From the IMG/VR virus record IMGVR_UViG_3300037246_001176, positions 35,924 through 99,923 of that record: a stretch of 64,000 nt of DNA; one strand, 5' to 3'. Of the stretch, positions 1 through 64,000 are shown in pieces (within the stretch, counting starts at the first letter, position 1; each line of letters begins with the position of its first letter). The stretch is from a virus. The translations under genes and the position numbers were made by a program. The notes beneath the pieces are model-generated. The model ran no database searches. It was not told where the DNA came from and saw only the letters and a list, made by a program, of their open reading frames with translations.

Positions 1-447
1 GCTGACGTCGTCGCCGTCCTTATTCTTGACTACAGAACGGTCAACGTCAAGCGCATCGTAGCCATACGACCATTCCCGCACAGCCTTGTCGCGCAGCCGA
101 ATGAAGGCCCCCTTGCCTTCCGGCGTATCCATGAGCATCTGCGTCTGTGCCACGACGCCGCCGGTGGCTTCCGGATATTTGGCGAGTATTTCTTGGGGAA
201 GCTCGTTGCGCCCGACCTCCCTCACCGAGATGGGCGTGCCTATGGCGCGGTTGATGGAATCGGTGTTGTGCATGTCCAGCACCAGGAGCTTGTCGCCGCG
301 CTCCGCCAGGGTTTTAGTCCAGCTGCCGGGGTGCGATATGTCCTCTACGAGATCCAGCACGCCGAAGACGGTGATGACGTGCTCCACGATTCCTTTAACT
401 TCGTCAATGACTTTCGTGCTTGCCGTTGGGAATATTTTGTGTTCCAT
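1..447 (-). CDS. HK97-family prohead protease, partial (C-terminus beyond window)
   Basis: Serine protease that matures the phage prohead by cleaving coat and scaffold proteins. The 149 visible residues show the family order: DISHPGSW near residue 40, the likely catalytic His at residue 60 (LDMHNTD) followed by AIGTP, and the likely catalytic Ser at residue 127 in EWSYGYDALD. The ATG at 447 follows the stop of the upstream zinc-ribbon gene by one base and has a GCGAGG ribosome site. The frame is still open at position 1. Position downstream of terminase, portal and MuF fits a head-assembly operon. Confidence 0.9.
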   Translation of the reverse strand, partial: MEHKIFPTASTKVIDEVKGIVEHVITVFGVLDLVEDISHPGSWTKTLAERGDKLLVLDMHNTDSINRAIGTPISVREVGRNELPQEILAKYPEATGGVVAQTQMLMDTPEGKGAFIRLRDKAVREWSYGYDALDVDRSVVKNKDGDDVS

Positions 448-448
448 T

Positions 449-676
449 TTATTTTACCTCGCTTGGCCCCCAAGTCACGTTTGGCCCAAAAGTAATGTTC
501 GGCACCCTGCTCAACGTTCCTATGCGGCATACGGGACATTCGTATTCTGCCATGAAGCTCTCAAACAAGAGCGCCTCAAATCCGCAATGAGAACACAAAT
601 GTTCAACTTTTCGGTGCGTGAACACATAATGATAACGATATTTTTCCATGTCTGCCGTCGTATGGCCGCCGTCCAT
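449..676 (-). CDS. Small zinc-ribbon protein
   Basis: Protein of 75 residues with two CxxC knuckles (CSHCGFEA and ECPVCRIG) spaced as in a single treble-clef or zinc-ribbon fold. Nothing shows its partner. ATG 676 is preferred over the in-frame TTG at 691 because GGGGTGA lies six bases ahead of it. It is the last gene before the prohead protease and is coupled to it (stop TAA, one base, then ATG). A terminator-like hairpin with a T-run sits directly upstream, so expression may be attenuated. Confidence 0.7.
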   Translation of the reverse strand: MDGGHTTADMEKYRYHYVFTHRKVEHLCSHCGFEALLFESFMAEYECPVCRIGTLSRVPNITFGPNVTWGPSEVK

Positions 677-693
677 AGATTCACCCCACAAAA

Positions 694-766
694 CAAAAAA
701 CGCCCGAATCCTGGGGCGTTCTGTCCTGCCGGTACTGACGCAGGTTCTGACACTCAGGTCGGGCGC
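694..766 (-). promoter_or_regulatory. Hairpin leader or attenuator upstream of the zinc-ribbon gene
   Basis: On the minus strand AACGCCC-loop-GGGGCGTT (699-720) is followed by six T, as in a rho-independent terminator, 20 bases before the downstream start codon. A second copy of CGCCCGA (complement of 759-765) can pair with the same 3' arm (701-707), giving an alternative longer structure. This could be a plain intercistronic terminator or a switch between two foldings. Confidence 0.55.
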
Positions 767-806
767 TCTGGTCGCTCTGCTGTTGGGTTTTTAACTTACT
801 TCACTC

Positions 807-962
807 TCATTTTCTTAATGTCAGTCGGGCCAACACGCTCGCCCAAAACCCACTGTGATATGGGCTATAATGTTGCCTCAGAATTTTGCAATGCTGCCAC
901 CACGAACGGGGAAATAGCAGTATCCGTTTCCATAATGGTCTGCGCTTGAGTTTCACTATCAC
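807..962 (-). CDS. Small basic Trp/Arg-rich phage protein
   Basis: A 51-residue frame starting at GTG 962, which overlaps the TGA of the upstream gene in a GTGA junction. It contains PLWKRILLF, then RSWWQHCKILRQHY and FWASVLARL, an amphipathic pattern seen in small tailed-phage proteins of unknown function that may lie against a membrane. No signal peptide. Length and junction style match the neighbouring genes. Function unknown. Confidence 0.6.
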   Translation of the reverse strand: MIVKLKRRPLWKRILLFPRSWWQHCKILRQHYSPYHSGFWASVLARLTLRK

Positions 963-1339
963 TGTCGCCCCTCTACTTCTTTTATGCCTATCAATAACTT
1001 GTCAAAACTAGAAGTGCATCCCATCGTGAATTCTGTCTCTCCGATGCGCCAACGTCGCATGTTAACTTCTTCTGGCCAGTAAGATGTAGGCCCAACAGTA
1101 TTGAAGAGTTTGTTAAACGCCTTATCAGGAAAGTCATGTACTATAGGTACATCAAAACGATCTTTGTCAAACGGAACTTCATAAATTTCTACTTTTTCAA
1201 AGTCTATTTCGGACCACGCGGTCTTGGCCGCCAGTCCCAATCTAATATAATCTAGGCTGTCATCCCGCTCGTATGAAGTCGCCACCACATCCGCTAAGAG
1301 CTTACTTTTCATTTCTAGAAGTTCTTTTTCCGAAATCAT
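959..1339 (-). CDS. Hypothetical protein, MISExELLEMK family
   Basis: Protein of 126 residues, acidic, mainly mixed helix/strand, no membrane segment. Its first 20 residues (MISEKELLEMKSKLLADVV) closely match the start of the gene at 1520-1948 (MISENELLEMKAKLSADVI), so the two share a duplicated N-terminal segment with unrelated C-termini. Start ATG 1339 overlaps the TGA of the preceding gene by four bases. Function unknown. Confidence 0.65.
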   Translation of the reverse strand: MISEKELLEMKSKLLADVVATSYERDDSLDYIRLGLAAKTAWSEIDFEKVEIYEVPFDKDRFDVPIVHDFPDKAFNKLFNTVGPTSYWPEEVNMRRWRIGETEFTMGCTSSFDKLLIGIKEVEGRQ

Positions 1340-1584
1340 CCTTTATGCCTATCAATAATCTGTTGGATTTTAGCTTGTTTTTCTACTGCTGAAGACTCAC
1401 ATATAATGACAGAACCATAACAAAGCGGACACGCATATACTGGGTGTGAGGAAGTCACAAAACTCGGACTCAATCTTATCAATCCGTCACGAGGACATAG
1501 AAGTCCACAATTTCCACATTCATATACAACCTCTCTTGGCCGCATGGGATTGATTTCTACCACATCTGTTATTTTCATCTCCAT
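1336..1584 (-). CDS. Small zinc-ribbon protein
   Basis: Protein of 82 residues with paired knuckles ECGNCGLLCP and ACPLCYG, followed by a short helical tail. ATG 1584 is chosen because GAGG precedes it by five bases; it lies inside the end of the upstream gene, giving a 65-base overlap in another frame. Probably a zinc-binding adaptor or nucleic-acid-binding miniprotein; role unknown. Confidence 0.6.
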   Translation of the reverse strand: MEMKITDVVEINPMRPREVVYECGNCGLLCPRDGLIRLSPSFVTSSHPVYACPLCYGSVIICESSAVEKQAKIQQIIDRHKG

Positions 1585-1948
1585 CAAACCTCTGCAACAT
1601 TTCGGATACGGCGATGGGTATTTCTGCGTCAACCTGCGTTCCCTGCAAACACCTCTTGATGATCTCAAGAGCATCAGCCGCGATGTGCGACCAGGTTCCG
1701 CTGCGCCTGTAATGCGTCAGCGCCGTCAGTGCAATGCCCAGGCTCACCTCAAAGGCTTGGCTTTTCAACTTTAAGGTTGCTACTGTATCTTGTTGCTCAG
1801 CCATCAAGCCTCTATGACGATACGATAAAACCTCATCTATCAACTCAACACCTTGTACAACCAGCCATGTCAAGAATTCTTCCGCATCATCTATAACGTC
1901 TGCCGAGAGTTTAGCTTTCATTTCCAGAAGCTCATTCTCCGAAATCAT
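1520..1948 (-). CDS. Hypothetical helical protein, MISExELLEMK family
   Basis: Protein of 142 residues, largely helical. The N-terminus duplicates that of the gene at 959-1339. ATG 1948 has GAGG seven bases ahead; the leader GAGGGAGAGGTTTGG is repeated almost exactly ahead of the next gene upstream (start 2152), pointing to tandem duplication of a gene-start module. No recognised domain. Confidence 0.6.
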   Translation of the reverse strand: MISENELLEMKAKLSADVIDDAEEFLTWLVVQGVELIDEVLSYRHRGLMAEQQDTVATLKLKSQAFEVSLGIALTALTHYRRSGTWSHIAADALEIIKRCLQGTQVDAEIPIAVSEMLQRFDGDENNRCGRNQSHAAKRGCI

Positions 1949-1963
1949 TTCCAAACCTCTCCC

Positions 1964-2152
1964 TCAACTCGTGGCTAGTAAAAAGCCTTTTTCAGCCATA
2001 AATTCTGAAAACAGTCTGTCTTTCGGCTGTTGCTTCATTTCCTCAATGAACTCATCTATCATGTTACAAGGAATGAGATAACCATTGCCTGTCTCTTGCT
2101 GGCTCATTGATTCTGTTAAGCCTGTCAAGATCTCAAGATCTGTTTCAATCAT
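1964..2152 (-). CDS. Small hypothetical protein
   Basis: Protein of 62 residues starting at ATG 2152, which has the leader sequence shared with 1948. The C-terminus RLFSEFMAEKGFL resembles the tail LFAEFMAEFGLF of the gene at 18718-18972, so a short tail motif recurs in otherwise different small proteins. Function unknown. Confidence 0.6.
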   Translation of the reverse strand: MIETDLEILTGLTESMSQQETGNGYLIPCNMIDEFIEEMKQQPKDRLFSEFMAEKGFLLATS

Positions 2153-2360
2153 CCCCAAACCTCTCCCTCAACTCGTAAATCAGCCCCAGCACCTCCTGCA
2201 GCTGCCCCGGCCTGCACACGGAGGCTAGCAGATCAGCTATGGATATGGCATTGGTGTGGCGTTCACCATGGTGTCTTGATTCTACCACAATTGCGCCGTT
2301 TTGTAAAGTGGCGAAAGGCACGTCACAGGTTCGGCAGCGGAGGTCAACGGTCTCACTCAC
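2145..2360 (-). CDS. Small hypothetical protein with CxxC and HH motifs
   Basis: Protein of 71 residues. CRTCDVPF followed by ESRHHGERH could bind one metal ion; the rest is helical (SIADLLASV, LIYELRERF). GTG 2360 overlaps the end of the upstream membrane miniprotein. Function unknown. Confidence 0.55.
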   Translation of the reverse strand: MSETVDLRCRTCDVPFATLQNGAIVVESRHHGERHTNAISIADLLASVCRPGQLQEVLGLIYELRERFGDD

Positions 2361-2526
2361 CTTTGCACTTCCAATTTACCAAGATAATCATTGGGATTAA
2401 AATGGCATAGAATCGCCAATTCCCCAAGTGTATGCCTAATGCTGAAAGCCATAGAATTAGATAAAAGGCGTATCCGCGTTGCTGTAGCCATTGAGCCATA
2501 TCATTGTATGATTGCTTCCAGCTCAT
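2353..2526 (-). CDS. Small membrane protein, two predicted helices
   Basis: Protein of 57 residues from ATG 2526, starting MSWKQSYNDMAQWLQQ. Two hydrophobic stretches, YAFYLILWLSALGIHL and FYAILIPMIILVNW, are separated by a short GNWR turn and end in KCKGE, suggesting a hairpin in the inner membrane. It follows the metallopeptidase-like gene by one base. Too little to say whether it acts in lysis. Confidence 0.6.
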   Translation of the reverse strand: MSWKQSYNDMAQWLQQRGYAFYLILWLSALGIHLGNWRFYAILIPMIILVNWKCKGE

Positions 2527-2527
2527 C

Positions 2528-2866
2528 CTAGTTGAGCCCATCCAGCTCCGCCTTTGTCTCTGGTGACAGCGCCTTACCTTCTGTATCAAGTTCTTTCGTG
2601 AGCAACGATGTGTCCATGCCTATGTCTGTCAAGACCTGATACAGTCCCGATTCAAGGGGCATTATGACCTTGTTGTTGAGTCCTAAATTGCCATGAAAGT
2701 TAAGCGCTTCCAAAACTTCATGAAGGACTGTAGATTCTCTTTGCTGGCGGGTCAACCCCTCGGCTATTTGTAGAATCTGTCGCTTGGCATGGAATCTCCC
2801 GTAAGCGCCGATTATATCGTCGTCGCCGTCCTCAATCAGTTTGTAATCATACCCCAAGATTTTCAC
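2528..2866 (-). CDS. Putative phage metallopeptidase-like protein
   Basis: Protein of 112 residues. ESTVLHEVLEALNFH carries a gluzincin-like HExxE helix followed by a third possible ligand, and the preceding RQILQIAEGLTRQQ matches the usual layout of short phage metallopeptidases (ImmA/IrrE-related or similar). GTG 2866 overlaps the upstream TGA as GTGA. If active it would cleave a host or phage regulator, but the target is unknown. Confidence 0.55.
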   Translation of the reverse strand: MKILGYDYKLIEDGDDDIIGAYGRFHAKRQILQIAEGLTRQQRESTVLHEVLEALNFHGNLGLNNKVIMPLESGLYQVLTDIGMDTSLLTKELDTEGKALSPETKAELDGLN

Positions 2867-3045
2867 GCCTCATCCCTTCCGTCGTCGGGCAGCGGAACCG
2901 GATTCTCAGGCCCAAACAGCCACCATTTCCAGTCTGGAAAATGCTCCCGCCAATAATGCGCCGCCAGCTTTGACTTGTCCCCCGTCTCTTCTGCCTTCAG
3001 AACGATGTCGAGGAATTCTTGTTGTCGCTCAGCCTCGGTTGTCAC
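2863..3045 (-). CDS. Small acidic hypothetical protein
   Basis: Protein of 60 residues from GTG 3045, helical first half, then a Trp-rich turn (DWKWWLFGPENPVPLP). Coupled to both neighbours by GTGA overlaps. No recognised domain. Confidence 0.55.
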   Translation of the reverse strand: MTTEAERQQEFLDIVLKAEETGDKSKLAAHYWREHFPDWKWWLFGPENPVPLPDDGRDEA

Positions 3046-3236
3046 TCGCCGCTCCCCTGCTCTGCCCCAGTTACGGGGGATTCAAGAACTCCTATCACTG
3101 AACAATTCTCATGCCCAGCCAAGAACCTTATATCGCTGAGAAGTGACTGTAGATAAAGTATCAAGTCAGCATCGCTCCTTGTCTCAAACGCCCTCAAGGC
3201 CAAATCAAGAAAATCGTATCTGTGTCCTGCTGTCAC
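3042..3236 (-). CDS. Small hypothetical protein
   Basis: Protein of 64 residues. GTG 3236 is chosen because it overlaps the upstream stop as GTGA, the same junction as its neighbours. It contains RYDFLDLALRAFET, similar in spacing to EFLDIVLKAEET of the next gene (2863-3045), hinting at common descent. Function unknown. Confidence 0.55.
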   Translation of the reverse strand: MTAGHRYDFLDLALRAFETRSDADLILYLQSLLSDIRFLAGHENCSVIGVLESPVTGAEQGSGE

Positions 3237-3427
3237 TCGCTGCCCTCCGGCTCTGGTTCTTCCTCTTTGAGTTTGAATCTGACATAGGATCGCCAATCCG
3301 TGAACTCAATGAGTTCAATAAGACCTATTCTTCCCGCCGGAACTTCGTCAGTCCACACTATGGGAAAGCCGAATATGCTTTGCGGCAAGTCTTGCTTGTC
3401 CTGTTCCTGTCCAGCTTCAGTCGTCAT
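3233..3427 (-). CDS. Small hypothetical protein
   Basis: Protein of 64 residues starting at ATG 3427 with GAGGAGG nine bases upstream; it overlaps the preceding gene by eleven bases. The core IFGFPIVWTDEVPAGRIG is followed by an acidic tail. No domain recognised. Confidence 0.55.
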   Translation of the reverse strand: MTTEAGQEQDKQDLPQSIFGFPIVWTDEVPAGRIGLIELIEFTDWRSYVRFKLKEEEPEPEGSE

Positions 3428-3620
3428 CCGCTTCCTCCTCACCCTGTTTTTCCAGCATCGGCAAGTACAATTTAAGAACCAGGCCCAACAGGCCGCCGCC
3501 TGCTTCTTGGCGCTCCATCTCTTTGAGAAATTTGCGTGCTATGTCAGGAGGAACGAGCATTCCCCCTATCATCTCTTGCTGCTCTGACGCATCTGCTTTC
3601 TGCCCATCAATTGCTGTCAC
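3417..3620 (-). CDS. Small hypothetical protein with hydrophobic C-terminal helix
   Basis: Protein of 67 residues from GTG 3620, overlapping the MuF stop as GTGA. GGGLLGLVLKLYLPMLE is a moderately hydrophobic helix followed by an acidic tail. It could be a head accessory protein because it directly follows the MuF gene, but that is inference. Confidence 0.5.
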   Translation of the reverse strand: MTAIDGQKADASEQQEMIGGMLVPPDIARKFLKEMERQEAGGGLLGLVLKLYLPMLEKQGEEEADDD

Positions 3621-4555
3621 CCGCCGCCTTCCCGTTCCGCCTCAGCCTCCCGCCTCGCGACCTCTGCGTCCATGTCCGCCCGCGCCGCCGCTACCTCTGC
3701 CTCTGTGCCAGCCCAAGCGTCCATGAAAGGTAAAACGGTGCATCTACACTGGATCGTCTCGCCTGGAGGCCCTGCTGGATCGCCTGGCTGCATCAGCCTC
3801 GCACCACCCACTATGAACGGCTGGCCCATCGGGATCGGGCCAGGGCTGCCCCCCTCGCTATATGCCTGCCATGCGGCGAGATGACTGTCACGTGTCCTAT
3901 CGTCGCTAGTCGCCCACCATTCACGTTTCTCCGCCCCCATCGCCCCGAACAACGCCTGACTTCCTGAGTTGCTGGCCCGCATCGTTTCGGTCCTCGATAT
4001 GCTGTCCCGCCTGTACCTCGGCTGCCTGTCGCAGAACCACCGCTCCTCCTGCGACAAGTCCTCGCGCGAGCAGTCCACCCCCTTGTCGTTGATGTACTTG
4101 TTGAACAAGAGGCCCAAGCCGTCACTCATCTGGCCGATGCCCCATCCCTGCTGCATCGCGTCCAGCAAGATGGACGACACATCTTTCTTGGTGGTATCGT
4201 TTATGTCCTGGGCAAAGACCAACATGTAATCTTCTAGCCACGCCTCGGCCAGCCAGTTGCGGACGTCAAACCGCATCCCCAGCATGGCGTCCCAGCTCTC
4301 GCCCTGCTCCGCCACCAGGCCCTCAACCAGCGGCATGAACTCCTCGCGCCACGACTCGTCGGCGAAATCCTCAAAATACTCGTCCCACTTCCTGCCGATG
4401 ACGGTCCATTCAACAGCCTTCACCTGCATCCGCTTCACCAGCTCGCGCTTGTCATGCCAGAACGCCTTCGCCGCCGCCTTTGAGAACCTCGGATCCCACT
4501 TCCTCGCTATGGCGTCCACCTTGGCGTGCATGGCCTGCTTCTGCCGAAACGTCAA
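3617..4555 (-). CDS. MuF-type phage minor head protein
   Basis: Head morphogenesis protein that acts with the portal in procapsid assembly. The C-terminal half shows the MuF signature in order: SRTETMRASNSG, REWWATSDDRTRDSH, a glycine-rich stretch with GQPFIVGGARLMQPGDP, and IQCRCTVLPF. The N-terminal half is helical. The start is TTG 4555, overlapping the portal stop; ATG at MHAKVDAI (residue 9) is an alternative. Length of about 312 residues is usual for the family. Confidence 0.88.
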   Translation of the reverse strand: MTFRQKQAMHAKVDAIARKWDPRFSKAAAKAFWHDKRELVKRMQVKAVEWTVIGRKWDEYFEDFADESWREEFMPLVEGLVAEQGESWDAMLGMRFDVRNWLAEAWLEDYMLVFAQDINDTTKKDVSSILLDAMQQGWGIGQMSDGLGLLFNKYINDKGVDCSREDLSQEERWFCDRQPRYRRDSISRTETMRASNSGSQALFGAMGAEKREWWATSDDRTRDSHLAAWQAYSEGGSPGPIPMGQPFIVGGARLMQPGDPAGPPGETIQCRCTVLPFMDAWAGTEAEVAAARADMDAEVARREAEAEREGGG

Positions 4556-5964
4556 ACCGCCAGTTCTTTTTTTTTAGCCGCTGGGAGCAGGAGCATCTTG
4601 CGTGTGTCGTCCTCGGCCTCCGGCGCGCCTTCTTCCGTCGTCTCCGGCTCCACGCTCATGCCGGACGGAATCATGCCCAGCGGGACGTAAGCCACATCGC
4701 CGCCGGGTATACCACCCAGGGCCAGGCCCACTTTGTCCGTGGCCTGGTTCGCAGGGACGCCCATCTGCCATAGCATGTGCGCCGATTCTACTAGCTGTGG
4801 TATGTTTTTCTGCAAGGCGGGGACCCTGCTGTAGTCAAAGGCGACGAAGATGTTGCCGTCTTGGAGATAGTAACTATATTCATCTTCAAACCAGCCCGAC
4901 TCGGCCAGCATAGTGTCTTCCCAAAAGGCGCGTCGCGCTTCCTCATAGGCTTTGCCATAGCTGGAGCGGGTTAGTCCTACCCGAGCCCCCACCAGAATGG
5001 GAGGAACACCAAAGGGTGCCAGGATCCTGGACTCGTTGCGTTCGTCTATCTCCTCAAAGCCCATCTCGTCAAAGGTCAACCCCACCCGCTCATACTTGGC
5101 CGACCTATCTGAGACGAATATCTCCTCAGCCCAGTTTTTATAGCCGCCGTATATCTCCTTCCATCTCTCTTTGGCCCGTGCTATAGCCCCATCGTCTACG
5201 CTGCCCTCGACAGTTATCATTCCGGGAACCATGACACCTTTGTCAAAGAAGAGTTTGAGAAAGTGAGTAACGGCGTTGTCTACGTCTATCGACCGGGCCG
5301 CCGGAGACATGGGGGGCATCCCCTCGCCCATTCCTTCCAACGGGTCGCCGGGGTTGGGGAATTTGGGGTGCATCATGTCTTCCGGCAGGATGGGGAAGAC
5401 GCGGTTCTCGCTCCATGCCGCCCTGCGCTGTGCGTCGTCCCACTTGAGAAAGGCCGACTTGCCTTCGGGAACGTAGATGTAGCCCAGTATTATGCCCTGA
5501 CCGTCTACCGTGCCGGGGACGACGAATACCCGGTCGGGACGCAGGTTATACATCGCTTCCGGCAGTTCTCCCTGGCGCTTCCTGTCTAGGAGTGTAAAGT
5601 TGTTGCCCGATATGTTGAGGTAAACGATGGCTTGCCCCTGAAATTCTTTCCAGCTCTGGTGCGGGTTGGGCCTCGCTATCAGTTGGGCCAGTGGCTCGTC
5701 CACGTCTACCGGCTCGCGCTGTTCATAGCTGCCCGTCCAGGCCCTGAGAGGCGCAAGCGTCATGGCCCTGACCTTGTACATTATAGCAGAATAGACTAAC
5801 GTATTGAGATTAAACCCATCAGCCACATACGCCTGATAGTCAATGAGCTTCCAAGCTGGTCGGCCCTCTCTCCATGCGGGCCATGCGACAGGCAACGCCT
5901 TAACTGCCATCGTTGGCGCTTCCCGCACTGCCCTGATTTGTCGTATCCGCATCAGAATGCTCAT
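4552..5964 (-). CDS. HK97-family portal protein
   Basis: Dodecameric portal through which DNA enters the capsid. The 470 residues show the family layout: VADGFNLNTLVYSAI, APLRAW, PLAQLIARPNPHQSWKEF, a central NISGNNFTLLDR hairpin, LRPDRVFVVPG, and GFEEIDERNESRILAPFGVPP, the conserved stretch before the stem/crown region. ATG 5964 overlaps the TGA of a 40-residue frame. TerL lies two genes upstream and MuF directly downstream, the normal order. Confidence 0.93.
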   Translation of the reverse strand: MSILMRIRQIRAVREAPTMAVKALPVAWPAWREGRPAWKLIDYQAYVADGFNLNTLVYSAIMYKVRAMTLAPLRAWTGSYEQREPVDVDEPLAQLIARPNPHQSWKEFQGQAIVYLNISGNNFTLLDRKRQGELPEAMYNLRPDRVFVVPGTVDGQGIILGYIYVPEGKSAFLKWDDAQRRAAWSENRVFPILPEDMMHPKFPNPGDPLEGMGEGMPPMSPAARSIDVDNAVTHFLKLFFDKGVMVPGMITVEGSVDDGAIARAKERWKEIYGGYKNWAEEIFVSDRSAKYERVGLTFDEMGFEEIDERNESRILAPFGVPPILVGARVGLTRSSYGKAYEEARRAFWEDTMLAESGWFEDEYSYYLQDGNIFVAFDYSRVPALQKNIPQLVESAHMLWQMGVPANQATDKVGLALGGIPGGDVAYVPLGMIPSGMSVEPETTEEGAPEAEDDTRKMLLLPAAKKKELAV

Positions 5965-6083
5965 TCGCCAAAGCCTGCCATTATCGCGTCCCGCATCAGG
6001 GCGAAGGCTGAGCGCAGTTTCCGCGCCACCCAGCCGACGGCGAAAAACGGGAACAGTATCACGTTGCCTATGATTTCTCTCAT
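5961..6083 (-). CDS. Membrane miniprotein between a hypothetical gene and portal
   Basis: Frame of 40 residues, ATG 6083 to TGA 5961, linked by ATGA overlaps on both sides. IIGNVILFPFFAVGWVA is a plausible single transmembrane helix followed by basic RKLRSAF. Too short for certainty, but both couplings and the exact fill of the gap support it. Confidence 0.5.
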   Translation of the reverse strand: MREIIGNVILFPFFAVGWVARKLRSAFALMRDAIMAGFGE

Positions 6084-6472
6084 TTCCAGACGTTCTCCCA
6101 GGCCCCAGTATGGTCTATGAACTCCTTGCTACCACTTACATAACGAAACATAGACCTGTGAATGAGCTTGTAACATCCTTCACCAGGCAATACCAACAGC
6201 ATCGCCTGGCCGCTGTCAGCCAGTATGGTTATGCGCATCTCGTGACAGATGGACTCACTCAGGGGCAGCAGAAGGTATCGGTCAAAATTGATGAATTCAT
6301 CTCCCGGCCCAAGTCCCCCGATCTTGCCAGCTATGATCGGCATGAAGCCATCGCCCGCAGGGATCACGCAACTGTGCAGATATTTCTCTTCGCCCAAGAG
6401 AACCTTCTGCGCCGCCTCAAAACATTTTTTGCAGTAGATGTACTCGGTCACGAATGAACCGCGCTCACTCAT
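6080..6472 (-). CDS. Hypothetical protein in packaging operon
   Basis: Protein of 130 residues. An N-terminal CKKCFEAAQKVL segment plus later cysteines (HSC, ICHE) could bind a metal. The C-terminal half is strand-rich (MRITILADSGQAMLLVLPG). It lies between TerL and the portal, so a head or packaging role is possible, but no family is recognised. Confidence 0.6.
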   Translation of the reverse strand: MSERGSFVTEYIYCKKCFEAAQKVLLGEEKYLHSCVIPAGDGFMPIIAGKIGGLGPGDEFINFDRYLLLPLSESICHEMRITILADSGQAMLLVLPGEGCYKLIHRSMFRYVSGSKEFIDHTGAWENVWK

Positions 6473-6484
6473 CTTTCCCTTCTC

Positions 6485-7819
6485 TCATCCGAAGCTCCAT
6501 GTGCTGCCGCCGCCGTAAGCCAGCGCCCCCGCCGCTATCGTGTCGGGGAGGTATGCATTCTTGCCGCTGCCGTACACGTCATCCACGCTCGCATACCTGT
6601 GCTCGCCCTGCATGAACTTTATCACCGGCGATTCTATCTCCCCGCGCTCAATGCCCGATATGTAATTTGACAGCAAGTCCGACCTCGCTCGGCCTGCCAT
6701 GATGACCGACGTCGCATCGCTCGCCATGTATCCGTCCACCACGTCGCCAAGCCCGGTTCCGTCGTGCGCTGCGTCTCCGCTGTACCGGGCCACTCGTTCG
6801 TCAAACTTGCTCACCATCTGCGGCCACGGCCTCCGGCCCATCCGCTCAAATGCCACCAGGCGCATCGGCTTCACGTCTTTCCTGAGCGTGACAATAATTG
6901 TCCAGTCAACCTTCTTCGCCCAGTCCGCGCCGGTCGAATATCGCGCCCCCTCTTGCGGCGGCTCTATCTCTATGTACTCTCCGTTACGCCCTTCATACAC
7001 CCCTAGTTGCGGCTTGAACATCGCCTCAACTGCTTCTGGCAGTATAGCCCGGCTTTCTGGCGAAGGTTCTTGCAGATCGAATTCTGTATTCCACATCGCC
7101 GCCGTAACTTCATTTCGCTTTCGCGCTATCTCTGACACCGGGAGCCAACCGTGCGGCTCAACGGTTTCGCGCCAGCACCATTCAGAAACTTTCCAGCCCT
7201 TCTCCGTCGCCCGCCGCAGCACCTCCGTCATCGTCCCGTCGGCGTATTGATGAGTACTCGAGAGTACGGTCTGCGCAGGAACATCTCCTGTGCTCATCGT
7301 CTGGCCTAATGCCGCGTCCAGTATCTTTATGTCTAGCTCATCGATTTCGTCAAGTCGTAAACGGGGAACATGCGGCCCTCTGACGGATGTCTGCGAAGCC
7401 AAGAGCGCCTGTATCTTGTTGCCCCATACCAGCCGTGTCTCCCGCTTCAGCGGATCGGACGCGAGCAGCTGCCTCGGTGCGCTGTCGTGCTCCCAAAAGT
7501 CCTCCATGTACCCGTGCACCCGCCGCGCCTGCTCGCCGGAACCGCCCAAGACGTTCACGTCAGTCTTGAGCGTTATCGCCTCCGTCAGTCCCAGGAGCGC
7601 CAGCAGCAGACTTTTTCCCCCGAAGGCTCGACTCGCCTTCCACACCGCCACCGGCGAGCGAGCGAAGTACGCGTCTGCGAAAGCCTGCCAGGGCGTGGCG
7701 TGGTTGGTACATATCTGCGTGTCGGGTATGCTGACGCCAAAGGCCAGGTTTATGAATGTTTTAAGGTTCTGCTCTGTCGTTATCGGTAGCTGAAACTGGT
7801 GCTTTGTCGCTGTCGTCAT
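6485..7819 (-). CDS. terL: Terminase large subunit (TerL)
   Basis: Packaging ATPase and headful or cos nuclease. Walker A-like KASRAFGGKS ends near residue 70, and Walker B RLRLDEIDELD has Asp157-Glu158. The nuclease domain follows with STGADWAKKVDWTIIVTL, HDGTGLGDVV and SDLLSNYISGIERG. Length 444 fits the family. ATG 7819 lies inside the end of the small terminase gene (59-base overlap), common for this pair. Confidence 0.93.
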   Translation of the reverse strand: MTTATKHQFQLPITTEQNLKTFINLAFGVSIPDTQICTNHATPWQAFADAYFARSPVAVWKASRAFGGKSLLLALLGLTEAITLKTDVNVLGGSGEQARRVHGYMEDFWEHDSAPRQLLASDPLKRETRLVWGNKIQALLASQTSVRGPHVPRLRLDEIDELDIKILDAALGQTMSTGDVPAQTVLSSTHQYADGTMTEVLRRATEKGWKVSEWCWRETVEPHGWLPVSEIARKRNEVTAAMWNTEFDLQEPSPESRAILPEAVEAMFKPQLGVYEGRNGEYIEIEPPQEGARYSTGADWAKKVDWTIIVTLRKDVKPMRLVAFERMGRRPWPQMVSKFDERVARYSGDAAHDGTGLGDVVDGYMASDATSVIMAGRARSDLLSNYISGIERGEIESPVIKFMQGEHRYASVDDVYGSGKNAYLPDTIAAGALAYGGGSTWSFG

Positions 7820-8384
7820 GGACTATTATCTCTATAATGTCATAACCGTGCATCGTCCCGCTGACTTCAACCGCCTTGCGCTCCGTCTCCAGCGCCGCTG
7901 CCAGCCGCGAAAGCTCTGTCGCCGCCTTGCCAAACTGGGGGATGTCGCCCTGCCTCCAGCGGACGGGCTTGACCACCGTCACCGCGCCGTCCTCGTCTCT
8001 CGTCATCTCGGCCAGCGGAAAGCGCAGCATCTCCTCTATGCGCCGCTTCAGCTTGTCCGCCATGCCCCATTCCCACTCGCGCTGCTCCTCGCGCCGGGAG
8101 CGCCACAGCGCCTCGCGCTCCAGCCGCTGCATGTCCTGCCAAGCGGCGAGGCGGTCTTGCCAATGGTACTTGACAGACCACGTCTTCAGCGTCGGCAGGC
8201 GGCGCGACGGAGGCTGCTCCTGTGACGCTCTTGACACATTGCAGTAACGTTTCCAGAGCAGCGGCAGCGACCTGCCAGGCCCCATGCCGATGTAGTCCTG
8301 CAAGGCGGCGCTGGCCCTCGCCGTCTCGCCGGGGCAGCGGGCGAGAGGAGCTTCTGGATTCCAGAGAAAGTCGGTGTTAGTCAT
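7761..8384 (-). CDS. Probable terminase small subunit
   Basis: Protein of 207 residues. After a short leader, AALQDYIGMGPGRSLPLLWKR and LKTWSVKYHWQDRLAAW match the helix-turn-helix region common in small terminases, which recognise the packaging site. A charged helical region and a C-terminal tail that overlaps the TerL start follow. The 15-bp palindrome repeat occurs in this gene near its start (8352-8366) with one mismatch. Confidence 0.75.
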   Translation of the reverse strand: MTNTDFLWNPEAPLARCPGETARASAALQDYIGMGPGRSLPLLWKRYCNVSRASQEQPPSRRLPTLKTWSVKYHWQDRLAAWQDMQRLEREALWRSRREEQREWEWGMADKLKRRIEEMLRFPLAEMTRDEDGAVTVVKPVRWRQGDIPQFGKAATELSRLAAALETERKAVEVSGTMHGYDIIEIIVHDDSDKAPVSATDNDRAEP

Positions 8385-8393
8385 GTATCAATC

Positions 8394-8996
8394 TCAACCC
8401 CTCAACCATCTATGACCGCATTTAGGACATTCATTCCACCTCTTTCCATCAGACTCACCTTCACCTTGCTCTGAGGAACTTTTTGGTGTAATGCTCAACA
8501 GCGCGTCTAGGTCGTCCCCGTCCACCCCAACCGGCAGCTCCTCTACCCGCGCCAGGTCTTGCAGCAGGGCCACGTACCGCTCCTCGTCCCACAGCCTGGC
8601 GTAGTCGTGTGTGGTGAAGTCCCTGCCGCCCGCCATAACGAGCAAATTGCAGTCAAGTGCATAGCTCTCCGCTGCCGCCTGGCTGGGCGCATCTACTCCG
8701 AACTGAATGGGCACATACCACATGCCGTCTTTGTCATCTAACATGATCCCGATGGGAGGTTTTTGCTCCTGGTCGTACATCCATCTCAGGGTTTCTACTC
8801 TCCCGTTGCCGTCCACGATAGCTCCACCTTCTTGGAGATTAGTATCAAAAGCCGGAGCATCTCTGAATCCGTGTTTTTTGAACGATTCAGCCAAGTCTGA
8901 AATCGCGTGAAGTTTCGGATTCTTTTTCCAAAGAAGCTCAATAGCTTCGTTCAAGCGGACATATTCAATTCTCAAAACCTTTTCGTCATTTGACAT
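8394..8996 (-). CDS. ParB/Srx-like domain protein with C-terminal zinc knuckle
   Basis: Protein of 200 residues. IEYVRLNEAIELLWKKNPK, then SFKKHGFRDAPAFDT and GGAIVDGNGRVETL form a ParB/sulfiredoxin-type nuclease or NTP-binding fold often encoded just before phage terminases. A charged linker and CPKCGHRW end the protein. Its start codon ATGTCAAATG overlaps the -35 hexamer of the divergent HNH promoter, and no strong ribosome site precedes it. Confidence 0.72.
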   Translation of the reverse strand: MSNDEKVLRIEYVRLNEAIELLWKKNPKLHAISDLAESFKKHGFRDAPAFDTNLQEGGAIVDGNGRVETLRWMYDQEQKPPIGIMLDDKDGMWYVPIQFGVDAPSQAAAESYALDCNLLVMAGGRDFTTHDYARLWDEERYVALLQDLARVEELPVGVDGDDLDALLSITPKSSSEQGEGESDGKRWNECPKCGHRWLRG

Positions 8997-9018
8997 TTTC
9001 TATAAAATCTTTTATAAT
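8990..9018 (+). promoter_or_regulatory. Sigma-70 type promoter for the HNH gene
   Basis: TTGACA (8990-8995), 17 bases, TATAAT (9013-9018) on the plus strand. The predicted transcription start is about 9025, the first base of a perfect 12-bp stem. The -35 box lies over the start codon of the divergent ParB-like gene. Confidence 0.75.
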
Positions 9019-9024
9019 ATGCTC

Positions 9025-9103
9025 GTTCAGGTAACAGTAGCCCATCAAGCGGATTTTGTTTTATCATCATGCCCTCTAAGGCTCAAATGGGTGTTACCTG
9101 AAC
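9025..9103 (+). ncRNA. Structured 5' leader hairpin of the HNH transcript
   Basis: GTTCAGGTAACA (9025-9036) pairs perfectly with TGTTACCTGAAC (9092-9103); CCCAT and ATGGG extend the helix inside. The first stem base coincides with the predicted transcript start, so the whole 5' end would be sequestered. It may stabilise the RNA or regulate HNH expression. No known RNA family is recognised. Confidence 0.6.
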
Positions 9104-9147
9104 AATAACGCCGCTGGCCTGCGAGGGCTTCTTTGTTGAGGTAATCT

Positions 9148-9948
9148 ATGCTCAGACATTGCGAAATTTGCAAAGAACCATTTGAAACTATCACGGGCAA
9201 GCAGCGATATTGCAAAGATTGCAAATACGAACGCACTCATTGTCATATCTGCGGGCAATATGTCGCGCCCAAGAAAGAACGCAAGAAAAGGTTGTGTCTT
9301 GCTTGTTATCGCGAACAGGTAAAAGTAGAATACAAATGCATTGATTGCGGTAAGCTTGTAGCCTATGATACTATTTCCAGATGCCGCAATTGTGATACTG
9401 CCTATCGCCGCACTCATTACCGACCATGCCCGCAAGAAACCAGAGAAAAAATACGCCAACGCAACTTTGAGAGGTATCAAGATCCAGAATATAAAGCCAG
9501 GTGGCTTAAGAGTATCCAAGAGAGAAGCCGACGGCCAAGCTGGAAACTTAAACAGCAGATAGGCGCTCAATTTCGGAGCAAGAACCCGATTTATTTGTCT
9601 AATCTGCGTGCAGCTATCCAGAAAACGACTAGTACGCCAGAATGGTATGAAATCATGAAAGACAATCCCTGCTGGCAACGCGGCAAAAACCATCCCTGTT
9701 GGAAAGGCGGAGAACATAGACCAAATCAACGAGCACGCCGTTGGAAAGAGTATCGCGAATGGCGAAATGCGGTTTTTGAACGCGACGATTATGTTTGCCA
9801 ACATTGCAAGCAGCGAGGCGGCCAGTTCCAAGCTCACCATAAAAAATCTTGGGCAGATCATCCCGAATTGAGATTTGAGGTCAGCAACGGCATTACTGTT
9901 TGCGTCAAATGTCATCGGAAAATTCACGGTCACTATATTCCTGCCTAA
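9148..9948 (+). CDS. HNH endonuclease with N-terminal zinc ribbons
   Basis: Protein of 266 residues, one of the very few plus-strand genes. Three CxxC ribbon pairs fill the first 90 residues (CEICKEPF, CHICGQY, CIDCGKL, CRNCDTAY). A basic linker follows, then paired HPCW motifs (NPCWQRGKNHPCWKGG), then the HNH domain: RDDYVCQHCKQRG, QAHHKKSW, NGITVCVKCHRKIHG. It resembles free-standing homing-type endonucleases of phages. GAGGT precedes ATG 9148. Visibly more AT-rich than the flanking genes and carries its own promoter and terminator, both signs of a mobile cassette. Confidence 0.88.
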   Translation: MLRHCEICKEPFETITGKQRYCKDCKYERTHCHICGQYVAPKKERKKRLCLACYREQVKVEYKCIDCGKLVAYDTISRCRNCDTAYRRTHYRPCPQETREKIRQRNFERYQDPEYKARWLKSIQERSRRPSWKLKQQIGAQFRSKNPIYLSNLRAAIQKTTSTPEWYEIMKDNPCWQRGKNHPCWKGGEHRPNQRARRWKEYREWRNAVFERDDYVCQHCKQRGGQFQAHHKKSWADHPELRFEVSNGITVCVKCHRKIHGHYIPA

Positions 9949-9986
9949 ATGGTAAACCTTAAAACGTCGCCCTGCGTCATGCTACC

Positions 9987-10014
9987 ATTATACCACAAAG
10001 GCACAGGTTGTCAA
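9987..10014 (-). promoter_or_regulatory. Sigma-70 type promoter facing the packaging operon, antisense to HNH
   Basis: Minus-strand TTGACA (complement of 10009-10014), 16 bases, TATAAT (complement of 9987-9992) with extended -10 TGG. The transcript would run antisense through the HNH gene into the ParB-terminase operon. The -35 lies in the loop of the hairpin at 9995-10029. Confidence 0.65.
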
Positions 10015-10029
10015 GACCTGCGCCTTTGT
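9995..10029 (+). terminator. Hairpin terminator after the HNH gene
   Basis: ACAAAGGC-A-CAGGT, loop, ACCTG-C-GCCTTTGT is a near-perfect stem 46 bases after the HNH stop, followed by TTC. The T-run is short, so termination efficiency is uncertain. The hairpin overlaps a minus-strand promoter. Confidence 0.55.
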
Positions 10030-10151
10030 TCATACCTGGGCCTGCTTCTGATGGTTAATCTAGTATCGCCATAATGCTGATAGGGAGACGGGCCGTTTTC
10101 GCTTCCGCGCCCGCTTTGCAGGCCATCCTGTTTAAATATTTTGATATCCAT
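10011..10151 (-). CDS. Possible leaderless 46-residue protein
   Basis: ATG 10151 lies five bases after a consensus -10 box, so the transcript would begin at or next to the start codon, with no room for a ribosome site. The frame runs to TGA 10011 and encodes a polar, arginine-rich peptide beginning MDIKIFKQDG. It may be a true leaderless gene or chance. No relatives recognised. Confidence 0.35.
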   Translation of the reverse strand: MDIKIFKQDGLQSGRGSENGPSPYQHYGDTRLTIRSRPRYEQRRRS

Positions 10152-10155
10152 CTAA

Positions 10156-10184
10156 ATTATACCACGGTTCGCGCCTCCTGTCAA
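10156..10184 (-). promoter_or_regulatory. Sigma-70 type promoter
   Basis: Minus strand TTGACA (complement of 10179-10184), 17 bases, TATAAT (complement of 10156-10161), extended -10 TGG. It starts within the stop codon of the upstream membrane miniprotein and drives transcription leftward. Confidence 0.7.
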
Positions 10185-10303
10185 GCCCTGGGCTGGCGCG
10201 GCGGCTCGCTGCCCGCCACGACGCAGAGCGAGTAGATGAGAATCGCCAAGAGGCAAACCGTAATGAACGCTGTGCAACAAAACGCGACCAGCACCGTGCT
10301 CAT
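10181..10303 (-). CDS. Single-helix membrane miniprotein
   Basis: Frame of 40 residues from ATG 10303. After MST the stretch VLVAFCCTAFITVCLLAILIYSLCVV is a clear transmembrane helix, followed by a polar Pro/Arg tail. It follows a similar miniprotein (10307-10411) by three bases. Possibly envelope- or lysis-related; function unknown. Confidence 0.55.
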   Translation of the reverse strand: MSTVLVAFCCTAFITVCLLAILIYSLCVVAGSEPPRQPRA

Positions 10304-10306
10304 ATC

Positions 10307-10411
10307 TCAATCGCCCTCCGCGCAGGGTAGATTCCACCAGATAAACAAGACCGCCGCAACCAAAATGATCACGACGAAAAGCAAGCATCCTGCCACGAAC
10401 CATGCGTTCAT
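10307..10411 (-). CDS. Single-helix membrane miniprotein
   Basis: Frame of 34 residues from ATG 10411, with AAGGAG ten bases upstream. Residues 4-26 (FVAGCLLFVVIILVAAVLF) form one strong transmembrane helix followed by IWWNLPCAEGD. The next frame is also a membrane miniprotein, so the pair may work together. Confidence 0.55.
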   Translation of the reverse strand: MNAWFVAGCLLFVVIILVAAVLFIWWNLPCAEGD

Positions 10412-10415
10412 TCTA

Positions 10416-10730
10416 TTATTGCTCCTTCATCATGCTACGAATGACTTCAACTGGCACTCTCAATCCACAGTTGCGGCAAACTTTGTGCCGGTGGGTGCGC
10501 CGAATTGGTGCGAATTCTGGATTGTCGCAACAGACGCGGAACTTGCTATCATTGGGGCAACCCCGATTGTCCCTCGTGAGACAGCGCCCATCCCGCACCC
10601 ACTCGCCTTGCGAATTGGTATGCCCACAATCGTGCTCGTTGAAACATGACCGCCAGACACAAAGACGGTCAAGCACTGCAGTGGGGCCGCAATACAAAGA
10701 TTGACCGAAACGATCTTTACCGACCTTCAT
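10416..10730 (-). CDS. Cysteine-rich small protein
   Basis: Protein of 104 residues with twelve Cys/His-type ligands, including CFNEHDCGH, RVCCDNPEF and VCRNCGLRV, suggesting more than one structural metal site. ATG 10730 overlaps the upstream stop as ATGA. Function unknown. Confidence 0.6.
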   Translation of the reverse strand: MKVGKDRFGQSLYCGPTAVLDRLCVWRSCFNEHDCGHTNSQGEWVRDGRCLTRDNRGCPNDSKFRVCCDNPEFAPIRRTHRHKVCRNCGLRVPVEVIRSMMKEQ

Positions 10731-10918
10731 CCCGCCGCCTCCATCTCCGCCTGCCCGAACACCTCTGCCATGCCGTCGTCAAAGACGATGACCCAAGCCC
10801 CGCCGGGACAGCCCGGCTTCTTAGGATGCAGCAGCTGCCCCTCAATCCTGCGCCCGCCGACCGTGACAGCGACTTTCTGCCCCGGCCTCGGTTTCAGTCC
10901 TTCCTGATCGCTTCCCAT
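10727..10918 (-). CDS. Small SH3-like hypothetical protein
   Basis: Protein of 63 residues with a beta-barrel-like pattern: GQKVAVTVGGRRIEGQLL and GGAWVIVFDDGMAEVF. Starts at ATG 10918, inside the end of the upstream regulator gene. Possibly a small nucleic-acid or protein-binding barrel; no family name can be given. Confidence 0.55.
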   Translation of the reverse strand: MGSDQEGLKPRPGQKVAVTVGGRRIEGQLLHPKKPGCPGGAWVIVFDDGMAEVFGQAEMEAAG

Positions 10919-11313
10919 ACATGCCTCCTCTCTTCATGCGTGCAATCAACCAACCCGTCCGCCCCCAGCCGCTTCAGCTGCTCGCGCACTCCCCTTGCCG
11001 TCATCCCCACCAGCCGCGCCAGGTCGGGAGTGGCCGTCGGCCCGTTGCCCCTGAGGACGGCCAGCGTCTTCAGCCTGCGCCGCTTGCCCTCCGCAGCGCG
11101 ATCTCTTGCTGCCGGGGACGCGCCGGCAGTCCTGACGTCGCGTTTATAGACCTCGCGCAAGAAGCTCTTGAATCTCGGCGCGCATCCGGCGCAGAACCTG
11201 CTCTTTCTGGACATCGGCCCCCCGCACAGGGGGCAGGTCTTGCCGCCGCGCATGGCTTCCGTCCGGCTCGCATTGGGCGTAGCGTTCATGCGGCCTCGGA
11301 GTGGTCGTCTCAT
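10894..11313 (-). CDS. Zinc-ribbon plus winged-helix DNA-binding protein
   Basis: Protein of about 139 residues. CPLCGGPM and CAGCAPRF form a zinc ribbon in the first half. The C-terminal half, LAVLRGNGPTATPDLARL, VGMTARGVREQLKRLG and a DGLVDC wing, is a winged helix-turn-helix. The start is ATG 11313 directly after the upstream stop; ATG 11289, with GAGG four bases ahead, is equally plausible. Likely a transcriptional regulator. Confidence 0.65.
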   Translation of the reverse strand: MRRPLRGRMNATPNASRTEAMRGGKTCPLCGGPMSRKSRFCAGCAPRFKSFLREVYKRDVRTAGASPAARDRAAEGKRRRLKTLAVLRGNGPTATPDLARLVGMTARGVREQLKRLGADGLVDCTHEERRHVWEAIRKD

Positions 11314-11314
11314 T

Positions 11315-11782
11315 CTACAACCTGCCCAAAATATAATCAGGTCGCCGCTGCCCAGGTTGCGGGCAGATGGCCAGAATATGCCAGCCATCGTCTAAATCGT
11401 CTTGCAATGCCACCGTGCAATAGTCGGTGCACACCTCAATCTTTTTGATGTGCGCAACGAACCATTCAGGCATGGCGGCTCTCGTCATGCCGTCACTCTC
11501 ATAGGTCGGCTTTGCTGGCAATCCTGATCGTGGTGATGCGATCGCTTGCCGCTCAAGCCGTTGCTCTATTCGTAAAAGCGTGTTGACTATTTCAAGTCCC
11601 TGCGTGGTAGAGACTTCCTCCCCAACTCGGCAAGACACGTCAGGAAACATCCGCTTGAAAGTCACGGGGTTGTCATCAACAGACAGGCTGTATTTTGGCG
11701 ATACGAACCCGTTGCTATCTATGGAAGTTTCACAGTCAATACCATAATGCTGGCACAGCTTCTGCCAGACTTCAGGAGCCAC
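11315..11782 (-). CDS. Hypothetical protein
   Basis: Protein of 155 residues, soluble, mixed. GTG 11782 is the first standard start; the frame remains open for 13 codons upstream without ATG, GTG or TTG, reading ERHISNQLDW. The better initiation site GGTGAGC at 11825 is in another frame, so a one-base frameshift near 11800 may have removed the true start. Function unknown. Confidence 0.5.
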   Translation of the reverse strand: MAPEVWQKLCQHYGIDCETSIDSNGFVSPKYSLSVDDNPVTFKRMFPDVSCRVGEEVSTTQGLEIVNTLLRIEQRLERQAIASPRSGLPAKPTYESDGMTRAAMPEWFVAHIKKIEVCTDYCTVALQDDLDDGWHILAICPQPGQRRPDYILGRL

Positions 11783-11824
11783 CTTGCTATTCCAATCCAG
11801 CTGATTCGATATATGTCGCTCACC

Positions 11825-12070
11825 TTATCCTCTTTTCGTTTTTGGGTCATCCCACGGATCGTCATCGTCGCCCCAAACGTTCGCCTTCAGGTCTACCAGG
11901 CCGCCGTCCGCCACGCGCCGCATCTGTCCCTCCCTATCAAGGGAGAACTCAACAGAGTACACCTCGTTCGGACCGTTGTGCATCATGACGACGCCGCAGC
12001 CGATGCCGTACCTGAGCAATGCCTTGAACTGGCCCTTAGTGACCTTGATTCGCCTGTCGTGAAAGCCCAT
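11825..12070 (-). CDS. Small hypothetical protein
   Basis: Protein of 81 residues, basic N-terminus (HDRRIKVTKGQFKALLRYG), then a strand-rich core and an acidic tail WGDDDDPWDD. ATG 12070 follows the upstream stop by one base. Function unknown. Confidence 0.55.
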   Translation of the reverse strand: MGFHDRRIKVTKGQFKALLRYGIGCGVVMMHNGPNEVYSVEFSLDREGQMRRVADGGLVDLKANVWGDDDDPWDDPKTKRG

Positions 12071-12072
12071 CA

Positions 12073-12519
12073 CTAGTATCCCTCTCCTGGCTCGCTCTTG
12101 ATAGCTGGCCAGTTGGCGAATGATTCAGAAATAGGGTATTCAAATATCTCTGCCCGTTCTTCTAATTCAGCGTGGAGATCTGCGATGATCTGGGTCATTT
12201 TCGCCTGATGTTCAAACACCTCTGCCCGTTTTTCTAATTCGGCAGCATCGCAACTGTATTCGTTGACCGCCATCATGGCTTCACAGTGTTCACCTTCCAA
12301 ATCTATCTGAACACAAATAGCACGAACAATCCTGATTATCACTTGCAAATAGCCTAGCATTGATGTGCCTTGATATATCTTCCAGTTGCGCCAGCCACGG
12401 ATGGTGGCTGTGAACCGACGCTCTGTATCATCATCGCTCACGCTCTCTGAGATAAGTGCTCCTGCAACCCACCTGTGGCGGCCTATCACTCTCCATCTTT
12501 TCCTATGCCCTGTCATCAT
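12073..12519 (-). CDS. Hypothetical protein with ELEERAE repeats
   Basis: Protein of 148 residues from ATG 12519 with GGAGG four bases ahead. The second half is helical with two similar units, ELEKRAEVFEHQ and ELEERAEIFEYP. The C-terminus SFANWPAIKSEPGEGY matches FSNWPDVKGKPGEGYW of the damaged frame at 12806-12964, so the two are paralogues. Function unknown. Confidence 0.55.
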   Translation of the reverse strand: MMTGHRKRWRVIGRHRWVAGALISESVSDDDTERRFTATIRGWRNWKIYQGTSMLGYLQVIIRIVRAICVQIDLEGEHCEAMMAVNEYSCDAAELEKRAEVFEHQAKMTQIIADLHAELEERAEIFEYPISESFANWPAIKSEPGEGY

Positions 12520-12566
12520 TTGTCCTCCACGCTGTAAAGTCGGTCGCGTTTTCATCCGCTTGTGCT

Positions 12567-12776
12567 CTAGGCTTTGAAAGGCCGAAGCACAGGTTTCCAT
12601 TCGCGCAAGTCCACCAACGGCCTGCCCATCATCCTGATTCTTTCCAAGTCGCCAGGGTGACAGATGACGCATTCTGGCGTGAACTCGGTCTCCATGATGT
12701 GATATGCATTGCTGCGCTCAATGTTCTCTTGCGTGACGTAATACAGGATCTCGCACGTTTCCGCCAAGTCCTGCAC
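12567..12776 (-). CDS. Small hypothetical protein
   Basis: Protein of 69 residues with a VICHPGDLERIR segment that may bind metal with a nearby Cys. GTG 12776 is the first usual start after a stop; GGAAG lies upstream. Its 3' end overlaps the region ahead of the 12519 start. Function unknown. Confidence 0.5.
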   Translation of the reverse strand: MQDLAETCEILYYVTQENIERSNAYHIMETEFTPECVICHPGDLERIRMMGRPLVDLREWKPVLRPFKA

Positions 12777-12805
12777 CAGTTGCTTCCAATTGAGACGTTA
12801 TGTCA

Positions 12806-12964
12806 TCACCAGTACCCTTCCCCTGGCTTGCCCTTCACATCGGGCCAGTTTGAAAATAACTCTCGGAGCCTGTCCAGTTCGTCCAAATCGTCATAGTCGG
12901 TGGCGTCACGGTAAACCTGGTGTTTCCAACGGCCTCCCTGCTGACCAGCCTCTAGCGCATCCTC
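12806..12964 (-). pseudogene. Frame-shifted continuation of the 12964-13128 gene
   Basis: An open frame ending at TGA 12806 encodes RLFRRLEDALEAGQQ, a helical segment, then FSNWPDVKGKPGEGYW, which is homologous to the C-terminus of the intact gene at 12073-12519. It has no usual start codon and sits in the -1 frame relative to the upstream gene ending at 12964. Together they look like one gene split by a frameshift; no slippery heptamer is visible. Confidence 0.5.
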
Positions 12965-13128
12965 TAGCCGCCGGAACAGTCGGAGACCACGACAGCGCGC
13001 TCCTCAAGTTCGCCAACCTTCAGCGCAAGCTCGCACCTGGCGGCTTGCAGGAGTTCCTGATAACTCCGAGGTCGCGTGGTGCAATTTACAACATCTTTGT
13101 ACTCTGCGTAACTCAGCACGTCTTTCAT
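12964..13128 (-). CDS. Small hypothetical protein, probably truncated by a frameshift
   Basis: Protein of 54 residues from ATG 13128, helical, ending ELEERAVVVSDCSGG. The ELEERA segment recurs in the paralogue at 12073-12519, where the protein continues into the PGEGY tail; here that tail is in another frame (12806-12964). AAAGGA precedes the ATG. Confidence 0.5.
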   Translation of the reverse strand: MKDVLSYAEYKDVVNCTTRPRSYQELLQAARCELALKVGELEERAVVVSDCSGG

Positions 13129-13502
13129 CAGTCCAGATCCTTTCCGCACATCTCACAACCTACCTTCTCCACCGTGTGCCAGGTTGATGCCCGCCACCTA
13201 GACGCTGACGGCAGCTCGTCGAATTCGGAGCAGTGGTGCTCATAGCAAAGATCGCGGTAGAGGAAGCCGTGTCTTTCAAGCACGGTTTCTACCGGCCTGT
13301 GAAAGTGCCTCTTGAACAAAGTCTCCACCGCTGCTACGGTCTCCGCCTCCAGCGGCAGCCGCTCAGCCGCCCTCTCCGCCAGGGCCTCCGGGCTGCTGGC
13401 GAGGTACTCCTGCCAGGAGCGGGCGGCGTGGCGACGGTAGTAGGCATCTAGGGACTCTTCGGCCTCGTCGTGCAGTAACTGTCGCCTGTCAACTCCATCC
13501 AT
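13128..13502 (-). CDS. Hypothetical protein with C-terminal zinc knuckle
   Basis: Protein of 124 residues, rich in acidic and arginine helices, ending VGCEMCGKDLD with a CxxC pair; CYEHHC lies 35 residues earlier and could complete a metal site. Overlaps both neighbours by a few bases. Function unknown. Confidence 0.6.
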   Translation of the reverse strand: MDGVDRRQLLHDEAEESLDAYYRRHAARSWQEYLASSPEALAERAAERLPLEAETVAAVETLFKRHFHRPVETVLERHGFLYRDLCYEHHCSEFDELPSASRWRASTWHTVEKVGCEMCGKDLD

Positions 13503-13783
13503 TATCCCTCACTCCCTTCCCGCATCAGCCGTGTCCCAGCGGCCCCTGCGACGACGATGACGTCCGCCCCGTTGCCCGTCAGCTCGCCATCCGTCAACTC
13601 TGTAATGCTCTCTAAATCTCGCCAGTCGTCCGCCAATGTCACGATGCCTTTCCATCTTGGCAATGCAGAGAGGCGACTGAGAGCGTCATGTGCCAACGCT
13701 TCCGCGCCACTCTCGTCTGGAGCTTCCACATGGAGCGTGACCTGGATATTGATCAAGACTTCCCATTTCTTTCCGTTGCTCAT
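13502..13783 (-). CDS. Small protein carrying a degenerate copy of the RuvC C-terminal tail
   Basis: Protein of 93 residues. The first 60 residues are a strand-helix unit unrelated to RuvC. The last 30, GELTGNGADVIVVAGAAGTRLMREG, align with the tail of the adjacent RuvC-like resolvase (NELTDHEADAIVVAAAAGSRLIQEG), but the catalytic Asp-His-x-x-Asp positions are changed to Gly-Asn-x-x-Asp. This looks like partial gene duplication and fusion. Function unknown. Confidence 0.65.
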   Translation of the reverse strand: MSNGKKWEVLINIQVTLHVEAPDESGAEALAHDALSRLSALPRWKGIVTLADDWRDLESITELTDGELTGNGADVIVVAGAAGTRLMREGSEG

Positions 13784-14445
13784 AGCGCGAAACCCCCTTC
13801 TTGTATCAGTCGCGATCCTGCCGCCGCCGCGACCACGATGGCGTCCGCCTCATGGTCAGTCAGCTCGTTGTTCTCCAGCCACGCCAGCGGATCATCTCCG
13901 CCGTACCTCACCGCCACCCCGGCGACGGCCCTCGCCTTCACCGCATCGCCGCACAGTTTCAGAGCTGCGCCGTGCAGCTGCGACGGGACATGCAGACCGC
14001 CGAGGACGGTTCGCCGCGCCTTCTCGCTCTCCATCGGAACGGGCACGATGCCGAAGTCGGCGCACGCGGCCCAGAGGATACCGCGCAGGTAGCCGTATGC
14101 CAAGAGCGACTTGCTGCTCACTGGCCTGCGCCTCGCCCGCCGCTCCCTGGCAGCTGCTAAGAGCCAGCGCGATGGGTCTTCGTAGGCCACATGGAGCATC
14201 GCGCCGAACGCAGAGGCTGTTATCCTAGCGTCTTGGAGCAGCTTGCGCAGTTCCAGCGACAGGTGGGCCGCCCGCTGCATCTGGACGGATTCGGTGACTT
14301 TGCCGCTGTGTTTCAGGGCGGCTATCGTGCCGAAGCCCAGGATCTCGTCGCCAGGGTATTCTAGGACGGCCCATCCGGTGGGGCTGGCCCAGGCGGGATC
14401 TAGGCCGAGGATGTGGAGCTTGCTCGTTTCAATTGATGCGCTCAT
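13780..14445 (-). CDS. RuvC-like Holliday junction resolvase
   Basis: Resolves branched DNA during replication or packaging. Protein of 221 residues with an RNase H-like fold: Asp16 in HILGLDPAWASPTGWAV, Glu89 in HVAYEDPSR, and the final motif LTDHEADAIVVAAAAG. A basic helix RERRARRRP follows the glutamate. ATG 14445 overlaps the stop of the helicase-methyltransferase gene by four bases, so the two are translationally coupled. Confidence 0.85.
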   Translation of the reverse strand: MSASIETSKLHILGLDPAWASPTGWAVLEYPGDEILGFGTIAALKHSGKVTESVQMQRAAHLSLELRKLLQDARITASAFGAMLHVAYEDPSRWLLAAARERRARRRPVSSKSLLAYGYLRGILWAACADFGIVPVPMESEKARRTVLGGLHVPSQLHGAALKLCGDAVKARAVAGVAVRYGGDDPLAWLENNELTDHEADAIVVAAAAGSRLIQEGGFAL

Positions 14446-16793
14446 ACTTCTACTCCTGCGAACTCAAAAAGGGATTGCCCCTTCTCACTGACCGCTTTCT
14501 GCAAGTTCCTGACCATCTCATCAAAGTATGATTTTTTCAATTCGATCAGTATGGCCCGCCGACCATGCTTCACGGCCACATAACCTTCCGATCCAATTCC
14601 TCCGAAGGGGGACAATATCGTCTCTCCCGGATTGCTGTAAAGCTTGATGCACCGCTCTATGGTTTCCAGCTGCAGCGGGCAGATGTGCTTTTCATCATCG
14701 TGCGCCCGTCCGTGCTTGTACCCATGCTGAAGTACGTTAGTTTCGTTGATGTCATGCCAGATCCCGCAGGCCCACTTTATCCAGAGATCGTTGTCCATCT
14801 CCCGGTTGGCAACCGGCGTTATGGGGATTTGATTGTCACCAGGCTTGCGAAATACGAGCACCTGGTCAAGAAGCGCCGGCCTACTGTGCACGCTGTCCTT
14901 TGAGAGCTGCACGAAAAGCAATCCCTTGGAATGAGTCCGGATCGCCTGAGCTTGAGGATTCTTTGATATCACGATGCGTCCGTGAAAAATCCAGCCTTCG
15001 GCCTCGTAAGCCGCAATGACGCGGCCTGGAAAGTCCTTGATGCCGATGTACCCGTCCTTCTGCGCCAGGGCAGGGATGTCGCTGGTATGGACGCACGTTA
15101 CCCGACCGAGTTTCGTTACTCGCAGAACCTCGCGGATAATATAGGAATAATGCTCAAAGAACTCGTCCCAATTGCGCGAGTTGCCCAGATCACGAAGGCT
15201 AGGAGTGTAAGTATAAAGATCGGCGAATGGCGGCGAATAGATCGACAGGTCAATTGAACCGTCGCCGATTTCGGCCAACCTCTCGCTTGAATCACCCAGC
15301 ATCGCCGTCCAATTTTCCGTCGTGATCTTGTCCTCTCGATACTCCTCTTGCAGTGGCGTGACCATTCCCAACTCCTCCTTCTCAAAACCCTCTAATTGCC
15401 TGATCATCTGCTCGCGCAAGCGGCGCGCCTGCGCATCTTTGCGCATGATGTTATGATAGATGCCGTCCTCGATGTCAGCCAAGATGATATGAACGTTGAC
15501 GGGATGCTCTTGCAAATAACGCCATTCGCGGCGGATGCATTGATAATATTGTTCCCAAGAGTAATTTAGACCAAAGAAGATCATCTCATGCGCCTGTTGC
15601 AGATTGAGCCCGTATCCCAGCACGCGAGGTTTGCTTATAAGGATGCTTTTCTTTTTGTCTAGCCAAAGATCAAGCCGATGGATCTTTTCCTCCGTTGGCA
15701 GTGAACCATGAATAGAAACGCTCTCATCTCCAAACATTTCCGCTAACGCATCCTGTTCCTCATTCAGCCCACACCAGATGACCCATTGTTCATCACCGCC
15801 ATTAACTAATTGTTCTAATCTGCTCAATCTGACAGACAACGTATGCCTTCTAATCTGCGCCTGTTCACGTATACCCCTGATATACGTAAAGAAAAGCCGA
15901 TCATCGGGCCTGTAGTCCGACTCTACAAAGTGCGTATGGATATTGAGTGGGGGAAGAACAAAACCGCCATCATCATATCCCAAATCCGACGGCTTGATCA
16001 TCATAATTGCCCATGATGACAACCAACGAAAAAAAGGATTCTCAGCATGGTGTTTCAATCGCCATTCTGTGCCCGCCTTGTTAGTGCCCTTCTTGCGGTA
16101 TGCCGTACCGTTGATGTAATAGGTATGCTCCTTATTGGCGTTGACGAAAAACTGCGCCAGCATCTCCGAGCGCGAGCAAATGCCGAGAAACTCGGCATGA
16201 TTGCCAAGCTCAATATGGTCGTTCGGCGCAGGAGTGGCCGTGCAACAGAGACGATATGGCACATTGGCGCACATTTCGATCAACTTGCGTTTCGTCTGAC
16301 CGCTTATGGATTTCAGAATGGATGATTCATCCAGCACTACCGCGCCGAATTGCGAGAAGTCAAAGCTACCAATCATCTCGTAATTCGTGATCCAAATCTT
16401 GGCGGAATCGTCAACATCTGCCTGGTTTCTGACGTAGCGCACGGCCAGATCGATCTTTCGCCCCTCTCGTACCGTCTGCCTTCCTACTGAAAGAGGGGCG
16501 ACAATCAGCGTCTTCTCGCCCAAGAGTCGCGCCCATTCCAGCTGGCAGAGGGTCTTGCCCAAGCCGGTATCAAGAAAGATTGCGCATCGGCCCTTGCGGA
16601 TAGCCCATGCCGTCACGTCTTTCTGGAACGGAAAAAGCAGAGGGTGAATATCTTCTATCTCTACCTGCTTTCCATGCGCAACCTGTCTGAAGCGCTTGCT
16701 CTCAATAAATTCACCGTAACTCAGGATGCCCGCAGCAACATTCTCTCTACCAAGTTCGGCGATCGTCGCATATCGTTCCTGAGCCTTAATCAT
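14442..16793 (-). CDS. SNF2-type helicase fused to a DNA (adenine or N4-cytosine) methyltransferase
   Basis: Protein of 783 residues. N-terminal superfamily-2 ATPase: Walker A DTGLGKT at residues 75-81, VVLDESS box near 160, CTATPAPND, a C-terminal helicase lobe with SKPRVLGYGLNLQQ and QCIRREWR. C-terminal methyltransferase of the beta order: SPPF catalytic motif near residue 525 and the AdoMet-binding SPFGGIGSEGYVA near 730. Such fusions occur in phages and may protect the genome from restriction; the target base cannot be read from sequence. ATG 16793 with AGGAG is preferred over an upstream GTG. Confidence 0.9.
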   Translation of the reverse strand: MIKAQERYATIAELGRENVAAGILSYGEFIESKRFRQVAHGKQVEIEDIHPLLFPFQKDVTAWAIRKGRCAIFLDTGLGKTLCQLEWARLLGEKTLIVAPLSVGRQTVREGRKIDLAVRYVRNQADVDDSAKIWITNYEMIGSFDFSQFGAVVLDESSILKSISGQTKRKLIEMCANVPYRLCCTATPAPNDHIELGNHAEFLGICSRSEMLAQFFVNANKEHTYYINGTAYRKKGTNKAGTEWRLKHHAENPFFRWLSSWAIMMIKPSDLGYDDGGFVLPPLNIHTHFVESDYRPDDRLFFTYIRGIREQAQIRRHTLSVRLSRLEQLVNGGDEQWVIWCGLNEEQDALAEMFGDESVSIHGSLPTEEKIHRLDLWLDKKKSILISKPRVLGYGLNLQQAHEMIFFGLNYSWEQYYQCIRREWRYLQEHPVNVHIILADIEDGIYHNIMRKDAQARRLREQMIRQLEGFEKEELGMVTPLQEEYREDKITTENWTAMLGDSSERLAEIGDGSIDLSIYSPPFADLYTYTPSLRDLGNSRNWDEFFEHYSYIIREVLRVTKLGRVTCVHTSDIPALAQKDGYIGIKDFPGRVIAAYEAEGWIFHGRIVISKNPQAQAIRTHSKGLLFVQLSKDSVHSRPALLDQVLVFRKPGDNQIPITPVANREMDNDLWIKWACGIWHDINETNVLQHGYKHGRAHDDEKHICPLQLETIERCIKLYSNPGETILSPFGGIGSEGYVAVKHGRRAILIELKKSYFDEMVRNLQKAVSEKGQSLFEFAGVEV

Positions 16794-17064
16794 GAGCCAA
16801 TCTCCTCTCATGAAAGTCACTCACCGCCCCCACATGCCCGCACAGTACGGTAGCATTGTGCCCGAACCCGATCAGGCACTGGCACTGCTTGTGCTCCAGC
16901 CCCGCCGCGCACAGCCCGTCGGCCAGCATCAGCCGCCGACCGGCGCGGCCAGCCACGGACGACTGCGCCAGCGGGCAGGGATCACCCTCAATGCCGTCCG
17001 TCCAGACGTGGAGCGGAGTGGTCTTGGCGTGGCGTCGTTTCGCCGCTTTCTTACGCTTCGCCAT
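16786..17064 (-). CDS. Small basic hypothetical protein
   Basis: Protein of 92 residues beginning AKRKKAAKRRHAK, a strongly basic leader suited to nucleic-acid binding, followed by a Cys/His-rich part (CQCLIGFGHN, LCGHVGAV). ATG 17064 overlaps the upstream stop region; the 3' end overlaps the helicase start by eight bases. Confidence 0.55.
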   Translation of the reverse strand: MAKRKKAAKRRHAKTTPLHVWTDGIEGDPCPLAQSSVAGRAGRRLMLADGLCAAGLEHKQCQCLIGFGHNATVLCGHVGAVSDFHERRLAHD

Positions 17065-17260
17065 CGGCCAGCTCCCATTCCTCAATCCTAGTAATGAGCA
17101 TGGAGTTGCCCTTCATGAACCGCTCCTGTGCGTCCAAGCGGAACGTCCACGGCAGTCCCTCTTGAAACGAGATTATCTTGCGCCGGACGTGCTGGCGGCG
17201 ACGGTGGCGGATGACGTCGCCGACCTCAAGAACCTGATGCCTGGTCTGCGCTTTGCCCAT
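17051..17260 (-). CDS. Small hypothetical protein
   Basis: Protein of 69 residues, VLEVGDVIRHRRRQHVRRKI then strands FRLDAQERFM and SMLITRIEEWEL; the pattern suggests a small beta-barrel. ATG 17260 lies 35 bases inside the upstream gene, with only a weak ribosome site. Confidence 0.5.
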   Translation of the reverse strand: MGKAQTRHQVLEVGDVIRHRRRQHVRRKIISFQEGLPWTFRLDAQERFMKGNSMLITRIEEWELADGEA

Positions 17261-17786
17261 CTGTAATCATCCTTTCCCTGATCCATGCCTCAACTGTCTC
17301 GTAAGGGATCGCCGCGCCCATGCCCCTCGCGGTGGCGACGAACTCCCATTTGAATTCCTGGTGCAGCCGGTAGGCCAGCGTGAAGCATCGCCCGTCAAAG
17401 CACCGCGTCTTCTCGCCCTGGTAATCCATCCGTCGCAGCACGGCCTCAACGATGTTAAGCGCCAGGTCTGCTGGCCCGCTGCCGCCGTACCCGAAGCTGA
17501 AGCCGGTAGGCGAATGATGCACCACCAGGTGAGGAACGTTCGTCACTGTCGCGCCGGTGTCGGCCAACTCCATGACGATGCCGTTCGTGAGCGGTACTCC
17601 TACCAGTTTCAAGTCACAAAAACTATCCTCATTCATCGCGCTGTTCCCTCCATTTACGTTGTACCCCATGCCAGAACATACCGGCCCGATGCCGCGCCCC
17701 ACGCTGACGGGGTGCGTCAGTCCGCGCCCGCAGCAGGAGCAGCGTACACCGGCGCGGCCCCAGAAGGCGGTCTGCTCATTCATCAT
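17226..17786 (-). CDS. DUF6011-like zinc knuckle plus DUF6166-like domain protein
   Basis: Protein of 186 residues with two recognisable parts. Residues 14-40, RCSCCGRGLTHPVSVGRGIGPVC, match the small DUF6011 metal-binding unit. The rest, with GGSGPADLALNIVEAVL and FDGRCFTLAYRLHQEFKWEF, resembles DUF6166 domains of phages and mobile elements. Neither has a known activity. ATG 17786 overlaps the end of the previous gene. Confidence 0.65.
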   Translation of the reverse strand: MMNEQTAFWGRAGVRCSCCGRGLTHPVSVGRGIGPVCSGMGYNVNGGNSAMNEDSFCDLKLVGVPLTNGIVMELADTGATVTNVPHLVVHHSPTGFSFGYGGSGPADLALNIVEAVLRRMDYQGEKTRCFDGRCFTLAYRLHQEFKWEFVATARGMGAAIPYETVEAWIRERMITDGQSADQASGS

Positions 17787-18168
17787 CCTCGCCTATTGCC
17801 CTCATCCCTGCTACATGATCCAGTGCATCAACAGGCGCTAACACCCAGACGTATCCCGCTATTCTCGCCCGCTTCTCCATCTCACGCCATGCTGCTATCG
17901 CGCCTGCTAATTCGTCAACTGATAGAAAACCGAATAGTTCATCCATCTCTCTCTCTACTTCTCTAACCCGCGCCAATAAACCGAAACGCTTATCAATGTC
18001 TAATGTCAAACGATAAGATCCATCCTTCAATTCTACTAAACCCTCTTGCTCTAGCCCAAGAAGAACTTCTTCGCATTTATCACCAGTAATCAACTCCAAA
18101 TAATCAAGCGTGAATGTTTTCAACAACAAAACATTGTGGCTGATTTGTGCCCAAATCTTCTTCTTCAT
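17776..18168 (-). CDS. Hypothetical helical protein
   Basis: Protein of 130 residues. The middle, ELFGFLSVDELAGAIAAW then REMEKRAR and WVLAPVDALDHVAGM, is nearly repeated in the gene at 36714-36977, so the two are paralogues about 19 kb apart. The N-terminal half may be a winged helix (LELITGDKCEEVLLGLEQ, GSYRLTL). Function unknown. Confidence 0.6.
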   Translation of the reverse strand: MKKKIWAQISHNVLLLKTFTLDYLELITGDKCEEVLLGLEQEGLVELKDGSYRLTLDIDKRFGLLARVREVEREMDELFGFLSVDELAGAIAAWREMEKRARIAGYVWVLAPVDALDHVAGMRAIGEDDE

Positions 18169-18189
18169 CTCCCTCTACTCTTTCCCTCT

Positions 18190-18408
18190 TCAAACTATCA
18201 GTTGTTCATGCGCAATCTTCATACCCGCCCGCCTCCGCCACCGGTCGCACGCCTTGCGCCAGATGCGGCGGTTCTTGCGCTGATATGCCGCATCGCCAGA
18301 CGGACGGCCCAAGATGTCGCGCTTTGCGCAGTCGGCGTGGTAGGCTTTGCTCAACTGACCGCAGAGTCTCAGAGCTTCTTTTGATAGTGGCGTAATCGTG
18401 TATGTCAT
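18190..18408 (-). CDS. Small basic hypothetical protein
   Basis: Protein of 72 residues from ATG 18408 with GGAGGG five bases ahead. C-terminal half is Arg/Trp-rich (KNRRIWRKACDRWRRRAG), suggesting nucleic-acid contact. Function unknown. Confidence 0.6.
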   Translation of the reverse strand: MTYTITPLSKEALRLCGQLSKAYHADCAKRDILGRPSGDAAYQRKNRRIWRKACDRWRRRAGMKIAHEQLIV

Positions 18409-18421
18409 GTTCCCTCCAATC

Positions 18422-18721
18422 TTAAATGATACCAACCTCAGCCATGATACTGTTCACCATGCCCCAAAAGTTGCCAAGGGCATGTTCATACACATCAGGT
18501 TGGCGCTCTGCCATCTCCTCTGGCGTGATGTTAAACCCGCTGTGCCGGATGAGGATGTCTGACCAAAGCGCACTATCAGCTAGTATAGCCCTCTTTGCTT
18601 TGCCCAACCTCCGACCTGTAACTTTGCGCCCTGTTACCCCGTAACCACCACCGATGCCCTCAAGCGCGAACCGCGCCACGAAATGGTTGAAATATTCGTG
18701 CTTCTTAGCTCTTGTAATCAA
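18422..18721 (-). CDS. Hypothetical protein
   Basis: Protein of 99 residues. Start is TTG 18721 with GGAGG eight bases upstream; no ATG is available early. It ends VNSIMAEVGII, like the FMAEFG tail of the adjacent gene, suggesting related tails. Function unknown. Confidence 0.55.
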   Translation of the reverse strand: MITRAKKHEYFNHFVARFALEGIGGGYGVTGRKVTGRRLGKAKRAILADSALWSDILIRHSGFNITPEEMAERQPDVYEHALGNFWGMVNSIMAEVGII

Positions 18722-18972
18722 GATGTCCCTCCAATCTCAAATAAACCGAATTCTGCCATAAATTCCGCAAACAATGTTTCAACAGTTACATAAGCGTAAG
18801 TCCTGCCCGCCATGTGACCAGCCACGAAACCCGTCTCAAACGCCGCGACGAGACCCTGAAACAACGCATCCTTCAGACACTCGCCCGAAAGCAGAATCTC
18901 TTCTAGCTCCAGAAGGTCGTCAATCCGCTTCTGCGCCGCAACCTTCGCTGCTGCTTTCAGTTCCTTGCTCAT
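18718..18972 (-). CDS. Small helical protein with xEFMAExG tail
   Basis: Protein of 84 residues from ATG 18972, which overlaps the upstream stop. The helical first half LKAAAKVAAQKRIDDLLELE is followed by VETLFAEFMAEFGLFEIGG, a tail shared with the gene at 1964-2152. Function unknown. Confidence 0.58.
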   Translation of the reverse strand: MSKELKAAAKVAAQKRIDDLLELEEILLSGECLKDALFQGLVAAFETGFVAGHMAGRTYAYVTVETLFAEFMAEFGLFEIGGTS

Positions 18973-19175
18973 GCTGCTTCTCCGATTACCAGCCCCATCT
19001 TCACCGCCACCGCGTCCAGATACATGCATGCTAGAATGTCACTGCTACCCGCCGCCCAGTCCAGCTTCCGCGCCAGGTTCCTGACGCGCTGCGCGAACCC
19101 GTTGCGGCGGGGGCGGCTGTAGAACGGGATTTCTTGACGATGTTCTTGCCAGAGTTGTCGGGCTTTTTCCAGCAT
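18969..19175 (-). CDS. Small basic hypothetical protein
   Basis: Protein of 68 residues from ATG 19175 with GTGAGGT ahead. Arg/Lys-rich first half (FYSRPRRNGFAQRVRNLARK), neutral helix at the end. Function unknown. Confidence 0.55.
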   Translation of the reverse strand: MLEKARQLWQEHRQEIPFYSRPRRNGFAQRVRNLARKLDWAAGSSDILACMYLDAVAVKMGLVIGEAA

Positions 19176-19182
19176 AGTTACC

Positions 19183-19581
19183 TCACCATCCCATGTGGCG
19201 TTCAAACGCAAACTTTGCGCTGAATATATCGCCATAAAGATCTGGGCTTTTATCCAGCATCTCTTCAGCCCGCTTTACAAGCTGTTCCATCATATATGCC
19301 TCGCGATAAATAGATGCTTCCCAGTCTTCAGATACCCAGTCTTTGGTATACTCAACTACCAACTGCTGGGCAAATGACTTGGCGCGTTCCAACCGCTCTC
19401 CATATCGATATGCAAGAAACAAGATGGTCTGATGCTCAACAGAAATATCTGACCACTTCTTAGCACCATAATACTCAGCGATGTCTTGGCGATCATCTTT
19501 TGACCAAGACACCAAGTTGTTAGCCTGCGCCTCGCCGCCGAACTGCTTTGCAACAGCCTTAGCTTTTTCTAGGTCTGCCAT
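19183..19581 (-). CDS. Hypothetical helical protein
   Basis: Protein of 132 residues, soluble and helical, Trp/Tyr-rich (WSKDDRQDIAEYYGAKKW). ATG 19581 has TAGGAG upstream. Second of several short genes read from the promoter at 20072-20100. Function unknown. Confidence 0.6.
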   Translation of the reverse strand: MADLEKAKAVAKQFGGEAQANNLVSWSKDDRQDIAEYYGAKKWSDISVEHQTILFLAYRYGERLERAKSFAQQLVVEYTKDWVSEDWEASIYREAYMMEQLVKRAEEMLDKSPDLYGDIFSAKFAFERHMGW

Positions 19582-19592
19582 TATTATAACTC

Positions 19593-19817
19593 CTATATCC
19601 TCAAGACCTGAGTATACTCTTTTTCAATCATTCTTATCTCTCTTGGCTGCTCATGTTCCGCGATCTCCCCAAGAAGAATCGCCAAATCCTGCAACTCAGT
19701 ATCGGCTTTTAGTAGACCTGCCTCTTTCGCGAGGTCACTTACTGGGAAATCGCGACAGAGCATTCTTATCTTTTGCACTGATTCAATGATTGATTGACAA
19801 TGTTCAGTTATTGTCAT
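19593..19817 (-). CDS. Small helical hypothetical protein
   Basis: Protein of 74 residues, acidic and entirely helical (QSIIESVQKIRMLC, LQDLAILLGEIAEHEQ). It may form a small helical bundle or coiled coil. Function unknown. Confidence 0.55.
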   Translation of the reverse strand: MTITEHCQSIIESVQKIRMLCRDFPVSDLAKEAGLLKADTELQDLAILLGEIAEHEQPREIRMIEKEYTQVLRI

Positions 19818-19826
19818 TATCTCCCC

Positions 19827-20033
19827 CTACAGCTCCACGATGCGTCTGTACTCCTGGTTCAGTCGCTCAATGCCCCTATGCAACCCATCAATACTGGCTA
19901 TCAATCGGTCAATATCGTTCTGCGTCATGGTTGACTGACCAGTACCGTTAGCACCATGAACTCGCAGTTCCTCTTTCCAGAGCCGCAATTGCCGATTCAG
20001 CCTGTCCCTTGAGTTTGCGTCTAGTGTTATCAT
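19827..20033 (-). CDS. Small helical hypothetical protein, first gene of a promoter cassette
   Basis: Protein of 68 residues with two helices rich in Arg and Asp (RDRLNRQLRLWKEELRVH; DIDRLIASIDGLHRGI). First gene after the promoter at 20072-20100; the leader contains GGGAGACAG. Function unknown. Confidence 0.58.
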   Translation of the reverse strand: MITLDANSRDRLNRQLRLWKEELRVHGANGTGQSTMTQNDIDRLIASIDGLHRGIERLNQEYRRIVEL

Positions 20034-20071
20034 CTCTGTCTCCCGTCTGCTTGCTTGCTCAACCTATGTAT

Positions 20072-20134
20072 ATTATAGCAGAATATACCAGATTTGTCAA
20101 GCATTTTACGGCATCACAGGAAAAATTTAAGGTC
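20072..20134 (-). promoter_or_regulatory. Promoter cassette with conserved upstream box, copy 1
   Basis: Minus strand: TTGACA (complement of 20095-20100), 17 bases, TATAAT (complement of 20072-20077), extended -10 TGC. The upstream box GACCTTAAATTTTTCCTG and the downstream TTGAGCAAGCAAG recur at the promoters near 45267, 51266 and 58643. Confidence 0.78.
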
Positions 20135-20303
20135 AGGCATCCATCGCCCACAAGCCCACTGCCGCGCCGAGAAGCAGGCCGCCGGCCCACGACAGAATCT
20201 TAACCCCTTCGCCCTCTGCAAAAAACAGCATCGGGATGCTCAATACCGCACCTACAAGCACCATCAGGAGAAACACCCCCCTAAAGTCAATGTCATCAAT
20301 CAC
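20133..20303 (-). CDS. Two-helix membrane miniprotein
   Basis: Frame of 56 residues from GTG 20303 with GGAG six bases ahead. Two hydrophobic helices, VFLLMVLVGAVLSIPMLFF and ILSWAGGLLLGAAVGLW, joined by AEGEGVK. It overlaps the upstream gene by eight bases and ends right at the conserved promoter box. Function unknown. Confidence 0.6.
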   Translation of the reverse strand: MIDDIDFRGVFLLMVLVGAVLSIPMLFFAEGEGVKILSWAGGLLLGAAVGLWAMDA

Positions 20304-21150
20304 TGCTATCTCCTCTCACCGAAACCCTCATCTTTTTTATGATCCGCGCCTGCCACTCAGCCGCCACCGGATCGTCGCCGTCAGCGAACTTGAGCACTGG
20401 GACGCGCACCCGCTCGCCAGTCCCATTGTCGTAGAAAAGTATGACCCAGGAACCGTCGAGGACGAGTTCAGGTTTCGCGCTCCCGTCCGCGACGAACCGC
20501 TCCTGCTCCTGGTTCCACTCCGGCTCCGTCACGCTCATGGCATGGCGGTGCTGCGTCGTGGTATAGCCCGGCGACGTCAGAGTCTCAAGCTGATGGCCTT
20601 GCAGCAAGCCGTGCACTGCGCTGCTTGCCGCCCGCGCTGCTTTATCAATGTTCACCCGCTCCGCCAGCTGCCCCGCGTCGTCCGGATCGACGCCCGCTCG
20701 CTCAAGGCACTCGCGCCCGATGGCCGTGTGCCGGAACACCTGGACGCACCGTTTCCATGCCGACCACGTGCCGTAAGCCCGCCCCGTCAGCATGGAGGCC
20801 CAGTCACTGAAGCTGATGTCGTCCCAGTACCCGCAATCTTGGAACGCGGCGAACCGGCATATCATACGCTGCTTGCCGCTCGGCAAGGGCCACGCCACAA
20901 GCTCATCCATCCACGCCAGGAGAGAACCTATCTGCCACGGGTCAAGCCGCTCTACCCGCTCCGCCCGCTGGCGGTACGCGGCGAACCACGCCTCGTACCC
21001 CTGGGCGATGTTAAGCAGGCTGTCAGGCGACAGGGCTGCCGCGATGTCGCTAGGCCATGCCCGGTCGAGGCTGTTGACCAGGCTCTCGTGGGCTGGCGAA
21101 AGCGGGCACCGTTCGGGCAGCGAATCGTGCACTACTGTTATGACGACCAT
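20296..21150 (-). CDS. Hypothetical protein
   Basis: Protein of 284 residues, mostly helical with a strand-rich C-terminal third (PELVLDGSWVILFYDNG, ERVRVPVLKF). No catalytic motif recognised. The window CPLSPAHESLVNSLDRAWPS near the N-terminus is unremarkable. Preceded by GGAGTGAA. Function unknown. Confidence 0.65.
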   Translation of the reverse strand: MVVITVVHDSLPERCPLSPAHESLVNSLDRAWPSDIAAALSPDSLLNIAQGYEAWFAAYRQRAERVERLDPWQIGSLLAWMDELVAWPLPSGKQRMICRFAAFQDCGYWDDISFSDWASMLTGRAYGTWSAWKRCVQVFRHTAIGRECLERAGVDPDDAGQLAERVNIDKAARAASSAVHGLLQGHQLETLTSPGYTTTQHRHAMSVTEPEWNQEQERFVADGSAKPELVLDGSWVILFYDNGTGERVRVPVLKFADGDDPVAAEWQARIIKKMRVSVRGDSSD

Positions 21151-21165
21151 TCCATTTCACTCCTA

Positions 21166-21570
21166 TCATCCATTTACGCTAACACTATCCTGAAAAACCA
21201 AGCCGCCGTCACAGCCGCCAGCAGGACGCCCTGCTGAACTGTATGCTTGTCTGTCGCGCCGCTTTTCTGCCACAGCCGCCAGGCGACGAGGAGCAAGACG
21301 GTTGAGATTATGGCTAATATCGTTGTGTTCATCATCCCTATTCTCCAGCATTGCTTTTATTTCCTCAATCAGCAAGAAACAACCACGGCAAGTAACCTTT
21401 CCTTCAATTACTTCCCCATCGGCTACGCCGTCCTCGCCATCTAGCTGGATTCCGCAAAGAGTCCGTGGCCCCGCATATTGCACTGCAACATGGTACGCCC
21501 CGTCAATCAATGCGGACTCAAAATACTCGTGGTTTTTGTCTGTTGCTATCATCTGGAAAACACGCATCAT
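21166..21570 (-). CDS. Hypothetical protein with Cys pair; C-terminal part doubtful
   Basis: ATG 21570 follows GGAGG by four bases. Residues 1-80 look normal: YHVAVQYAGPRTLCGIQL, GKVTCRGCFLLIEEI with CxxC. Beyond residue 84 the frame is Arg/Gly-rich and overlaps a clean two-helix membrane frame (21174-21335) in another register, so the tail may be an unused reading extension. Confidence 0.55.
   Translation of the reverse strand: MMRVFQMIATDKNHEYFESALIDGAYHVAVQYAGPRTLCGIQLDGEDGVADGEVIEGKVTCRGCFLLIEEIKAMLENRDDEHNDISHNLNRLAPRRLAAVAEKRRDRQAYSSAGRPAGGCDGGLVFQDSVSVNG
21174..21335 (-). CDS. Two-helix membrane miniprotein nested in another gene
   Basis: Frame of 53 residues from ATG 21335 (tandem ATG) with GGAGAATAGG ahead. 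Helix one TTILAIISTVLLLVAW, basic turn RLWQKSG, helix two VLLAAVTAAWFFRIVLA. It lies wholly inside the 3' half of the 21166-21570 frame; one of the two readings there is probably non-coding, and the membrane pattern favours this one. Confidence 0.55.
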   Translation of the reverse strand: MMNTTILAIISTVLLLVAWRLWQKSGATDKHTVQQGVLLAAVTAAWFFRIVLA

Positions 21571-21579
21571 TTAACCTCC

Positions 21580-22008
21580 TTAAATTCCACCGGCCCCCAC
21601 CTTGCCGCCGAGGCTTGTTGCCCTTTTCTGTCCCCGCCACCCCCACCACCACGCTTGCCGTGGCTGGTGCTCTGGCGAGAATGGCAAGCCGTGTCCGGCC
21701 CTGCGTCCGGCTGCGGGGCGCTCTTGCGAGCGGGCGTGCTTGCTGGCCTGCCGTGAATTTGATGCTGCTTTTACCGAGTACCTGTTCGTTTTTGCCCGGT
21801 CATTTGTGCCGGGCCATGAGCGCGCACCGCTCCGACACGATGCGCGCCGTCCCCCTGCTCCCTGCCTAGCGGATGAATAAAAAGCTACTTTTATCGTCGT
21901 TCCCCTTTGACATCTGATTGCCTCGTTCTGTTCCGCCGCGAGGTTTGACGGCCTCGCTGGCAGGGATGCAGGGTTACGGATGCGAGCCGTTATGAGGCGG
22001 CTTCGCAT
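21580..22008 (-). CDS. Doubtful basic reading frame
   Basis: Frame of up to 142 residues, very rich in Arg, Ser and Gln, starting inside the gene upstream. It fills a 400-base gap and no better frame exists there. The segment NPASLPARP and the bases around it recur near 37350 and 37670, so part of it is a repeated intergenic sequence rather than a coding segment. Low confidence. Confidence 0.25.
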   Translation of the reverse strand: MRSRLITARIRNPASLPARPSNLAAEQNEAIRCQRGTTIKVAFYSSARQGAGGRRASCRSGARSWPGTNDRAKTNRYSVKAASNSRQASKHARSQERPAAGRRAGHGLPFSPEHQPRQAWWWGWRGQKRATSLGGKVGAGGI

Positions 22009-22360
22009 CGCTGATCGCTGCCCATTCTGGCACTGTCTCTGCCGCTCTCAGGCTCTCCAGCCTGTCGTCGTTGCCCGCTGCCATTATGAGCCACGTAGAC
22101 TTTGCTTTCGCCATTCTCAGGCTGATCGGGCAGCACAATTTCCTTTCTGGCGCAACAGTCCAAGAACTGCCAGCGGGCATCGTCTTTTTGGGCATTACGA
22201 CCGTCCAACCCCACCTCCCTGATTTTTCTTTAACAAGGTGCAGGACGGTGTGAGAGAAATTGTAATCCTCGCGCCTGACGCTGACGCAAATTCGCTTGCG
22301 CCCGCCATAGGTGGCGGGTTCGCCAAATTCTACCGAGCCTGGTACGTAGCTGTCACTCAT
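21974..22360 (-). CDS. Hypothetical protein
   Basis: Protein of 128 residues. N-terminal half strand-rich (RKRICVSVRREDYNF, GRWGWTVVMPKK), C-terminal half polar. GTG 22360 overlaps the upstream stop. Another frame is also open over the last 200 bases, so the C-terminus is uncertain. Function unknown. Confidence 0.5.
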   Translation of the reverse strand: MSDSYVPGSVEFGEPATYGGRKRICVSVRREDYNFSHTVLHLVKEKSGRWGWTVVMPKKTMPAGSSWTVAPERKLCCPISLRMAKAKSTWLIMAAGNDDRLESLRAAETVPEWAAISDAKPPHNGSHP

Positions 22361-22709
22361 CCAGTTCCTCCTTGTCTATGCCAGGACTAACCGCCCATCC
22401 CCCCCTGTGCTGTATCACGACCGCAACCACTCGCCCTTCCGCTTCCTCCGCCGCCAGCACATCACCGAGCGAGCCTGGGGCGTAGCTGTGGCCCTGGAGC
22501 AGGAGCGGTTGTGTTGATGTGGACTCTAGCCAACCGATGCCGTCAATATGAAGATGCTGGCGGTCAAAAACGTGTATGTCGTCCCCCGCCAAATCTTCAC
22601 AATATACGTATGTATTACTGACTAGAGTCACGACGAGCACTGTCTTTTTGTGAGCAGCACCAGGCACAAATTGCACGAAGACTACCTTGTCACCGACTTG
22701 ATATTTCAT
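22353..22709 (-). CDS. Small beta-rich hypothetical protein
   Basis: Protein of 118 residues from ATG 22709, right after the upstream TGA. MKYQVGDKVVFVQFVPG, KTVLVVTLVSNTYVYCED suggest an SH3- or KOW-like barrel. Function unknown. Confidence 0.58.
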   Translation of the reverse strand: MKYQVGDKVVFVQFVPGAAHKKTVLVVTLVSNTYVYCEDLAGDDIHVFDRQHLHIDGIGWLESTSTQPLLLQGHSYAPGSLGDVLAAEEAEGRVVAVVIQHRGGWAVSPGIDKEELDE

Positions 22710-22987
22710 CACATCGCTGCCTTCTCTGGCGTTGCTAATGAAGCGTGCCACAAAGCAGGTTCAGTCCATTTTAAATCAAAAGTCAACACTTCCTCGCAAG
22801 CCAGGCACTCAAACTCCGTTGATGTTGGCAGATCATACCCGCAGCCCTCCCAGTCATGCGCCGATTCTTTCAGTTTGTCCAACATATCAGCGCCGCAGTA
22901 TGGACAAAGCGCCCCCCATTCTTTGAGCTCCCAGTCCCTATCAAATTTCGCCCTTTTTGCCATGAAAGCATCTACATCAAAAGACAT
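22709..22987 (-). CDS. Zinc-ribbon protein
   Basis: Protein of 92 residues: a short helix, then CPYCGADM and CLACEEVL knuckles about 30 residues apart with WEGCGYDLP between. ATG 22987 has AAAGGAG six bases upstream; the 15-bp palindrome TTCTGGATTCCAGAA (22999-23013) abuts that ribosome site. Confidence 0.65.
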   Translation of the reverse strand: MSFDVDAFMAKRAKFDRDWELKEWGALCPYCGADMLDKLKESAHDWEGCGYDLPTSTEFECLACEEVLTFDLKWTEPALWHASLATPEKAAM

Positions 22988-22998
22988 CGCTATCTCCT

Positions 22999-23013
22999 TT
23001 CTGGATTCCAGAA
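22999..23013. repeat. 15-bp palindrome, copy 1
   Basis: TTCTGGATTCCAGAA, perfect 7-1-7 palindrome, immediately upstream of the AAAGGAG ribosome site of the gene starting at 22987. Confidence 0.8.
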
Positions 23014-23016
23014 TCA

Positions 23017-23241
23017 CTATACCGACAGCTTGTAGCAAAACCTGAATATGCCGATCCGCAACGATCTGTTACTGCCATATTCAAAATGGTATAATACCCA
23101 TCGGCCTTTGACATCGATCACCTTGATGCAGAAAGACGCACGCCGAAACGGATTGTCCTTCTCGTCAGAATCATCAAAAGTCCATTTCTGCCCAGGCATT
23201 ACTCTCGGCCCGAACCATGAACGCCACAATGCTTTCAACAT
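23017..23241 (-). CDS. Small hypothetical protein
   Basis: Protein of 74-76 residues, MPGQKWTFDDSDEKDNPFRR then strands CIKVIDVKGRWVLYHFEYG; resembles small barrel proteins seen in many phages. ATG 23241 has the better spacing to AAAGGAG than ATG 23247. The 15-bp palindrome lies at 23254-23268, again abutting the ribosome site. Confidence 0.6.
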   Translation of the reverse strand: MLKALWRSWFGPRVMPGQKWTFDDSDEKDNPFRRASFCIKVIDVKGRWVLYHFEYGSNRSLRIGIFRFCYKLSV

Positions 23242-23253
23242 TGCCATTCTCCT

Positions 23254-23268
23254 TTCTGGATTCCAGAA
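23254..23268. repeat. 15-bp palindrome, copy 2
   Basis: TTCTGGATTCCAGAA immediately upstream of the ribosome site of the gene starting at 23241, the same arrangement as copy 1. Confidence 0.8.
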
Positions 23269-23271
23269 ACT

Positions 23272-24015
23272 TCACACGAAGCAATATCCTAACGAACACT
23301 GTCCTACATCTTGAAAATTACCGCTATCAATATCCACGTCGGGCAATAATACCCGATCTCTATGCAGCCATATTTCCGAATCCTGTTTGCGCACTAATTC
23401 CTCTAAACCTATTGCCTTGGCCCAATCATCTGGCTGCTCATCTCGCAAATACCGCCATTCGGAATTGTTTCTGTGAGGACAACACCAACAAGCTGACTTC
23501 GCCGGTATCGGTAAGCCTGCATCTTGGATAATCTGCCAACAAGTAGCCCGACTGATCATCAAATCTATGAGCGGAAACTTGCGTCTGAACCACTTTTTCC
23601 GACCTGGCTTAGCACGACGAATCTCGTCATGACTGAATCCCAGCCAAACGTCGCATGATTTAACACCCTGCTGCCGCGCCCACCTCATCATCACATATTC
23701 TTTCCATTCGGAGGAGCAGAAAGTCGGGAACTTGCTGCTAGCGGTATACATCGGCAAGAGCAGATCGCCATTGTGCGCATACAGGTCTACTGTCGCCAAG
23801 CTGTGCGGCGCAATCTCTATTTGTAATCCAATTCCCGACAAAAGCGGAAGTACATACTTACTCAGATATTGCCAAGTAGCTGTTCCTTCTCTGCTGGTGT
23901 CGGCAATGGCGGCGAGGTCTGGACACGGCAACTTTCCTGAAGCAACGAGCACGGCTATAGCCACGCTCTGAACACCACCCCCGTAACTCCAGACAAGAAT
24001 CCTATCAGCCGTCAT
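23272..24015 (-). CDS. PP-loop ATPase, phosphoadenosine phosphosulfate reductase-like
   Basis: Protein of 247 residues. The PP-loop ILVWSYGGGVQSVA near residue 10 binds ATP and activates a substrate by adenylation. WLGFSHDEIRRAK and a C-terminal ACWCCPHRNNSEW cysteine cluster match the PAPS-reductase/DndC-like group found in phages. Real sulfate reduction is unlikely; sulfur transfer to DNA or tRNA, or another nucleic-acid modification, is the usual guess. It sits beside primase and methyltransferase genes. Confidence 0.82.
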   Translation of the reverse strand: MTADRILVWSYGGGVQSVAIAVLVASGKLPCPDLAAIADTSREGTATWQYLSKYVLPLLSGIGLQIEIAPHSLATVDLYAHNGDLLLPMYTASSKFPTFCSSEWKEYVMMRWARQQGVKSCDVWLGFSHDEIRRAKPGRKKWFRRKFPLIDLMISRATCWQIIQDAGLPIPAKSACWCCPHRNNSEWRYLRDEQPDDWAKAIGLEELVRKQDSEIWLHRDRVLLPDVDIDSGNFQDVGQCSLGYCFV

Positions 24016-24016
24016 A

Positions 24017-24931
24017 TTACACCGGCCTCCCCAACCTCAAGAAAGTCTCAAATTCCCGCGCCGTTAAGCCCGCCACCAGCATATCGTCGGGTTTCATCGG
24101 AAGGTTCGCCACCCTCACCTTCTCCGCCCCTGCCTGCGACAGCATCTTGCCCAGCCGCCACGCCTGGACTTTGGCGTCCGGGTCGAGCGCCACGAAAACG
24201 TCGTGCCCACGGAACATCGGCAGCCATGCCTCGTCGAACCCCTCCTTGCCCATCTGTGCTACTGTTGGAAAAACCTGCCCGACGACGATGGCTTTCCTGC
24301 AGCCCTCCACAAGCGCCACCCTGCCGTTCTCGCTCAGGACGCTGGCGTTGAACAGTTGCAGGCCCAGGCCCGCCATGTGCGGCCTGTACTTGTCGCCGCT
24401 GTTCGCGCCCTTCAGTCGGTGGCGGATGTTGAGCAGCTCGCCGCCCGCGCCCGTCACTGGGATGGTGTAGCTGGCCCTGCCTTCCACGTCGGTCGGGCAG
24501 CAGAGGCAGAAGCCGAGGCTATAGCTGTAGAATGACTCCATGTTCACGCCCTGGGCCAGCCACCAGTCCAAGGCTCCGGGCGTCACGCCGGCGGCCTTGT
24601 GATATGCTAAATGGTCTTTGTTGTGCGCCATACTCTCTACTGCCTGTAAGCGTTTCTCCTGGTCTTTTTGCTGACGTTCTAGCGTCCGAACGCGCATTTC
24701 CATCAAGTCGGCGGGGGACGGGCGCTTGGCTCCTGCCAGGTCGTCGACCCATCCCTTGCGCCCGCAATGCCCTTCCTCCGGGCTGGGCCTGCACCAGTAA
24801 TTTCCCCGCTCCCAAATGTGATAACGGTCTTTTCCCCCGCACCAAGGACAACTCCCTGCCCACTCATCATGCCCGACCTTTTTGAGTTGGATGCCGAAAT
24901 GAGACTCGATAAAGCCGATGGGGTCAATCAT
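24017..24931 (-). CDS. DnaG-type primase with CHC2 zinc domain and TOPRIM
   Basis: Makes RNA primers for phage replication. Protein of 304 residues: zinc-binding part CPWCGGKDRYHIW and WCRPSPEEGHCGRKG at residues 25-60, a linker, then the TOPRIM region with VALVEGCRKAIVV (catalytic Glu) and VFVALDPDAKVQAW (DxD). ATG 24931 has GGAGGACG ahead. It is shorter than host DnaG and lacks a clear helicase-interaction domain. The DnaB-like helicase is encoded three genes upstream. Confidence 0.85.
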   Translation of the reverse strand: MIDPIGFIESHFGIQLKKVGHDEWAGSCPWCGGKDRYHIWERGNYWCRPSPEEGHCGRKGWVDDLAGAKRPSPADLMEMRVRTLERQQKDQEKRLQAVESMAHNKDHLAYHKAAGVTPGALDWWLAQGVNMESFYSYSLGFCLCCPTDVEGRASYTIPVTGAGGELLNIRHRLKGANSGDKYRPHMAGLGLQLFNASVLSENGRVALVEGCRKAIVVGQVFPTVAQMGKEGFDEAWLPMFRGHDVFVALDPDAKVQAWRLGKMLSQAGAEKVRVANLPMKPDDMLVAGLTAREFETFLRLGRPV

Positions 24932-25770
24932 GGTCGTCCTCCGTTCGGCATCTGGTTCCATTTCTGCCCATCAAGGCGGCGGCCAGCGGCTTTCTTGCCG
25001 ACGCGCCCCATCAGGTTTCTATCGGGCCACCAGTGTAATTTCTGTGGTAAGGGATACCTGGCGTCAGCGGGTATATGTGCCCACGCTCCCCACTGCTTAA
25101 AAAACCGTGCAATCCCGTGCTTGCCCGCCCAGTCCCTCGCGTTTCTGAACCAGTCGGGATGTGCTGGTCTCGCACCTGGCCCGCTCTCACCGCCAAAAAT
25201 CAAAAGGTCGATGAACTCCCATCCTGTCCAATCCACGGGGCCGAGAGCGGGTTCATAAGAAACGAACTTCACGGCGGCGGGGGTAGCCTCAAAATCCCGG
25301 CGGCACGCATCGGCTGCGGCCTGGTTCTCAACGGAGACGCCGAGCCAGATGTGCCGAAACGAACGCAAGCTCAGGCTTGTCTTTTCCTGAAACCACACTA
25401 CAAATTGCAGCATCCTTTCGAGCCTCTTCGTGAGGATCGGAAACGTGTGCCATTCAGCTGCTATGATCGTGGCGAAAATCTCACCTATAACTCCAAAAGA
25501 CACATCCTCGTGAAATAGGTCACCCATGTATTGCGCGCCAATGACAGCAGGCTTCTTTCGCCTCAATGGTTCGTGCAGCCTCAACTCAACCAATACTGGC
25601 GCATCACCAGCGTAGGCCGCCCTCACCGTGGGGCAAAAGACAATATTGTAAGACATCCGGTTGGCCATGCGCAGATGCCAACAGTGCTTGCATCCCTCCG
25701 AGACCTTACTACATCGCATGGCTATTGGATTCCAGGTGAAGTCAAGATATTCTATGCTCGTTCGGTTCAC
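24928..25770 (-). CDS. Phage Gp37/Gp68 family protein (DUF5131)
   Basis: Protein of 280 residues with the family hallmark TWNPIAMRCSKVSEGCKHCW, three cysteines spaced like a radical-SAM iron-sulfur site, followed by LTKRLERM, WLGVSVENQAAAD and LLIFGGESGPGARP. The family is common in phages; some members may modify nucleic acid, but the reaction is unproven. ATGA overlap with the primase gene. Confidence 0.85.
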   Translation of the reverse strand: MNRTSIEYLDFTWNPIAMRCSKVSEGCKHCWHLRMANRMSYNIVFCPTVRAAYAGDAPVLVELRLHEPLRRKKPAVIGAQYMGDLFHEDVSFGVIGEIFATIIAAEWHTFPILTKRLERMLQFVVWFQEKTSLSLRSFRHIWLGVSVENQAAADACRRDFEATPAAVKFVSYEPALGPVDWTGWEFIDLLIFGGESGPGARPAHPDWFRNARDWAGKHGIARFFKQWGAWAHIPADARYPLPQKLHWWPDRNLMGRVGKKAAGRRLDGQKWNQMPNGGRP

Positions 25771-25795
25771 ATCTCACCGCCTTTCCATCGTTCCT

Positions 25796-25830
25796 CAGCA
25801 TCCGACTCCAGCTCCGCCAGTTTCAGCCAC
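25796..25830 (-). repeat. Partial duplicate of the DnaB-like gene 3' end
   Basis: The stretch encoding LKLAELESDAEE is present here and at the 3' end of the helicase gene near 26256-26293, with a few base changes. Here it is not in frame with a start codon. It looks like a duplicated gene end left after recombination. Confidence 0.6.
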
Positions 25831-26017
25831 TGCTTTTTGGTCGTTGCATGCCGCCGTTGAGTTGCAATAGCTTATCAATAACCCATCCTAGCGCATCATG
25901 CAATCTGAGTATTTCATCTCCAGAAAAACAAGTGCGTAGCGTTGGCGTCACGATTTCAACGACAGAACCATCAAGCAGTAGCGTGAAAGACGGTCGCTTA
26001 ACTTTCCAATCAGTCAT
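25823..26017 (-). CDS. Small hypothetical protein
   Basis: Protein of 64 residues: strands FTLLLDGSVVEIVTP, then helix DEILRLHDALGWVIDKLL. ATG 26017 overlaps the upstream gene. Its 3' end runs into the duplicated helicase tail. Function unknown. Confidence 0.5.
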   Translation of the reverse strand: MTDWKVKRPSFTLLLDGSVVEIVTPTLRTCFSGDEILRLHDALGWVIDKLLQLNGGMQRPKSSG

Positions 26018-26222
26018 CTGCACTTTCCATTTTCACCAGCCTTTTCAATTCAATCACAAGACCGCCGTGCATTTGGCTTTGCCGCCACGTAAACACCCAC
26101 TCACCACCACCAGGCACATCCTCAGATCGCTTGACAGACTCTATGAGAATATCTTGAATCTCTGACTCTGCAAGACGGTATATCGTTTCCGTAACCGAAC
26201 TGTGCTTCATCACGATTTCCAT
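26010..26222 (-). CDS. Small hypothetical protein
   Basis: Protein of 70 residues, first helix ETIYRLAESEIQDILIESV, then strand EWVFTWRQ. GGGAGGA precedes ATG 26222. Function unknown. Confidence 0.55.
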   Translation of the reverse strand: MEIVMKHSSVTETIYRLAESEIQDILIESVKRSEDVPGGGEWVFTWRQSQMHGGLVIELKRLVKMESADD

Positions 26223-26223
26223 T

Positions 26224-27234
26224 CTAGTCCTCCCAAACCCTGCTTGCGCCGCACTTCTCTTCAGCGTCCGATTCCAGCTCCGCCAGCTTCAGGTACGGCA
26301 TATCGAAATGAAGCGCCCATGTGTGCCGCCCCGCCTCGCCCCTCTGCTTCAGCATCCGCATCACAAATAATCGTTCGGTGATCGGGAACTGCGTGCCGCG
26401 AATCTCCACGAACTCGTCGTATTTGGCGAGCGCAGAATCATCCTTCGTCTGCCAGGGCCTCCACAGCGCCAGCACCAGGTCCGCGACCTGCTCCACGCTG
26501 GAGGCCCACAGGTTGTCGCGGAGTTCTGGTATCTTCTCCCTACGCCCGTCTACGTCTCTGTTCGCCTGCGACGCCGCCACGGCGGGAACGCCGATGCGCA
26601 GGGCCAGCTCCTTCAGGCGGAAAGGGACTTCCGTGACCTGCTGCACGCGGTCGCGGAAGCCTTGGACGGGCACAATCTGGATGTAATCGAACAGGATCAA
26701 CGTGGGCTTGCGGCCATAGTCCTCGTGCATCGTCTCTATGGCCTGGTAGACGACCTCGGGCGTCATCCGAGGAACTCGCTTCCCGGCCCGCCCGATGCCG
26801 TGACCGATGACCCAAATCGGGGAGGTGACGCGCCGCATCGCATGATAGCTCAATGTGTTGAGATCGACCTTGCCCCATGCAATGTCGGAGATGCTAAGAC
26901 CCTCGCAGGTGAGGAACATAGCGGCCAGGGCCTCGGCAGAGGTTTCCCAAGTGACAAAAACCACGCACTCGCTCTCCTCCATACCCCGCGCCGTGATGCT
27001 GGCAGCTTCCCGTTTCGCCATGACCGCCAGCAAGCTGGACTTGCCGTGCCCTGGCCTGGCGCAGACTACGGCAAATGTGCCAGGACGCAACGGGATGATC
27101 TTCCTGTCCACGGACGGAACGCCAAACTTTATACCAGGCTCGGCCTGCACCTTTTCGGCCCACTGTATCAGGCTAGTGGCGAGGTCGTCTGGCTTGTGGA
27201 TCAGGGCACGAAAGTCGCCGTCGCTCCGTTTCAT
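26224..27234 (-). CDS. DnaB-like replicative DNA helicase
   Basis: Unwinds DNA at the phage replication fork. Protein of 336 residues, the RecA-like ATPase half of DnaB: Walker A ARPGHGKSS with Lys65, VFVTWETSAEALAAM, Walker B LILFDYIQIV, then VPAVAASQANRD (sensor) and SVEQVADLVLALWRP. The N-terminal primase-binding domain of full DnaB is missing. Ends with a tail repeated at 25796-25830. First domain gene upstream is a Cys-rich small protein that overlaps by four bases. Confidence 0.88.
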   Translation of the reverse strand: MKRSDGDFRALIHKPDDLATSLIQWAEKVQAEPGIKFGVPSVDRKIIPLRPGTFAVVCARPGHGKSSLLAVMAKREAASITARGMEESECVVFVTWETSAEALAAMFLTCEGLSISDIAWGKVDLNTLSYHAMRRVTSPIWVIGHGIGRAGKRVPRMTPEVVYQAIETMHEDYGRKPTLILFDYIQIVPVQGFRDRVQQVTEVPFRLKELALRIGVPAVAASQANRDVDGRREKIPELRDNLWASSVEQVADLVLALWRPWQTKDDSALAKYDEFVEIRGTQFPITERLFVMRMLKQRGEAGRHTWALHFDMPYLKLAELESDAEEKCGASRVWED

Positions 27235-27524
27235 CCAGCCGCCGCCGTCGCACTGTGGCCGCCCAGGGCCAGGTACAGGGCCTCCAGGCGGTCGTGCTCC
27301 ATAATGCAGCCATCAAGTTGTTGCTTGGCGGCCTTGCGGCAAGCAACATGAAAGGGGTCGGTCAGCCTCGCCGCACGGTCTGCCCGCGCCTGTTCCGTCT
27401 CAACCATGCTCTTGGCGAGAGAAGTCATCGCCAGGCCAAGGCCGACGACGCACTTTTCGCAGTATTCAGGTTGGCCGAAGCCGTTGTCCAACGAAGTCAG
27501 TCCGCCGGTGCAGTTGTCACACAT
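27231..27524 (-). CDS. Small Cys-rich protein upstream of helicase
   Basis: Protein of 97 residues. CDNCTGGL and YCEKCVVGL at the N-terminus form a zinc-ribbon-like pair; the rest is helical with a final CRKAAKQQLDGC segment. First gene after the promoter at 27565-27593; AAAGGA precedes ATG 27524. Confidence 0.6.
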   Translation of the reverse strand: MCDNCTGGLTSLDNGFGQPEYCEKCVVGLGLAMTSLAKSMVETEQARADRAARLTDPFHVACRKAAKQQLDGCIMEHDRLEALYLALGGHSATAAAG

Positions 27525-27564
27525 TCTGTCTGTCCTTTCTGTTCTCCTGTTTGCTGTCTGTTAT

Positions 27565-27593
27565 ATTATAGCATGTTACTTCTGTTTTGTCAA
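27565..27593 (-). promoter_or_regulatory. Sigma-70 type promoter for the helicase-primase operon
   Basis: Minus strand TTGACA (complement of 27588-27593), 17 bases, TATAAT (complement of 27565-27570), extended -10 TGC. The -35 begins at the stop codon of the upstream glycyl-radical gene. The leader contains CAGGAGAACAG. Confidence 0.75.
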
Positions 27594-27784
27594 GTCTGTG
27601 TCGGCAGCTTGTAGACGCGTCTATCCTCAAATTCCTGCCTCTTGCCCACATTCCAAGATTCAATCGGGCGAAGAAATCCCACCACTCTTGACCACACCTG
27701 GCAGGGGATCCTCACGACGGGCTCGCCGCGCGCCTCTGCCTCCGCCTCAGCTCCGCCGGTCGCTGCTGCATCTTTGTCACTCAT
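27590..27784 (-). CDS. Free-standing NrdD-like glycyl-radical domain
   Basis: Protein of 64 residues from ATG 27784 (GGAGG four bases ahead). After an Ala/Glu-rich leader, CQVWSRVVGFLRPIESW and NVGKRQEFEDRRVY match the extreme C-terminus of anaerobic ribonucleotide reductase NrdD, where the Gly of RVxGFL (Gly36 here) holds the radical. No catalytic NrdD body is encoded nearby. It could repair or supplement the host enzyme, as GrcA does for pyruvate formate-lyase. The match is clear, the role is inference. Confidence 0.75.
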   Translation of the reverse strand: MSDKDAAATGGAEAEAEARGEPVVRIPCQVWSRVVGFLRPIESWNVGKRQEFEDRRVYKLPTQT

Positions 27785-28136
27785 CTTCCCTCCATTCAAG
27801 CGCATCGCATCCAAATCTCAACTCGCTGGTAATCTCCATCGGCGTCAACGACTCCTCGCCAAGCCCATGATGCGCCCTGTCAGGCATCGCGAACGACGGA
27901 TCTCTCCATTGGCTGACGGAATAGAGCGGCGTACCGTCGCAATCCCGCCTGTGAGCCACTACCCACACGCGGGCGTGTATCTTCCAGCAAGCGCCTCCCC
28001 CGAACCACTCGTCCCATTTCACTTCCACCAGCGTGCCGATCGGGATGTCGTGCCGCTTCTCCAAATTTTCTTCTTTGTAGGTCTTTCCGGTGTCGGGATT
28101 GACCAGATCGTGAACGGCAAAGAATTTTACCGTCAA
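27777..28136 (-). CDS. Hypothetical protein
   Basis: Protein of 119 residues, strand-rich core: GTLVEVKWDEWFGGGACW, HARVWVVAHRRDCDG, a barrel-like pattern. TTG 28136 is the start, supported by GGAGGA five bases ahead. Function unknown. Confidence 0.6.
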   Translation of the reverse strand: MTVKFFAVHDLVNPDTGKTYKEENLEKRHDIPIGTLVEVKWDEWFGGGACWKIHARVWVVAHRRDCDGTPLYSVSQWRDPSFAMPDRAHHGLGEESLTPMEITSELRFGCDALEWREDE

Positions 28137-28137
28137 G

Positions 28138-28311
28138 CTAATCCTCCTCCGCCTTCCCGTCCTCCCCGATCTGCCGCACGCTGCGACAGTCGGGCCATTG
28201 GGGGCAGCCCCAAAATGGAGGCCAGTCCTGATGCCGCTTCGGCCTGCGCAGTCTCATCCTCGCGCCGCAACTGGGGCAGTGGGGTTCCGGCTTCGTCTGT
28301 ATGCCTGTCAT
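28138..28311 (-). CDS. Topoisomerase-type zinc finger miniprotein
   Basis: Protein of 57 residues. CPSCGARMRLRRPKRHQ then PFWGCPQWPDCRSV is the C4 zinc finger found at the end of bacterial topoisomerase I, here standing alone. ATG 28311 has GGAGAATG ahead. Probably binds single-stranded DNA or a polymerase partner; inference from the family. Confidence 0.7.
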   Translation of the reverse strand: MTGIQTKPEPHCPSCGARMRLRRPKRHQDWPPFWGCPQWPDCRSVRQIGEDGKAEED

Positions 28312-28329
28312 CTCATTCTCCACTTCATT

Positions 28330-28503
28330 TTACCATTCACCGCCAGCCTCAACGATAGCATTCTCAAGAGTTAACTCAAGGCGCTCCAGTTGTTTTTGTT
28401 CATGAGGCGTGGTGTTTCTAGTATCTAAACACCCATTATTCAGATGCCACTCGGCTAACTGTTCCGATACTTCTTCTAACGCCTTTAACAACTTACTTCT
28501 CAT
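28330..28503 (-). CDS. Small acidic helical protein
   Basis: Frame of 57 residues from ATG 28503, which lies inside the end of the Dcm-like gene (11-base overlap). Helices LLKALEEVSEQLAEWH and QKQLERLELTLENAIVE surround a short turn. Length, coupling and composition match the neighbours. Function unknown. Confidence 0.58.
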   Translation of the reverse strand: MRSKLLKALEEVSEQLAEWHLNNGCLDTRNTTPHEQKQLERLELTLENAIVEAGGEW

Positions 28504-29902
28504 GATCCTCTTTCCTTTCTAGCATAGATTCCTTGTGGCAAACCGCGATCTGCCGCCCGATCCAGCGGGCCACGGGGACGGCGACAGCGTTTCCAAGTTG
28601 CCGATAACGCGCCGTGTCGCTTGTTCCGCTTACATCCGTCCATCCTCGCGGGAAGCCCTGAAGTAGCTCCGCTTCCGTCGGGGTAAGGCGACGAACTCCC
28701 ATGCTCATCAAGACTGCTGGTGTCTGGCTCGCTTGCAACGCCGACGTTCGCTCGCTGGAGACGTTCAGCCGCACATCTCCGCCAGACTGCCAGTCAAACG
28801 CCACCAGCGCCGCAGGATACCCTTGTCCCGGCTTGCCCCCGCCAGCCGAGACTGGGCTGCTGCACGGCGTCAACCTGAGTTCGCCTTGCTGGTTCCCGCT
28901 CAACCCCTGAACGACAAAGTGCTCGCCGTCAGGGTCGTTGCGCTGGTTGTGTCCAGACAGAGCGTGCTTGACTATATCGTCTCGGACGACCAGCACCTCG
29001 CTTCCCATGCCCGCATCCCCGCCGCTGGCCCTGAGCGTCCCTGGTTGTTGACGATATTCCCCAAAGTTCGCCAGGGCATAGCCGTCAGTCACCACGAACT
29101 CCTCCGCTATAGGCCAGCTTCCACCCGCGCGACGGCTAGGAGAGCTTGCTTTAAGTGGGGCGGTAACGTCTTTCCTCTCGCCTCTGCGCGGCGCAGAATC
29201 CCACGACAGGCTCTCTGGCTCAAAAAGAACTTTTGCAGGTAGTCCTGCCAGTCCTGAAACGTCTTGCCCTGGTTGCGCGCTCCCCAATCCTCCCACGTCT
29301 CCAGAACGTCCGACAATGAACACACGCTCGCGTCGCTGGGCCAGGTTGTAGTATTGAGCATCAAGGCTCCGGAAGACCCACCAATAGCCGAGTTGCCCCA
29401 GCGAAGCGAGGATGGTTTCAAGATCGCTCGTCTCTTCCACTTCCCAGTCGCGCGCCATACTTTCTGCCCATCTTTCAGCGTCACCTCTTTGATCGAAGTC
29501 TCTAACCTGCGCTTCACGAGGCGGCGGTTCTGCGCTGCTCCAAGACGAGCGAAGGCCAGGGACGTTTTCGATGACCACCCATGTCGGGCGGAGTTCCTCA
29601 ATAACTCGAAGCATCTCCCACCAAAGCCCTGACCGCTCTCCTGCCAGGCCAGCACGTCGTCCAGCCACCGAGAAGCCAACGCAGGGAATTCCCCCCGAAA
29701 CAATGTCAACTGGTTCAAGATTATGCCTCCCGACATTCCTTATGTCTCCGAACCGCCGCACATCGGGCCAGTGGTGCGCCAGCACCGCGTTGCACCTGGC
29801 GTCCGTCTCGACCTGCCACAGCGTCTCGATCCCCGCCATATCAAAGCCCCATCCAAAACCTGAGATCCCAGCAAACAGTTCGCCGTGAGTGAGCTTTTTC
29901 AT
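28493..29902 (-). CDS. Cytosine-C5 DNA methyltransferase (Dcm-like)
   Basis: Protein of 469 residues with the ordered motifs: I GELFAGISGFGWGF, IV GGIPCVGFSVAGRRAG with catalytic Cys, VI WVVIENVPGLRSS, VIII YYNLAQRRERVF, a long variable target-recognition region, then IX LTPTEAELLQGFP and X RYRQLGNAVAVPVARW. It likely methylates phage DNA against host restriction; the target site cannot be inferred. A long second reading frame overlaps it but lacks motifs. The start ATG overlaps the upstream gene. Confidence 0.92.
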   Translation of the reverse strand: MKKLTHGELFAGISGFGWGFDMAGIETLWQVETDARCNAVLAHHWPDVRRFGDIRNVGRHNLEPVDIVSGGIPCVGFSVAGRRAGLAGERSGLWWEMLRVIEELRPTWVVIENVPGLRSSWSSAEPPPREAQVRDFDQRGDAERWAESMARDWEVEETSDLETILASLGQLGYWWVFRSLDAQYYNLAQRRERVFIVGRSGDVGGLGSAQPGQDVSGLAGLPAKVLFEPESLSWDSAPRRGERKDVTAPLKASSPSRRAGGSWPIAEEFVVTDGYALANFGEYRQQPGTLRASGGDAGMGSEVLVVRDDIVKHALSGHNQRNDPDGEHFVVQGLSGNQQGELRLTPCSSPVSAGGGKPGQGYPAALVAFDWQSGGDVRLNVSSERTSALQASQTPAVLMSMGVRRLTPTEAELLQGFPRGWTDVSGTSDTARYRQLGNAVAVPVARWIGRQIAVCHKESMLERKEDHEK

Positions 29903-30156
29903 TTCCTGTGCCTAAGTTCCCTGAAAAGTTTTTCACCCGCCTCAGTCAGCGATAGCTCCAAAAAACTGCTGAAAGCGTATTTTGTGCTCACCCATACGAC
30001 AAGTCCCCGCCTGCGCAGCGCGTTCAAACTGCGCACATCTTGTTTCTCGCCTGTCACGCACGATCTACAAAAATCCTCTCCGCCATATCTGCTGATGCCG
30101 CCTGCAACTGCTATGAGTGCTTTTTCCATTCCTTTCGTCAGAGCAAACGCTGTCAT
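29899..30156 (-). CDS. Small winged-helix-like protein
   Basis: Protein of 85 residues from ATG 30156 directly after GGGGG. LTKGMEKALIAVAGG, SLNALRRRGLVVW, KYAFSSFLELSLTEAGEKL follow the pattern of a winged helix with a C-terminal wing. A DFCRSC pair could bind metal. Possibly a regulator of the downstream methyltransferase. Confidence 0.6.
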   Translation of the reverse strand: MTAFALTKGMEKALIAVAGGISRYGGEDFCRSCVTGEKQDVRSLNALRRRGLVVWVSTKYAFSSFLELSLTEAGEKLFRELRHRK

Positions 30157-30160
30157 CCCC

Positions 30161-30613
30161 CTACCCTCCCGCCCTGACCACGCCAGGCTCCCCGCCGCTG
30201 CTCTGCGCCAGCTCTCCCGACAGATCCGGCGGTTCTGGCAAGACAGCCTTCTTCCAAAGGCCGAACGCGCCCGCGTAAATGAAGTGCCCATCGCCTACGT
30301 AGGCGATGGAACTCATCGTCCTATACACTTTCACCAAAATCATCTCTGGTTCGCGACGCGGATATTTCCAGCGCCATCTATAAAACCAGTAACGCCCTGG
30401 CTCCACCGGCCAAACCTCCGTCCACCCATCCTCGGCAGCAAGCATCGCCTCCCATATCGCCTCCGACGCGATGTCCCAAAACCGCCGCCCCAACATGCCG
30501 CTCAAGGCGGTGCGCAGTTCGGGGTCGGGCACGATCTCCAGGTACCGCCCCTCCGACATCGGAAAGATGCTTTTTGGATACGGGTTTGTGGGCCAAAATG
30601 GTGGCTTTTGCAT
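30161..30613 (-). CDS. Hypothetical protein
   Basis: Protein of 150 residues; core GRYWFYRWRWKYPRREPEM and YRTMSSIAYVGDGHFIYAG are strand-rich. The last residues SGGEPGVVRAGG closely match the end of the upstream replication protein (GGGEPGVIQVGG), so the two 3' ends are duplicates. GGAGGATAG precedes ATG 30613. Confidence 0.6.
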   Translation of the reverse strand: MQKPPFWPTNPYPKSIFPMSEGRYLEIVPDPELRTALSGMLGRRFWDIASEAIWEAMLAAEDGWTEVWPVEPGRYWFYRWRWKYPRREPEMILVKVYRTMSSIAYVGDGHFIYAGAFGLWKKAVLPEPPDLSGELAQSSGGEPGVVRAGG

Positions 30614-30616
30614 CTG

Positions 30617-32107
30617 CTATCCTCCCACCTGAATCACCCCAGGCTCCCCGCCGCCGCCCTCCGCCGCCAGGAACGCCGGCAGCACGGAAACCAGGCTCTT
30701 CGGACCAGCCACGGTGAAGGTCATCCGCTCGGCCTCGTAATGCCTGTGATACTCATCCAGCGCCCTGATGGTTGCGCCCAGGTTGCCGCCGTTGAGCTCC
30801 AAGAGCCAGCCCGCTGCGCCGCAGTGCGCCTCGATGCTGCCGGGGAACGGGAGCCTGCCGCCGCACCACAGGAGCGCGACACGCTGGCATATCGCGTACT
30901 CGGCATCGGAGACGCTCTCCCAGTGGCGCGGCCTGACGTGGGTGTCGCTGTCGCCGGGCTTCTCGCGCCGGGCGTGGTTGAACAGGTCGGTGAGGTAGTC
31001 GCGCTTCGGGGCAGGCTGTTCTGCCGCGACCTGTGCCTGCTCGTGCCCTTCTTTCTGGGCCAGGTGCTGGCGGTACTGCCGCTCGCGGTTGTTCCAGAAG
31101 GCGGCGGGAACGCCCAACACCTGTTCAAGTCGCAGAGCAATTTCTGGGGTGATGGGCATTTTGCCTTGAACAACCTCGCTGGCTGTCTCCTCGCGCCAAC
31201 TCATCCGTCGGGCCAGTTCGCCCTGGGACATTCCCAGTTCTTCAAGCTTCTCCAGCAGTGTCTCGCCGGGAGGGGAGACGTGGTCCGGCATGTATTCGTG
31301 CGGTTTGGAAAGGATGCCGCCAGCGACAGGAGCATCTATGCCGATGCCGTTGTCAACGAGGTCGCCGGAGGATATGCCGTATTTTTGCTCAAGAACCTGT
31401 AACTCGCGATCTATTTCGGCTAGCACCATCATGCTCGGCACGCCTTCATCATCTTCGTCGTCAGATGTTGCTGGATCGGTATCAAATGGTGGTTCGGGCA
31501 AGAATGGCTCATGGGCTATAGAGAGTTGTGGTTCTAACGGTTCACTATTGGTGACTTGTTCTTGTTGCTGTTCGCCAATTGGGAATTTTGGAGCGGGCGG
31601 ATCTATCTGTGCTGTACTTTCTGCTACAGTCTCTGTTAAGGATGTTACCGTTTCGTCATTTGTAAGTAACGCTTTAGTTTGTTGTAATTCACGCTTTGGT
31701 GAATTGCAATTTTTCTTCCATCTTTCAGACTCTCTTTTGAGCGACGGGAGAAACGCATTCCAGTTGATGCGCCAGTGTGTGGTAGGCGAACCGTTGAATC
31801 GCCACTTCTTGGTGAAAACAAGTCCTTTTTTTACGAGTATCTTGGCTGCCCTGTCTACCTGTCTCGGTTTCAGCCTGGTCTCTGCCCACCATTCCGTGCG
31901 TGCTTTGGCGACCCACAGGTTACCTTCTTTGGAAATTCGCATTTTTGATGTGCCGTGCTTTGTGGGAAGATGCCAATAGACCAATTGACTGAGTAACAAG
32001 CCTGCCATCAAATCGTCTGCCATGTCTACGTAGACGGTTTTGAAGTCTATGGTATCACGCGATGCTGCTTCCCATGCAAAAAAGTCTTGCTGGCTTTGGT
32101 AGTCCAT
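30617..32107 (-). CDS. Replication initiator-like protein with embedded HigA-type HTH domain
   Basis: Protein of 496 residues in three parts. Residues 1-125 resemble phage replication-initiation winged helices (LLLSQLVYWH, RQVDRAAKILVKKGLV, HWRINW). After an acidic linker, residues 281-350 match HigA/VapI antitoxins: PGETLLEKLEELGMSQGELA, MPITPEIALRLEQVLGVPAA, FWNNRERQY. The C-terminus (400-490) is helical and of unknown type. The antitoxin-like domain inside a replication protein is unusual. Reads toward the Dcm gene. Confidence 0.72.
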   Translation of the reverse strand: MDYQSQQDFFAWEAASRDTIDFKTVYVDMADDLMAGLLLSQLVYWHLPTKHGTSKMRISKEGNLWVAKARTEWWAETRLKPRQVDRAAKILVKKGLVFTKKWRFNGSPTTHWRINWNAFLPSLKRESERWKKNCNSPKRELQQTKALLTNDETVTSLTETVAESTAQIDPPAPKFPIGEQQQEQVTNSEPLEPQLSIAHEPFLPEPPFDTDPATSDDEDDEGVPSMMVLAEIDRELQVLEQKYGISSGDLVDNGIGIDAPVAGGILSKPHEYMPDHVSPPGETLLEKLEELGMSQGELARRMSWREETASEVVQGKMPITPEIALRLEQVLGVPAAFWNNRERQYRQHLAQKEGHEQAQVAAEQPAPKRDYLTDLFNHARREKPGDSDTHVRPRHWESVSDAEYAICQRVALLWCGGRLPFPGSIEAHCGAAGWLLELNGGNLGATIRALDEYHRHYEAERMTFTVAGPKSLVSVLPAFLAAEGGGGEPGVIQVGG

Positions 32108-32123
32108 TACGATCTCCTTTTGT

Positions 32124-32696
32124 TCATCCGTCTATCAAATTCTCCCGTTTTAGCCAATGTATAAAATCCAAATCGTCTTGGTTGAGTTTGAACCATTCAT
32201 TTGTTACTAGTTTTTTATCCGTTATATGCTTTTCATCAAACCAAGTTTGTAGATGAGATTCAGCAACTTCCATGTCACAACTTTCTAATATGTAGAGTAT
32301 CTTGACTGGCTTGCCCATTCCATACTGAATTGCAATTCTGCGCTGTGCTACATCAACACTTTGACCGATCTTGTAAATACCGTTACATTCCATCACATAT
32401 ACATATCCATGTCGAGAAATCCCATCCCATCCTTGACTATTCTTATAATGATCGTCATAAGAATAGCGCCACTTAGCTATTAGATTGTAACGAGTTGTAT
32501 CTGCCTTACAGTCGTAAAATTTCCTCACTATGTCAGATAATTTTTGGAAGTCTTCTAAAGATAAAATAGTTCCATCCTTGCGAGTGAGACAAAAATATTC
32601 CTCTTTAGTCACTGGGTCATAAGCGACTGCTCGCATAGACAACAAGTCATAAGGAGCAAGCATCTGACCAATTTCTCGTAATTGTCGGTCTGACAT
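32124..32696 (-). CDS. GIY-YIG nuclease of the T5orf172 type
   Basis: Protein of 190 residues. C-terminal domain: GYVYVMECNGIYKIGQS, DVAQRRIAIQYGMG, YILESCDMEVAESHLQTWF, TNEWFKLNQDDLDFI, the order typical of T5orf172/GIY-YIG proteins. The N-terminal half has no named domain. The gene is much more AT-rich than its neighbours, a sign of recent acquisition. Likely a homing or defence-related endonuclease. Confidence 0.82.
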   Translation of the reverse strand: MSDRQLREIGQMLAPYDLLSMRAVAYDPVTKEEYFCLTRKDGTILSLEDFQKLSDIVRKFYDCKADTTRYNLIAKWRYSYDDHYKNSQGWDGISRHGYVYVMECNGIYKIGQSVDVAQRRIAIQYGMGKPVKILYILESCDMEVAESHLQTWFDEKHITDKKLVTNEWFKLNQDDLDFIHWLKRENLIDG

Positions 32697-32739
32697 TTTT
32701 TCTCCTATTCAACAAAAAAGGCATCATTGTCAAGCGGGG

Positions 32740-32970
32740 TTAGCAGCGAGCGAATTCCCTGTATGCTTCTGGCCGTTCCTGGGGCGAGCCACCGCCCAAT
32801 GCCATCCAACCCGGATCGTTAGTAAAAATGGCATAGCACTTACGCAAGCCGTCTTTGACACCTTGCCAATACTGTTTATCAGATTCGGTTGCCTCTTCCA
32901 ATTGTATTTTGGCATAATTCTGAGCGGCCAAAAAGATTTCAAAAGCCTCTTCCCATTCCATTTTTGCCAC
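32740..32970 (-). CDS. Small hypothetical protein behind a structured leader
   Basis: Protein of 76 residues, helical: EEAFEIFLAAQNYAKIQLEE. ATG 32970 follows GAGGAGTGGC. The transcript starts near 33142 and must pass the large hairpin at 32985-33087, whose 3' arm ends in five T. Function unknown. Confidence 0.6.
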   Translation of the reverse strand: MAKMEWEEAFEIFLAAQNYAKIQLEEATESDKQYWQGVKDGLRKCYAIFTNDPGWMALGGGSPQERPEAYREFARC

Positions 32971-32984
32971 TCCTCAAATAAAAA

Positions 32985-33087
32985 CCTTCCGCCCTTTTCT
33001 CAGACGGCTTGGCGATTCGGCAGCAGCTTGCGTGTTTTCCAGCACAGGAAAAACACTGCCAAAACCGCCTGAGAAAAACTCAGAAGG
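32985..33087 (-). ncRNA. Large stacked hairpin leader (attenuator-like)
   Basis: Nested helices: outer CCTTC/GAAGG (32985-32989 with 33083-33087), a 12-of-13 bp stem (32995-33007 with 33065-33077), TTGGC/GCCAA, and an inner GTGTTTTCC hairpin. On the minus strand it ends GGAAGG-TTTTTATTT, then the ribosome site. TGCTGCC at 33100-33106 can pair with 33019-33025, disrupting the main fold, so two exclusive structures exist. Confidence 0.65.
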
Positions 33088-33148
33088 TCTTTAGTGCGTT
33101 GCTGCCTAGTTGTTAATCATGGTGGGTGTGCTACTCCCACCTACAAAT

Positions 33149-33177
33149 ATTATATCACAAGTTGAATCTGTTGTCAA
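33149..33177 (-). promoter_or_regulatory. Sigma-70 type promoter
   Basis: Minus strand TTGACA (complement of 33172-33177), 17 bases, TATAAT (complement of 33149-33154), extended -10 TGA. The predicted transcript opens with a GGTGGG/CCCACC hairpin and a four-codon frame (ATG ATT AAC AAC TAG) before the leader at 32985-33087. Confidence 0.72.
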
Positions 33178-33623
33178 GCCCCAGCTTCTGGCTCCAGCCC
33201 TGGCTGCTCAACCTCTCCAACGAGACCGTGTTTTCTCAACATGGCTGTAAACAGCTCTAATCCCGCCTGACTATCAATGTGATAGAAAGGAATTGAGTTT
33301 GGGCGCTCAGGCCAATCATGTTGAATATGATAACCGCCAAGCCAATCTTCTGGCGGCGGACGACCGCAATGCCCGACAACGCGCACATCCTTTTTGCCAA
33401 TCTCGTTTGCATAAAGTTCTTGAGCGACGGCGAGCGGAACATCACCCCTGACGACCCAATAATACCAAGCCCTGCGAAACGTGTACTTGCCAAGCTTGCC
33501 CGTCAGGGTATAAGGAACCTCGGAGCAATGCGCTTCCGTAATATGCTCAACGGCAATTCCCGCCCCCGCCAGTTCCGAATTGATGAATTTGTCGCAGTTG
33601 ACGCATCCTGCCAAGTTGATCAT
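33174..33623 (-). CDS. Hypothetical protein with N-terminal Cys pair
   Basis: Protein of 149 residues from ATG 33623 (AAAAGGAG ahead). MINLAGCVNCDKFINSEL carries a CxxC, with HCSEVP and HCGRPPP later. An upstream ATG at 33686 would add GLKLGLDNWAEKLEKGDD, similar to other gene junctions here. Function unknown. Confidence 0.58.
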   Translation of the reverse strand: MINLAGCVNCDKFINSELAGAGIAVEHITEAHCSEVPYTLTGKLGKYTFRRAWYYWVVRGDVPLAVAQELYANEIGKKDVRVVGHCGRPPPEDWLGGYHIQHDWPERPNSIPFYHIDSQAGLELFTAMLRKHGLVGEVEQPGLEPEAGA

Positions 33624-33682
33624 GTCATCTCCTTTTTCTAGCTTCTCTGCCCAGTTGTCAAGCCCCAGTTTTAGCCCCTGCA

Positions 33683-34018
33683 TCAGAGGCAACAGGCTGC
33701 GGCTCGAACTAATGGCCTGATAGTTGCAACTTGCAACTCAAATACGGTATGGGAATCCTCCTCTAGATGGTGCCTGGAATCCTCATCGATCACCCAGGCA
33801 TTTGTATCTGGATGATGCCTTACAATCATCAAATATAGATCTTCACGGCTTTCAATCCCGTTGAGAAATCGACAAACCGATTCCCCAACTTCTTGAGAAG
33901 TATGTTCAGTAAACATGAGTACCGTCTCTGCCTTTTCGTTCCCTATGCCAACGACTCGTGTTCTGTCAAACATGATGTAAAACATTTTCCTTTTCCCTTC
34001 TATCACTATGGTTTTCAT
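33683..34018 (-). CDS. Hypothetical protein
   Basis: Protein of 111 residues, strand-rich: TIVIEGKRKMFYIMFDRTRV, then a helix CRFLNGIESREDLYLMIVRH. Ends in a Cys-rich tail ACCL. Function unknown. Confidence 0.55.
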   Translation of the reverse strand: MKTIVIEGKRKMFYIMFDRTRVVGIGNEKAETVLMFTEHTSQEVGESVCRFLNGIESREDLYLMIVRHHPDTNAWVIDEDSRHHLEEDSHTVFELQVATIRPLVRAAACCL

Positions 34019-34053
34019 TCGTCAAGCCCCAGTTCTCGCCCCTCACAGCCCCT

Positions 34054-34329
34054 CTATCTCCATATCGGTATCCTCACCGCAAACGAACGGCCTAGGAACC
34101 GCAACAGTCGGATGCCGAGATAGACAGTGTTTTTGTGAAAGTGCTCGTGCCTCAAGATTCTAAATTCTAACTTAGTTTTCATTCCAAGCTCCAACGTTCC
34201 CATCGCCAGCGGGAAACGCGCTGCCAACCGTGCTGCGCCAGAAATGCCGCGAGCGTGATCGGGACGCTCTAAAAAGCACCGCAATATCCATAACCCAAGC
34301 CATCCCAGCGTGTCCTGCAATTCAGTCAT
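34054..34329 (-). CDS. Small basic hypothetical protein
   Basis: Protein of 91 residues, hydrophobic N-terminal helix TLGWLGLWILRCFLE then basic helices and a C-terminal LGIRLLRFLGRSFAV. May associate with membranes. Linked to the upstream gene by a seven-codon frame MKLGLDD that overlaps both. Confidence 0.5.
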   Translation of the reverse strand: MTELQDTLGWLGLWILRCFLERPDHARGISGAARLAARFPLAMGTLELGMKTKLEFRILRHEHFHKNTVYLGIRLLRFLGRSFAVRIPIWR

Positions 34330-34341
34330 CAAGCCCCAGTT

Positions 34342-34815
34342 TCATCCCTGACACGGGCAGCCCAGGCTTCCGTCCGCCCGAATCGTCTCGGTTTCGGGCC
34401 ACGGCTCGCCGCAGTCAGGGCAACTGGCTTCGGGCTCTGGCCGTCCCAAGAACCGCAAGGCTTCGCGCCTGGCATCCTTCACCTGTTCCTGCGCGTCGCC
34501 CGAAAGCTCGTTCCAGCAGTATTCCCATGTCGGATCGTCGTCACGGATGCTGTCGGGCAGCACGGCCAGCAGCATCTCGACGGTTCTCTGGAATCCGGAA
34601 ACGGCGGCGCGCGCGCACCGCTCGATCTCCGCCTCAATCTCCGCCGCGTTGGACGCGTCTTCAAGCGAGAGACCTGTGTATTCCAGCAGGTCTATCACGT
34701 TTCCGCAGACGCACTCGTATGTGACGAAACCGCAGGTGGGCGCGTAGTAGCAATCGTCATCCTGCACCCCGCAGCGGGGACATATCACGCTTATGATGTA
34801 CCGTGTACCCATCAT
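34342..34815 (-). CDS. Zinc-ribbon protein
   Basis: Protein of 157 residues. ICPRCGVQDDDCYYAPTCG and YECVCGNVIDLLEY form an N-terminal ribbon; CPDCGEPWP and GCPCQG form a second at the C-terminus, with an acidic helical middle. Overlaps upstream gene as ATGA. Function unknown. Confidence 0.62.
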   Translation of the reverse strand: MMGTRYIISVICPRCGVQDDDCYYAPTCGFVTYECVCGNVIDLLEYTGLSLEDASNAAEIEAEIERCARAAVSGFQRTVEMLLAVLPDSIRDDDPTWEYCWNELSGDAQEQVKDARREALRFLGRPEPEASCPDCGEPWPETETIRADGSLGCPCQG

Positions 34816-35081
34816 TTTTCCTTTCCGGCATCAAGCCTCAGTTCCAGCCTCGCCCAGTCGCCGCCGCTACTCATCCTCCTCACGGCGTAGAAGACGGGCA
34901 CGTAGCCCGCCTCCAGCGCGTCCCGGAGGTCGGCGGCGCTGTCCTCGTCCAGATCGATCTCGCAACTGAAAGTCGTCCCAGCGTGAAAGTCGCCGGCAGA
35001 GAGTTGGGCTCCAGCCCCGGTGAAATAGACGCGGTTGCCCTCGCTGTCCCGCCAGTCGCTGAAGACTAAATTGATCTTCAT
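34812..35081 (-). CDS. Small hypothetical protein
   Basis: Protein of 89 residues from ATG 35081 (GGGTGGGC ahead). KINLVFSDWRDSEGNRVYF and CEIDLDEDSAADLRDAL alternate strand and helix. C-terminus RLELRLDAGKEK shares bases with the junction motif seen at 33659, 34022 and 34330. An in-frame GTG about 26 codons upstream is possible. Confidence 0.58.
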   Translation of the reverse strand: MKINLVFSDWRDSEGNRVYFTGAGAQLSAGDFHAGTTFSCEIDLDEDSAADLRDALEAGYVPVFYAVRRMSSGGDWARLELRLDAGKEK

Positions 35082-35205
35082 GCCCACCCTTCTCTCGCAA
35101 TGATGACTACTACCAGCCAGTCCCTGCCTCTCCCGCTCCAGCTTCGTCCCCGTCGCCGTCACGCAGGATTGGTTATTACCAACTGGTCTCCGTCTGTAAA
35201 GAATT

Positions 35206-35457
35206 TCATCGCTTGCTCCTCGCCTTCTTCGCCTGCTTGTGCATCTGCTTATGCTTCCGCTCAAAACCGCGCACCTCAACAGCCGTCCAGCCCTGCGCCA
35301 GCGCCGCCCGCTTGAACCAGCCACGGCTGACGGTTCCCGTTCGGTACGCGATCTCCAGGTCGCGCCTGCTCATGTCCGCTCTTTCCCGCATCGTCGTCCT
35401 CCGCCTGTCGCTAAGTGCCTGCCACAGTGACAGCTGAATTAGCCTCGCTTGCGTCAC
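35206..35457 (-). CDS. Small basic protein
   Basis: Protein of 83 residues, very rich in Arg and Lys (ERKHKQMHKQAKKARSKR at the end), with a possible helix-turn-helix SRRDLEIAYRTGTVSRGWFK. Probably binds DNA. GTG 35457 starts four bases after the upstream stop. Confidence 0.58.
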   Translation of the reverse strand: MTQARLIQLSLWQALSDRRRTTMRERADMSRRDLEIAYRTGTVSRGWFKRAALAQGWTAVEVRGFERKHKQMHKQAKKARSKR

Positions 35458-35460
35458 AGT

Positions 35461-36186
35461 TCAATCCAGCACTTCGCTCTGCCTGAACTCTACGTTGTCC
35501 AAATAGAAATCCCCTTGCCAAGCGAAGGCGCTGACCATCTTGAACTGGAGGACGACAGTCTCGCCCCACCAACTCTCTGTGTCAATGCACACCTCATGCC
35601 AGTCGCTCAAGGAAGAATCGCTGTTTGAACGGATCACATCCCAAGACGCCAGCACGGCGTCATCGAAAAGCAGCTCAACCGCATCGCCCCCCTCGTCCTG
35701 CAAGTCTTCCGAATAGACAAGGTATTCAAAGCAGAAAACTGCGCGGGACGGAACCGTCACCGTTTGCTCAATGACGGTTACGCACTCCCAGGGAGGCGGG
35801 TCAAGACGGCCCCTGTCGCCTAGCCATCCCAACCACCTGCCGTACCCCTCAATGCGCTCGATCCCCACGAACTGCAAGTAGGCTATGATCAGCTCGCGAC
35901 CCATGAGAGGGATCGAGGCGTGTTCTGTCCACGAGCCGTCGCTGCCGTTCTCAAAATCTCCGTTGAGCAACTCATACGTCGGTTGGAGGGTAGGATGTGG
36001 CGTAAAAGTCGGCATGGGCAAAGCGGTCGGCCTGGCTATCGGCGTGGCCGTAGGCATGACCGTTGACTGTTTGGAGACGAGGGACAGAAAGATGGCAAAT
36101 GTAGGCGTGACCTCTTGGGCCGACGAACTCGGTATGCAACCGACCAACAGGGTCGTTGCCAGCATAAGTAGTATCGCGCGTTTCAT
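35461..36186 (-). CDS. Secreted lipoprotein with carbohydrate-binding-like domain
   Basis: Protein of 241 residues. Signal peptide AILLMLATTLLVGC ends in a lipobox Cys at residue 17; a Thr/Pro linker (TATPIARPTALPMPTFTP) follows; then a beta-sandwich beginning LLNGDFENGSDGSWTEH and ending FYLDNVEF. This layout is common in Chloroflexota exported proteins and suggests a surface lipoprotein altering phage adsorption or binding sugars. Acquired host-type gene, probably a lysogenic-conversion or moron gene. Confidence 0.78.
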   Translation of the reverse strand: MKRAILLMLATTLLVGCIPSSSAQEVTPTFAIFLSLVSKQSTVMPTATPIARPTALPMPTFTPHPTLQPTYELLNGDFENGSDGSWTEHASIPLMGRELIIAYLQFVGIERIEGYGRWLGWLGDRGRLDPPPWECVTVIEQTVTVPSRAVFCFEYLVYSEDLQDEGGDAVELLFDDAVLASWDVIRSNSDSSLSDWHEVCIDTESWWGETVVLQFKMVSAFAWQGDFYLDNVEFRQSEVLD

Positions 36187-36198
36187 GTTCGTTCCTCT

Positions 36199-36717
36199 CT
36201 ATTCGTTAGTAACCGCCACCAGCCAGTCGCCGTACCCCGCGCACAGCGGCCTGACCTGGCTCTCCCAGTCAAGCTCGCCAGCCCCGCAGCCGGGGCGCGG
36301 CAGGTAGACTTGCGTCCATCGTTCCCACATCTGCAACTCGGCCAGCTCTTTTAACGACTGCTCTATGAGCGGCAGGGATGCTTTCATCGCCCATCCTGGC
36401 ACGGTGCTGCCCCTGATGTACCTGTTGCGCTGGCTCTTGACGACGTTCTGTCCATCACTGATGTCAGACACAGGCTTGACGGGAAAGGCTATCAAGCCCG
36501 GCCTGAGCAGTCGCACCTTGTTGCCGTCGTCCAGCATGGTGCGACCCAACTCCTTGGCGAGTCTCGGAAAGCGGACGCTGGCCTGCGCCGCCGTGCCACG
36601 ACCCATGACCGCCCTGCCGTCACTTCTGACGAAGCCGTTGGTAGTGATGCAGACAGCATAGTCGCTTGGTTTCTGGAAATCGTAGATTCGCCAGATATCT
36701 ATTATTCGTTCGATCAC
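36199..36717 (-). CDS. Macrodomain-like ADP-ribose-binding protein
   Basis: Protein of 172 residues. AVCITTNGFVRSDGRAVMG, RGTAAQASVRFPRLAKELG, LIAFPVKP, LIEQSLKEL and VYLPRPGCGAGELDWESQV follow the macrodomain order of phage ADP-ribose-binding or deacetylase proteins. It could remove ADP-ribose or bind NAD-derived signals in defence. GTG 36717 overlaps the upstream stop. Confidence 0.78.
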   Translation of the reverse strand: MIERIIDIWRIYDFQKPSDYAVCITTNGFVRSDGRAVMGRGTAAQASVRFPRLAKELGRTMLDDGNKVRLLRPGLIAFPVKPVSDISDGQNVVKSQRNRYIRGSTVPGWAMKASLPLIEQSLKELAELQMWERWTQVYLPRPGCGAGELDWESQVRPLCAGYGDWLVAVTNE

Positions 36718-36977
36718 CCCGCCTCCTTTTCGCACTCGCCGCAGTGGCAAGTGCCCTTGACGCTTCTGACGATGCTGGCCAGCGGGTGGCCGCAGATGGG
36801 GTTGAGCCCAAGAGCCGCCATCCCCGCCTCACGATCCAAACCATCAACGGGCGCTAACACCCATGCGATAGCCCATGTTTGAGGTTCCACTTGCCTGGCT
36901 CGCTTCTCCATCTCCCGCCATGCTGCTATTGCACTTGCTAATTTCTCTGCGGATAAGAACCCAAATAATTCTTGCAT
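36714..36977 (-). CDS. Hypothetical protein, paralogue of 17776-18168, with zinc knuckle
   Basis: Protein of 87 residues. ELFGFLSAEKLASAIAAW, REMEKRAR and WVLAPVDGLDREAGM repeat the gene at 17776-18168. A C-terminal CHCGECEKE cluster is added. ATG 36977 is chosen for its strong GGGAGGA; ATG 37016 is an alternative that overlaps the upstream stop. Confidence 0.6.
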   Translation of the reverse strand: MQELFGFLSAEKLASAIAAWREMEKRARQVEPQTWAIAWVLAPVDGLDREAGMAALGLNPICGHPLASIVRSVKGTCHCGECEKEAG

Positions 36978-37015
36978 CGTCACTCCTCCCATTCCGTTAT
37001 CCCCGTTTGCCGACA

Positions 37016-37198
37016 TCAGGCGTTGAAAAGCTCTTTCATCGCCCGGTCGAACGCCGTGCCCGACGCCTGCGCCCTGCAAGCCCCGCAAAGCACCGGCGGC
37101 GGCCACTTCTCAGTCTCGTGCCAGAATGTCCTGTCGCAATGCTGGCAGGCCACCGGCACGGAGGTTTTCTTGTCCCTGAAAGTTTCTTCGTCTGGCAT
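37016..37198 (-). CDS. Small zinc-ribbon protein
   Basis: Protein of 60 residues from ATG 37198. ACQHCDRTFWHETEKW and LCGACRAQA give a CxxC pair 20 residues apart, a compact ribbon. Function unknown. Confidence 0.6.
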   Translation of the reverse strand: MPDEETFRDKKTSVPVACQHCDRTFWHETEKWPPPVLCGACRAQASGTAFDRAMKELFNA

Positions 37199-37385
37199 GG
37201 TTGTCTCCTGTTTGTTTGCCCGCATCCCCGCCTGGCGGTGAATTAGTCTTCGTCGTCTTGCTGGTCGTTCCCTTTGATACACCTTTTGTTGGTTGCCTCT
37301 GACGTTGCAGCACCTGCTCTCAGGATGTTCCGCCACAAGCCTAGACTGGACTCGCTGACGGGGATGCGGGGTTGCTACCGTTGCA
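37199..37385. other. Intergenic region homologous to 21880-21975
   Basis: No convincing gene. Parts match the region near 21880-21975: TGGCGGAACA, GAGGCAACCA and TCAAAGGGAACGAC occur in the same order, ending at CGCATCCCCGTCAGCGAG. Another short copy lies at 37665-37697. The order is kept but the reading frames are not, suggesting a non-coding repeated element. Confidence 0.4.
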
Positions 37386-37643
37386 TCAGATCTCGAATCG
37401 CGTGACGACCTCTTTGGCCTTTGGCGTGACGATCTCGCCCTTGATGATGAGAGCGAACGGGCCATCCCAATACTGTACGTCTATGGTATCGGGTAGAGCC
37501 GCCAATACGTCTGCTGCCATGAGTTCAATGTCTCCGTGTTCGTCTGGATTCAGTCGTTTTAGCAAGCCGTCCCTGGTTTCACTGGTGATGCGGATGTCTC
37601 CATCCCCATCGGCGCTGATGATAAAATACGTCACTTCTTCCAC
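37386..37643 (-). CDS. Conserved phage hypothetical protein
   Basis: Protein of 85 residues from GTG 37643. TYFIISADGDGDIRITS, RDGLLKRLNPDEHGD, YWDGPFALIIKGEIVTP and KEVVTRFEI match a widespread small phage protein of unknown role. GAGGTGGATA precedes the start. Confidence 0.65.
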   Translation of the reverse strand: MEEVTYFIISADGDGDIRITSETRDGLLKRLNPDEHGDIELMAADVLAALPDTIDVQYWDGPFALIIKGEIVTPKAKEVVTRFEI

Positions 37644-37692
37644 TATCCACCTCTGTTTCTTTCTCCGTCTCGCTGGCAGGGATGCGGGATTG

Positions 37693-37887
37693 CTACCCGA
37701 ACTTCCCATGCAGGTCTTGGAAGACCGAAGGCGCTTCTCCGTGCCCCAGCCTCTCCATCTCGCGCGTGGCGTGAATGTGCTGCACCGTCCCAGGGCCGTA
37801 CCAGGCCAGAAGCTCGCGCGCCTGCGCCAGCCGCCGCTTGGTGCTGGCAATTCGTTTCGGCGGCGTTGGCTTTCGCTGTCTGCTCAT
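37693..37887 (-). CDS. Small basic hypothetical protein
   Basis: Protein of 64 residues from ATG 37887. Basic leader RQRKPTPPKRIASTKRRL, then AQARELLAWYGPGTVQHIH. Function unknown. Confidence 0.55.
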   Translation of the reverse strand: MSRQRKPTPPKRIASTKRRLAQARELLAWYGPGTVQHIHATREMERLGHGEAPSVFQDLHGKFG

Positions 37888-37891
37888 GACC

Positions 37892-38314
37892 CTATCCGCC
37901 AACTGCCGAGAAACGCTTTTCTGGACGGCAACGCAGCATCAACGTGCCGATGCCAGCGTCCGACAAGCTGGTGATGATGGTGTAGCCGTGTCCGTCCGTT
38001 ACCACAAAATCCTCGGCCCACGACGGCCAGGCGATAGCCTCGCTTTCCTCCGCACGGTCGCGGGCCTTGTCCCTGCCAGTCCGATAGCAGAAGTTGTCTT
38101 TCCTGCTGCACAGAGCAACGCCCGTGTTGATCACCTGACCACCGTCGTCAAGGATGAGACAGACAGTCATGCCGCCTCTCGGCATAGGCTCCCACGGGGT
38201 TAACCGCTTGCCGTTCTCATCCTTGCCAGACCGGTAATGCGCCAAGATGGTGTCAGCAGATGGTCGGTAACGCTTGTTGCTGTACACCCTGTAATGCCTG
38301 AATGTCGTCCTCAT
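37892..38314 (-). CDS. Hypothetical protein
   Basis: Protein of 140 residues, mixed fold: MTVCLILDDGGQVINTG, DNFCYRTGRDKARD, EDFVVTDGHGYTIITSLS, GIGTLMLRCRPEKRF. The segment EDFVVTDGHGY resembles EEFVVTDGYALANFG in the Dcm target-recognition region, perhaps by chance. AAAGGAG precedes ATG 38314. Function unknown. Confidence 0.58.
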   Translation of the reverse strand: MRTTFRHYRVYSNKRYRPSADTILAHYRSGKDENGKRLTPWEPMPRGGMTVCLILDDGGQVINTGVALCSRKDNFCYRTGRDKARDRAEESEAIAWPSWAEDFVVTDGHGYTIITSLSDAGIGTLMLRCRPEKRFSAVGG

Positions 38315-38355
38315 TTGTTCTCCTTTCGTTCGTATGTGCCAAGTGGCATAGTTCG

Positions 38356-38370
38356 TTCTGGATTCCAGAA
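38356..38370. repeat. 15-bp palindrome, copy 3
   Basis: TTCTGGATTCCAGAA directly after the stop codon of the lipoprotein gene (38371-38619) and about 40 bases before the next start at 38314. Confidence 0.8.
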
Positions 38371-38619
38371 CTAGGTTTCGTCCCCGACGATCTTGGTGAT
38401 CTCTACTATTACTCCGTCGCCAATCTCAAATATCACAACCTGCCTCTCCGCCGTCACCAGGCTCAGCTCGTCGCCGCGCCAGTAGCAGCTGGCGGCGTAG
38501 TGGGTCGTGCCGTCTATGGTGACGATGTAGTTGGCCCAGGGCGGCGGCGCGGACAGGGCGCAGGCCAAGAGGAGCAGGGAGATGCAGACTATGACAAGCA
38601 GGGTTGTCTTAGCGTTCAT
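38371..38619 (-). CDS. Small lipoprotein
   Basis: Protein of 82 residues from ATG 38619 (GGAGGAAGCGGC ahead). Signal peptide KTTLLVIVCISLLLLAC with a lipobox Cys near residue 20, then a strand-rich domain NYIVTIDGTTHYAASCYW and VVIFEIGDGVIVEI. Exported to the cell surface, perhaps for superinfection exclusion. Overlaps the RNA ligase gene by four bases. Confidence 0.72.
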   Translation of the reverse strand: MNAKTTLLVIVCISLLLLACALSAPPPWANYIVTIDGTTHYAASCYWRGDELSLVTAERQVVIFEIGDGVIVEITKIVGDET

Positions 38620-39896
38620 GCCGCTTCCTCCCTGTCTATCACCGATTCGTCTTCCTTCAAATACCCTTCCAAGAGGCCAAATGTGAATGATTTGGCTTTG
38701 AGTATGCCAAACCATTTTTCGTGTTCGATCCGTATCGCGATGCCCTCACGGATATGATCTCCGAACAGCGACGGCCCCTCGGCCAAAAGCCCGGCCAGAG
38801 ACATCAGTCCTTCCCTGTCGCTCTCTTCATTGACGAAAGATGGCGGCTCGACTTCACGGACGTACTTTACGCCAAGTTCGCTGGCCCGCCTCTTGACAGC
38901 CCACCAAGGAAGTTCTGTTGTTACGCCGTCCTCGTTGTTCATCGTGATTCTGTAAATGTAGAACGCCTGTGTCCCGGTAGGACAGCCATATGTGTAGAAC
39001 ATCTTGTCGCCGTATCTCTCCCGTACAGACTTGTTGCGAAGCCGCGTCGTATCGTGAGCAGGCATGATAGGCGTCTCTGCCCCAGCCCAGCCCACGATCT
39101 CGCCATAAACAACTTCGCCTTTGTGAAGATTGCCCATCAGCCGCCGAGTAGCGTTGACGCGAAATGCTTCATCTCCATACCAAGAATCTCCCGTCCATTT
39201 TTCAAGTATCACTCTGCGCGTTCCCGATAAGTAGCGATAGCCGCGTTCAAGCAGCGGCTTTCTCATCAGGAATTTGTACAGACGGCCAACTAAGCCCCGG
39301 CGCTCGCTTTCATCATAGACGTGGCCGATACGGTGCGATGTGCCGTGCATCTTCTCGGTGACGGTCATCAGACTGCCGAGTGGGATGCGATCCGCCCAGG
39401 CGCGGAACTGCTTGACGTCGAACATCATAGGGAACGTCTTGGTCTCGCGGCGATGCCGGATCCGCCTGTTCCCGGCGGCGCAGGCGGTCGCCTGCGTGAT
39501 GTACTTGTTGCAGATCGGCACGCCGTTGAGCGCGTTGAACTCATCGCCCAGCTTGAGCTTCGCGAGATTCGTGCCCGTAAACTCAAAATAATCCAGCGGA
39601 CACCAGAAGCCATAAGACTTCTCGCCGCGAAAGTTCTGTGCCCGCACGCGCCTGTTCTTGGCGAAGAAGCCGCCTTCGCGTTCTCCCGTCTCGGGATTCT
39701 TTCTCTGGACAAGATCATGTTCGGCGGCAAATGCTTCTGACAGTTGGCCGTCGCTCGGAAAGAAGACACCAACCTCGTCGTCCTCCGTGTCAAGCCCTAC
39801 GACAACCTGATATCCGAGCACCAGTCCCAGCTGGATGCGGTCTGCGTTCGGGTGCGGCCTCGTTTGTATCTTTGTTACCGTAGCTTTGTAGGACAT
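38616..39896 (-). CDS. RNA ligase, NgrRnl/Rnl5-like with N-terminal OB domain
   Basis: Protein of 426 residues from ATG 39896. The N-terminal domain (PHPNADRIQLGLVLGYQVVV) and SYGFWCPL region match the OB-fold of Naegleria-type RNA ligases. Nucleotidyltransferase motifs follow: Lys182 in EKMHGTSHR (motif I), GEVVYGEIVG (IIIa), EGIAIRIEH (IV) and ILKAKSFTF (V). It would seal nicks or breaks in RNA, for example tRNA cut by host defences. It lies directly downstream of the structured region at 39919-40279; a functional link is inference. Confidence 0.85.
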   Translation of the reverse strand: MSYKATVTKIQTRPHPNADRIQLGLVLGYQVVVGLDTEDDEVGVFFPSDGQLSEAFAAEHDLVQRKNPETGEREGGFFAKNRRVRAQNFRGEKSYGFWCPLDYFEFTGTNLAKLKLGDEFNALNGVPICNKYITQATACAAGNRRIRHRRETKTFPMMFDVKQFRAWADRIPLGSLMTVTEKMHGTSHRIGHVYDESERRGLVGRLYKFLMRKPLLERGYRYLSGTRRVILEKWTGDSWYGDEAFRVNATRRLMGNLHKGEVVYGEIVGWAGAETPIMPAHDTTRLRNKSVRERYGDKMFYTYGCPTGTQAFYIYRITMNNEDGVTTELPWWAVKRRASELGVKYVREVEPPSFVNEESDREGLMSLAGLLAEGPSLFGDHIREGIAIRIEHEKWFGILKAKSFTFGLLEGYLKEDESVIDREEAA

Positions 39897-39918
39897 CCCT
39901 CGTTCTCCTGTTCTCCTG

Positions 39919-40279
39919 AAAAGGCTGCGGGCAGGTCTCGCACCTGCCTGTCCCCGTCGGGCGCTCCCCTTCCGTGTGGGAGCCGTGAGTGCATCAGTAG
40001 TTGTGCCCACGCCGCCACAGCCTTTTTCTAGAATAACACAGGGGCGGAAGTGACTTCGGTACGTTTAAACCCCCTGATCGCACCGCCTCTTTAGGCTCAT
40101 ATAGCCCTTCACGTGACCGCAGGGCTTCAGCCAAGGCTGTGTTATTCTATTTCGCGGTCGGTGGTGGACGTCGCCAGCCCTTACCCACACATCCCGTTAC
40201 CGGTTGCCCGATGGCTCCGTACTCATGCGTCCATTCCAGGCAACTTACCACGTCAATTCGTGGTCTGGCCTGACCGCGA
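39919..40279 (-). ncRNA. Candidate large structured RNA with three contiguous domains
   Basis: No convincing frame on the minus strand between the stop at 40295 and the RNA ligase start at 39896. Three adjacent domains are each closed by a long helix: 40272-40279 with 40152-40159 (8 bp, TCGCGGTC), 40137-40149 with 40029-40041 (13 bp, CTGTGTTATTCTA), and 40018-40027 with 39919-39927 (about 9 bp, CAGCC plus T-run). Inside lie further stems, e.g. ACCACG/CGTGGT (40247-40264), AGCCCT/AGGGCT (40103-40126), GGCAGGT/ACCTGCC (39930-39948). Linkers are only one to three bases. The RNA family is not recognised. Confidence 0.7.
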
Positions 40280-40294
40280 TTCAGCGTCAGAAAC

Positions 40295-41050
40295 TCAAGC
40301 CGCCTGCACCAGCTCAACTTTGGTGAGGTCTCGCCACTTCGGATTCTTCGGGCTGGGAATCCAACTCACCTTCATTGGCATGTGGTATTCCTGCCCCACA
40401 CTTTCAATATCAAAGTGTCCAGCCACATATCCGGCGCTTGCCAATGCGGGGGCAACTTCTAGCAGCTTTGCTCCGCCTCTCTGCCAGCGCACCTCCGGAA
40501 AGTCACGTCCCTTACGTCGAAACTCAACCACGGCCTTACCGTCAGGCGCAGTGATGCGAATGAAATCAATAGGTTCCACCGTCACCTTGTTGACGTTCAC
40601 CGCTGGCACGGCAGCCTGCCCCGGCGCTGGCGGCGTGGTTCCCGGCGCTGCTGGCGGGGGCGGCGCGGCCTGGGCCGGTGCGGGGGGAGGGGAGGCAGAC
40701 AGCGCGGGAGGTTGCTTTGTTTCCTGCGGCTTGTCGTCCTTGCGGCGGGCGTACCGCGCTATCGTCTCGCGGGTATCGCGGCCCAAGACCGGGCCAGCGC
40801 CCAGTTCTTTGAGCCACTTGCTCACATGGCCCATCTCCAAGAGCAGCGCTTTCGTGCCCTCGGCGGTCGCCCCCTCGCGCATGGTGAAATTGATTTCTAC
40901 GCCGCCCAAGAGGAAGGTGGTAAATGCGATGCAAGTCGCCTCACGATGTCCTGGCTCTATCAGTTCTCGCAAGATCTCCCCCGCGCTTTTGTCTTTCTCT
41001 GGCACTTGTTTCTGTTCCTGTCCCCCGCTTGCTTTTGCTTCCTCGCTCAC
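40295..41050 (-). CDS. Hypothetical protein with proline-rich linker
   Basis: Protein of 251 residues from GTG 41050 with GGAGAACAGACA ahead. N-terminal half is helical (EILRELIEPGHREATCIAFTT) with HVSKWLKELGAGPV; a Pro/Ala linker of about 45 residues follows; the C-terminal half is strand-rich (VTVEPIDFIRITAPDGKAVV, FPEVRWQRGGAKLLEV). No catalytic motif recognised. It may bind single-stranded DNA; unproven. Confidence 0.6.
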   Translation of the reverse strand: MSEEAKASGGQEQKQVPEKDKSAGEILRELIEPGHREATCIAFTTFLLGGVEINFTMREGATAEGTKALLLEMGHVSKWLKELGAGPVLGRDTRETIARYARRKDDKPQETKQPPALSASPPPAPAQAAPPPPAAPGTTPPAPGQAAVPAVNVNKVTVEPIDFIRITAPDGKAVVEFRRKGRDFPEVRWQRGGAKLLEVAPALASAGYVAGHFDIESVGQEYHMPMKVSWIPSPKNPKWRDLTKVELVQAA

Positions 41051-41076
41051 TGTCTGTTCTCCTTTCACTAGTCGTT

Positions 41077-41835
41077 CTATGGATTGACGTTGACGTACCA
41101 GTCCCGCCAGACTTTCACGGTTTCTGGCGGCCACAGCAGCCGCACCTTGTTGCTGACACCGAGGTCAACTAGCATCTTCTGCTCGTGCGCTATGACCGAC
41201 TGGCGCGAAAGACCCACACGCCCCGCTATCGCGGCGTGGGTCAAGCCTTTGAATCCGCTGGCGGGAAAGCGCAGGGCGAATATCACTTCGTCTTTCCGCG
41301 ACCACGGGAGAGAGTTTCGCCCCTGGTCGTCTAGATTCTTATAGGCATTGCGCGGCGACAGCCTCGTCGGCAGCGGCAGGTCGCCCGCTCCTTCTCGGAA
41401 GCTCTTGAGCGCATCGCCGCCGTGCCGCACCGCCGGAAGCAGCCGCGTTATCACCGAGCAGTGCGCGGTGCTCCGAAAGCCCAGGAAGCAGGCAAATTCG
41501 TCCGTGGTCAATGGTTCTGTTGGTAGCGGTTCCGTCATGATGTCGGTCAAATATGCCCGACATGGAGCTAGTACCGCTTTCAGAATACCATACCCTATGT
41601 TACGTTTGTGCTGAACACGGCCAGCCTGCGTTCCACCAAGCTGTGCTATCATTTCCTTGCGCGAAAGACCAGCAACAATGCTCTGGCACGTTACCACATC
41701 GTCAATACTGTAGCCAAGCGTGAGTAATGCTGTCATCTTTGCCTGGATGCATTCCGTGAAAGCGGCAGTACGCTCTGGATCGAGCCGCCACTGCTTTCCA
41801 AAAATTGAGTTCATCTGTCGCCGTCCGATATTCAT
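41077..41835 (-). CDS. DNA-binding protein with HTH motifs
   Basis: Protein of 252 residues. LTHAAIAGRVGLSRQSVIAH near residue 215 is a helix-turn-helix of the sigma-70 region 4 or LuxR type; an earlier CQSIVAGLSRKEMIAQLG region may be another. Possibly a regulator or late sigma-like factor. First gene after the promoter at 41873-41901. Confidence 0.62.
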   Translation of the reverse strand: MNIGRRQMNSIFGKQWRLDPERTAAFTECIQAKMTALLTLGYSIDDVVTCQSIVAGLSRKEMIAQLGGTQAGRVQHKRNIGYGILKAVLAPCRAYLTDIMTEPLPTEPLTTDEFACFLGFRSTAHCSVITRLLPAVRHGGDALKSFREGAGDLPLPTRLSPRNAYKNLDDQGRNSLPWSRKDEVIFALRFPASGFKGLTHAAIAGRVGLSRQSVIAHEQKMLVDLGVSNKVRLLWPPETVKVWRDWYVNVNP

Positions 41836-41872
41836 TGTGTACCTTCCTACGCGCCTGATTCTGTTTGACTAT

Positions 41873-41901
41873 ATTATAGCAGGTGTTTAGTTATTTGTCA
41901 A
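41873..41901 (-). promoter_or_regulatory. Sigma-70 type promoter
   Basis: Minus strand TTGACA (complement of 41896-41901), 17 bases, TATAAT (complement of 41873-41878), extended -10 TGC. Drives the HTH protein gene at 41077-41835 and downstream genes. Confidence 0.76.
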
Positions 41902-41906
41902 ATTGG

Positions 41907-42428
41907 CTATTGTATCTGTTTCACCCTCGCATATGGAGATGCTGGAGACCTGAGCACCACGCCTGGGACATCGCCCTCGCCTTTGATCCATCCCTGCAAG
42001 TCGGAAGTCGGCCTGACGGTGAGCTTGACCAGACCCAGCCTTTCTTTCAGAGACAAGAAGGATACGAGCGCCGCTGGATCAAGGACTTCCAGCTTCTCCT
42101 TTTTGGGAACGGTGATGCTAACCTTCCAGCCGTTGACTGTTACAGATTGCTTTCCGCCAAATTCCTCGGCGTCATCTTGCCACGCAGCGAGAGCCAGGAA
42201 TTCGGCTTCCCTGCCCATCTCAGCCAAGCGACGGTGCAAGTCTTCCGTCGCCTTTTCCCATTCTTGGCAAAGCCTGGTCTTTTTCCCATCAATTTTAGCC
42301 AGCTGCTGACGAAGAGGTGCTTCTTCATCCTCAAAATCCTTCAGGAGCGCGTCAAGAGCATCGTTGCTGGGTTTCAGTTCCTCTTGGATTGATTCTATAT
42401 CTTGTAACTTGGCGATCAATGCTTGCAT
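41907..42428 (-). CDS. Coiled-coil protein
   Basis: Protein of 173 residues. Residues 1-90 are a long charged coiled coil (LIAKLQDIESIQEELKPS, RRLAEMGREAEFLALAAW), followed by strands QSVTVNGWKVSITVPKK. The layout resembles host-nuclease inhibitor or Gp157-like phage proteins, but the match is only architectural. Confidence 0.55.
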   Translation of the reverse strand: MQALIAKLQDIESIQEELKPSNDALDALLKDFEDEEAPLRQQLAKIDGKKTRLCQEWEKATEDLHRRLAEMGREAEFLALAAWQDDAEEFGGKQSVTVNGWKVSITVPKKEKLEVLDPAALVSFLSLKERLGLVKLTVRPTSDLQGWIKGEGDVPGVVLRSPASPYARVKQIQ

Positions 42429-42429
42429 T

Positions 42430-42510
42430 TCAGACTCCCTTTCTAACTTGACAATTATTTTGGTTTGTGGTACAATGACTACACTGTCCTTGAGCGGTTC
42501 TCCCGCTCAT
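42430..42510 (-). CDS. Possible 26-residue leader peptide
   Basis: ATG 42510 follows CAGGAGAACAG directly, and the frame ends TGA one base before the ATG of the coiled-coil gene. It encodes a Cys-bearing peptide MSGRTAQGQCSHC and onwards. Could be a regulatory leader peptide, or the same bases may instead belong to a plus-strand small RNA. Confidence 0.35.
   Translation of the reverse strand: MSGRTAQGQCSHCTTNQNNCQVRKGV
42448..42476 (+). promoter_or_regulatory. Possible plus-strand promoter
   Basis: TTGACA (42448-42453), 17 bases, TACAAT (42471-42476). It would produce a short RNA ending at the hairpin 42522-42558. The minus strand here may be coding, so the match could be chance. Confidence 0.4.
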
Positions 42511-42558
42511 CTGTTCTCCTGAAGAAGCTCAGCATTACGCGCCGCTGAGCTTCTTTAT
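42484..42558 (+). ncRNA. Candidate plus-strand small RNA
   Basis: From the promoter at 42448-42476 a transcript of about 75 nt would hold GAGCGG/CCGCTC (42492-42508), a single-stranded ATCTGTTCTCCTG, and a perfect 12-bp terminator hairpin (42522-42533 with 42544-42555) followed by TTTATTT. The unpaired segment is complementary to the ribosome site CAGGAGAACAG of three minus-strand genes. It may equally be only the antisense of a minus-strand ribosome site. Confidence 0.4.
42522..42558. terminator. Hairpin terminator, strongest on the plus strand
   Basis: AAGAAGCTCAGC pairs with GCTGAGCTTCTT (12 bp, ten-base loop). On the plus strand it is followed by TATTT; on the minus strand by TTC only. 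It sits between the genes ending at 42577 and starting at 42510 or 42428. Confidence 0.6.
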
Positions 42559-42573
42559 TTCTGGACTCCAGAA
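42559..42573. repeat. 15-bp palindrome, copy 4
   Basis: TTCTGGACTCCAGAA, differing from the other copies only at the central base, four bases after the stop at 42577 of the small gene (42577-42801). Confidence 0.75.
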
Positions 42574-42576
42574 CCG

Positions 42577-42801
42577 TCAACGGTCTAAAGACGGCTCTGG
42601 CAAGTCAAGCCTGGACGCATAGGCACGCAACCGCACCGCCAGCCGAGTGCGCCAGTGCCGCTGCCACCGAACATGGATTCGCTCCCGTTCCTGGCGTTCT
42701 GCTTCCCTCATCGCCCGCATGCAAACTCGCATCCCCCTGAACACAGGCTCCCAAGCCATGTGTTCCCGCGCTTCCTCAAAATCAAGCGGTATTGACATCA
42801 T
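42577..42801 (-). CDS. Small basic hypothetical protein
   Basis: Protein of 74 residues from ATG 42801 with GGAGGATA ahead; acidic start (SIPLDFEEAREHMAWE), then a long Arg-rich helix (REAERQERERIHVRWQR). Function unknown. Confidence 0.58.
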   Translation of the reverse strand: MMSIPLDFEEAREHMAWEPVFRGMRVCMRAMREAERQERERIHVRWQRHWRTRLAVRLRAYASRLDLPEPSLDR

Positions 42802-43561
42802 TATCCTCCGTCCACCCCATGAACTTGCTCCTCGGCCACGGATCATCCATCCATGACACATCTGGCTCCGGCAGCATCAGAGCTTCCGCCACCGTCAGCA
42901 GCCGCGCATCGTCGCCGTCTTTGAGGATGATGGGTTCCCACGGTGACCTGGTGCGCGTGCCCCTCTTCGTCATCCACCAGAGCTTCTTCTGCGCCAGCAG
43001 CGCCTCGTATGTCTCCGCCGTAGTCCTGGCGTCCTGGGCCACGTACTCCAAGACCTCGTTTTGGGCCTTGCGGCTCTCGGCCCACATCTTCGGAGCTAAC
43101 GCGCCGCTCATGCCCTCGGTCTTGCCCGCCAGCCCCAGCCCGTCCGCCATCGCAGCCAAGCCGACCATAAAGCCTCTCTGACACAGCATCTGGAATGCCA
43201 TGTCAATATGATCCAACGCTAAGATGCGGCAGCTGTCCAGCCACTCGCCGCCGCCGCACTCCTCCTGGAGCACATCGAGATCGAATCCGAGACCGTTGAA
43301 CGTGACGACGCGGAAGCCTTTGCCATACATGGCGCACAGGTAGAACGCCAAGTCCTGGCACTCCTCTGACGTCATCCTGGCCGGGAGCATGACGCTGTCA
43401 AATATCGCGCCTCCCGGCAGCGATCCGTGCCACAGCCGCGTCTCGCCGCTGCTGGTGAGCGTGGCGGCGCAGGAGATGCCGAGGGGGCGGTGGGTCTTCC
43501 AGTCGTCTTCGCCTTCGGGGATTTCTTTGGTGATTTCTAGATCAAACGTGACATGTTTCAT
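42782..43561 (-). CDS. DEDDy-type 3'-5' exonuclease (DnaQ-like fold)
   Basis: Protein of 259 residues. Exo I HVTFDLEIT with Asp7 and Glu9; Exo II VTFNGLGFDLDVL; an IDMAFQ segment; Exo III EYVAQDARTTAETY with Tyr and Asp four residues apart. Typical of proofreading-type or RNase D-like exonucleases encoded by phages, perhaps serving replication or recombination. Overlaps neighbours at both ends. Confidence 0.82.
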   Translation of the reverse strand: MKHVTFDLEITKEIPEGEDDWKTHRPLGISCAATLTSSGETRLWHGSLPGGAIFDSVMLPARMTSEECQDLAFYLCAMYGKGFRVVTFNGLGFDLDVLQEECGGGEWLDSCRILALDHIDMAFQMLCQRGFMVGLAAMADGLGLAGKTEGMSGALAPKMWAESRKAQNEVLEYVAQDARTTAETYEALLAQKKLWWMTKRGTRTRSPWEPIILKDGDDARLLTVAEALMLPEPDVSWMDDPWPRSKFMGWTEDNDVNTA

Positions 43562-43806
43562 TTTGCTTCTCCCTCTTGATCTCGTCCTTTAAGATCAATA
43601 ATATGACAGGGCCACCCATCGTAGGCACGGCTCAACACCACTTCCTCATTAGCAGCCAGCATTTCCTTCGCCTGCGCCGCCGCTGCGTCACGGACAGCGA
43701 CTCTTGCTAGCCTCTGGAGACCAGCTCTCTCGCTACCGTATCTTTGGCGCAGGAGCCAGAGATAGCGGGCTGCCTCATCGTCTCTGAATCTGAGCGTTAT
43801 TTCCAT
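43558..43806 (-). CDS. Small hypothetical protein
   Basis: Protein of 82 residues, strand MEITLRFRDDE then a long Arg/Ala-rich helix (RLARVAVRDAAAAQAKEML). ATGA overlap with the exonuclease. Function unknown. Confidence 0.58.
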   Translation of the reverse strand: MEITLRFRDDEAARYLWLLRQRYGSERAGLQRLARVAVRDAAAAQAKEMLAANEEVVLSRAYDGWPCHIIDLKGRDQEGEAK

Positions 43807-43807
43807 G

Positions 43808-44026
43808 TCACTTCTCTCCTAGCGCCAGTATCGGCACGCCGTCCCGGTTCCACTCCTGCAAGACGGTTGCTATAGCGATGAAAGCCTTTGCCTGTGCAAT
43901 TCCCGCGTTGATCATGGCTCGGCCTCTCCCGCCGCTTTCCGTATCGGCTCTCGCAACATGATCTTTGGCCTCCTGTATCATAGTCTCAATCACAATGGTA
44001 GCAGTGTCTTCATACGTTTTGGTCAT
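43808..44026 (-). CDS. Small helical hypothetical protein
   Basis: Protein of 72 residues, helix TATIVIETMIQEAKDHVARA and MINAGIAQAKAFIAIATVL. Similar in size and pattern to the next gene upstream (44023-44241); possibly a duplicated pair. Function unknown. Confidence 0.55.
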   Translation of the reverse strand: MTKTYEDTATIVIETMIQEAKDHVARADTESGGRGRAMINAGIAQAKAFIAIATVLQEWNRDGVPILALGEK

Positions 44027-44241
44027 GGTTCGCTTCCTTTCCAGATCAGTATGGTCGTCGCGGTTTGCGCCACACTTGCCTGCGATTCAACGATTCGTGC
44101 CGCAACTCCCGCCAAGATAGTCTTGGTGAACGCCTGGTCGGCAGTCTGTGATTCTTGGTGGCGAGCGTGGGCCTGAAGCCTTGCGTCCAAGTCCTCCACA
44201 GTATTAGCAGCATCAATCTCATCATTTCCGTTTACCTCCAA
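44023..44241 (-). CDS. Small helical hypothetical protein
   Basis: Protein of 72 residues, polar N-terminus then FTKTILAGVAARIVESQAS. Start TTG 44241 keeps the frame, but GGAGG lies just inside it; initiation at a later codon is possible. Function unknown. Confidence 0.5.
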   Translation of the reverse strand: MEVNGNDEIDAANTVEDLDARLQAHARHQESQTADQAFTKTILAGVAARIVESQASVAQTATTILIWKGSEP

Positions 44242-44325
44242 TCAAACGATTGTATGATTCCCTCGCGCAGGGCCAGCGACCGCCGCCGATCCTGCGCCAC
44301 GCAAAGGAGGAGAAGATGATGTCAT
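44242..44325 (-). CDS. Possible 27-residue frame
   Basis: ATG 44325 overlaps the stop of the upstream gene as ATGA, and the frame fills the gap to the next start. Ser/Pro/Gly-rich peptide with no features. Kept only because of the coupling. Confidence 0.3.
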   Translation of the reverse strand: MTSSSPPLRGAGSAAVAGPARGNHTIV

Positions 44326-44513
44326 TCTGTCCTCAATAATGCACGGGCCACATCGCGGGCCATAACGTCTATTTCACGGGTCTGCAACACATAGAGCCAC
44401 TCCTGCACAACGCGAAGTTCTTGCTCCGAAAGACTGGCAAACTTATCCTCGTTGTACATTCCTCGAATCCTACCAAGTGTCAGCATCTCCCTAAAAGTTT
44501 TCACTGTTTTCAT
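44322..44513 (-). CDS. Small helical hypothetical protein
   Basis: Protein of 63 residues from ATG 44513, helical (EQELRVVQEWLYVLQTREI). GGGAGG precedes the start. Function unknown. Confidence 0.58.
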   Translation of the reverse strand: MKTVKTFREMLTLGRIRGMYNEDKFASLSEQELRVVQEWLYVLQTREIDVMARDVARALLRTE

Positions 44514-44752
44514 GCCGCCTCCCAATCCAGCACCCAGCCCCAGTCCCTCGCCGCTGCCGTCACCGCCGCCGGCGTCCAGTCCAAGGACTTGCAAGCCTCA
44601 ATCTGTGCGGCGATGGTGCGGGCCGCCCGCAGCGCGTCGACGGGCCAGGTCATGGTCTCCTCAAACGTCGCCATGAGCTTTTCGAGGAGAGTAACGGCGT
44701 TGGCGGTTATGCGCTCGATTGTCTGTATGGTGATGCGGTGTCGCTTGGTCAT
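44510..44752 (-). CDS. Small helical hypothetical protein
   Basis: Protein of 80 residues from ATG 44752 (GGAGACAGGAC ahead), amphipathic helices ANAVTLLEKLMATFEETM and ALRAARTIAAQIEAC. Function unknown. Confidence 0.58.
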   Translation of the reverse strand: MTKRHRITIQTIERITANAVTLLEKLMATFEETMTWPVDALRAARTIAAQIEACKSLDWTPAAVTAAARDWGWVLDWEAA

Positions 44753-44775
44753 TGTCCTGTCTCCAGTCCTGCCTC

Positions 44776-45225
44776 CTACGCTCCACACTCATTGCATACC
44801 GGCTCCCCAAAGAAGCCGCTGCCGAGCGCCTCACCGCCGCAGTAGTGACATTGCGGCGAGCTGACGGGCACTGGGGGATTGCACTTCTCACAATAGACCG
44901 CGCTGCCTGGGCCTGACCAAGCTGGCCGAAAGGGTTTCTCGCACCTGACGCATTCGCGCGGAGCCTGGGCGGGGTGCGCCTTGTCCCAGGCTTCTTGGAG
45001 CTTCTCACCGGTGTGCTCTTTCCCCGCCACCATTTGGGAGAATGTAGGGAACGGGCCTTCCCAGAGCACATAGTCTAGATAATCCTTCCCACGGATTTGC
45101 CGGGGTGCGACCGTGATGATGCCCCGGTGGCCACCTTCTCTAACCATCACAACAGTGCCCTGGCTGCGCCTCCAGCCGTTGAATAGTTGGACAGTATCTC
45201 CTGTTTGCGTTGTTGCTAAGTTCAT
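44776..45225 (-). CDS. Zinc-binding protein with N-terminal barrel
   Basis: Protein of 149 residues from ATG 45225 with GGGAGGC ahead. N-terminal strands GDTVQLFNGWRRSQGTVVMV suggest a KOW/SH3-like barrel; the C-terminal half has three Cys pairs (CVRCEKPF, YCEKCNPP, CHYCGGEA, VCNECGA). First gene of a promoter cassette at 45267. Confidence 0.65.
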   Translation of the reverse strand: MNLATTQTGDTVQLFNGWRRSQGTVVMVREGGHRGIITVAPRQIRGKDYLDYVLWEGPFPTFSQMVAGKEHTGEKLQEAWDKAHPAQAPRECVRCEKPFRPAWSGPGSAVYCEKCNPPVPVSSPQCHYCGGEALGSGFFGEPVCNECGA

Positions 45226-45266
45226 CTCTCTGCCTCCCTGTCTGTCTCTTGCTTGCTCAACTGTAT

Positions 45267-45329
45267 ATATTATAGCATATCGTGTTTTGTTTGTCAAACA
45301 AACAGCCGAAAACAGCGAAATATTTAAGG
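45267..45329 (-). promoter_or_regulatory. Promoter cassette with conserved upstream box, copy 2
   Basis: Minus strand TTGACA (complement of 45290-45295), 17 bases, TATAAT (complement of 45267-45272), extended -10 TGC. Upstream box AACCTTAAATATTTCGCTG and downstream TTGAGCAAGCAAG match the cassettes at 20072, 51266 and 58643. Confidence 0.82.
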
Positions 45330-45388
45330 TTAGCAGCCCTTTTTCCGTCTCTTGGATGCCCCTCCCGCATCCTGGTCACCGCTCCCAC

Positions 45389-45793
45389 TTAGGGCAGCAT
45401 GTAGAACCTGTGCACCGTTCCCGGCGTCTCTACCAGCCACTCCTCCCGCGCCCACGACGGCAGCTCGTCCAGGTACACCGGCGACCAGAAGTGACTGACC
45501 GCCAGCGGGTCGCCGTCCAGCAGCGCGTCGAGCGCCAGGCCGATCAAGACCTTCATGTCCTCGCCCAGAGGATCCGCGTCCAGCAGGGAAGCGACGGGGA
45601 ACTGGCCCGGAGCGAGCAGGACTTCGCCGACGGTCAGGTCTCGCGCCAGCATCCTGTGCCTGATGGCGGCTGCGACGAAGGGCCTGTCCTGCGCGGCCCA
45701 CGACGGGGCCTCGTAGCCTATGGCGCGGGCGAGCATGGTGACCTGGGCAAAGGAGCAGGCCAGCAGCAGGAAGCGGCGGAGGTCGTCGGTCAT
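45389..45793 (-). CDS. SleB-like cell wall hydrolase
   Basis: Protein of 134 residues from ATG 45793 with GGAGG six bases ahead. LARAIGYEA supplies the catalytic Glu (residue 28), followed by FVAAAIRHRML, PGQFPVASLL, AVSHFWSPVYLDELPSWA and a C-terminal HRFYML, the order of SleB/CwlJ-type hydrolases. It would cut peptidoglycan for release or entry. No signal peptide, so export by a holin or another route. A longer frame over the same bases lacks these motifs. Confidence 0.72.
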   Translation of the reverse strand: MTDDLRRFLLLACSFAQVTMLARAIGYEAPSWAAQDRPFVAAAIRHRMLARDLTVGEVLLAPGQFPVASLLDADPLGEDMKVLIGLALDALLDGDPLAVSHFWSPVYLDELPSWAREEWLVETPGTVHRFYMLP

Positions 45794-45879
45794 CAGTAAC
45801 CTCCTCCAACCTATCGCCGTACCTGTCCAAGTAGTAAGAACCAATGAGCGAGATGACGTCTGGCGAAATCTCGATCACG

Positions 45880-46020
45880 GTGACACTCCGCCGCCAATGG
45901 ATTGGCGCGGCTTCTCAGGCTACGCACGAGCCGTTGCTCCACGTTAGCGCCTGACGGGCGTATCCCGCCCGATGCAATATGTTAATCGCGGCGTTCACAT
46001 CCCTATCAAGGTACAATCCG
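45880..46020 (-). ncRNA. Likely omega RNA (guide RNA scaffold) of TnpB
   Basis: TnpB elements produce a guide RNA from the 3' end of tnpB into the right end. Here GGGCGGGATACGCCC, then CCGCGCCAAT-ATTGGCGGCGG hairpins precede GAGTGTCAC. The guide segment would be the flanking sequence beginning CGTGATCGAGATTTC. Extent is inferred from family knowledge. Confidence 0.5.
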
Positions 46021-47045
46021 CAACTGCATTTTATTGTTCTGTCTGACAACTTTAGATTCATAAAGACCGCGCCACAGTTTGAGCATGTCTTGGATGTGTA
46101 CGCTGGATTTACTTTGACCACCTCACGACCAGCCTCCGCCGCTTTGTCCATGAGATGCTGCCTAAAGTATCCCCAACTTGCATCCAGTATGCTCTTGCTC
46201 AGACAATGGTTGCGCACCATGTTTTTGATGCGCAAATCCTCTATGACAATGGTGTCATAATCACGTACCAGCGCAAGGACTGCCTTGCGAATGTAGTCTA
46301 TCCTCTGGCTACTGATGTGTTCGTGGGCGCGTTGCAGTTCAAGAACCGCCTTGCGCCGCCTACTGCTTCCTTTTTTACGACGGGATACCTTGCGCTGGAT
46401 TCGACGCAGCCTTGCCTGTCCTTCCCTGTACCAATGCGGATTCTCGTATATCTGTCCGTCGCTCGTCGCCAAGAGATGATGTATGCCAACGTCTATGCCA
46501 ATTGCCCTGTTAGTTTCAGGCAGGGGATCTGGTTCAACCTCGCAGGCAAAACAAGCGTACCACTTTCCAGCCTTGTGCTTGATGCGCAAAGTCTTGATCT
46601 TGCCCTCGATCCGCCTATGCCAGCGGACGGCAACCCGACCGATGCCGAACAGCCGTAGGCGACGACCGTCGATCTTGAATCCGTTGCGGTACTCCTTGAA
46701 CCCGAAGGACTTGAAGCGATCACGACCCTTGAATCTCGGATAGCCTGGCGTCTTCCCTGCCTTCACGCGCCGGAAGAAGGCTTGAAACGCCTTGTCCAAG
46801 TCAGAAACCGCAACTTGCAGCACATGACTGTGCACTCGTTTGGCATAAGGATTCCCTGCCTTGAGGGTCTTGACGCGGCGCATTTGTTCGTATTTGCCCA
46901 CGCTGCGCCGTCCGTCTTGCCAAGCATCCCTGCGCTCTTCCAACAGACTATTGTAGAACAGGCAGCATATTTCAAGCGTTCGGAACATCAATCGTTCTTG
47001 TGGCTTGCTAGGATACAGGCGGTAAACGTAGGTACGAATCATCAT
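45915..47045 (-). CDS. tnpB: TnpB RNA-guided nuclease
   Basis: Ancestor-type relative of Cas12 that cuts DNA under guidance of an element-encoded RNA. Protein of 376 residues: N-terminal wedge (RTYVYRLYPSKPQE), RuvC I with Asp185 in IGIDVGIHHL, RuvC II with Glu269 in TIVIEDLRIKNM, zinc ribbon CSNCG and CSCG (321-342), RuvC III with Asp349 in DRDVNAAINIL. All catalytic residues are intact. It overlaps a 50-residue upstream frame by four bases and has a dedicated promoter. Confidence 0.93.
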   Translation of the reverse strand: MMIRTYVYRLYPSKPQERLMFRTLEICCLFYNSLLEERRDAWQDGRRSVGKYEQMRRVKTLKAGNPYAKRVHSHVLQVAVSDLDKAFQAFFRRVKAGKTPGYPRFKGRDRFKSFGFKEYRNGFKIDGRRLRLFGIGRVAVRWHRRIEGKIKTLRIKHKAGKWYACFACEVEPDPLPETNRAIGIDVGIHHLLATSDGQIYENPHWYREGQARLRRIQRKVSRRKKGSSRRRKAVLELQRAHEHISSQRIDYIRKAVLALVRDYDTIVIEDLRIKNMVRNHCLSKSILDASWGYFRQHLMDKAAEAGREVVKVNPAYTSKTCSNCGAVFMNLKLSDRTIKCSCGLYLDRDVNAAINILHRAGYARQALTWSNGSCVA

Positions 47046-47194
47046 TCCGTGGCTTTTCTTTCCCGTTCAATACGCTCAAGCTCTTGCGCTACCAAGCGAT
47101 CCAGAATGGACACCATGCTCTTGCCCGTCCAAGCATAGAGGAATCGCAACTTCTTGAGCGTCGTTTTCCAAATCTTGAATGTTTGTGTTTCCAT
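47042..47194 (-). CDS. Small basic protein encoded upstream of TnpB
   Basis: Frame of 50 residues from ATG 47194, seven bases after the -10 box. KIWKTTLKKLRFLYAWTGKS then MVSILDRLVAQELERIERE looks like a strand-helix-helix, similar in length and pattern to ribbon-helix-helix DNA-binding proteins. ATGA overlap with tnpB shows co-translation. It may repress the element; unproven. The transcript would be almost leaderless. Confidence 0.62.
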   Translation of the reverse strand: METQTFKIWKTTLKKLRFLYAWTGKSMVSILDRLVAQELERIERERKATE

Positions 47195-47200
47195 AGCGTA

Positions 47201-47229
47201 ATTATACCATGTTTACCCTTTCCTGTCAA
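47201..47229 (-). promoter_or_regulatory. Sigma-70 type promoter of the TnpB element
   Basis: Minus strand TTGACA (complement of 47224-47229), 17 bases, TATAAT (complement of 47201-47206), extended -10 TGG. The -35 overlaps the stop codon of the upstream gene. Confidence 0.75.
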
Positions 47230-47399
47230 GTCAACTTGGTGTAAGTCCCAGCTGGAACTGTTCCGTGCCCATGATGCAGCGCGGCACGCAGCCGCGTGAA
47301 CTTGGCGTCTGCCTCGGACACAGTGAACCGCTCAACGCACCAGGGGCCTGACGTTCCTTCTGGGACGGAAACGGTGTATTTGCTCATTGCCCTTTTCAT
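47226..47399 (-). CDS. Conserved phage small protein, possibly truncated by the TnpB insertion
   Basis: Protein of 57 residues from ATG 47399. WCVERFTVSEADAKFTRL, LRAALHHGHGTVPAGTYTKL match a widespread small phage protein that usually continues past the GTYTKL segment with 15-30 more residues. Here it stops at the promoter of the TnpB element, so the C-terminus may have been lost on insertion. Confidence 0.55.
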   Translation of the reverse strand: MKRAMSKYTVSVPEGTSGPWCVERFTVSEADAKFTRLRAALHHGHGTVPAGTYTKLT

Positions 47400-47416
47400 C
47401 CTGTTATCCTTTATAC

Positions 47417-47908
47417 TTATGGTATCTGCCCTGCGATACGCAACGCTTCGCAAGCTATCCGGTCTATAGTTTTCTTCGTCTCAGAGACGGGCGGCTGCCC
47501 GTTCATCCAGACGAGCTCTCGGATGGTCTCCAGCACATCCTCTAACGCGGTTGACTTTTCCCGCTCTTTCACCAGCAGCGCGTTCGCTATGTCAAGGTCG
47601 GCCAGCGTCATGTTCAGGACACCATAGACGCTGCCGTAACGCTCGATCGCTTGTTCGATCTGTTCGGTAATATTGAGCGTATCACGGCTGTCTCCTTCAG
47701 CTGCGTCTGTCCCCAGCAGTTGGTAATTCATGATGATGATGTCCTTGCATTCTGGATGCAAATCTCTGATGGCTCCCTCCATTGCTTCAACATCAGTCCA
47801 TTTGGTGATAGGCTGAGCAGCAACAATTCTCGCGCGTCCTGCTCCTGTCGTTGAGAACGGTGACGTTTGATGAAACCTGTAACTTGCGAAATAGGTGTAC
47901 TCTGTCAT
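47417..47908 (-). CDS. Conserved phage hypothetical protein
   Basis: Protein of 163 residues. TYFASYRFHQTSPFSTTG, GRARIVAAQPITKWTDVEAM, CKDIIIMNYQLLG form a compact conserved unit of many phages; the C-terminal part is helical and variable. Function unknown. Confidence 0.62.
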   Translation of the reverse strand: MTEYTYFASYRFHQTSPFSTTGAGRARIVAAQPITKWTDVEAMEGAIRDLHPECKDIIIMNYQLLGTDAAEGDSRDTLNITEQIEQAIERYGSVYGVLNMTLADLDIANALLVKEREKSTALEDVLETIRELVWMNGQPPVSETKKTIDRIACEALRIAGQIP

Positions 47909-47943
47909 TATCTCCTCCGTGATTCAAATTCCTGTCAAGCCGC

Positions 47944-48027
47944 CTACCGCCGCCCCGTCTCCGGTTCAGCACCCGCCGCTGTCTGGCCTGTTACCGGTTT
48001 CGGTCTTCCGGCCAGCTCCCCAATCAT
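47944..48027 (-). CDS. Possible 27-residue frame in a gap
   Basis: ATG 48027 after GAGGGGC, ending TAG 47944; polar, Gly/Thr/Pro-rich peptide with no features. It occupies most of the 150-base gap after the 48063 stop. Weak support only. Confidence 0.25.
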   Translation of the reverse strand: MIGELAGRPKPVTGQTAAGAEPETGRR

Positions 48028-48062
48028 GCCCCTCGGCGGCTCTTTTTTGTGACTGTGACTGT

Positions 48063-48974
48063 TTACAGCTCCCGCACCAGGTCGTACAACTGGCCCAGGT
48101 AGTTGCGGATGACTATGGCCTCGCAAGCGTCAAAGACATCGTAGTACCCCTCTTGGCCTTGCACCCCGTTGCACGCCTGGTTGATGAGCCACACAACCAT
48201 AACCTCTTCGCCGATGCCCAGGGCCTCGGCCTCTGCCTCCGCGTCCAATGCCTCCAGTGTCGGGCAGGTGCGGCCTCGCCATTCGGCCTTTTCGTCAAAG
48301 TCGACCGTGAACCCTGGCGCTTCCGTCTCCGCCCGCTCGGTGACGTAGAGCCGCTGTGCGTCGTAGCCGTTGCCGTGGGCGCGCTTTAGGTGACTGGAAC
48401 CGTGGGCCTTGATCCAGTCGGCCTTGTCGGCCTTGCGTTTGGCCTTGCAGGCGATCTTGATGCCCGTTGCCAGCAGGTCAAACAGGGTGCTGGCATGGGG
48501 GGACGGCTTGAAGTCTGCGATGCCCTTCGTCAAGGAGCTGAAAGCCTCCATCGCTTCCAGTTCACCCGATTCTGCCAATGCCTCTATCTCTGGACGCAGT
48601 TTATCATAGATCGCCTGCATCCGCTCGCGCTCTGCCTTCTTCGCGGCCTTGTGCGCCTGCGCCTTGATGCGCTCCGCCGCTTCTGACGCGACATAACCCA
48701 GCATAGTGCTCAGAGACGGCTGGCAGTCAAACGCCAGGCTGCGCGGCTCTAGGTACGTGCTGGGCCGCCTCTCGCTGAAGACGTGGGCCGTCTCAAGCCC
48801 CAAGGTGAAGCAATGCAAGCCAAGGTGCTCAATGAGCGGCTCGCGCTCCTTCTGGGTTAGCCCTTCCATATCAATGATGAACCTGCGCCTCGCGTCTGGC
48901 TTCTCGCCAGTCATCGCGTACTCCCGCTTCTGCAACTTTTCAGAAGCTCTCCATGTTACCGTAATCTGCGTCAC
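48063..48974 (-). CDS. Hypothetical protein
   Basis: Protein of 303 residues from GTG 48974 with GGAACGGAA ahead. Long charged helices (RIKAQAHKAAKKAERERMQ, RPEIEALAESGELEAMEAF) and a C-terminal part YYDVFDACEAIVIRNYLGQ. No catalytic motif recognised. Possibly a structural or recombination-related phage protein; unknown. Confidence 0.62.
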   Translation of the reverse strand: MTQITVTWRASEKLQKREYAMTGEKPDARRRFIIDMEGLTQKEREPLIEHLGLHCFTLGLETAHVFSERRPSTYLEPRSLAFDCQPSLSTMLGYVASEAAERIKAQAHKAAKKAERERMQAIYDKLRPEIEALAESGELEAMEAFSSLTKGIADFKPSPHASTLFDLLATGIKIACKAKRKADKADWIKAHGSSHLKRAHGNGYDAQRLYVTERAETEAPGFTVDFDEKAEWRGRTCPTLEALDAEAEAEALGIGEEVMVVWLINQACNGVQGQEGYYDVFDACEAIVIRNYLGQLYDLVREL

Positions 48975-49165
48975 TTCCGTTCCTTTCCGCCGCACATGCG
49001 GCATCGTTTCTGTCGCCCCGCCTGCGCCACGCGGCGCTGACCCTGCCCCACCAGCGGCGGCGACGGTGGCAGGATTGGGAGCCTGTGAGGACAGGTCTCC
49101 CGTGTTATATTGGCGGCTAGAGTATACCAATCCTCGCAGCAAGGATGCTTGGCAAGCACCGCCAT
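48971..49165 (-). CDS. Small Cys-containing protein
   Basis: Protein of 64 residues with an early CCEDWY, a Pro-rich middle and a terminal CRMCGGKERK knuckle. The stop overlaps the next GTG. ATG 49165 lies within the end of the upstream frame. Moderate support. Confidence 0.45.
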   Translation of the reverse strand: MAVLAKHPCCEDWYTLAANITRETCPHRLPILPPSPPLVGQGQRRVAQAGRQKRCRMCGGKERK

Positions 49166-49311
49166 GTCACTGCGCCAATAGCTAAACCTGTACCGCGCCG
49201 CGTATAGACAGCACGGTTGTACTTTCTCAAGTCAGGATGCAAGTACCATGAAGTAGGCCCGGCGTCCCGCCCTATCCAAAGAGCTATTTTTTGCGCCAAT
49301 GATATTCTCAC
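49117..49311 (-). CDS. Small hypothetical protein
   Basis: Protein of 64 residues, ISLAQKIALWIGRDAGPTSW, LRKYNRAVYTRRG. GTG 49311 overlaps the stop of the upstream 43-residue frame as GTGA. Its 3' end overlaps the next start. Function unknown. Confidence 0.45.
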   Translation of the reverse strand: MRISLAQKIALWIGRDAGPTSWYLHPDLRKYNRAVYTRRGTGLAIGAVTWRCLPSILAARIGIL

Positions 49312-49439
49312 CTTTCAACCCCTTCTACCGGATTCGCTCTCGCTGGCTCCGGCGGGCCTGATGCACCACGATTTTGATTTGGTATGCGTGGGTCTACTCC
49401 CCTTCCCCCACGCATTGGACTACCAGGATGCTGTGCCAT
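49308..49439 (-). CDS. Small Gly/Pro/Arg-rich protein
   Basis: Frame of 43 residues from ATG 49439 with AGAGGATACA ahead, ending in a GTGA overlap with the next gene. Disordered composition (MRGGRGVDPRIPNQNRG). Base stretch CATCAGGCCCGCCGG is shared with the leader at 50040-50100. Confidence 0.45.
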   Translation of the reverse strand: MAQHPGSPMRGGRGVDPRIPNQNRGASGPPEPARANPVEGVER

Positions 49440-49579
49440 TGTATCCTCTGCCCATCACACAGGGACTCACCCCGTGAACAGAGAAAGCAAGCCGCTCTCG
49501 CGACACCGATGATATGCACCGATCAGGGGAGCTGGTAGGGGCAGTGACCTACCCAGAGTTCAGGCCCCTGACCGGCGAG

Positions 49580-49604
49580 TGCAGCGGTCGGGGGCTGGGA
49601 CGTA
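49580..49604 (-). promoter_or_regulatory. GC-rich hairpin after 49605-50024 gene, AGCCCCCGxCC family
   Basis: CAGCCCCCGACCG, loop, CGGTCAGGGGCCTG on the minus strand, one of four related hairpins between small genes at 49.6-50.6 kb. Its exact role (terminator or leader) is unclear. Confidence 0.45.
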
Positions 49605-50024
49605 TCAGGCACAGGCCTCAAGTTCTGTGACCAGTTCGGCGTACCGTTGTGCCCGCTCACGGTACATTGTGAGCAGGGACTTCTCATTGAGCATTTTCGC
49701 GCCATAGAAGACTTCGTTGTTGGTGCAGATGTCCTCGTACGTTGTCTGTACCGCGACGTAGCCTTCCGGCACCTCGTAAGAACCTGTGACGCCTGTATAG
49801 GTGAGAGCGCCACTCTGCCATCGGAGTGGCTCCTGTTCGTTGAATTCTCCCCAAGGAACCGCAGAAAAATCCCTGGCGATGTGGTATAATGCCTCGTTGT
49901 CTTCACAGGCTGCGCCCTGGATTTTCTTGATGGGAACAAGGCGAATCTCTTGTTTCCCGCTGGAGGGTCTGTATCCTGGGTCAGAACCCATCCCCCAGAC
50001 TTTAACTGCCACTGTCGTTTTCAT
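49605..50024 (-). CDS. Hypothetical protein
   Basis: Protein of 139 residues, strand-rich N-terminus (TTVAVKVWGMGSDPGYRPSS, IRLVPIKKI) and a helical C-terminus (NEKSLLTMYRERAQRYAEL). Leader TGGCAAAGGAGATTG is identical to that of the gene at 50352. Function unknown. Confidence 0.6.
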   Translation of the reverse strand: MKTTVAVKVWGMGSDPGYRPSSGKQEIRLVPIKKIQGAACEDNEALYHIARDFSAVPWGEFNEQEPLRWQSGALTYTGVTGSYEVPEGYVAVQTTYEDICTNNEVFYGAKMLNEKSLLTMYRERAQRYAELVTELEACA

Positions 50025-50028
50025 CTTT

Positions 50029-50100
50029 CAATCTCCTTTGCCAGATATGGCCCCGGCGGGCCTGATGCCTCCGGCCTGATACGGATGGCCGGGGGCTGAC
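50029..50100 (-). repeat. Repeated leader with GC-rich hairpin, copy A
   Basis: Minus strand AGCCCCCGGCC, hairpins, then GGGCCATATCTGGC and AAAGGAGATTG before ATG 50024. The 25 bases over the ribosome site are identical to those at 50556-50580. Confidence 0.6.
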
Positions 50101-50140
50101 GTATAGCTTTATTGCTGGAGATATTCAATCGTCTGTCAGA

Positions 50141-50284
50141 TCAATACGTTTCGGCGATGTCCAACGCCTGCGCCAGAGATATCTCCGCAGCAATGCACAT
50201 GAGAGCGATCCGGGCCTGTGAGTCTGACAGCCTTGCGATCCTCTCTTTCAATTCTTTCAATTCTCTTTCTTCCTTGTCGCTCAT
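50141..50284 (-). CDS. Small helical protein
   Basis: Frame of 47 residues from ATG 50284 with GGAGG nine bases ahead; a single charged helix KEERELKELKERIARLSDS then IALMCIAAEISLAQAL. Function unknown. Confidence 0.58.
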   Translation of the reverse strand: MSDKEERELKELKERIARLSDSQARIALMCIAAEISLAQALDIAETY

Positions 50285-50317
50285 TCTCCGACCTCCTCGT
50301 AAGTCCATGCGATGCCC

Positions 50318-50345
50318 CTCGTGGTACTGTGGCCGGGGGCTAGCG
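50318..50345 (-). promoter_or_regulatory. GC-rich hairpin leader, AGCCCCCGGCC family
   Basis: AGCCCCCGGCC, short loop, GAGGGGC on the minus strand between the genes at 50352 and 50284. Related to the hairpins at 49580, 50089 and 50620. Confidence 0.45.
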
Positions 50346-50351
50346 GGGTGG

Positions 50352-50552
50352 TTAAAGGCTCAACAACTCTCTGGCCTTGACTTGACTGATGGCCTCAAAG
50401 ACTTCTAGCATTTCTTGCGGCCGCGCCGTGCCGTAAGTGCGGAAATACCAAGCTCTTTCAAGAGCCTCGAACTTTTCTCGCTCCCGGATCAACTCCTGTT
50501 CTCGGAGGCGTTGCATGTATGCTTCATATTCCCACGCTGTTCTGAATCTCAT
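50352..50552 (-). CDS. Small helical hypothetical protein
   Basis: Protein of 66 residues, charged helices (MQRLREQELIREREKFEAL). Leader identical to that of 49605-50024. Function unknown. Confidence 0.58.
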   Translation of the reverse strand: MRFRTAWEYEAYMQRLREQELIREREKFEALERAWYFRTYGTARPQEMLEVFEAISQVKARELLSL

Positions 50553-50555
50553 CTC

Positions 50556-50634
50556 CCAATCTCCTTTGCCAGATATGGCCCTGGCTGGCTTTTCTGCCCC
50601 CAGTCAGCGAATGCAAGCGGCCGGGGGCTGGCTG
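50556..50634 (-). repeat. Repeated leader with GC-rich hairpin, copy B
   Basis: CCAGCCCCCGGCC, loop, GGGGGCAG hairpin, then AGGGCCATATCTGGC and AAAGGAGATTGGGAG before ATG 50552. Paralogous to copy A. Confidence 0.6.
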
Positions 50635-50650
50635 ATACAGTTTCAGGCAA

Positions 50651-50854
50651 CTAGTCTTCGTCTCTGGCTACACTGAGCCATTTTGAGTATGCTTCGTGCG
50701 TGGTCTTATCGGCAGACTCACAGTCAGGATGGGAGCGGATGTCTTTAACTCCTTCGCTTGCCAACCTGTCGTAGGTTTGCCAGAACTTGTTTCGGGCTTC
50801 AAGATACTCTTCGTATAACTCATCTGTGGTTTTTGCTACATATTTCTGGTTCAT
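50651..50854 (-). CDS. Small helical hypothetical protein
   Basis: Protein of 67 residues, acidic helices (DELYEEYLEARNKFWQTYD). Starts at ATG 50854 after a GGAGAAAGGCAGC-type leader. Function unknown. Confidence 0.58.
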   Translation of the reverse strand: MNQKYVAKTTDELYEEYLEARNKFWQTYDRLASEGVKDIRSHPDCESADKTTHEAYSKWLSVARDED

Positions 50855-50918
50855 GTTTCTGCTGCCTTTCTCCCAGGCGCTCGCCTAGTGTGCTGCTGTG
50901 GCGGGGCGCTTGCCGCTG

Positions 50919-51221
50919 CTAGTGGGTGTAATAATAAATGTCCAAGAAAGCCACGTTCTTTGCGCCGCGCTCCTCAATCCTCGCTACTACCAGTGCCGCG
51001 TTGTCTATCGCGGTCTGGCTATCCAGATGCCACCGCAGGCTGTTGAGCTTGTCCAGCGCGGTCTCAATGCGAGCTTGCCGCTTGCGGGGCAGTCTCAGGT
51101 TCCTGGTGTATTCGTTCAATGTCTTGCGGGCAGCGATTGCGTCAAGGGTGAATTGCCGAAGTGTCGTGGTTCTGTTGCCGACTTGCACTTTGTGTCCTGG
51201 CGGGAATTCGTTTTTTGCCAT
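50919..51221 (-). CDS. Hypothetical protein
   Basis: Protein of 100 residues from ATG 51221 (AGGAGAGC ahead). Basic start VQVGNRTTTLRQFTLDAIAA, helix ARIETALDKLNSLRWHLDSQ, C-terminal AFLDIYYYTH. First gene after the promoter cassette at 51266. Function unknown. Confidence 0.58.
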   Translation of the reverse strand: MAKNEFPPGHKVQVGNRTTTLRQFTLDAIAARKTLNEYTRNLRLPRKRQARIETALDKLNSLRWHLDSQTAIDNAALVVARIEERGAKNVAFLDIYYYTH

Positions 51222-51265
51222 CTTTGCTCTCCTGTCTCCTAATGTTTCCTTGCTCAACTGTGTAT

Positions 51266-51327
51266 ATTATAGCATATCACGTTTTATTTATCAAGCAAAC
51301 AGCCGAATATCGCTGTATTTTTAAGGT
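51266..51327 (-). promoter_or_regulatory. Promoter cassette with conserved upstream box, copy 3
   Basis: Minus strand TTGATA (complement of 51289-51294), 17 bases, TATAAT (complement of 51266-51271), extended -10 TGC, with upstream AACCTTAAAAATACAGCG and downstream TTGAGCAAGG. One -35 base differs from the other copies. Confidence 0.8.
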
Positions 51328-51429
51328 TAGAGCCTGTTTCCCGCCCCTTTTCCTCCGCCTCTCCGTCTCTGCCTGTCCCCGCCTCTGCCCTCCCTGTGGC
51401 TGGGTAGCTGTTGCAGGCTGCGGCGGCTC

Positions 51430-51547
51430 TGTTGGCGGGGATATGAGAGGCCCTTGACTTTCAGAGGGAGAGAGTGATAGAGAGACGGATCCCCCCCAGT
51501 AGGGGAGAATCCGTTACTTGACTTTCGTCGGTCGGTCGGTCAGTCGT
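51430..51547. other. Non-coding stretch with hairpins and a (TCGG) run
   Basis: No gene seen. Holds CTTGACTTTC twice, a strong hairpin ACGGATCCCC/GGGGAGAATCCGT (51483-51514 region) and a TCGGTCGGTCGGTCAG run at 51527-51542, next to a CCTGCT/AGCAGG stem. Purpose unknown. Confidence 0.35.
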
Positions 51548-51652
51548 TCAACGGCCTGCTGTAGCAGGAACAGACTTCAGGGAGAGACCCAGTTGCTGCG
51601 CCAGGTAATTCCCATCGTGTCCAGGCATCCTCTTTTTCCACTTGTCTGTCAT
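51548..51652 (-). CDS. Possible 34-residue protein
   Basis: ATG 51652 to TGA 51548; basic peptide beginning KWKKRMPGHDGNYLAQQLGL. Weak ribosome site. The PGHDGNYLAQQLG stretch looks protein-like, so it is kept at low confidence. Confidence 0.35.
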   Translation of the reverse strand: MTDKWKKRMPGHDGNYLAQQLGLSLKSVPATAGR

Positions 51653-51789
51653 CCCTGGCTTTCGCCGGATAGCGGGATATGTCACTAGCTGTGACTCTGG
51701 AGTTTTGTTGGCTGTAAACGCCAACTACCGAAACGTAACCTCTGCCCCGCTTGTCGCAGGGTGGCCAGGGCTTTTAGACCGTATTGTAT

Positions 51790-52161
51790 CTATGACATGG
51801 AGCCTATTCGGTGTCGGCTACAGTTTCTATTACGTCTACGCCGCCGCATTTCTGCTCGTCTTTCTTTGTCAGTCAGAGGTTTAGAACAGAAGGAGCGTTG
51901 AAAATCTTTCAACATTTGAGGGTTTTTACCACGCCGTAACTCATCGGCTACCCAATGGCAAGAACCACATAAAACTATAAGGTCAGTCGTTTCTTCATTA
52001 CCAAGCCGTATGTAATTAAGGTGATGTACGGAAAGTCTTTCTCGCTCACCACACCAAGAACACTTCCAGTTAGCTTCTTCTAATTTAGCTAATCGGCGTT
52101 GTTCCCATACGTTAGATTTTAAGTATCTCTTGTATGTTTTTGAATGATTGCTTAATGTCAT
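51790..52161 (-). CDS. HNH endonuclease, small
   Basis: Protein of 123 residues from ATG 52161. WKCSWCGERERLSVHHLNY, NLIVLCGSCHWVADELRRG give the HNH/zinc core; a long Arg-rich tail follows. Probably a nicking or homing endonuclease; it is AT-rich compared with its surroundings. A strong terminator (52182-52211) lies just upstream, so it must rely on read-through or its own promoter. Confidence 0.75.
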   Translation of the reverse strand: MTLSNHSKTYKRYLKSNVWEQRRLAKLEEANWKCSWCGERERLSVHHLNYIRLGNEETTDLIVLCGSCHWVADELRRGKNPQMLKDFQRSFCSKPLTDKERRAEMRRRRRNRNCSRHRIGSMS

Positions 52162-52181
52162 ACTGCTCACTTTAGCAAAAC

Positions 52182-52211
52182 AAAAAGCGCAGCGTAATTT
52201 AGCTGCGCTTT
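52182..52211 (-). terminator. Rho-independent terminator
   Basis: Minus strand AAAGCGCAGC, short loop, GCTGCGCTTTTTG, directly after the stop of the DnaJ-finger gene. Ten-base perfect stem plus five T. Confidence 0.85.
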
Positions 52212-52429
52212 CAAGTGGGCTCTATTCCACTGCCTCTGCACTGGGGACAGGTTATACGACTATTGACGCAATGATAGCAACCGCCGGGAGCCCCGCATTC
52301 AGGACATTCTCCTGAATTGCACCACCCACAGCTTATCTTGCCAACGCCGTCACACGCCAGGCATAATGGTTCCGCCTCTATAAAATCCAGGCCTGCGTCG
52401 TCATTAAGGTCTACCAACAATTTTGACAT
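52211..52429 (-). CDS. DnaJ-type zinc-finger protein
   Basis: Protein of 72 residues from ATG 52429 with GGGAGGATAC ahead. CLACDGVGKISCGWC, CPECGAPGGCYHC and CPQCRGSG are CxxC(xG) repeats as in the cysteine-rich region of DnaJ. Probably a protein or nucleic-acid binding adaptor. Preceded by a hairpin leader with T-run. Confidence 0.7.
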   Translation of the reverse strand: MSKLLVDLNDDAGLDFIEAEPLCLACDGVGKISCGWCNSGECPECGAPGGCYHCVNSRITCPQCRGSGIEPT

Positions 52430-52449
52430 CGTATCCTCCCAATAAAAAA

Positions 52450-52475
52450 GGCACACTCGGACTTGTGTCGGTGCC
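52450..52475 (-). promoter_or_regulatory. Hairpin leader before the DnaJ-finger gene
   Basis: Minus strand GGCACCGACAC, loop, GTGTGCC followed by six T and ATT, then GGGAGG. Terminator-like within the operon; resembles the leader of the upstream gene (52671-52761). Confidence 0.6.
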
Positions 52476-52484
52476 GGCGGCTGT

Positions 52485-52649
52485 CTACACTGGCAGCGAA
52501 TAGAATTTTGCAAGAACCTCTCTAATATGCTCAAGACTCTTTTCTACTTCAGCAGAGGGGATTAGCTCATTCCCTTCAAGAACCGTGCCGAGATTCCATC
52601 GGGCCTCTTCTATGGCATTCCAAATTGCTGAATATTCTTCCTCTGTCAT
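52485..52649 (-). CDS. Small acidic helical protein
   Basis: Frame of 54 residues from ATG 52649 with GGGAGGATTAAG ahead. Helices EEYSAIWNAIEEARWNLG and VEKSLEHIREVLAKF. Follows a large hairpin leader. Function unknown. Confidence 0.6.
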   Translation of the reverse strand: MTEEEYSAIWNAIEEARWNLGTVLEGNELIPSAEVEKSLEHIREVLAKFYSLPV

Positions 52650-52670
52650 CTTAATCCTCCCAACAAAAAA

Positions 52671-52761
52671 AGCACCTTTCTAGTCGCTGCCCCTAGACGA
52701 TGGTCATGTCTTGGGCTGGCGGCCCCTATTTCTAGAGGCAGCTACCACAAAGGTGTTTTCT
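52671..52761 (-). ncRNA. Long two-tier hairpin leader with T-run
   Basis: Minus strand ACACCTTT pairs with AAAGGTGC, then seven T precede GGGAGG. Inside, CTGCCTCTAG pairs with CTAGGGGCAG (10 bp, one G-U). The leader starts about 70 bases after the promoter at 52836. Acts like an intrinsic terminator in front of the gene, so read-through may be regulated. Confidence 0.65.
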
Positions 52762-52835
52762 CGCATGACCAACGTCTATTCGGCCCTTCACGGTGCGCCC
52801 GCCACAGTGCACCAGGCTCTCAATTCTTCCTCCCT

Positions 52836-52864
52836 ATTATAACCTAAACTCCAGAATTTGTCAA
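52836..52864 (-). promoter_or_regulatory. Sigma-70 type promoter
   Basis: Minus strand TTGACA (complement of 52859-52864), 17 bases, TATAAT (complement of 52836-52841). The transcript would open with GGGAGGAAGAATTG, an 11-codon frame, before the hairpin leader at 52671-52761. Confidence 0.74.
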
Positions 52865-52871
52865 GCCCCGC

Positions 52872-53018
52872 TCAAAACTCATAGTCCTCACTGTTCGCCA
52901 GAGCCACAATAATGCTCCGCACATCCAGCCCCGCACGCCCAGAGACCGGCTTCTGCCTGGGCCAGAGACGGCGCATCGCCGCGCTCACGGCTTCCCGAAT
53001 CATGGTCCCTATTCTCAT
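52872..53018 (-). CDS. Small basic hypothetical protein
   Basis: Protein of 48 residues from ATG 53018 (GGTGAGGGAC ahead), MIREAVSAAMRRLWPRQKPV then SIIVALANSEDYEF. Function unknown. Confidence 0.5.
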   Translation of the reverse strand: MRIGTMIREAVSAAMRRLWPRQKPVSGRAGLDVRSIIVALANSEDYEF

Positions 53019-53020
53019 CG

Positions 53021-53302
53021 TCAGTCCCTCACCGGCACGCCGTGCTCCTGCAACACATGCCAGGCCCACTCTTCTTGCGATTCATGGACGGAGAAGACGA
53101 AACCGCTTTCGGGAAACGGCAGGCCCATCCAGCCCCAGCTTTCAACGCCGAAATTCTCAAGCAGCCGTTCCGCGTCCCTGGCAGACCAAGCCCCCCCTTC
53201 TTCCATCGTGAACATCACGGCATCGCCAGCCATGAGATTGCGATACAGTGCCACCGTCGGCGTTATCCAGTCCGTGATCGTCGCCAGCTTCAGCAAGTCC
53301 AT
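53021..53302 (-). CDS. Hypothetical protein
   Basis: Protein of 93 residues, helix DLLKLATITDWITPTVALYR, then VMFTMEEGGAWSARDAERLL and WAWHVLQEHG. No domain recognised. Start ATG 53302 overlaps the upstream stop. Confidence 0.58.
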   Translation of the reverse strand: MDLLKLATITDWITPTVALYRNLMAGDAVMFTMEEGGAWSARDAERLLENFGVESWGWMGLPFPESGFVFSVHESQEEWAWHVLQEHGVPVRD

Positions 53303-53565
53303 CAACAAGTTCCTTCGAGAAGCATAAAGAGCACACCTAGAATACCGCCAAGGCTAAGCCCCATGCCGAAGCAGGCGTAACAACGCATCGTTCTTAGATT
53401 TTCCACTTCGTCTTTTGTCTCCCCAACCGTCGATCTTCGCCCGAAGGTTCCCGTCGGCCCTGGCCCCTCAACTGTCGAATATTGGCCCGGTAGCTCCTGT
53501 CGGGGGCCGGTTGGCCCTTCCACCGTTGATTTCGCCACTTTGTCTCTCGTTTCTTTGTCATTCAT
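53302..53565 (-). CDS. Membrane-anchored protein with short internal repeats
   Basis: Protein of 87 residues from ATG 53565. Three STVEGP/STVGET-type repeats fill residues 12-50, then MRCYACFGMGLSLGGILGVL is a transmembrane helix near the C-terminus. Topology suggests a tail-anchored protein. The palindrome repeat lies just upstream. Confidence 0.58.
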   Translation of the reverse strand: MNDKETRDKVAKSTVEGPTGPRQELPGQYSTVEGPGPTGTFGRRSTVGETKDEVENLRTMRCYACFGMGLSLGGILGVLFMLLEGTC

Positions 53566-54019
53566 CTTGCAGTCTCCTTTCTCCGTTTCTGGATTCCAGA
53601 ATCGCCATCTCTGCCGGAACTTCCAGCCGCTCCTGCTCCCGCATCGCCAGCCACATTCTGCCAAGAGCGGCCAGAGCTAACAAGTTAGCAGGCTGTGCTG
53701 GCATAGCACGAGATCGTTCTAGATAGTTGGTCAGAATCGGAAATCCGACGAACATCGCCAGGCCAGCAAGACTAGCAAGAATCAAATACGGAAACATCGT
53801 CGCCAGCAACCTGCCAGAAGCGTCAGAACGAATGCTTGCAGACTCGGCAGACGCCAAAGTCCGCGCCGCGTCCGCCTCGCCGCGAGCGCGAACGAGCCGC
53901 GACTCCTCCGCCAAACGCTGCGCCTGCGCGTCCTGCTGGCCGTTCCACGCTTCCACCAGGAACACGCCGCCGACTATGGCGACAGCTACGATCAGGAGTA
54001 TCAGGATTGCTTGAGCCAT
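53558..54019 (-). CDS. Membrane protein with two helices and a coiled coil
   Basis: Protein of 153 residues from ATG 54019. N-terminal helix AQAILILLIVAVAIVGGVFL, then a charged coiled coil (QRLAEESRLVRARGEADAAR), then a second helix PYLILASLAGLAMFVGFPIL. The palindrome copy lies inside its 3' end and is translated ILESRN. Function unknown. Confidence 0.62.
   Translation of the reverse strand: MAQAILILLIVAVAIVGGVFLVEAWNGQQDAQAQRLAEESRLVRARGEADAARTLASAESASIRSDASGRLLATMFPYLILASLAGLAMFVGFPILTNYLERSRAMPAQPANLLALAALGRMWLAMREQERLEVPAEMAILESRNGERRLQDE
53587..53601. repeat. 15-bp palindrome, copy 5
   Basis: TTCTGGATTCCAGAA in the last codons of the upstream membrane-protein gene, 20 bases before the next start at 53565. 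Confidence 0.75.
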
Positions 54020-54039
54020 GCTGTTTTCCTTTCCTATAT

Positions 54040-54471
54040 TTACGCGCTTAATTGTGGCACAGAAACAAACATTTCTGGTATGGCCTGCACCAGATCGGGA
54101 GTAGACATTTCCATAGCGGTCTGGCCGCTGGGAAGCATCAAGAACGAGAAGAATGCACCCCGCGCTCCCAGCACGGCAGAGGAGACGCACTTCGCCTTGA
54201 CGTCATGGTACAGCATCGTTGCCGCCTGAACCTTGGCGGCCTTCTCATTGCCGCTCTTGCTCGGCAGGACGGGCCAGACGACCTTGAATCTGTCCTCTCC
54301 GATCACAAAAGCCAACACGAACGCCGCCCGATTGGTCACTGATTCCCTACTGAATCCCTCCATCAGCACCTGACCGCCCAGTTTTTCGATCTGGCGTTTT
54401 GTTTTTTCTATCCATGTGTCTGAGGATGTTCTGCTGGTTTTCCAATAGTTGACGCTTTCAGCATGGATCAT
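54040..54471 (-). CDS. Hypothetical protein
   Basis: Protein of 143 residues, mixed: SRESVTNRAAFVLAFVIGED, FKVVWPVLPSKSGNEKAAKV, and a C-terminal helix. No catalytic motif recognised. Overlaps the zinc-ribbon gene upstream. Confidence 0.58.
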   Translation of the reverse strand: MIHAESVNYWKTSRTSSDTWIEKTKRQIEKLGGQVLMEGFSRESVTNRAAFVLAFVIGEDRFKVVWPVLPSKSGNEKAAKVQAATMLYHDVKAKCVSSAVLGARGAFFSFLMLPSGQTAMEMSTPDLVQAIPEMFVSVPQLSA

Positions 54472-54769
54472 CAAGGTCCCCCAATATCCTTATCTCGACG
54501 CGCTTGCCGAGCGCCTGGAGCAGGCACTTGCTTATGAATCCGCCAGGATCCCAGAATGTTATCGTGGCTGTGGGAAGGGGCATACCTCCGCCAAAGTTGA
54601 CTTCTACCTCGCTGATGATAAGTATGATGGGCGAGCTGTCGTCAAATGCAACCGGTGTGAGGCAGTTGGGGCAACATATGGGGTTGTCCCTGTTCGTGTC
54701 TAGTTCGCAGTCGCCGACTGTGCCGCTCCAGCCGCATCCGCAGCGGCATCGGGCATCCGTTATTTTCAT
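54458..54769 (-). CDS. Zinc-ribbon protein
   Basis: Protein of 103 residues from ATG 54769 (GGGGAGGAGCC ahead). RCRCGCGWSGTVGDCE and CCPNCLTPVAF form a ribbon at the N-terminus; the C-terminal half is strand-rich (IILIISEVEVNF). Function unknown. Confidence 0.62.
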   Translation of the reverse strand: MKITDARCRCGCGWSGTVGDCELDTNRDNPICCPNCLTPVAFDDSSPIILIISEVEVNFGGGMPLPTATITFWDPGGFISKCLLQALGKRVEIRILGDLDDPC

Positions 54770-54870
54770 GGCTCCTCCCCTACCTTTCCTTGCAGGGTAA
54801 CTCAAAAAACATTGCAAATCGCACCCTACCCCGTTTCACCCTGCTGATTCGACATAATGGCGCGACATAA

Positions 54871-55881
54871 CTAACTACCAAACCCCCGCCAGACAGAGAC
54901 CCTTTCAATAGCCCCCACAGCCAGCATAATGGGCACGCCTGCTGTGAAACCAGTCCTGTTGCCTGCCGAGGTCATCACCGGCATGTCTGCCACCTTGATG
55001 TCGCGCAGCTGGCGGTAGATGTGCCTCACGAAAGCGTCCGTAACTCTCGTTCCCGTGAGCGGCAATGTATGCACCGGCGAGCCGCCAGGCACTAGAGAAT
55101 TGCGACTGTGTCCCAATCCCATCTCCCCCGCCAGCAGAAGCTGCGCCACCGCCAGCTGCCACTGGAGCGGCTGGCGCTGATGCCTGCTGACCTCGGCGGC
55201 GTTGACGAGGGGACGGCTCTGCGCTGCCAGCAGGTCGAGCTTCAGGGCGCTTATCTCCTCTTGTAGTTCGGCTTTCTCGTAAGTCCATGCCCGCTGGTCG
55301 TAATATTTTTCCTTGTCCCACTCCAAGACCTCATGGGCTATGTAGTGCTCCCCCACCAGCTCGTGCGGGGTGACAGTTTCCTTGCCGTACCAGTAGATCC
55401 CGAAACTGCCGCCCACGAACAGTCCTATCGCCAGCATGAACTGCGTGGTATAAAGGCCGATGTTCCCCGTCGCCGCGCTCCATGTTCTCGGCGGCAGCCC
55501 CCACCACGTCTTGCTCAGGCCGCCGACGCCCCATATCAGCGCGGCTATGCCCACGCAGGCTAGGAATGCCGACACCTGGCGGCTTATGTGAAGGCGCACC
55601 GCGTCATCGTCCGTCGCCCGCACCTGTTCGGCTCGCGCCAGCAGGCCCAGCCAGCCGGTGGTCACGAGCCCGCAGGCCAGCGCGAAGACGGCGATGAGCA
55701 ACGCGCTCTTCGGCGGTATGAGCCAGATGAACCATGCGGCTCCCAATCCTGACATGAGGATCGACAGCGGAATCCCGACCAGCGTTCTTAGGAACGGTAC
55801 GGCGAACTGCGCCGCTGGCGTGCTGGGGTCCTGCGAGTATACGCCTGGTATGCGCCCGAATCCCATGCCTCCTCTGCGCAT
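54871..55881 (-). CDS. Multi-pass membrane protein
   Basis: Protein of 336 residues. Five likely transmembrane helices in residues 25-165 (LVGIPLSILMSGLGAAWFIW, LLIAVFALACGLVTTGWLG, VSAFLACVGIAALIWGVGGL, FMLAIGLFVGGSFGIYW), then a long cytoplasmic tail with coiled coil (YEKAELQEEISALKLDLLAA) and a strand-rich end. Coupled to the next membrane protein. Function unknown. Confidence 0.62.
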   Translation of the reverse strand: MRRGGMGFGRIPGVYSQDPSTPAAQFAVPFLRTLVGIPLSILMSGLGAAWFIWLIPPKSALLIAVFALACGLVTTGWLGLLARAEQVRATDDDAVRLHISRQVSAFLACVGIAALIWGVGGLSKTWWGLPPRTWSAATGNIGLYTTQFMLAIGLFVGGSFGIYWYGKETVTPHELVGEHYIAHEVLEWDKEKYYDQRAWTYEKAELQEEISALKLDLLAAQSRPLVNAAEVSRHQRQPLQWQLAVAQLLLAGEMGLGHSRNSLVPGGSPVHTLPLTGTRVTDAFVRHIYRQLRDIKVADMPVMTSAGNRTGFTAGVPIMLAVGAIERVSVWRGFGS

Positions 55882-56693
55882 TATTCGCTCCCTCCATCTT
55901 CCGCAAACCTCCGCCGCCAGTTCGTCGCCGACCGTTGACCAGAAGCAAGACCAGCAGCCACCATCTCCCTGCCGGTCATTCCAGCGACGGTTGCCGCATC
56001 AAGTTTCCGTTCCTGGCACAGAACCGCAAAGTCCGCGTAGCGCGTCGGCGCGTTCCCGTTCGGTTCTGGCATAGGAACTGAAATGCTGGCAGGGTTCGGC
56101 ATGGGTTCCTCTATCACTGGAACAGGCAGGAATCTCGCCGCGAGCCGTTCGGTCAGCGAGAAAGACGCTTCGGCACGCTTGCCCTTTTTGCCGACTTGCC
56201 GCATCGCGTGCCGGAAATGGATCGCAGTGCTAACCGCGAACACCAGCGCTTCCGGTGCGAGCACGATGGCGAACGAGTAGACGCCCAGCGTCCAGGGCTT
56301 CAGCAGCTCCTCCACCGGGACGGAGCGGAACCGCGAGAGCACCCACACCGACTGCACGGCGACGGCCAGCGCCAGCAGCGCGACGAACGAGGCGTACAGC
56401 GTCCACGCACTTTTTAGCCCAGGCGGTTCCGACGGCCTGCGGTTCTTTTTGCCCTGCTCCGCCATGCGCCTGTCGTGCGCTTCCCACTCGGCGCGGTATT
56501 CAGCCCTCATCGCCTGCGTCTGGTGATAGGTGATGATGACGAAGTAAGTGCCGAGGCCCATCGCTAGGCCCATCCCCAAGGCGGTGACGGGCATTCCAGC
56601 GAAAAGATAATCGTCAATGGGACGAAAGGCGCTGGCGAAGCGGGGGACGGTGACGAGCGTGACGAGCAGGATCAGAAATTTGCCGATGTTCAT
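55881..56693 (-). CDS. Membrane protein with C-terminal HTH-like region
   Basis: Protein of 270 residues. N-terminal signal anchor and further transmembrane helices in residues 1-170 (GKFLILLVTLVTVPRFASAF, LYASFVALLALAVAVQSVWV, LGVYSFAIVLAPEALVFAVS), a Pro-rich linker, then a C-terminal region AVLCQERKLDAATVAGMTGR that looks like a helix-turn-helix. A DNA-contacting domain on a membrane protein would be unusual. Confidence 0.6.
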   Translation of the reverse strand: MNIGKFLILLVTLVTVPRFASAFRPIDDYLFAGMPVTALGMGLAMGLGTYFVIITYHQTQAMRAEYRAEWEAHDRRMAEQGKKNRRPSEPPGLKSAWTLYASFVALLALAVAVQSVWVLSRFRSVPVEELLKPWTLGVYSFAIVLAPEALVFAVSTAIHFRHAMRQVGKKGKRAEASFSLTERLAARFLPVPVIEEPMPNPASISVPMPEPNGNAPTRYADFAVLCQERKLDAATVAGMTGREMVAAGLASGQRSATNWRRRFAEDGGSE

Positions 56694-56953
56694 TCCTTAT
56701 CTCCTCGCTTTAGATATTCAACTATTTCAGTATCGCCTTGTTCAACCATAATATCTGCCAGCCAATTGGTAACAATGCCACCGATTTGGATGAGTTCCAT
56801 CCATACAGGATGTTCATGTCGGCCCTGCAAAGCCAAGCTCAATTCAAGCATTTCCTGCGCCAGCATGTGAAATTCTGGCCGGTATTCATCATAACGGTGT
56901 TGACGCGCGTTTGAATCTATGGCGCGTCGGGCCAGGGTTATTTTAGGTATCAT
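56690..56953 (-). CDS. Possible MazG-like protein
   Basis: Protein of 87 residues. MLAQEMLELSLALQGRHEHP and VTNWLADIMVEQG resemble the helices of MazG-type nucleotide pyrophosphohydrolases, with the EMLEL segment in place of the metal-binding ExxE. It lacks the second EExxD motif, so activity is doubtful. Confidence 0.45.
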   Translation of the reverse strand: MIPKITLARRAIDSNARQHRYDEYRPEFHMLAQEMLELSLALQGRHEHPVWMELIQIGGIVTNWLADIMVEQGDTEIVEYLKRGDKE

Positions 56954-57302
56954 CCAGTTCCTCCAATTTCTCCAAACGCACGACCGCTACTATCTCTTGT
57001 GGAGCACCGCCAATCAAGAGGATGAACTCCCCCAGTGTCTCTACCATTCCACCCTCGGCAACCAAATCACTTTTCGGCATATCGGCCAATCGCTCCAGGT
57101 AAGGACGGCACGTCAAGCGAAAACGACCGATCTTCTTTCCGCCAAAACGAGGGGACTTGTCCCAGGCGTCATGCTCCAGCTGCCTGGTGTCCCAGAGCCG
57201 CTGCCACATTTCTAGGTGTCTCGGCTTCCAGCGGCGGCGCGTGACGGTCTTGCGCCCGCTCAGGAATTCTTTAGTGGTGAGCGAGAAGCTGATGAGGGCC
57301 AT
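56943..57302 (-). CDS. ASCH-domain-like protein
   Basis: Protein of 119 residues. SFSLTTKEFLSGRKTVTRRR at the N-terminus and ILLIGGAPQEIVAVVRLE at the C-terminus match ASCH domains, PUA-like folds proposed to bind RNA. Function inferred only from the family. Confidence 0.65.
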   Translation of the reverse strand: MALISFSLTTKEFLSGRKTVTRRRWKPRHLEMWQRLWDTRQLEHDAWDKSPRFGGKKIGRFRLTCRPYLERLADMPKSDLVAEGGMVETLGEFILLIGGAPQEIVAVVRLEKLEELDDT

Positions 57303-57550
57303 TATTTCTTGTCCTCCGTGTCTGCCGGCGTCAAGTCTTTCAGTCCACAGTTCTCCAGAATTTTTGTTTGACTATACTGAAACTCACTGCCCGCTGATTC
57401 GCGCTCTATCAGCTCTGCTATCGCCCGAACTCTCACTTCCACCGTATGTGCCTTGTAGGTTGCGAGATTAATTTCAGAGCGGCATTGTTTGTATTCGGCC
57501 AATAGCTGCCCAAGCACTTTTTCAAGGATGATGACGGTAGTATCACTCAT
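57302..57550 (-). CDS. Small helical hypothetical protein
   Basis: Protein of 82 residues from ATG 57550, helices TTVIILEKVLGQLLAEYKQC and VEVRVRAIAELIERES. Function unknown. Confidence 0.58.
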   Translation of the reverse strand: MSDTTVIILEKVLGQLLAEYKQCRSEINLATYKAHTVEVRVRAIAELIERESAGSEFQYSQTKILENCGLKDLTPADTEDKK

Positions 57551-57704
57551 GCTGTCTTTTCTCATCTTCCGCCAGCGCCAAGTCCGCCAGAAACGGTCGC
57601 AGCAGCTCGCGCAGGGCGGCGACATACTCCATTCGCTCCTTTTTGTTTCTGGTGTCAGTTATCGCCACAAGCAGTTCCTGTACCCGTTCTTTGTCTATCG
57701 TCAT
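57543..57704 (-). CDS. Small helical hypothetical protein
   Basis: Frame of 53 residues from ATG 57704 with GGAGGCGA ahead, helical (KERVQELLVAITDTRNKKER). It fills the gap after the promoter at 57741 and overlaps the next start by eight bases. Function unknown. Confidence 0.58.
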   Translation of the reverse strand: MTIDKERVQELLVAITDTRNKKERMEYVAALRELLRPFLADLALAEDEKRQHE

Positions 57705-57740
57705 TTCGCCTCCGTTGTGGACATTCTGTTAATTTTCCCC

Positions 57741-57769
57741 ATTCTACCACAAATAATAATTCTTGTCAA
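57741..57769 (-). promoter_or_regulatory. Sigma-70 type promoter
   Basis: Minus strand TTGACA (complement of 57764-57769), 17 bases, TAGAAT (complement of 57741-57746), extended -10 TGG. It follows the terminator at 57782-57804 and restarts transcription of the left-hand genes. Confidence 0.68.
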
Positions 57770-57781
57770 GTCCAAAGCAAA

Positions 57782-57804
57782 AGCGCCAGCATCGCGCTGG
57801 CGCT
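57782..57804 (-). terminator. Rho-independent terminator after tRNA-Trp
   Basis: Minus strand AGCGCCAGC, five-base loop, GCTGGCGCT followed by TTTGCTTT. Perfect nine-base stem 28 bases downstream of the tRNA. Confidence 0.8.
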
Positions 57805-57831
57805 CTTGTGTAGATAGATGCAACTATTCAG

Positions 57832-57903
57832 CACCCCGGTGAGGGCTTGAACCTCAACTAGCGGGTTTGGAGGCCGCCGTTCTGCCGGTTAAACTACCGG
57901 GGC
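57832..57903 (-). tRNA. tRNA-Trp (anticodon CCA)
   Basis: Acceptor stem GCCCCGG with CCGGGGT (one G-U), D-arm GTTTAACCGGCAGAAC, anticodon loop CTCCAAA giving CCA, T-arm TGAGG-TTCAAGC-CCTCA, 72 nt without encoded CCA. The anticodon stem base pair 31-39 is C-C, a flaw. Followed by a terminator. The single phage tRNA may offset Trp codon use or replace a host tRNA cut by defence. Confidence 0.85.
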
Positions 57904-57968
57904 TTTGATGCTCCGCTTCGGCCCGTCGGCTGTGCCGTCTGCCACGCTGCGGAGCGAGCGGTTGCTGC

Positions 57969-58223
57969 TCAATTCACTGGCAAGCCGCAGATGTCGCACT
58001 CGCCGCTCTCTACATACCAATCCTCATTCATTCCGTCGCAGCCACCGTCGCAAAACGGGGCTGCTTCGACTTTAGTTATCTCAACCTCGTCGTCAGGCGC
58101 GAGCCACGAACTGACATGCTTTTGGCCTTTAGGAGATTCCAGGCACTCTTGGAGTTCTCGCTTGGTATGGGCCGTGACGATCACCAGCCCGTCGCACTTG
58201 CGTTTCAGCTCCCAGGTCATCAT
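57969..58223 (-). CDS. Small protein with two Cys pairs
   Basis: Protein of 84 residues: a helix/strand half (LVIVTAHTKRELQECLES), then CDGGCDGMNEDWYVESGECDICG with paired CxxC at the C-terminus. ATGA-type overlap upstream. Function unknown. Confidence 0.6.
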   Translation of the reverse strand: MMTWELKRKCDGLVIVTAHTKRELQECLESPKGQKHVSSWLAPDDEVEITKVEAAPFCDGGCDGMNEDWYVESGECDICGLPVN

Positions 58224-58591
58224 GCTTCCTCTATCATCTTTACGTATAATTCACGCTGGTCTGGCGAAATATTCAGACCTTGATAATGCACCTTGCTGGA
58301 TAGCCCGAACGCCCGCGCCAGCTCCTCGCAGTCCACGTCGCTGGTGTAGTAGTTTACGCCGTTCTCTCTGACATATTCTATGTACAAGCTCTGTCCTGGC
58401 GGTAGCGGGTAAACCATCCGGTTACATGCGGGGTTTTCTTTGTGCGACACCCGCCGCTTTTTGGGAGCCTGCACGCAGAGCCAGCCCCATGCTGTGCCCC
58501 TGCCGCCGGTCACGCTCCAGGTCTTGCCGGTCTTTTTCTTCAGGGCTGCCTTGATTCTCTTTACCGCGTCTTTTCTTTCGATGTAAGCCAT
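58220..58591 (-). CDS. Hypothetical protein
   Basis: Protein of 123 residues from ATG 58591. AYIERKDAVKRIKAALKKKT, GTAWGWLCVQAPKKRRV, YYTSDVDCEELARAFGLSS. The basic strand region may contact nucleic acid. First gene after the promoter cassette at 58643. Confidence 0.6.
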   Translation of the reverse strand: MAYIERKDAVKRIKAALKKKTGKTWSVTGGRGTAWGWLCVQAPKKRRVSHKENPACNRMVYPLPPGQSLYIEYVRENGVNYYTSDVDCEELARAFGLSSKVHYQGLNISPDQRELYVKMIEEA

Positions 58592-58642
58592 GTCCTGAAT
58601 TCTCTCCTCTTCTGCTTGTCTGCTCTCTCTCAACCTGTATAT

Positions 58643-58706
58643 ATTATAGCACAGTATGTTTTATCTGTCAAGCGTTTACCCGAAAACAGCCAAATATTTA
58701 AGGTTA
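58643..58706 (-). promoter_or_regulatory. Promoter cassette with conserved upstream box, copy 4
   Basis: Minus strand TTGACA (complement of 58666-58671), 17 bases, TATAAT (complement of 58643-58648), extended -10 TGC. Upstream box AACCTTAAATATTTGGCTG and downstream GGTTGAG match the cassettes at 20072, 45267 and 51266. Confidence 0.82.
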
Positions 58707-58743
58707 GAGCCTGTTTCATGCTCCGTTTCCCCTGCCTTCCCGT

Positions 58744-58758
58744 TTCTGGATTCCAGAA
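58744..58758. repeat. 15-bp palindrome, copy 6
   Basis: TTCTGGATTCCAGAA, 38 bases upstream of the conserved promoter box and 25 bases downstream of the terminator at 58781-58807. Confidence 0.78.
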
Positions 58759-58780
58759 CACCTAGCAACAGATACACAAA

Positions 58781-58807
58781 CGCCCTGGGTTGGTCAGGCC
58801 CAGGGCG
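58781..58807 (-). terminator. Rho-independent terminator
   Basis: Minus strand CGCCCTGGG, nine-base loop, CCCAGGGCG followed by TTTGTG, 28 bases after the stop at 58836. Perfect nine-base stem. Confidence 0.75.
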
Positions 58808-58835
58808 TCCGGCGAAAGGAGGAGAAAGATGATTT

Positions 58836-59207
58836 CTATGGATATGATACTATGTGTACGTTCATCCCCGGCAGCTCCAGCTTCAGCAGCCGCCCGTAGC
58901 TGTCTTGGAACTGCCACGGCTCGTCGCACACTTCCGTCCTGTACGGCCTCTCTGGCCAAATGGGAGCGCCGAGCAAGGAGCCGAGCTGCGCCTTCTCTAT
59001 GAGGTGCGCGAATCCCTGAACCGTCCCCGGATGCGGGAACTGTACAGGCTCACCGTCCCACAAGTCGGGGAACCCCTTCCACCAGCCGTGGTCGTGAATC
59101 ATGAAAATGAGCGGCCTGGGCTTGTCCCGCAGAACATAGTTCAGCCAAATCAAAGAGGAGAACTCGCTACCTTTTCGGAACATCTGCTCTGCCGCGTCAA
59201 TCATCAT
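58836..59207 (-). CDS. Hypothetical protein
   Basis: Protein of 123 residues, mixed: LIWLNYVLRDKPRPLIFMIH, DGEPVQFPHPGTVQGFAHLI, YGRLLKLELPGMNVHIVSYP. No domain recognised. Last gene before the terminator at 58781. Start within the tandem ATGs near 59207-59210. Confidence 0.6.
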   Translation of the reverse strand: MMIDAAEQMFRKGSEFSSLIWLNYVLRDKPRPLIFMIHDHGWWKGFPDLWDGEPVQFPHPGTVQGFAHLIEKAQLGSLLGAPIWPERPYRTEVCDEPWQFQDSYGRLLKLELPGMNVHIVSYP

Positions 59208-59463
59208 CACTCGCTTTCCATCTGTAAGCGGGCACTATCGTCGACCTGCCCGCGATATCCACGATTCGCGTCCTCACGGGTTCGATTTTGCCCTCGGCAA
59301 TGAGCGGCTTCAATTGCTCGCGCACCCATCGAACCCTGCGCCCGGTCATCTCGGCCAGCTCGTTGGTCGTCAATGCTCCCTTGACTGCATCGTTTGCCGT
59401 CCGCGCCGAGAGCAGCGCGGCCACCAACTCATCTTCGGTGATGGCATCTATTTCCGTGTCCAT
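59197..59463 (-). CDS. Winged-helix DNA-binding protein
   Basis: Protein of 88 residues from ATG 59463 (GGAGGGCGGC ahead). ALTTNELAEMTGRRVRWVRE is a helix-turn-helix, EQLKPLIAEGKIEPVRTR the recognition helix and wing. Probably a small regulator of the flanking genes. Confidence 0.65.
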   Translation of the reverse strand: MDTEIDAITEDELVAALLSARTANDAVKGALTTNELAEMTGRRVRWVREQLKPLIAEGKIEPVRTRIVDIAGRSTIVPAYRWKASDDD

Positions 59464-60287
59464 GCCGCCCTCCTGACTGGCCTGTAGCTCTGCACATGCA
59501 CTTCCCCGTGCCCGTCCCGGCACACCACCGCGACCCCGCCCACCGGCTCTATTCTGCCAGAAAATCCTATCCGGTGTCCATATGATGTGCATAACTGCCA
59601 CGGCGGAAGGAACAACACCTGAATTGAGTGATTCAGACCAGAGTCCTCCAAATGATGCACATGGGCGCGGACGCCGAACTGTGGCAGTATGTTGCCACTT
59701 TCGGCATATTCCATCACCAGAATTGATGCCTGCCTGAGCGCCCCGCCCCCTTTCGTCCATGGCCTCATGCTCGTGCTCCCTGGGTGGTGAGCCAGGTCGA
59801 ATGTCACGCCCGCTGCTTCCAGCGGGAGCCACCACCAGGAATTGTTGCCCGTGACGTCATCCTTCTCAGCCCCGATCTCTTTGGCGATCAGTTCTTCCAA
59901 CTCGCCGCTACCGCCCGTGTGTGATTCCGTACCCCGAATCACAAACTTAGTGTTGGCTACCTCCAATACTGGTTCCCAGATCATGGCGGCCAAATCTACG
60001 ATGACTGATTTGTTGACAGCGATCAACCCATGCTTTGAGTGTGAGTTGTCATCTACCCCGTCTCCCAGGCAGACGGCCCACACTTCGGCCCTGTGCCGCT
60101 TTTTCAGCTCGGTCACGAACGACCAGAAGTCCAGCCATCGCCGCCAGAGCCACTGTTGCGCCCGGCTCGGCATGTACTTCCCGCCGTCGTCAAAGTCCAC
60201 GCCATCAGGATGCACCAGGCCGACGGTACTGTTCGGGTGAGTGTCCGCAAACAGCGCGACTATCACTGGCTTCTTTCGCTTAAGCAT
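59448..60287 (-). CDS. Calcineurin-like metallophosphoesterase
   Basis: Protein of 279 residues. PVIVALFADTHPNSTVG, VWAVCLGDGVDDNSHSK, TKFVIRGTESHTGGSGE, FDLAHHPGSTSM and FGVRAHVHHLED follow the DxH-GD-GNH-H-H layout of calcineurin-type phosphoesterases, with Thr-Glu in place of the usual Asn-His at the third motif. Could act on nucleotides or nucleic-acid ends. Confidence 0.8.
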   Translation of the reverse strand: MLKRKKPVIVALFADTHPNSTVGLVHPDGVDFDDGGKYMPSRAQQWLWRRWLDFWSFVTELKKRHRAEVWAVCLGDGVDDNSHSKHGLIAVNKSVIVDLAAMIWEPVLEVANTKFVIRGTESHTGGSGELEELIAKEIGAEKDDVTGNNSWWWLPLEAAGVTFDLAHHPGSTSMRPWTKGGGALRQASILVMEYAESGNILPQFGVRAHVHHLEDSGLNHSIQVLFLPPWQLCTSYGHRIGFSGRIEPVGGVAVVCRDGHGEVHVQSYRPVRRAAWTRK

Positions 60288-60346
60288 TTAGGTGTCTACC
60301 TCCTGTCAGAGATGTGTCGGCGAAAACAGGCCGTAAACTATGCTTT

Positions 60347-60859
60347 TCACTCAGGGTGAAGCCCTGTCACGTCCGGCAGCTTGATGCGGTAAGTGTCATC
60401 GGAAACCATCGGCGGGTTGCCTTCCGGCAGGATGGCCCTCAGTATGCCCTCCTCCGCCGTATCCCACAGTCCGGTGAAACTGTCAAACCGCTCTTGCATC
60501 CACCTGGAGAACCTTTCCTCGCCGATGTGCTCCTTCCACCGCCAGTCCATGCCCGCCACCGACACAGCGTCGGGCAGCATCTGGTAGATGAGCCGCGCTA
60601 TCATCATCTTGTCCGCGCCATGTAGCCTCTCGCCCACGGCATCCATGAGCGATTCTGAAGCCTTGTACGCCGCCATGAGCGCCTGGTACAAGAACGGCAG
60701 TAGCGCCTCCTCGATCTCGTCCTCATACGGATAGCCCTGGCGGGCCACCTTGAGCCACCGGTACAGTTTGTTTCCTCCCTGCACTAGCGCTGCCAGCGCC
60801 AAGATCGCGCCGACAACCAATGCTACTGTTCCTGCAGGACTTCGTAAGAATTCCATCAT
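60347..60859 (-). CDS. Membrane-anchored protein near the lysis genes
   Basis: Protein of 170 residues. Transmembrane helix TVALVVGAILALAALVQGG near the N-terminus, then charged helices YEDEIEEALLPFLYQALMAA and LIYQMLPDAV. The design resembles phage holin-associated (LLH-type) proteins; a lysis role is inference from size and position. Confidence 0.5.
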   Translation of the reverse strand: MMEFLRSPAGTVALVVGAILALAALVQGGNKLYRWLKVARQGYPYEDEIEEALLPFLYQALMAAYKASESLMDAVGERLHGADKMMIARLIYQMLPDAVSVAGMDWRWKEHIGEERFSRWMQERFDSFTGLWDTAEEGILRAILPEGNPPMVSDDTYRIKLPDVTGLHPE

Positions 60860-60880
60860 CTTTTCCTTTCAACTAGATGT

Positions 60881-61957
60881 TCATTTCGCTCCTGAGAGCG
60901 CCAACCTAAGATATTCTTCTCCTGGCGGAGTTATCATAGTACCACGAATCAGGGCTGTATCCCTTCCCGACGGCCACCAAGCCCACATTGCAATGCCCAG
61001 GTCGTTCTCTATCAATCGCGGGACGATGTCGGCCATGAACTTCAGTGCCAGTTCCGAAGTCACCCAGTCAGGATATTCCCATTCTGGCAACCCGAACTCG
61101 GTCAGCCAATACACCTGTGGCCCCACCCAGGCCCGACCTCGATATGACTCCAGCCAGCTGATCCAATCCACCAGCCCTCGCCAATAATCATCTGGTAGCT
61201 GACCAGGCCACATATACTTATGGACAGTATAAAAATCAACTGGCATAAGTTTGCCAGTCAAACGTAAATAAGCATCCCAAACCGGTACGATTTTAGGACT
61301 CCAAGCTACCGGGCCAAATGGACCCACACGAGCGTTAGGATTCTCCGATTTTATTAACTCCCACGCGTCCCGATACCACCGAGCATATTGTTCGGGGGTC
61401 ACATGAGAATCGCCAATCGGTGTACTGATTGACCGTTCATTGCCTACAATAAAATCCACATCGTCACGGGAACGTACAAACTGCCGGAATCCCGCCTCAT
61501 CTGACCATCGCCCGACCACAGTATCGTATGCGCCCAGCGCCCAGGTGCTGGCGGGCTCGCGGCTTGCCGGGCGCAGAAAGCGAACCGTGTCCGACTCCTC
61601 TGGCTGAGCCCACTGTACGGAATGGTAGCGTCCGTCGTTCGGGAAGCCGAGCAGGAGCATCTGCTCCAGACCGTGCTCGGCTATGCCGAAGCGTCCGTCT
61701 GGCTTTGCTCGGCAGTTCTTGGTGACGAGCGGCAGGTAAACGGGTGATACTAAAGCAACGTCCAGCGGCGACACGAACAGCCGATAGACATGCGGGCAGG
61801 CTGCCGCTGTCACCAGCATAGCGGCGATGACGGCAACTACTATCAGCGATATCAGGTTCCGGCGACGCAGAGGAGATCCAGCTATTTTGTTTCCTCCTCT
61901 GGGTGGAGCAGCTTGTACAGCGGTTCGATCGCCACCGCCTTGCTGGCGGTATCGCAC
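60881..61957 (-). CDS. Membrane-anchored glycoside-hydrolase-like protein
   Basis: Protein of about 358 residues. Anchor LISLIVVAVIAAMLVTAAAC, then the short motif SPVYLPLVTKN typical of Chloroflexota exported proteins, then a TIM-barrel: FIVGNERSIS with a probable acid/base Glu, WYRDAWELIKSENPNARVG, VDFYTVHKYMWP, YWLTEFGLPEWEY with a probable nucleophile Glu, IAMWAWWPSGRD. Likely cleaves a wall or surface polysaccharide. The first 24 residues are doubtful: GAGGAGG sits seven bases before an ATA at 61885, so an ATA start is possible. Confidence 0.68.
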   Translation of the reverse strand: MRYRQQGGGDRTAVQAAPPRGGNKIAGSPLRRRNLISLIVVAVIAAMLVTAAACPHVYRLFVSPLDVALVSPVYLPLVTKNCRAKPDGRFGIAEHGLEQMLLLGFPNDGRYHSVQWAQPEESDTVRFLRPASREPASTWALGAYDTVVGRWSDEAGFRQFVRSRDDVDFIVGNERSISTPIGDSHVTPEQYARWYRDAWELIKSENPNARVGPFGPVAWSPKIVPVWDAYLRLTGKLMPVDFYTVHKYMWPGQLPDDYWRGLVDWISWLESYRGRAWVGPQVYWLTEFGLPEWEYPDWVTSELALKFMADIVPRLIENDLGIAMWAWWPSGRDTALIRGTMITPPGEEYLRLALSGAK

Positions 61958-62196
61958 AGTTCGCGGACGACATTTTCCAGCGCGTCAAGCCGGGTTGAGA
62001 ATTTCCTCAGATCCTCCGTGACTTGCTGGACGTCCTGGTCTAGCACATCGGCTTTGTTCCTGATGGTCTCGGTGATGCCGCGCAATTCCTTGACCAGTTC
62101 AAACAGTTCCACCGGTAGAGATTGCATCAGGCCCAAGATGTATTCCTGCGTTCGCTTGTCGCTTTTAGTCGTGACTAGTTTTCTTGTCCGCGTCAT
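61882..62196 (-). CDS. Coiled-coil protein
   Basis: Protein of 104 residues, helical throughout: LVKELRGITETIRNKADVLD, VTEDLRKFSTRLDALENVVR. Pattern of an oligomerising coiled coil. Near the lysis genes; possibly a partner of the membrane protein upstream. Function unknown. Confidence 0.58.
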   Translation of the reverse strand: MTRTRKLVTTKSDKRTQEYILGLMQSLPVELFELVKELRGITETIRNKADVLDQDVQQVTEDLRKFSTRLDALENVVRELCDTASKAVAIEPLYKLLHPEEETK

Positions 62197-62650
62197 TATA
62201 CACTCCTACCCTGACGGCGATGCGGCCCAGCACTCTGGACACATTCCGCATGACCTCGCTGATGTCCCGCAGCGCCTCAACGATCTGCGCATCGAGCTGC
62301 TCGTGCCTTTCAATGATCTTATAGAGCCGTTCCTTGTCCAGCCGCCGTTCCACCTGCTCATCGCGCAGCGATTCGCGGACTAGGCGGAGCATCTCCTTGA
62401 GCGCCATGATCGTGTCTGTCCGCTCGGCTACCGCCGCTGCCTGTTCCAGCTCCAGCCGCTGCCGTTCCGCGAGACGCCCGTTCGCCGCCGTCAGGCGTTC
62501 CAGCTTCAGCCGCCGCTGCTCCGCGAACGTCGGCCATGCTTTGGAGAGCATCCGTTCCGCAAAAGCGAGGATGCCCTTGATGTGAGACGCCAGCAGCAGA
62601 AACAAGGCCGTCGGGAATCCGTAATCGTTCAGGAGCTTCGCCCAGTCCAT
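62165..62650 (-). CDS. Membrane-anchored coiled-coil protein
   Basis: Protein of 161 residues. Short hydrophobic helix GFPTALFLLLASHIKGILAF near the N-terminus, then a long coiled coil (RLKLERLTAANGRLAERQRL, VERRLDKERLYKIIERHEQL). Could be a holin-like or spanin-like protein; only topology supports this. Confidence 0.52.
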   Translation of the reverse strand: MDWAKLLNDYGFPTALFLLLASHIKGILAFAERMLSKAWPTFAEQRRLKLERLTAANGRLAERQRLELEQAAAVAERTDTIMALKEMLRLVRESLRDEQVERRLDKERLYKIIERHEQLDAQIVEALRDISEVMRNVSRVLGRIAVRVGVYNDADKKTSHD

Positions 62651-62654
62651 ACTC

Positions 62655-62975
62655 CTACACTCCGAGCTTGTCCAGCAATGCGCCCACCCGGCGGTCGGTG
62701 GGCCAGCCGCTGAAAGAGGTCACGGCTGCCAGCAGCGTGTCCCAGTCCGCATCCTCGAACGACAGCTCGAAATCCCGTTCGTGCTTCCAGTCGAAGTCCA
62801 GCCGCCCGTCGGTCACGGTGGCCTCGTAGCCCACCGCTTCCCGTTCGTCCTCGTTCAGTTCCACTACGTCCAAGACGCGGATGGACTTCCGATACTGCTG
62901 CGGGTTGCCGCGCTGCTGGGCCATGAGCGTTGTCAGCTGCACGCGCTCCCAGATGTTCAGGTTGAGTGTTTTCAT
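62655..62975 (-). CDS. Hypothetical protein
   Basis: Protein of 106 residues from ATG 62975. Helix IWERVQLTTLMAQQRGNPQQ, then SIRVLDVVELNEDEREAV and a strand-rich core LDFDWKHERDFELSFED. First gene after the promoter at 63019. Function unknown. Confidence 0.58.
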   Translation of the reverse strand: MKTLNLNIWERVQLTTLMAQQRGNPQQYRKSIRVLDVVELNEDEREAVGYEATVTDGRLDFDWKHERDFELSFEDADWDTLLAAVTSFSGWPTDRRVGALLDKLGV

Positions 62976-63018
62976 TCTGTTTCCTTTCAAGCATGTTGCA
63001 TCAATCACAAAGCATCTT

Positions 63019-63047
63019 ATTATAGTCAAGATTCGGTTTGGTGTCAA
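63019..63047 (-). promoter_or_regulatory. Sigma-70 type promoter
   Basis: Minus strand TTGACA (complement of 63042-63047), 17 bases, TATAAT (complement of 63019-63024). Lies in the gap after the tail-fibre gene and drives the genes from 62975 leftward. Confidence 0.74.
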
Positions 63048-63090
63048 CAGCTGAATTTCGGAAAGAAGCGTAAAAAGTTTTGCCGACTTC

Positions 63091-64000
63091 CTATGCACTC
63101 AAGGAATATATTGGAACAAAGTAAGGCTGGTCTGTTATCTGATTTCCGTCATCTCTCACATAAACCTTTAGCCATCCTTCGCGCGTCTCGCTAGCTTGAT
63201 CACCCTCATCTACGATGGAACGAGTTAAGTCTGCTGCCGCTGCTGTCCCCCGGAACTCGATGAACGGCTGATCCACATCCATCTGCCACAACCGTAATAC
63301 CTCAACCCCTCCGTCGGTGGCTTTCTGGTAGAAGTTGGCAACGGGATTGGTCACTGGGCCGATATCCAAGAGCCCGTAGAAACAAGGCCCGAAAGTATTC
63401 GGCGTTGAACGTATCGTTCCATAGCCTTCGATTTTAGCAACAGAAGCTGCACCGTCATAGAAATCAGCCAAAAATCCAGTACCATCCTGCCGGACACGGA
63501 GTGCTGTCCCCCAATCGGTGGCGTTATCCAAGAAAATTTCAACGCCGTTGACCCCTCCTGGGCCTACTGCAGCATCGCGGTAGAAATAAGCTATGACACC
63601 ATTAGCTGAGCTATTATTTCTAACAACTAGTCTGCCTTCCGTCGGTGTCACATCTGCTATGCCAACGTTGCCATTCCAAATTGACATTGCTGTCGCTGCT
63701 GCTGCATCAGCCGTCATCACTCCGAAGTTCAGCCGCCCATCCGCAGATGCGCCCTCACCTGCGTCCTGCCAGTCTGCGATGATGTAGGCCGCTACCCTGT
63801 TCGTACCGTCATTCTCTTCCAGCTCAAATTCTATGCCAACTCCAAATCCTGCCACGGCTGGATTGCTGGTGATATGCGTCAGCCGCTGAGCATAGGTGAC
63901 GGCGGCTGTCACTGCGTCGGAGATCTCAACGTGGAAAAGGCGGTCGGGTGGGGATGCCTTAATGCCGACAAAGCCGCCAGGATTCATCAAGATGTTGCCG
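63091..64000 (-). CDS. Tail fibre or tailspike-like structural protein, partial (N-terminus beyond window)
   Basis: About 303 residues without a start inside the window; the frame is open at position 64000. It shows the repeated GNxLMNPGGFVGIKASPPDR and GNVGIADVTPTEGRLVV pattern of adhesin-like phage fibres, where GNVGIG-type repeats precede each turn. Strand-rich throughout, ends WLKVYVRDDGNQITDQPYF. The C-terminal half may carry the receptor-binding tip. Confidence 0.72.
   Translation of the reverse strand, partial: GNILMNPGGFVGIKASPPDRLFHVEISDAVTAAVTYAQRLTHITSNPAVAGFGVGIEFELEENDGTNRVAAYIIADWQDAGEGASADGRLNFGVMTADAAAATAMSIWNGNVGIADVTPTEGRLVVRNNSSANGVIAYFYRDAAVGPGGVNGVEIFLDNATDWGTALRVRQDGTGFLADFYDGAASVAKIEGYGTIRSTPNTFGPCFYGLLDIGPVTNPVANFYQKATDGGVEVLRLWQMDVDQPFIEFRGTAAAADLTRSIVDEGDQASETREGWLKVYVRDDGNQITDQPYFVPIYSLSA

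What the first reader, a model, noticed from the sequence alone, without database searches (positions are those of the whole stretch)
39919..40279. Three-domain structured RNA of about 361 nt beside an RNA ligase
Three adjacent segments are each closed by their own long helix: 40272-40279/40152-40159, 40137-40149/40029-40041 and 40018-40027/39919-39927. Linkers between domains are only one to three bases. Each domain holds further local stems. No convincing frame on the coding strand spans the region, although neighbours are packed with genes. The RNA ligase gene starts 23 bases after the last helix. The tandem layout of equal-sized domains is rare among known leader RNAs and no family could be named.
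Basis: partly seen in the sequence, partly recalled or inferred. Interest (0 to 1): 0.85.

Follow-up and report, generated by a model that had tools for sequence, protein, structure and literature searches.

The report
Phage structured RNA beside RNA ligase
A bacterial virus carries, between two genes and just before an RNA-repair ligase gene, three tightly packed folded RNA units; the last of them is a genuine, previously unnamed RNA, because a distantly related virus keeps the same fold with compensating base changes next to its own ligase, although what it does is still unknown.

Summary
The 398-nt gap 39897-40294 lies between two minus-strand genes and is the most over-folded of 161 equal windows sampled on that strand. 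Such tandems also arise by chance inside coding sequence of this GC-rich phage, so geometry alone proves little. Decisive evidence exists for one third of the region: a covariance model of domain 3 alone (39919-40026) finds a single homologue in a 90-kb phage contig that shares few other genes (46 bits, E 3.9e-9). All 63 scoreable cells pair, and 12 of 32 pairs change on both sides. The homologue lies upstream of that phage's ligase (56% identical), inside a tRNA/structured-RNA cluster. One hairpin (AGGCAGGUGnnAGACCUG) never varies while the other helices do, which suggests a recognition site. Domains 1 and 2 have no demonstrable homologue: domain 2 scored only E 1.2, and domain 1 got no model search. 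Rfam gives nothing. Twelve contigs sharing another gene have neither ligase nor RNA (controls imperfect). I favour a ligase-linked noncoding RNA co-transcribed from a strong promoter at 41901. A cis-acting leader is the main rival, weakened because the homologue lies about 565 nt from its ligase start. Its biochemical role is not shown.

The parts
40150..40281 (-). Domain 1 (about 130 nt), closed by 40272-40279/40152-40159; local stems inside
   Evidence: MFE z -2.95; no homologue found by sequence; no covariance-model search made (model cap)
40029..40149 (-). Domain 2 (121 nt), closed by a 13-bp perfect helix 40137-40149/40029-40041; inner stem GGCU/AGCC plus AGCCCU/AGGGCU
   Evidence: MFE z -3.5; model R3 finds no homologue in the relative's contig; the positional counterpart L128:2179-2296 is the top hit of the cluster but only E 1.2
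39919..40026 (-). Domain 3: conserved five-helix RNA. P1 40016-40026/39919-39929; P2 40006-40011/39984-39989; P3 39978-39983/39963-39968; P4 39959-39961/39952-39954; P5 39943-39948/39930-39935
   Evidence: Homologue L309:11286-11401(-) = L128:2322-2437(+), 46.2 bits, E 3.9e-9 with a single-sequence model; 12 of 32 pairs changed on both sides, none broken
39930..39948 (-). P5 hairpin GGCAGG-UGNRAGA-CCUGCC stacked directly on P1; stem sequence invariant; 7-nt loop of T-loop type (UGNRA) or GNRA-like
   Evidence: 6 of 6 pairs never vary whereas P1-P4 covary; loop assignment is inference from sequence
39905..39917 (-). Two AGGAG Shine-Dalgarno-like boxes directly after domain 3, outside its closing helix
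   Evidence: sequence
38616..39896 (-). RNA ligase, OB-fold plus nucleotidyltransferase, Rnl2/DRB0094-like, motif I KMHGTS and motif V KAK intact
   Evidence: PF09414 E 7.8e-10, phrog_968 E 2.5e-50, TIGR02306 sub-threshold, alignment
40295..41059 (-). Upstream gene of unknown function, ends directly before domain 1
   Evidence: no Pfam, PHROG or NCBIfam match; IMG/VR relative only in the identical copy of this phage
41873..41901 (-). Promoter with 12/12 match TTGACA-N17-TATAAT, nearest upstream of gene 41077-41835, gene 40295-41059, RNA array and ligase
   Evidence: consensus match; transcription not measured

Best explanation
The region encodes a structured noncoding RNA that is part of the RNA-ligase transcription unit of this phage. 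It is probably transcribed from the strong promoter at 41901 as part of the polycistronic RNA (inferred). Domain 3 is a true RNA element with five helices, shown by covariation. Its invariant P5 hairpin stacked on the long closing helix is most likely the docking site for a protein or RNA partner (inferred). Because it travels with the ligase gene, the partner is most likely the RNA ligase or its tRNA-repair pathway (inferred). I think it most likely acts as an RNA product rather than as a switch on the ligase start codon, because its distance to the start codon is not conserved. Domains 1 and 2 are probably further modules of the same array, but that is unproven.
For: The single-sequence model of domain 3 finds one homologue, in a contig whose phage shares few genes with this one. 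12 of 32 pairs are doubly changed, 100% of cells pair, and slid controls pair at 30-52%. The homologue is again upstream of a ligase gene on the same strand (56% identity), in a cluster with tRNA-Phe, -Leu, -Tyr and another strongly closed RNA domain (24-bp perfect helix, z -8.0). Twelve contigs sharing the exonuclease gene show neither ligase nor RNA. Distance to the ligase start is 22 nt here and about 565 nt in the relative. The array is the strongest over-folded place of the sampled windows. A consensus promoter lies upstream, with no intrinsic terminator-like site called between domain 3 and the ligase.
Against: Only two independent sequences exist for domain 3. In the relative the MFE keeps P1, P4 and P5 but rearranges P2/P3 (consensus fold -39.8 vs MFE -50.5 kcal/mol). 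Domains 1 and 2 lack homologues. The RNA is absent from 49 other records with more distant ligases of this family, and structure near the ligase is not a general rule in them (mean z -0.78 near vs -0.71 far). The 12 contigs may be incomplete, so absence there is weak evidence; the model search did recover G001 when that record was included. Processing and expression were not measured.
Confidence: 0.45

Rival explanations
1. A cis-acting leader of the ligase gene: the folded RNA sits next to the Shine-Dalgarno box and controls ligase translation or mRNA stability, perhaps by the ligase binding its own leader (autoregulation).
For: In this phage the AGGAG boxes begin 2 nt after the closing helix of domain 3; in both phages the element is upstream of the ligase on the same strand; an invariant hairpin suits a protein-binding operator.
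Against: In the relative it lies about 565 nt upstream of the start codon with other RNA-like elements between; the helix here does not sequester the Shine-Dalgarno boxes; no alternative anti-SD pairing was identified.
Confidence: 0.3
2. An array of tRNA-like RNAs (T-arm-like P5 stacked on an acceptor-like P1) that act as decoys or substrates in tRNA cleavage and repair.
For: P5 lies directly against P1 and carries a 7-nt loop UGNRAGA; the homologue lies among tRNA genes and fragments resembling T arms; phages with such ligases often face tRNA-cutting defences (PMC10264068, abstract only read).
Against: P1 plus P5 is 17-19 bp, not the 12 bp of acceptor plus T arm; no CCA end or anticodon; ARAGORN and Rfam tRNA/tmRNA models do not match; domains 1 and 2 show no T-arm.
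Confidence: 0.12
3. Chance: a GC-rich intergenic stretch that folds well, with no RNA function except perhaps domain 3.
For: Comparable closed helices and three-domain chains occur elsewhere in the window, mostly in coding sequence; both strands fold well; domains 1-2 have no homologues.
Against: Domain 3 covariation; first of 161 windows in relative fold energy.
Confidence: 0.1
4. Small coding sequence: the invariant stretch reads RQV(R/K)DL in one frame in both phages.
For: Open frames of 47 and 53 codons cover the P4-P5 stretch.
Against: Differences in the 33 ungapped nt fall 1/4/2 on codon positions 1/2/3, not third-position biased; the rest of the peptides do not align; paired bases change together instead.
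Confidence: 0.03

Closest known systems
GOLLD and ROOL RNAs (phage/prophage ornate RNAs near tRNA islands; PMC12286853)
   Same: Phage-encoded, extensively structured, no known protein product, relative lies in a tRNA cluster, function unknown
   Different: No Rfam match; 361 nt of independent modules instead of one 500-800+ nt ornate fold; linked to an RNA ligase gene
YrlA bacterial Y RNAs with tRNA-like module (recalled)
   Same: RNA-repair neighbourhood, T-arm-like hairpin
   Different: No Rfam hit, no Ro/TROVE protein in the record, ligase is Rnl2/DRB0094-like, not RtcB
T4 stable RNAs C and D of the tRNA cluster (recalled)
   Same: Phage stable RNAs of unknown function encoded with tRNAs in a phage that has RNA ligase
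   Different: No sequence or structural link tested; gene context differs
Phage leader RNAs / riboswitches (e.g. manA, wcaG in cyanophages; PMC2864571)
   Same: Covarying structured RNA upstream of a phage gene
   Different: Position relative to the start codon not conserved; no ligand-binding core recognised

Membership tests
Any Rfam 15 family (incl. GOLLD, ROOL, tRNA, tmRNA) | Match to the family's covariance model | tested here: not met
   Region: only a 17.7-bit chance microRNA match at E<=10; whole window: one ordinary tRNA
tRNA / tRNA-like | Acceptor plus T stem of 12 bp, cloverleaf, anticodon | tested here: not met
   P1+P5 = 17 bp, ARAGORN none in the region, Rfam tRNA none
YrlA / Y RNA | Ro (TROVE) protein partner encoded nearby | tested here: not met
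   No TROVE match in the 99.9-kb record; the record may be incomplete
GOLLD / ROOL | Conserved fold and multimer formation | tested here: not met
   No Rfam match; multimerisation not testable here
Structured RNA (general) | Compensatory base changes supporting one fold in homologues | tested here: met
   Domain 3 only: 12 doubly changed pairs
Structured RNA (general) | Same for domains 1 and 2 | tested here: inconclusive
   Domain 2 best E 1.2; domain 1 compared only by sequence
Cis-regulatory leader of the ligase | Conserved position close to the ligase start and effect on its expression | tested here: not met
   22 nt vs about 565 nt; effect on expression not testable here
Rnl5/DRB0094 RNA ligases (neighbour gene) | TIGR02306 curated cut-off of 151 bits | tested here: not met
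   37.5 bits, first 197 residues only; belongs to phrog_968 RNA ligase

The most novel reading that the evidence does not exclude
The array is a dedicated RNA partner of a viral RNA-repair ligase: a co-transcribed RNA whose invariant hairpin binds the ligase and serves as guide, cofactor, decoy or preferred substrate, inherited together with the ligase gene between otherwise different phages.
Probability: 0.15. Interest if true: 0.8.

Novelty: new variant of a known kind. Interest (0 to 1): 0.45.

Why it matters
Few phage noncoding RNAs have a gene-linked clue to their function. A covarying RNA that travels with a phage RNA ligase gives a direct test: does the ligase bind or seal this RNA? It would be a lead to RNA partners of phage RNA-repair enzymes or to a new autoregulatory leader. 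At present it rests on two independent sequences, so it is a solid new RNA family seed rather than an explained system.

Tried and rejected
Sequence searches for the whole region in the phage collection gave nothing; the only other IMG/VR copy is identical over 9.3 kb and carries no covariation information. A pattern scan with a domain-2 14-mer gave only chance hits. Scans with the P5 hairpin and a two-block domain-3 pattern found only the two phages; 25 bacterial genome matches to the latter fail the model (best E 0.11, and that one spans only P1). L274, E 0.0019 in a set chosen for the hairpin, lies inside an open frame and was rejected as chance. Domain 2 versus the relative's neighbouring domain: the shared GGCU/AGCC stem seen by eye did not reach significance. 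Idea that ligases of this family generally have folded RNAs beside them: not supported. End-healing kinase of AAA_33 type and Ro protein: not found in the record. Self-cleaving ribozyme: no Rfam match.

Full report
What is there. The window is bases 35,924-99,923 of a 99.9-kb virus record. The region 39897-40294 is a 398-nt gap between two minus-strand genes: an unknown protein ending at 40295 and an RNA ligase starting at 39896. Linkers are 2 nt. The fold is better than all 100 shuffles on either strand (z -3.3 and -4.5). It ranks first among 161 windows of the same length in energy relative to dinucleotide shuffles.

How strong is that alone. Not decisive. A mechanical search finds about a dozen other chains of three closed domains in the 64-kb window, mostly within genes, and 54 comparably strong closing helices on one strand. 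Tandem geometry can arise by chance in this GC-rich phage. Comparative evidence was therefore needed.

Comparative evidence. The only other IMG/VR copy is identical over 9.3 kb. A profile of the ligase found a 90-kb contig (G001; locus L128/L309) with a ligase 56% identical. That phage shares only a handful of genes with ours: ligase 56%, a radical-SAM protein 44%, an exonuclease 40%, portal 28%. A covariance model built from our domain 3 alone finds one full-length match in that contig at 46.2 bits, E 3.9e-9 in 191 kb. On the two-row alignment all 63 scoreable cells form standard pairs; 12 pairs change on both sides and 3 on one side. Sliding the partners by 1-3 columns drops pairing to 30-52%. 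The alignment was fitted to our structure, so these counts lean towards it, but indels are few and the long closing helix P1 (5 double changes in 11 pairs) needs none. P2 and P3 carry 3 double changes each, yet the relative's own MFE prefers another arrangement there (-50.5 vs -39.8 kcal/mol), so P1, P4 and P5 are the safest parts.

Anatomy. P5 (GGCAGG-UGNRAGA-CCUGCC) stacks directly on P1 and is the only helix with no variation at all; the stretch AGGCAGGUGnnAGACCUG is shared. Its loop fits a T-loop (U1-A5) or a GNRA-like loop; which one is inference. Conserved unpaired letters are GUGGCG after P1, GCA.AA.U and GCAC around loop 2, and GACG in P4. An invariant hairpin among covarying stems is the usual sign of a binding site.

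Domains 1 and 2. No sequence similarity to the relative's cluster exceeds shuffles. A model of domain 2 finds nothing in the relative's contig and only E 1.2 at the position where its counterpart would be expected. A conserved three-domain unit is therefore not shown.

Context. Eleven perfect TTGACA/TATAAT promoters (ten with a 17-nt and one with a 16-nt spacer) lie on the minus strand. The one at 41901 is the nearest upstream of two genes, the array and the ligase; the scan calls no terminator-like site between the array and the ligase. In the relative the RNA lies about 565 nt upstream of the ligase start, and the ligase is followed by a domain closed by a 24-bp perfect helix (z -8.0) and by tRNA-Phe, -Leu and -Tyr. 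Twelve contigs that share the exonuclease gene show neither ligase nor RNA; they may be incomplete. Forty-nine other records with more distant ligases of this family lack the RNA, while the same search recovers G001, and their ligase neighbourhoods are not enriched in folded RNA.

Interpretation. Shown: domain 3 is a conserved structured RNA in two phages and sits upstream of the ligase in both. Inferred: transcription from 41901, excision or stability as an RNA, partner binding through P5, link to the ligase or tRNA repair. I favour a noncoding RNA product over a leader switch because distance to the start codon is not kept, but the Shine-Dalgarno boxes do begin 2 nt after domain 3 here, so a cis role is a serious rival. 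A tRNA-like reading is attractive for P1/P5 but fails on helix length and on every tRNA model. A coding explanation fails on codon-position counts.

Comparison. Nothing in Rfam matches. The nearest kind is phage-encoded structured RNA of unknown function found near tRNA islands, such as GOLLD and ROOL (PMC12286853), to which it does not belong. I rate it a new variant of a known kind: a two-member seed of a new RNA family, with an unusual gene link.

Noticed in passing
window 32979-33142 (-): Leader of perfect promoter 33177 folds into a 115-nt domain closed by a long helix ending in a U-tract (z -5.2); looks like an attenuator or small RNA.
   Followed up: partly
window 52665-52829 (-): Leader of perfect promoter 52864: multi-branched domain closed by an AAAACACCUUU/AAAGGUGCUUUUUUU helix with 7 U, terminator-like (z -2.7).
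   Followed up: partly
window, minus strand: 63047, 58671, 52864, 47229, 45297, 41901, 33177, 27593, 20100, 10184, 10014: Eleven promoters with a perfect 12/12 sigma-70 consensus (ten with 17-nt, one with 16-nt spacing), unusually uniform for one phage.
   Followed up: partly
L128:4258-4407: Directly behind the relative's ligase: four-way junction closed by a 24-bp perfect helix (z -8.0) whose 5' arm overlaps the ligase stop codon.
   Followed up: partly
L128:2915-2973 and 4638-4696: Identical 59-nt direct repeat on both sides of the relative's ligase gene.
   Followed up: no
L132:1700-2110: Upstream of another phage ligase: tRNA-Leu-like RNA with inserts in D loop and anticodon loop and a second tRNA-like RNA; neither called by ARAGORN or Rfam.
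   Followed up: no
window 36199-36750 (-): Macro-domain-like phosphatase (phrog_335) in the same apparent operon as the ligase.
   Followed up: no
L153:2058-2850: Sub-threshold match to permuted tmRNA (29.6 bits, cut-off 47) near tRNAs and an RNA ligase in a phage contig.
   Followed up: no
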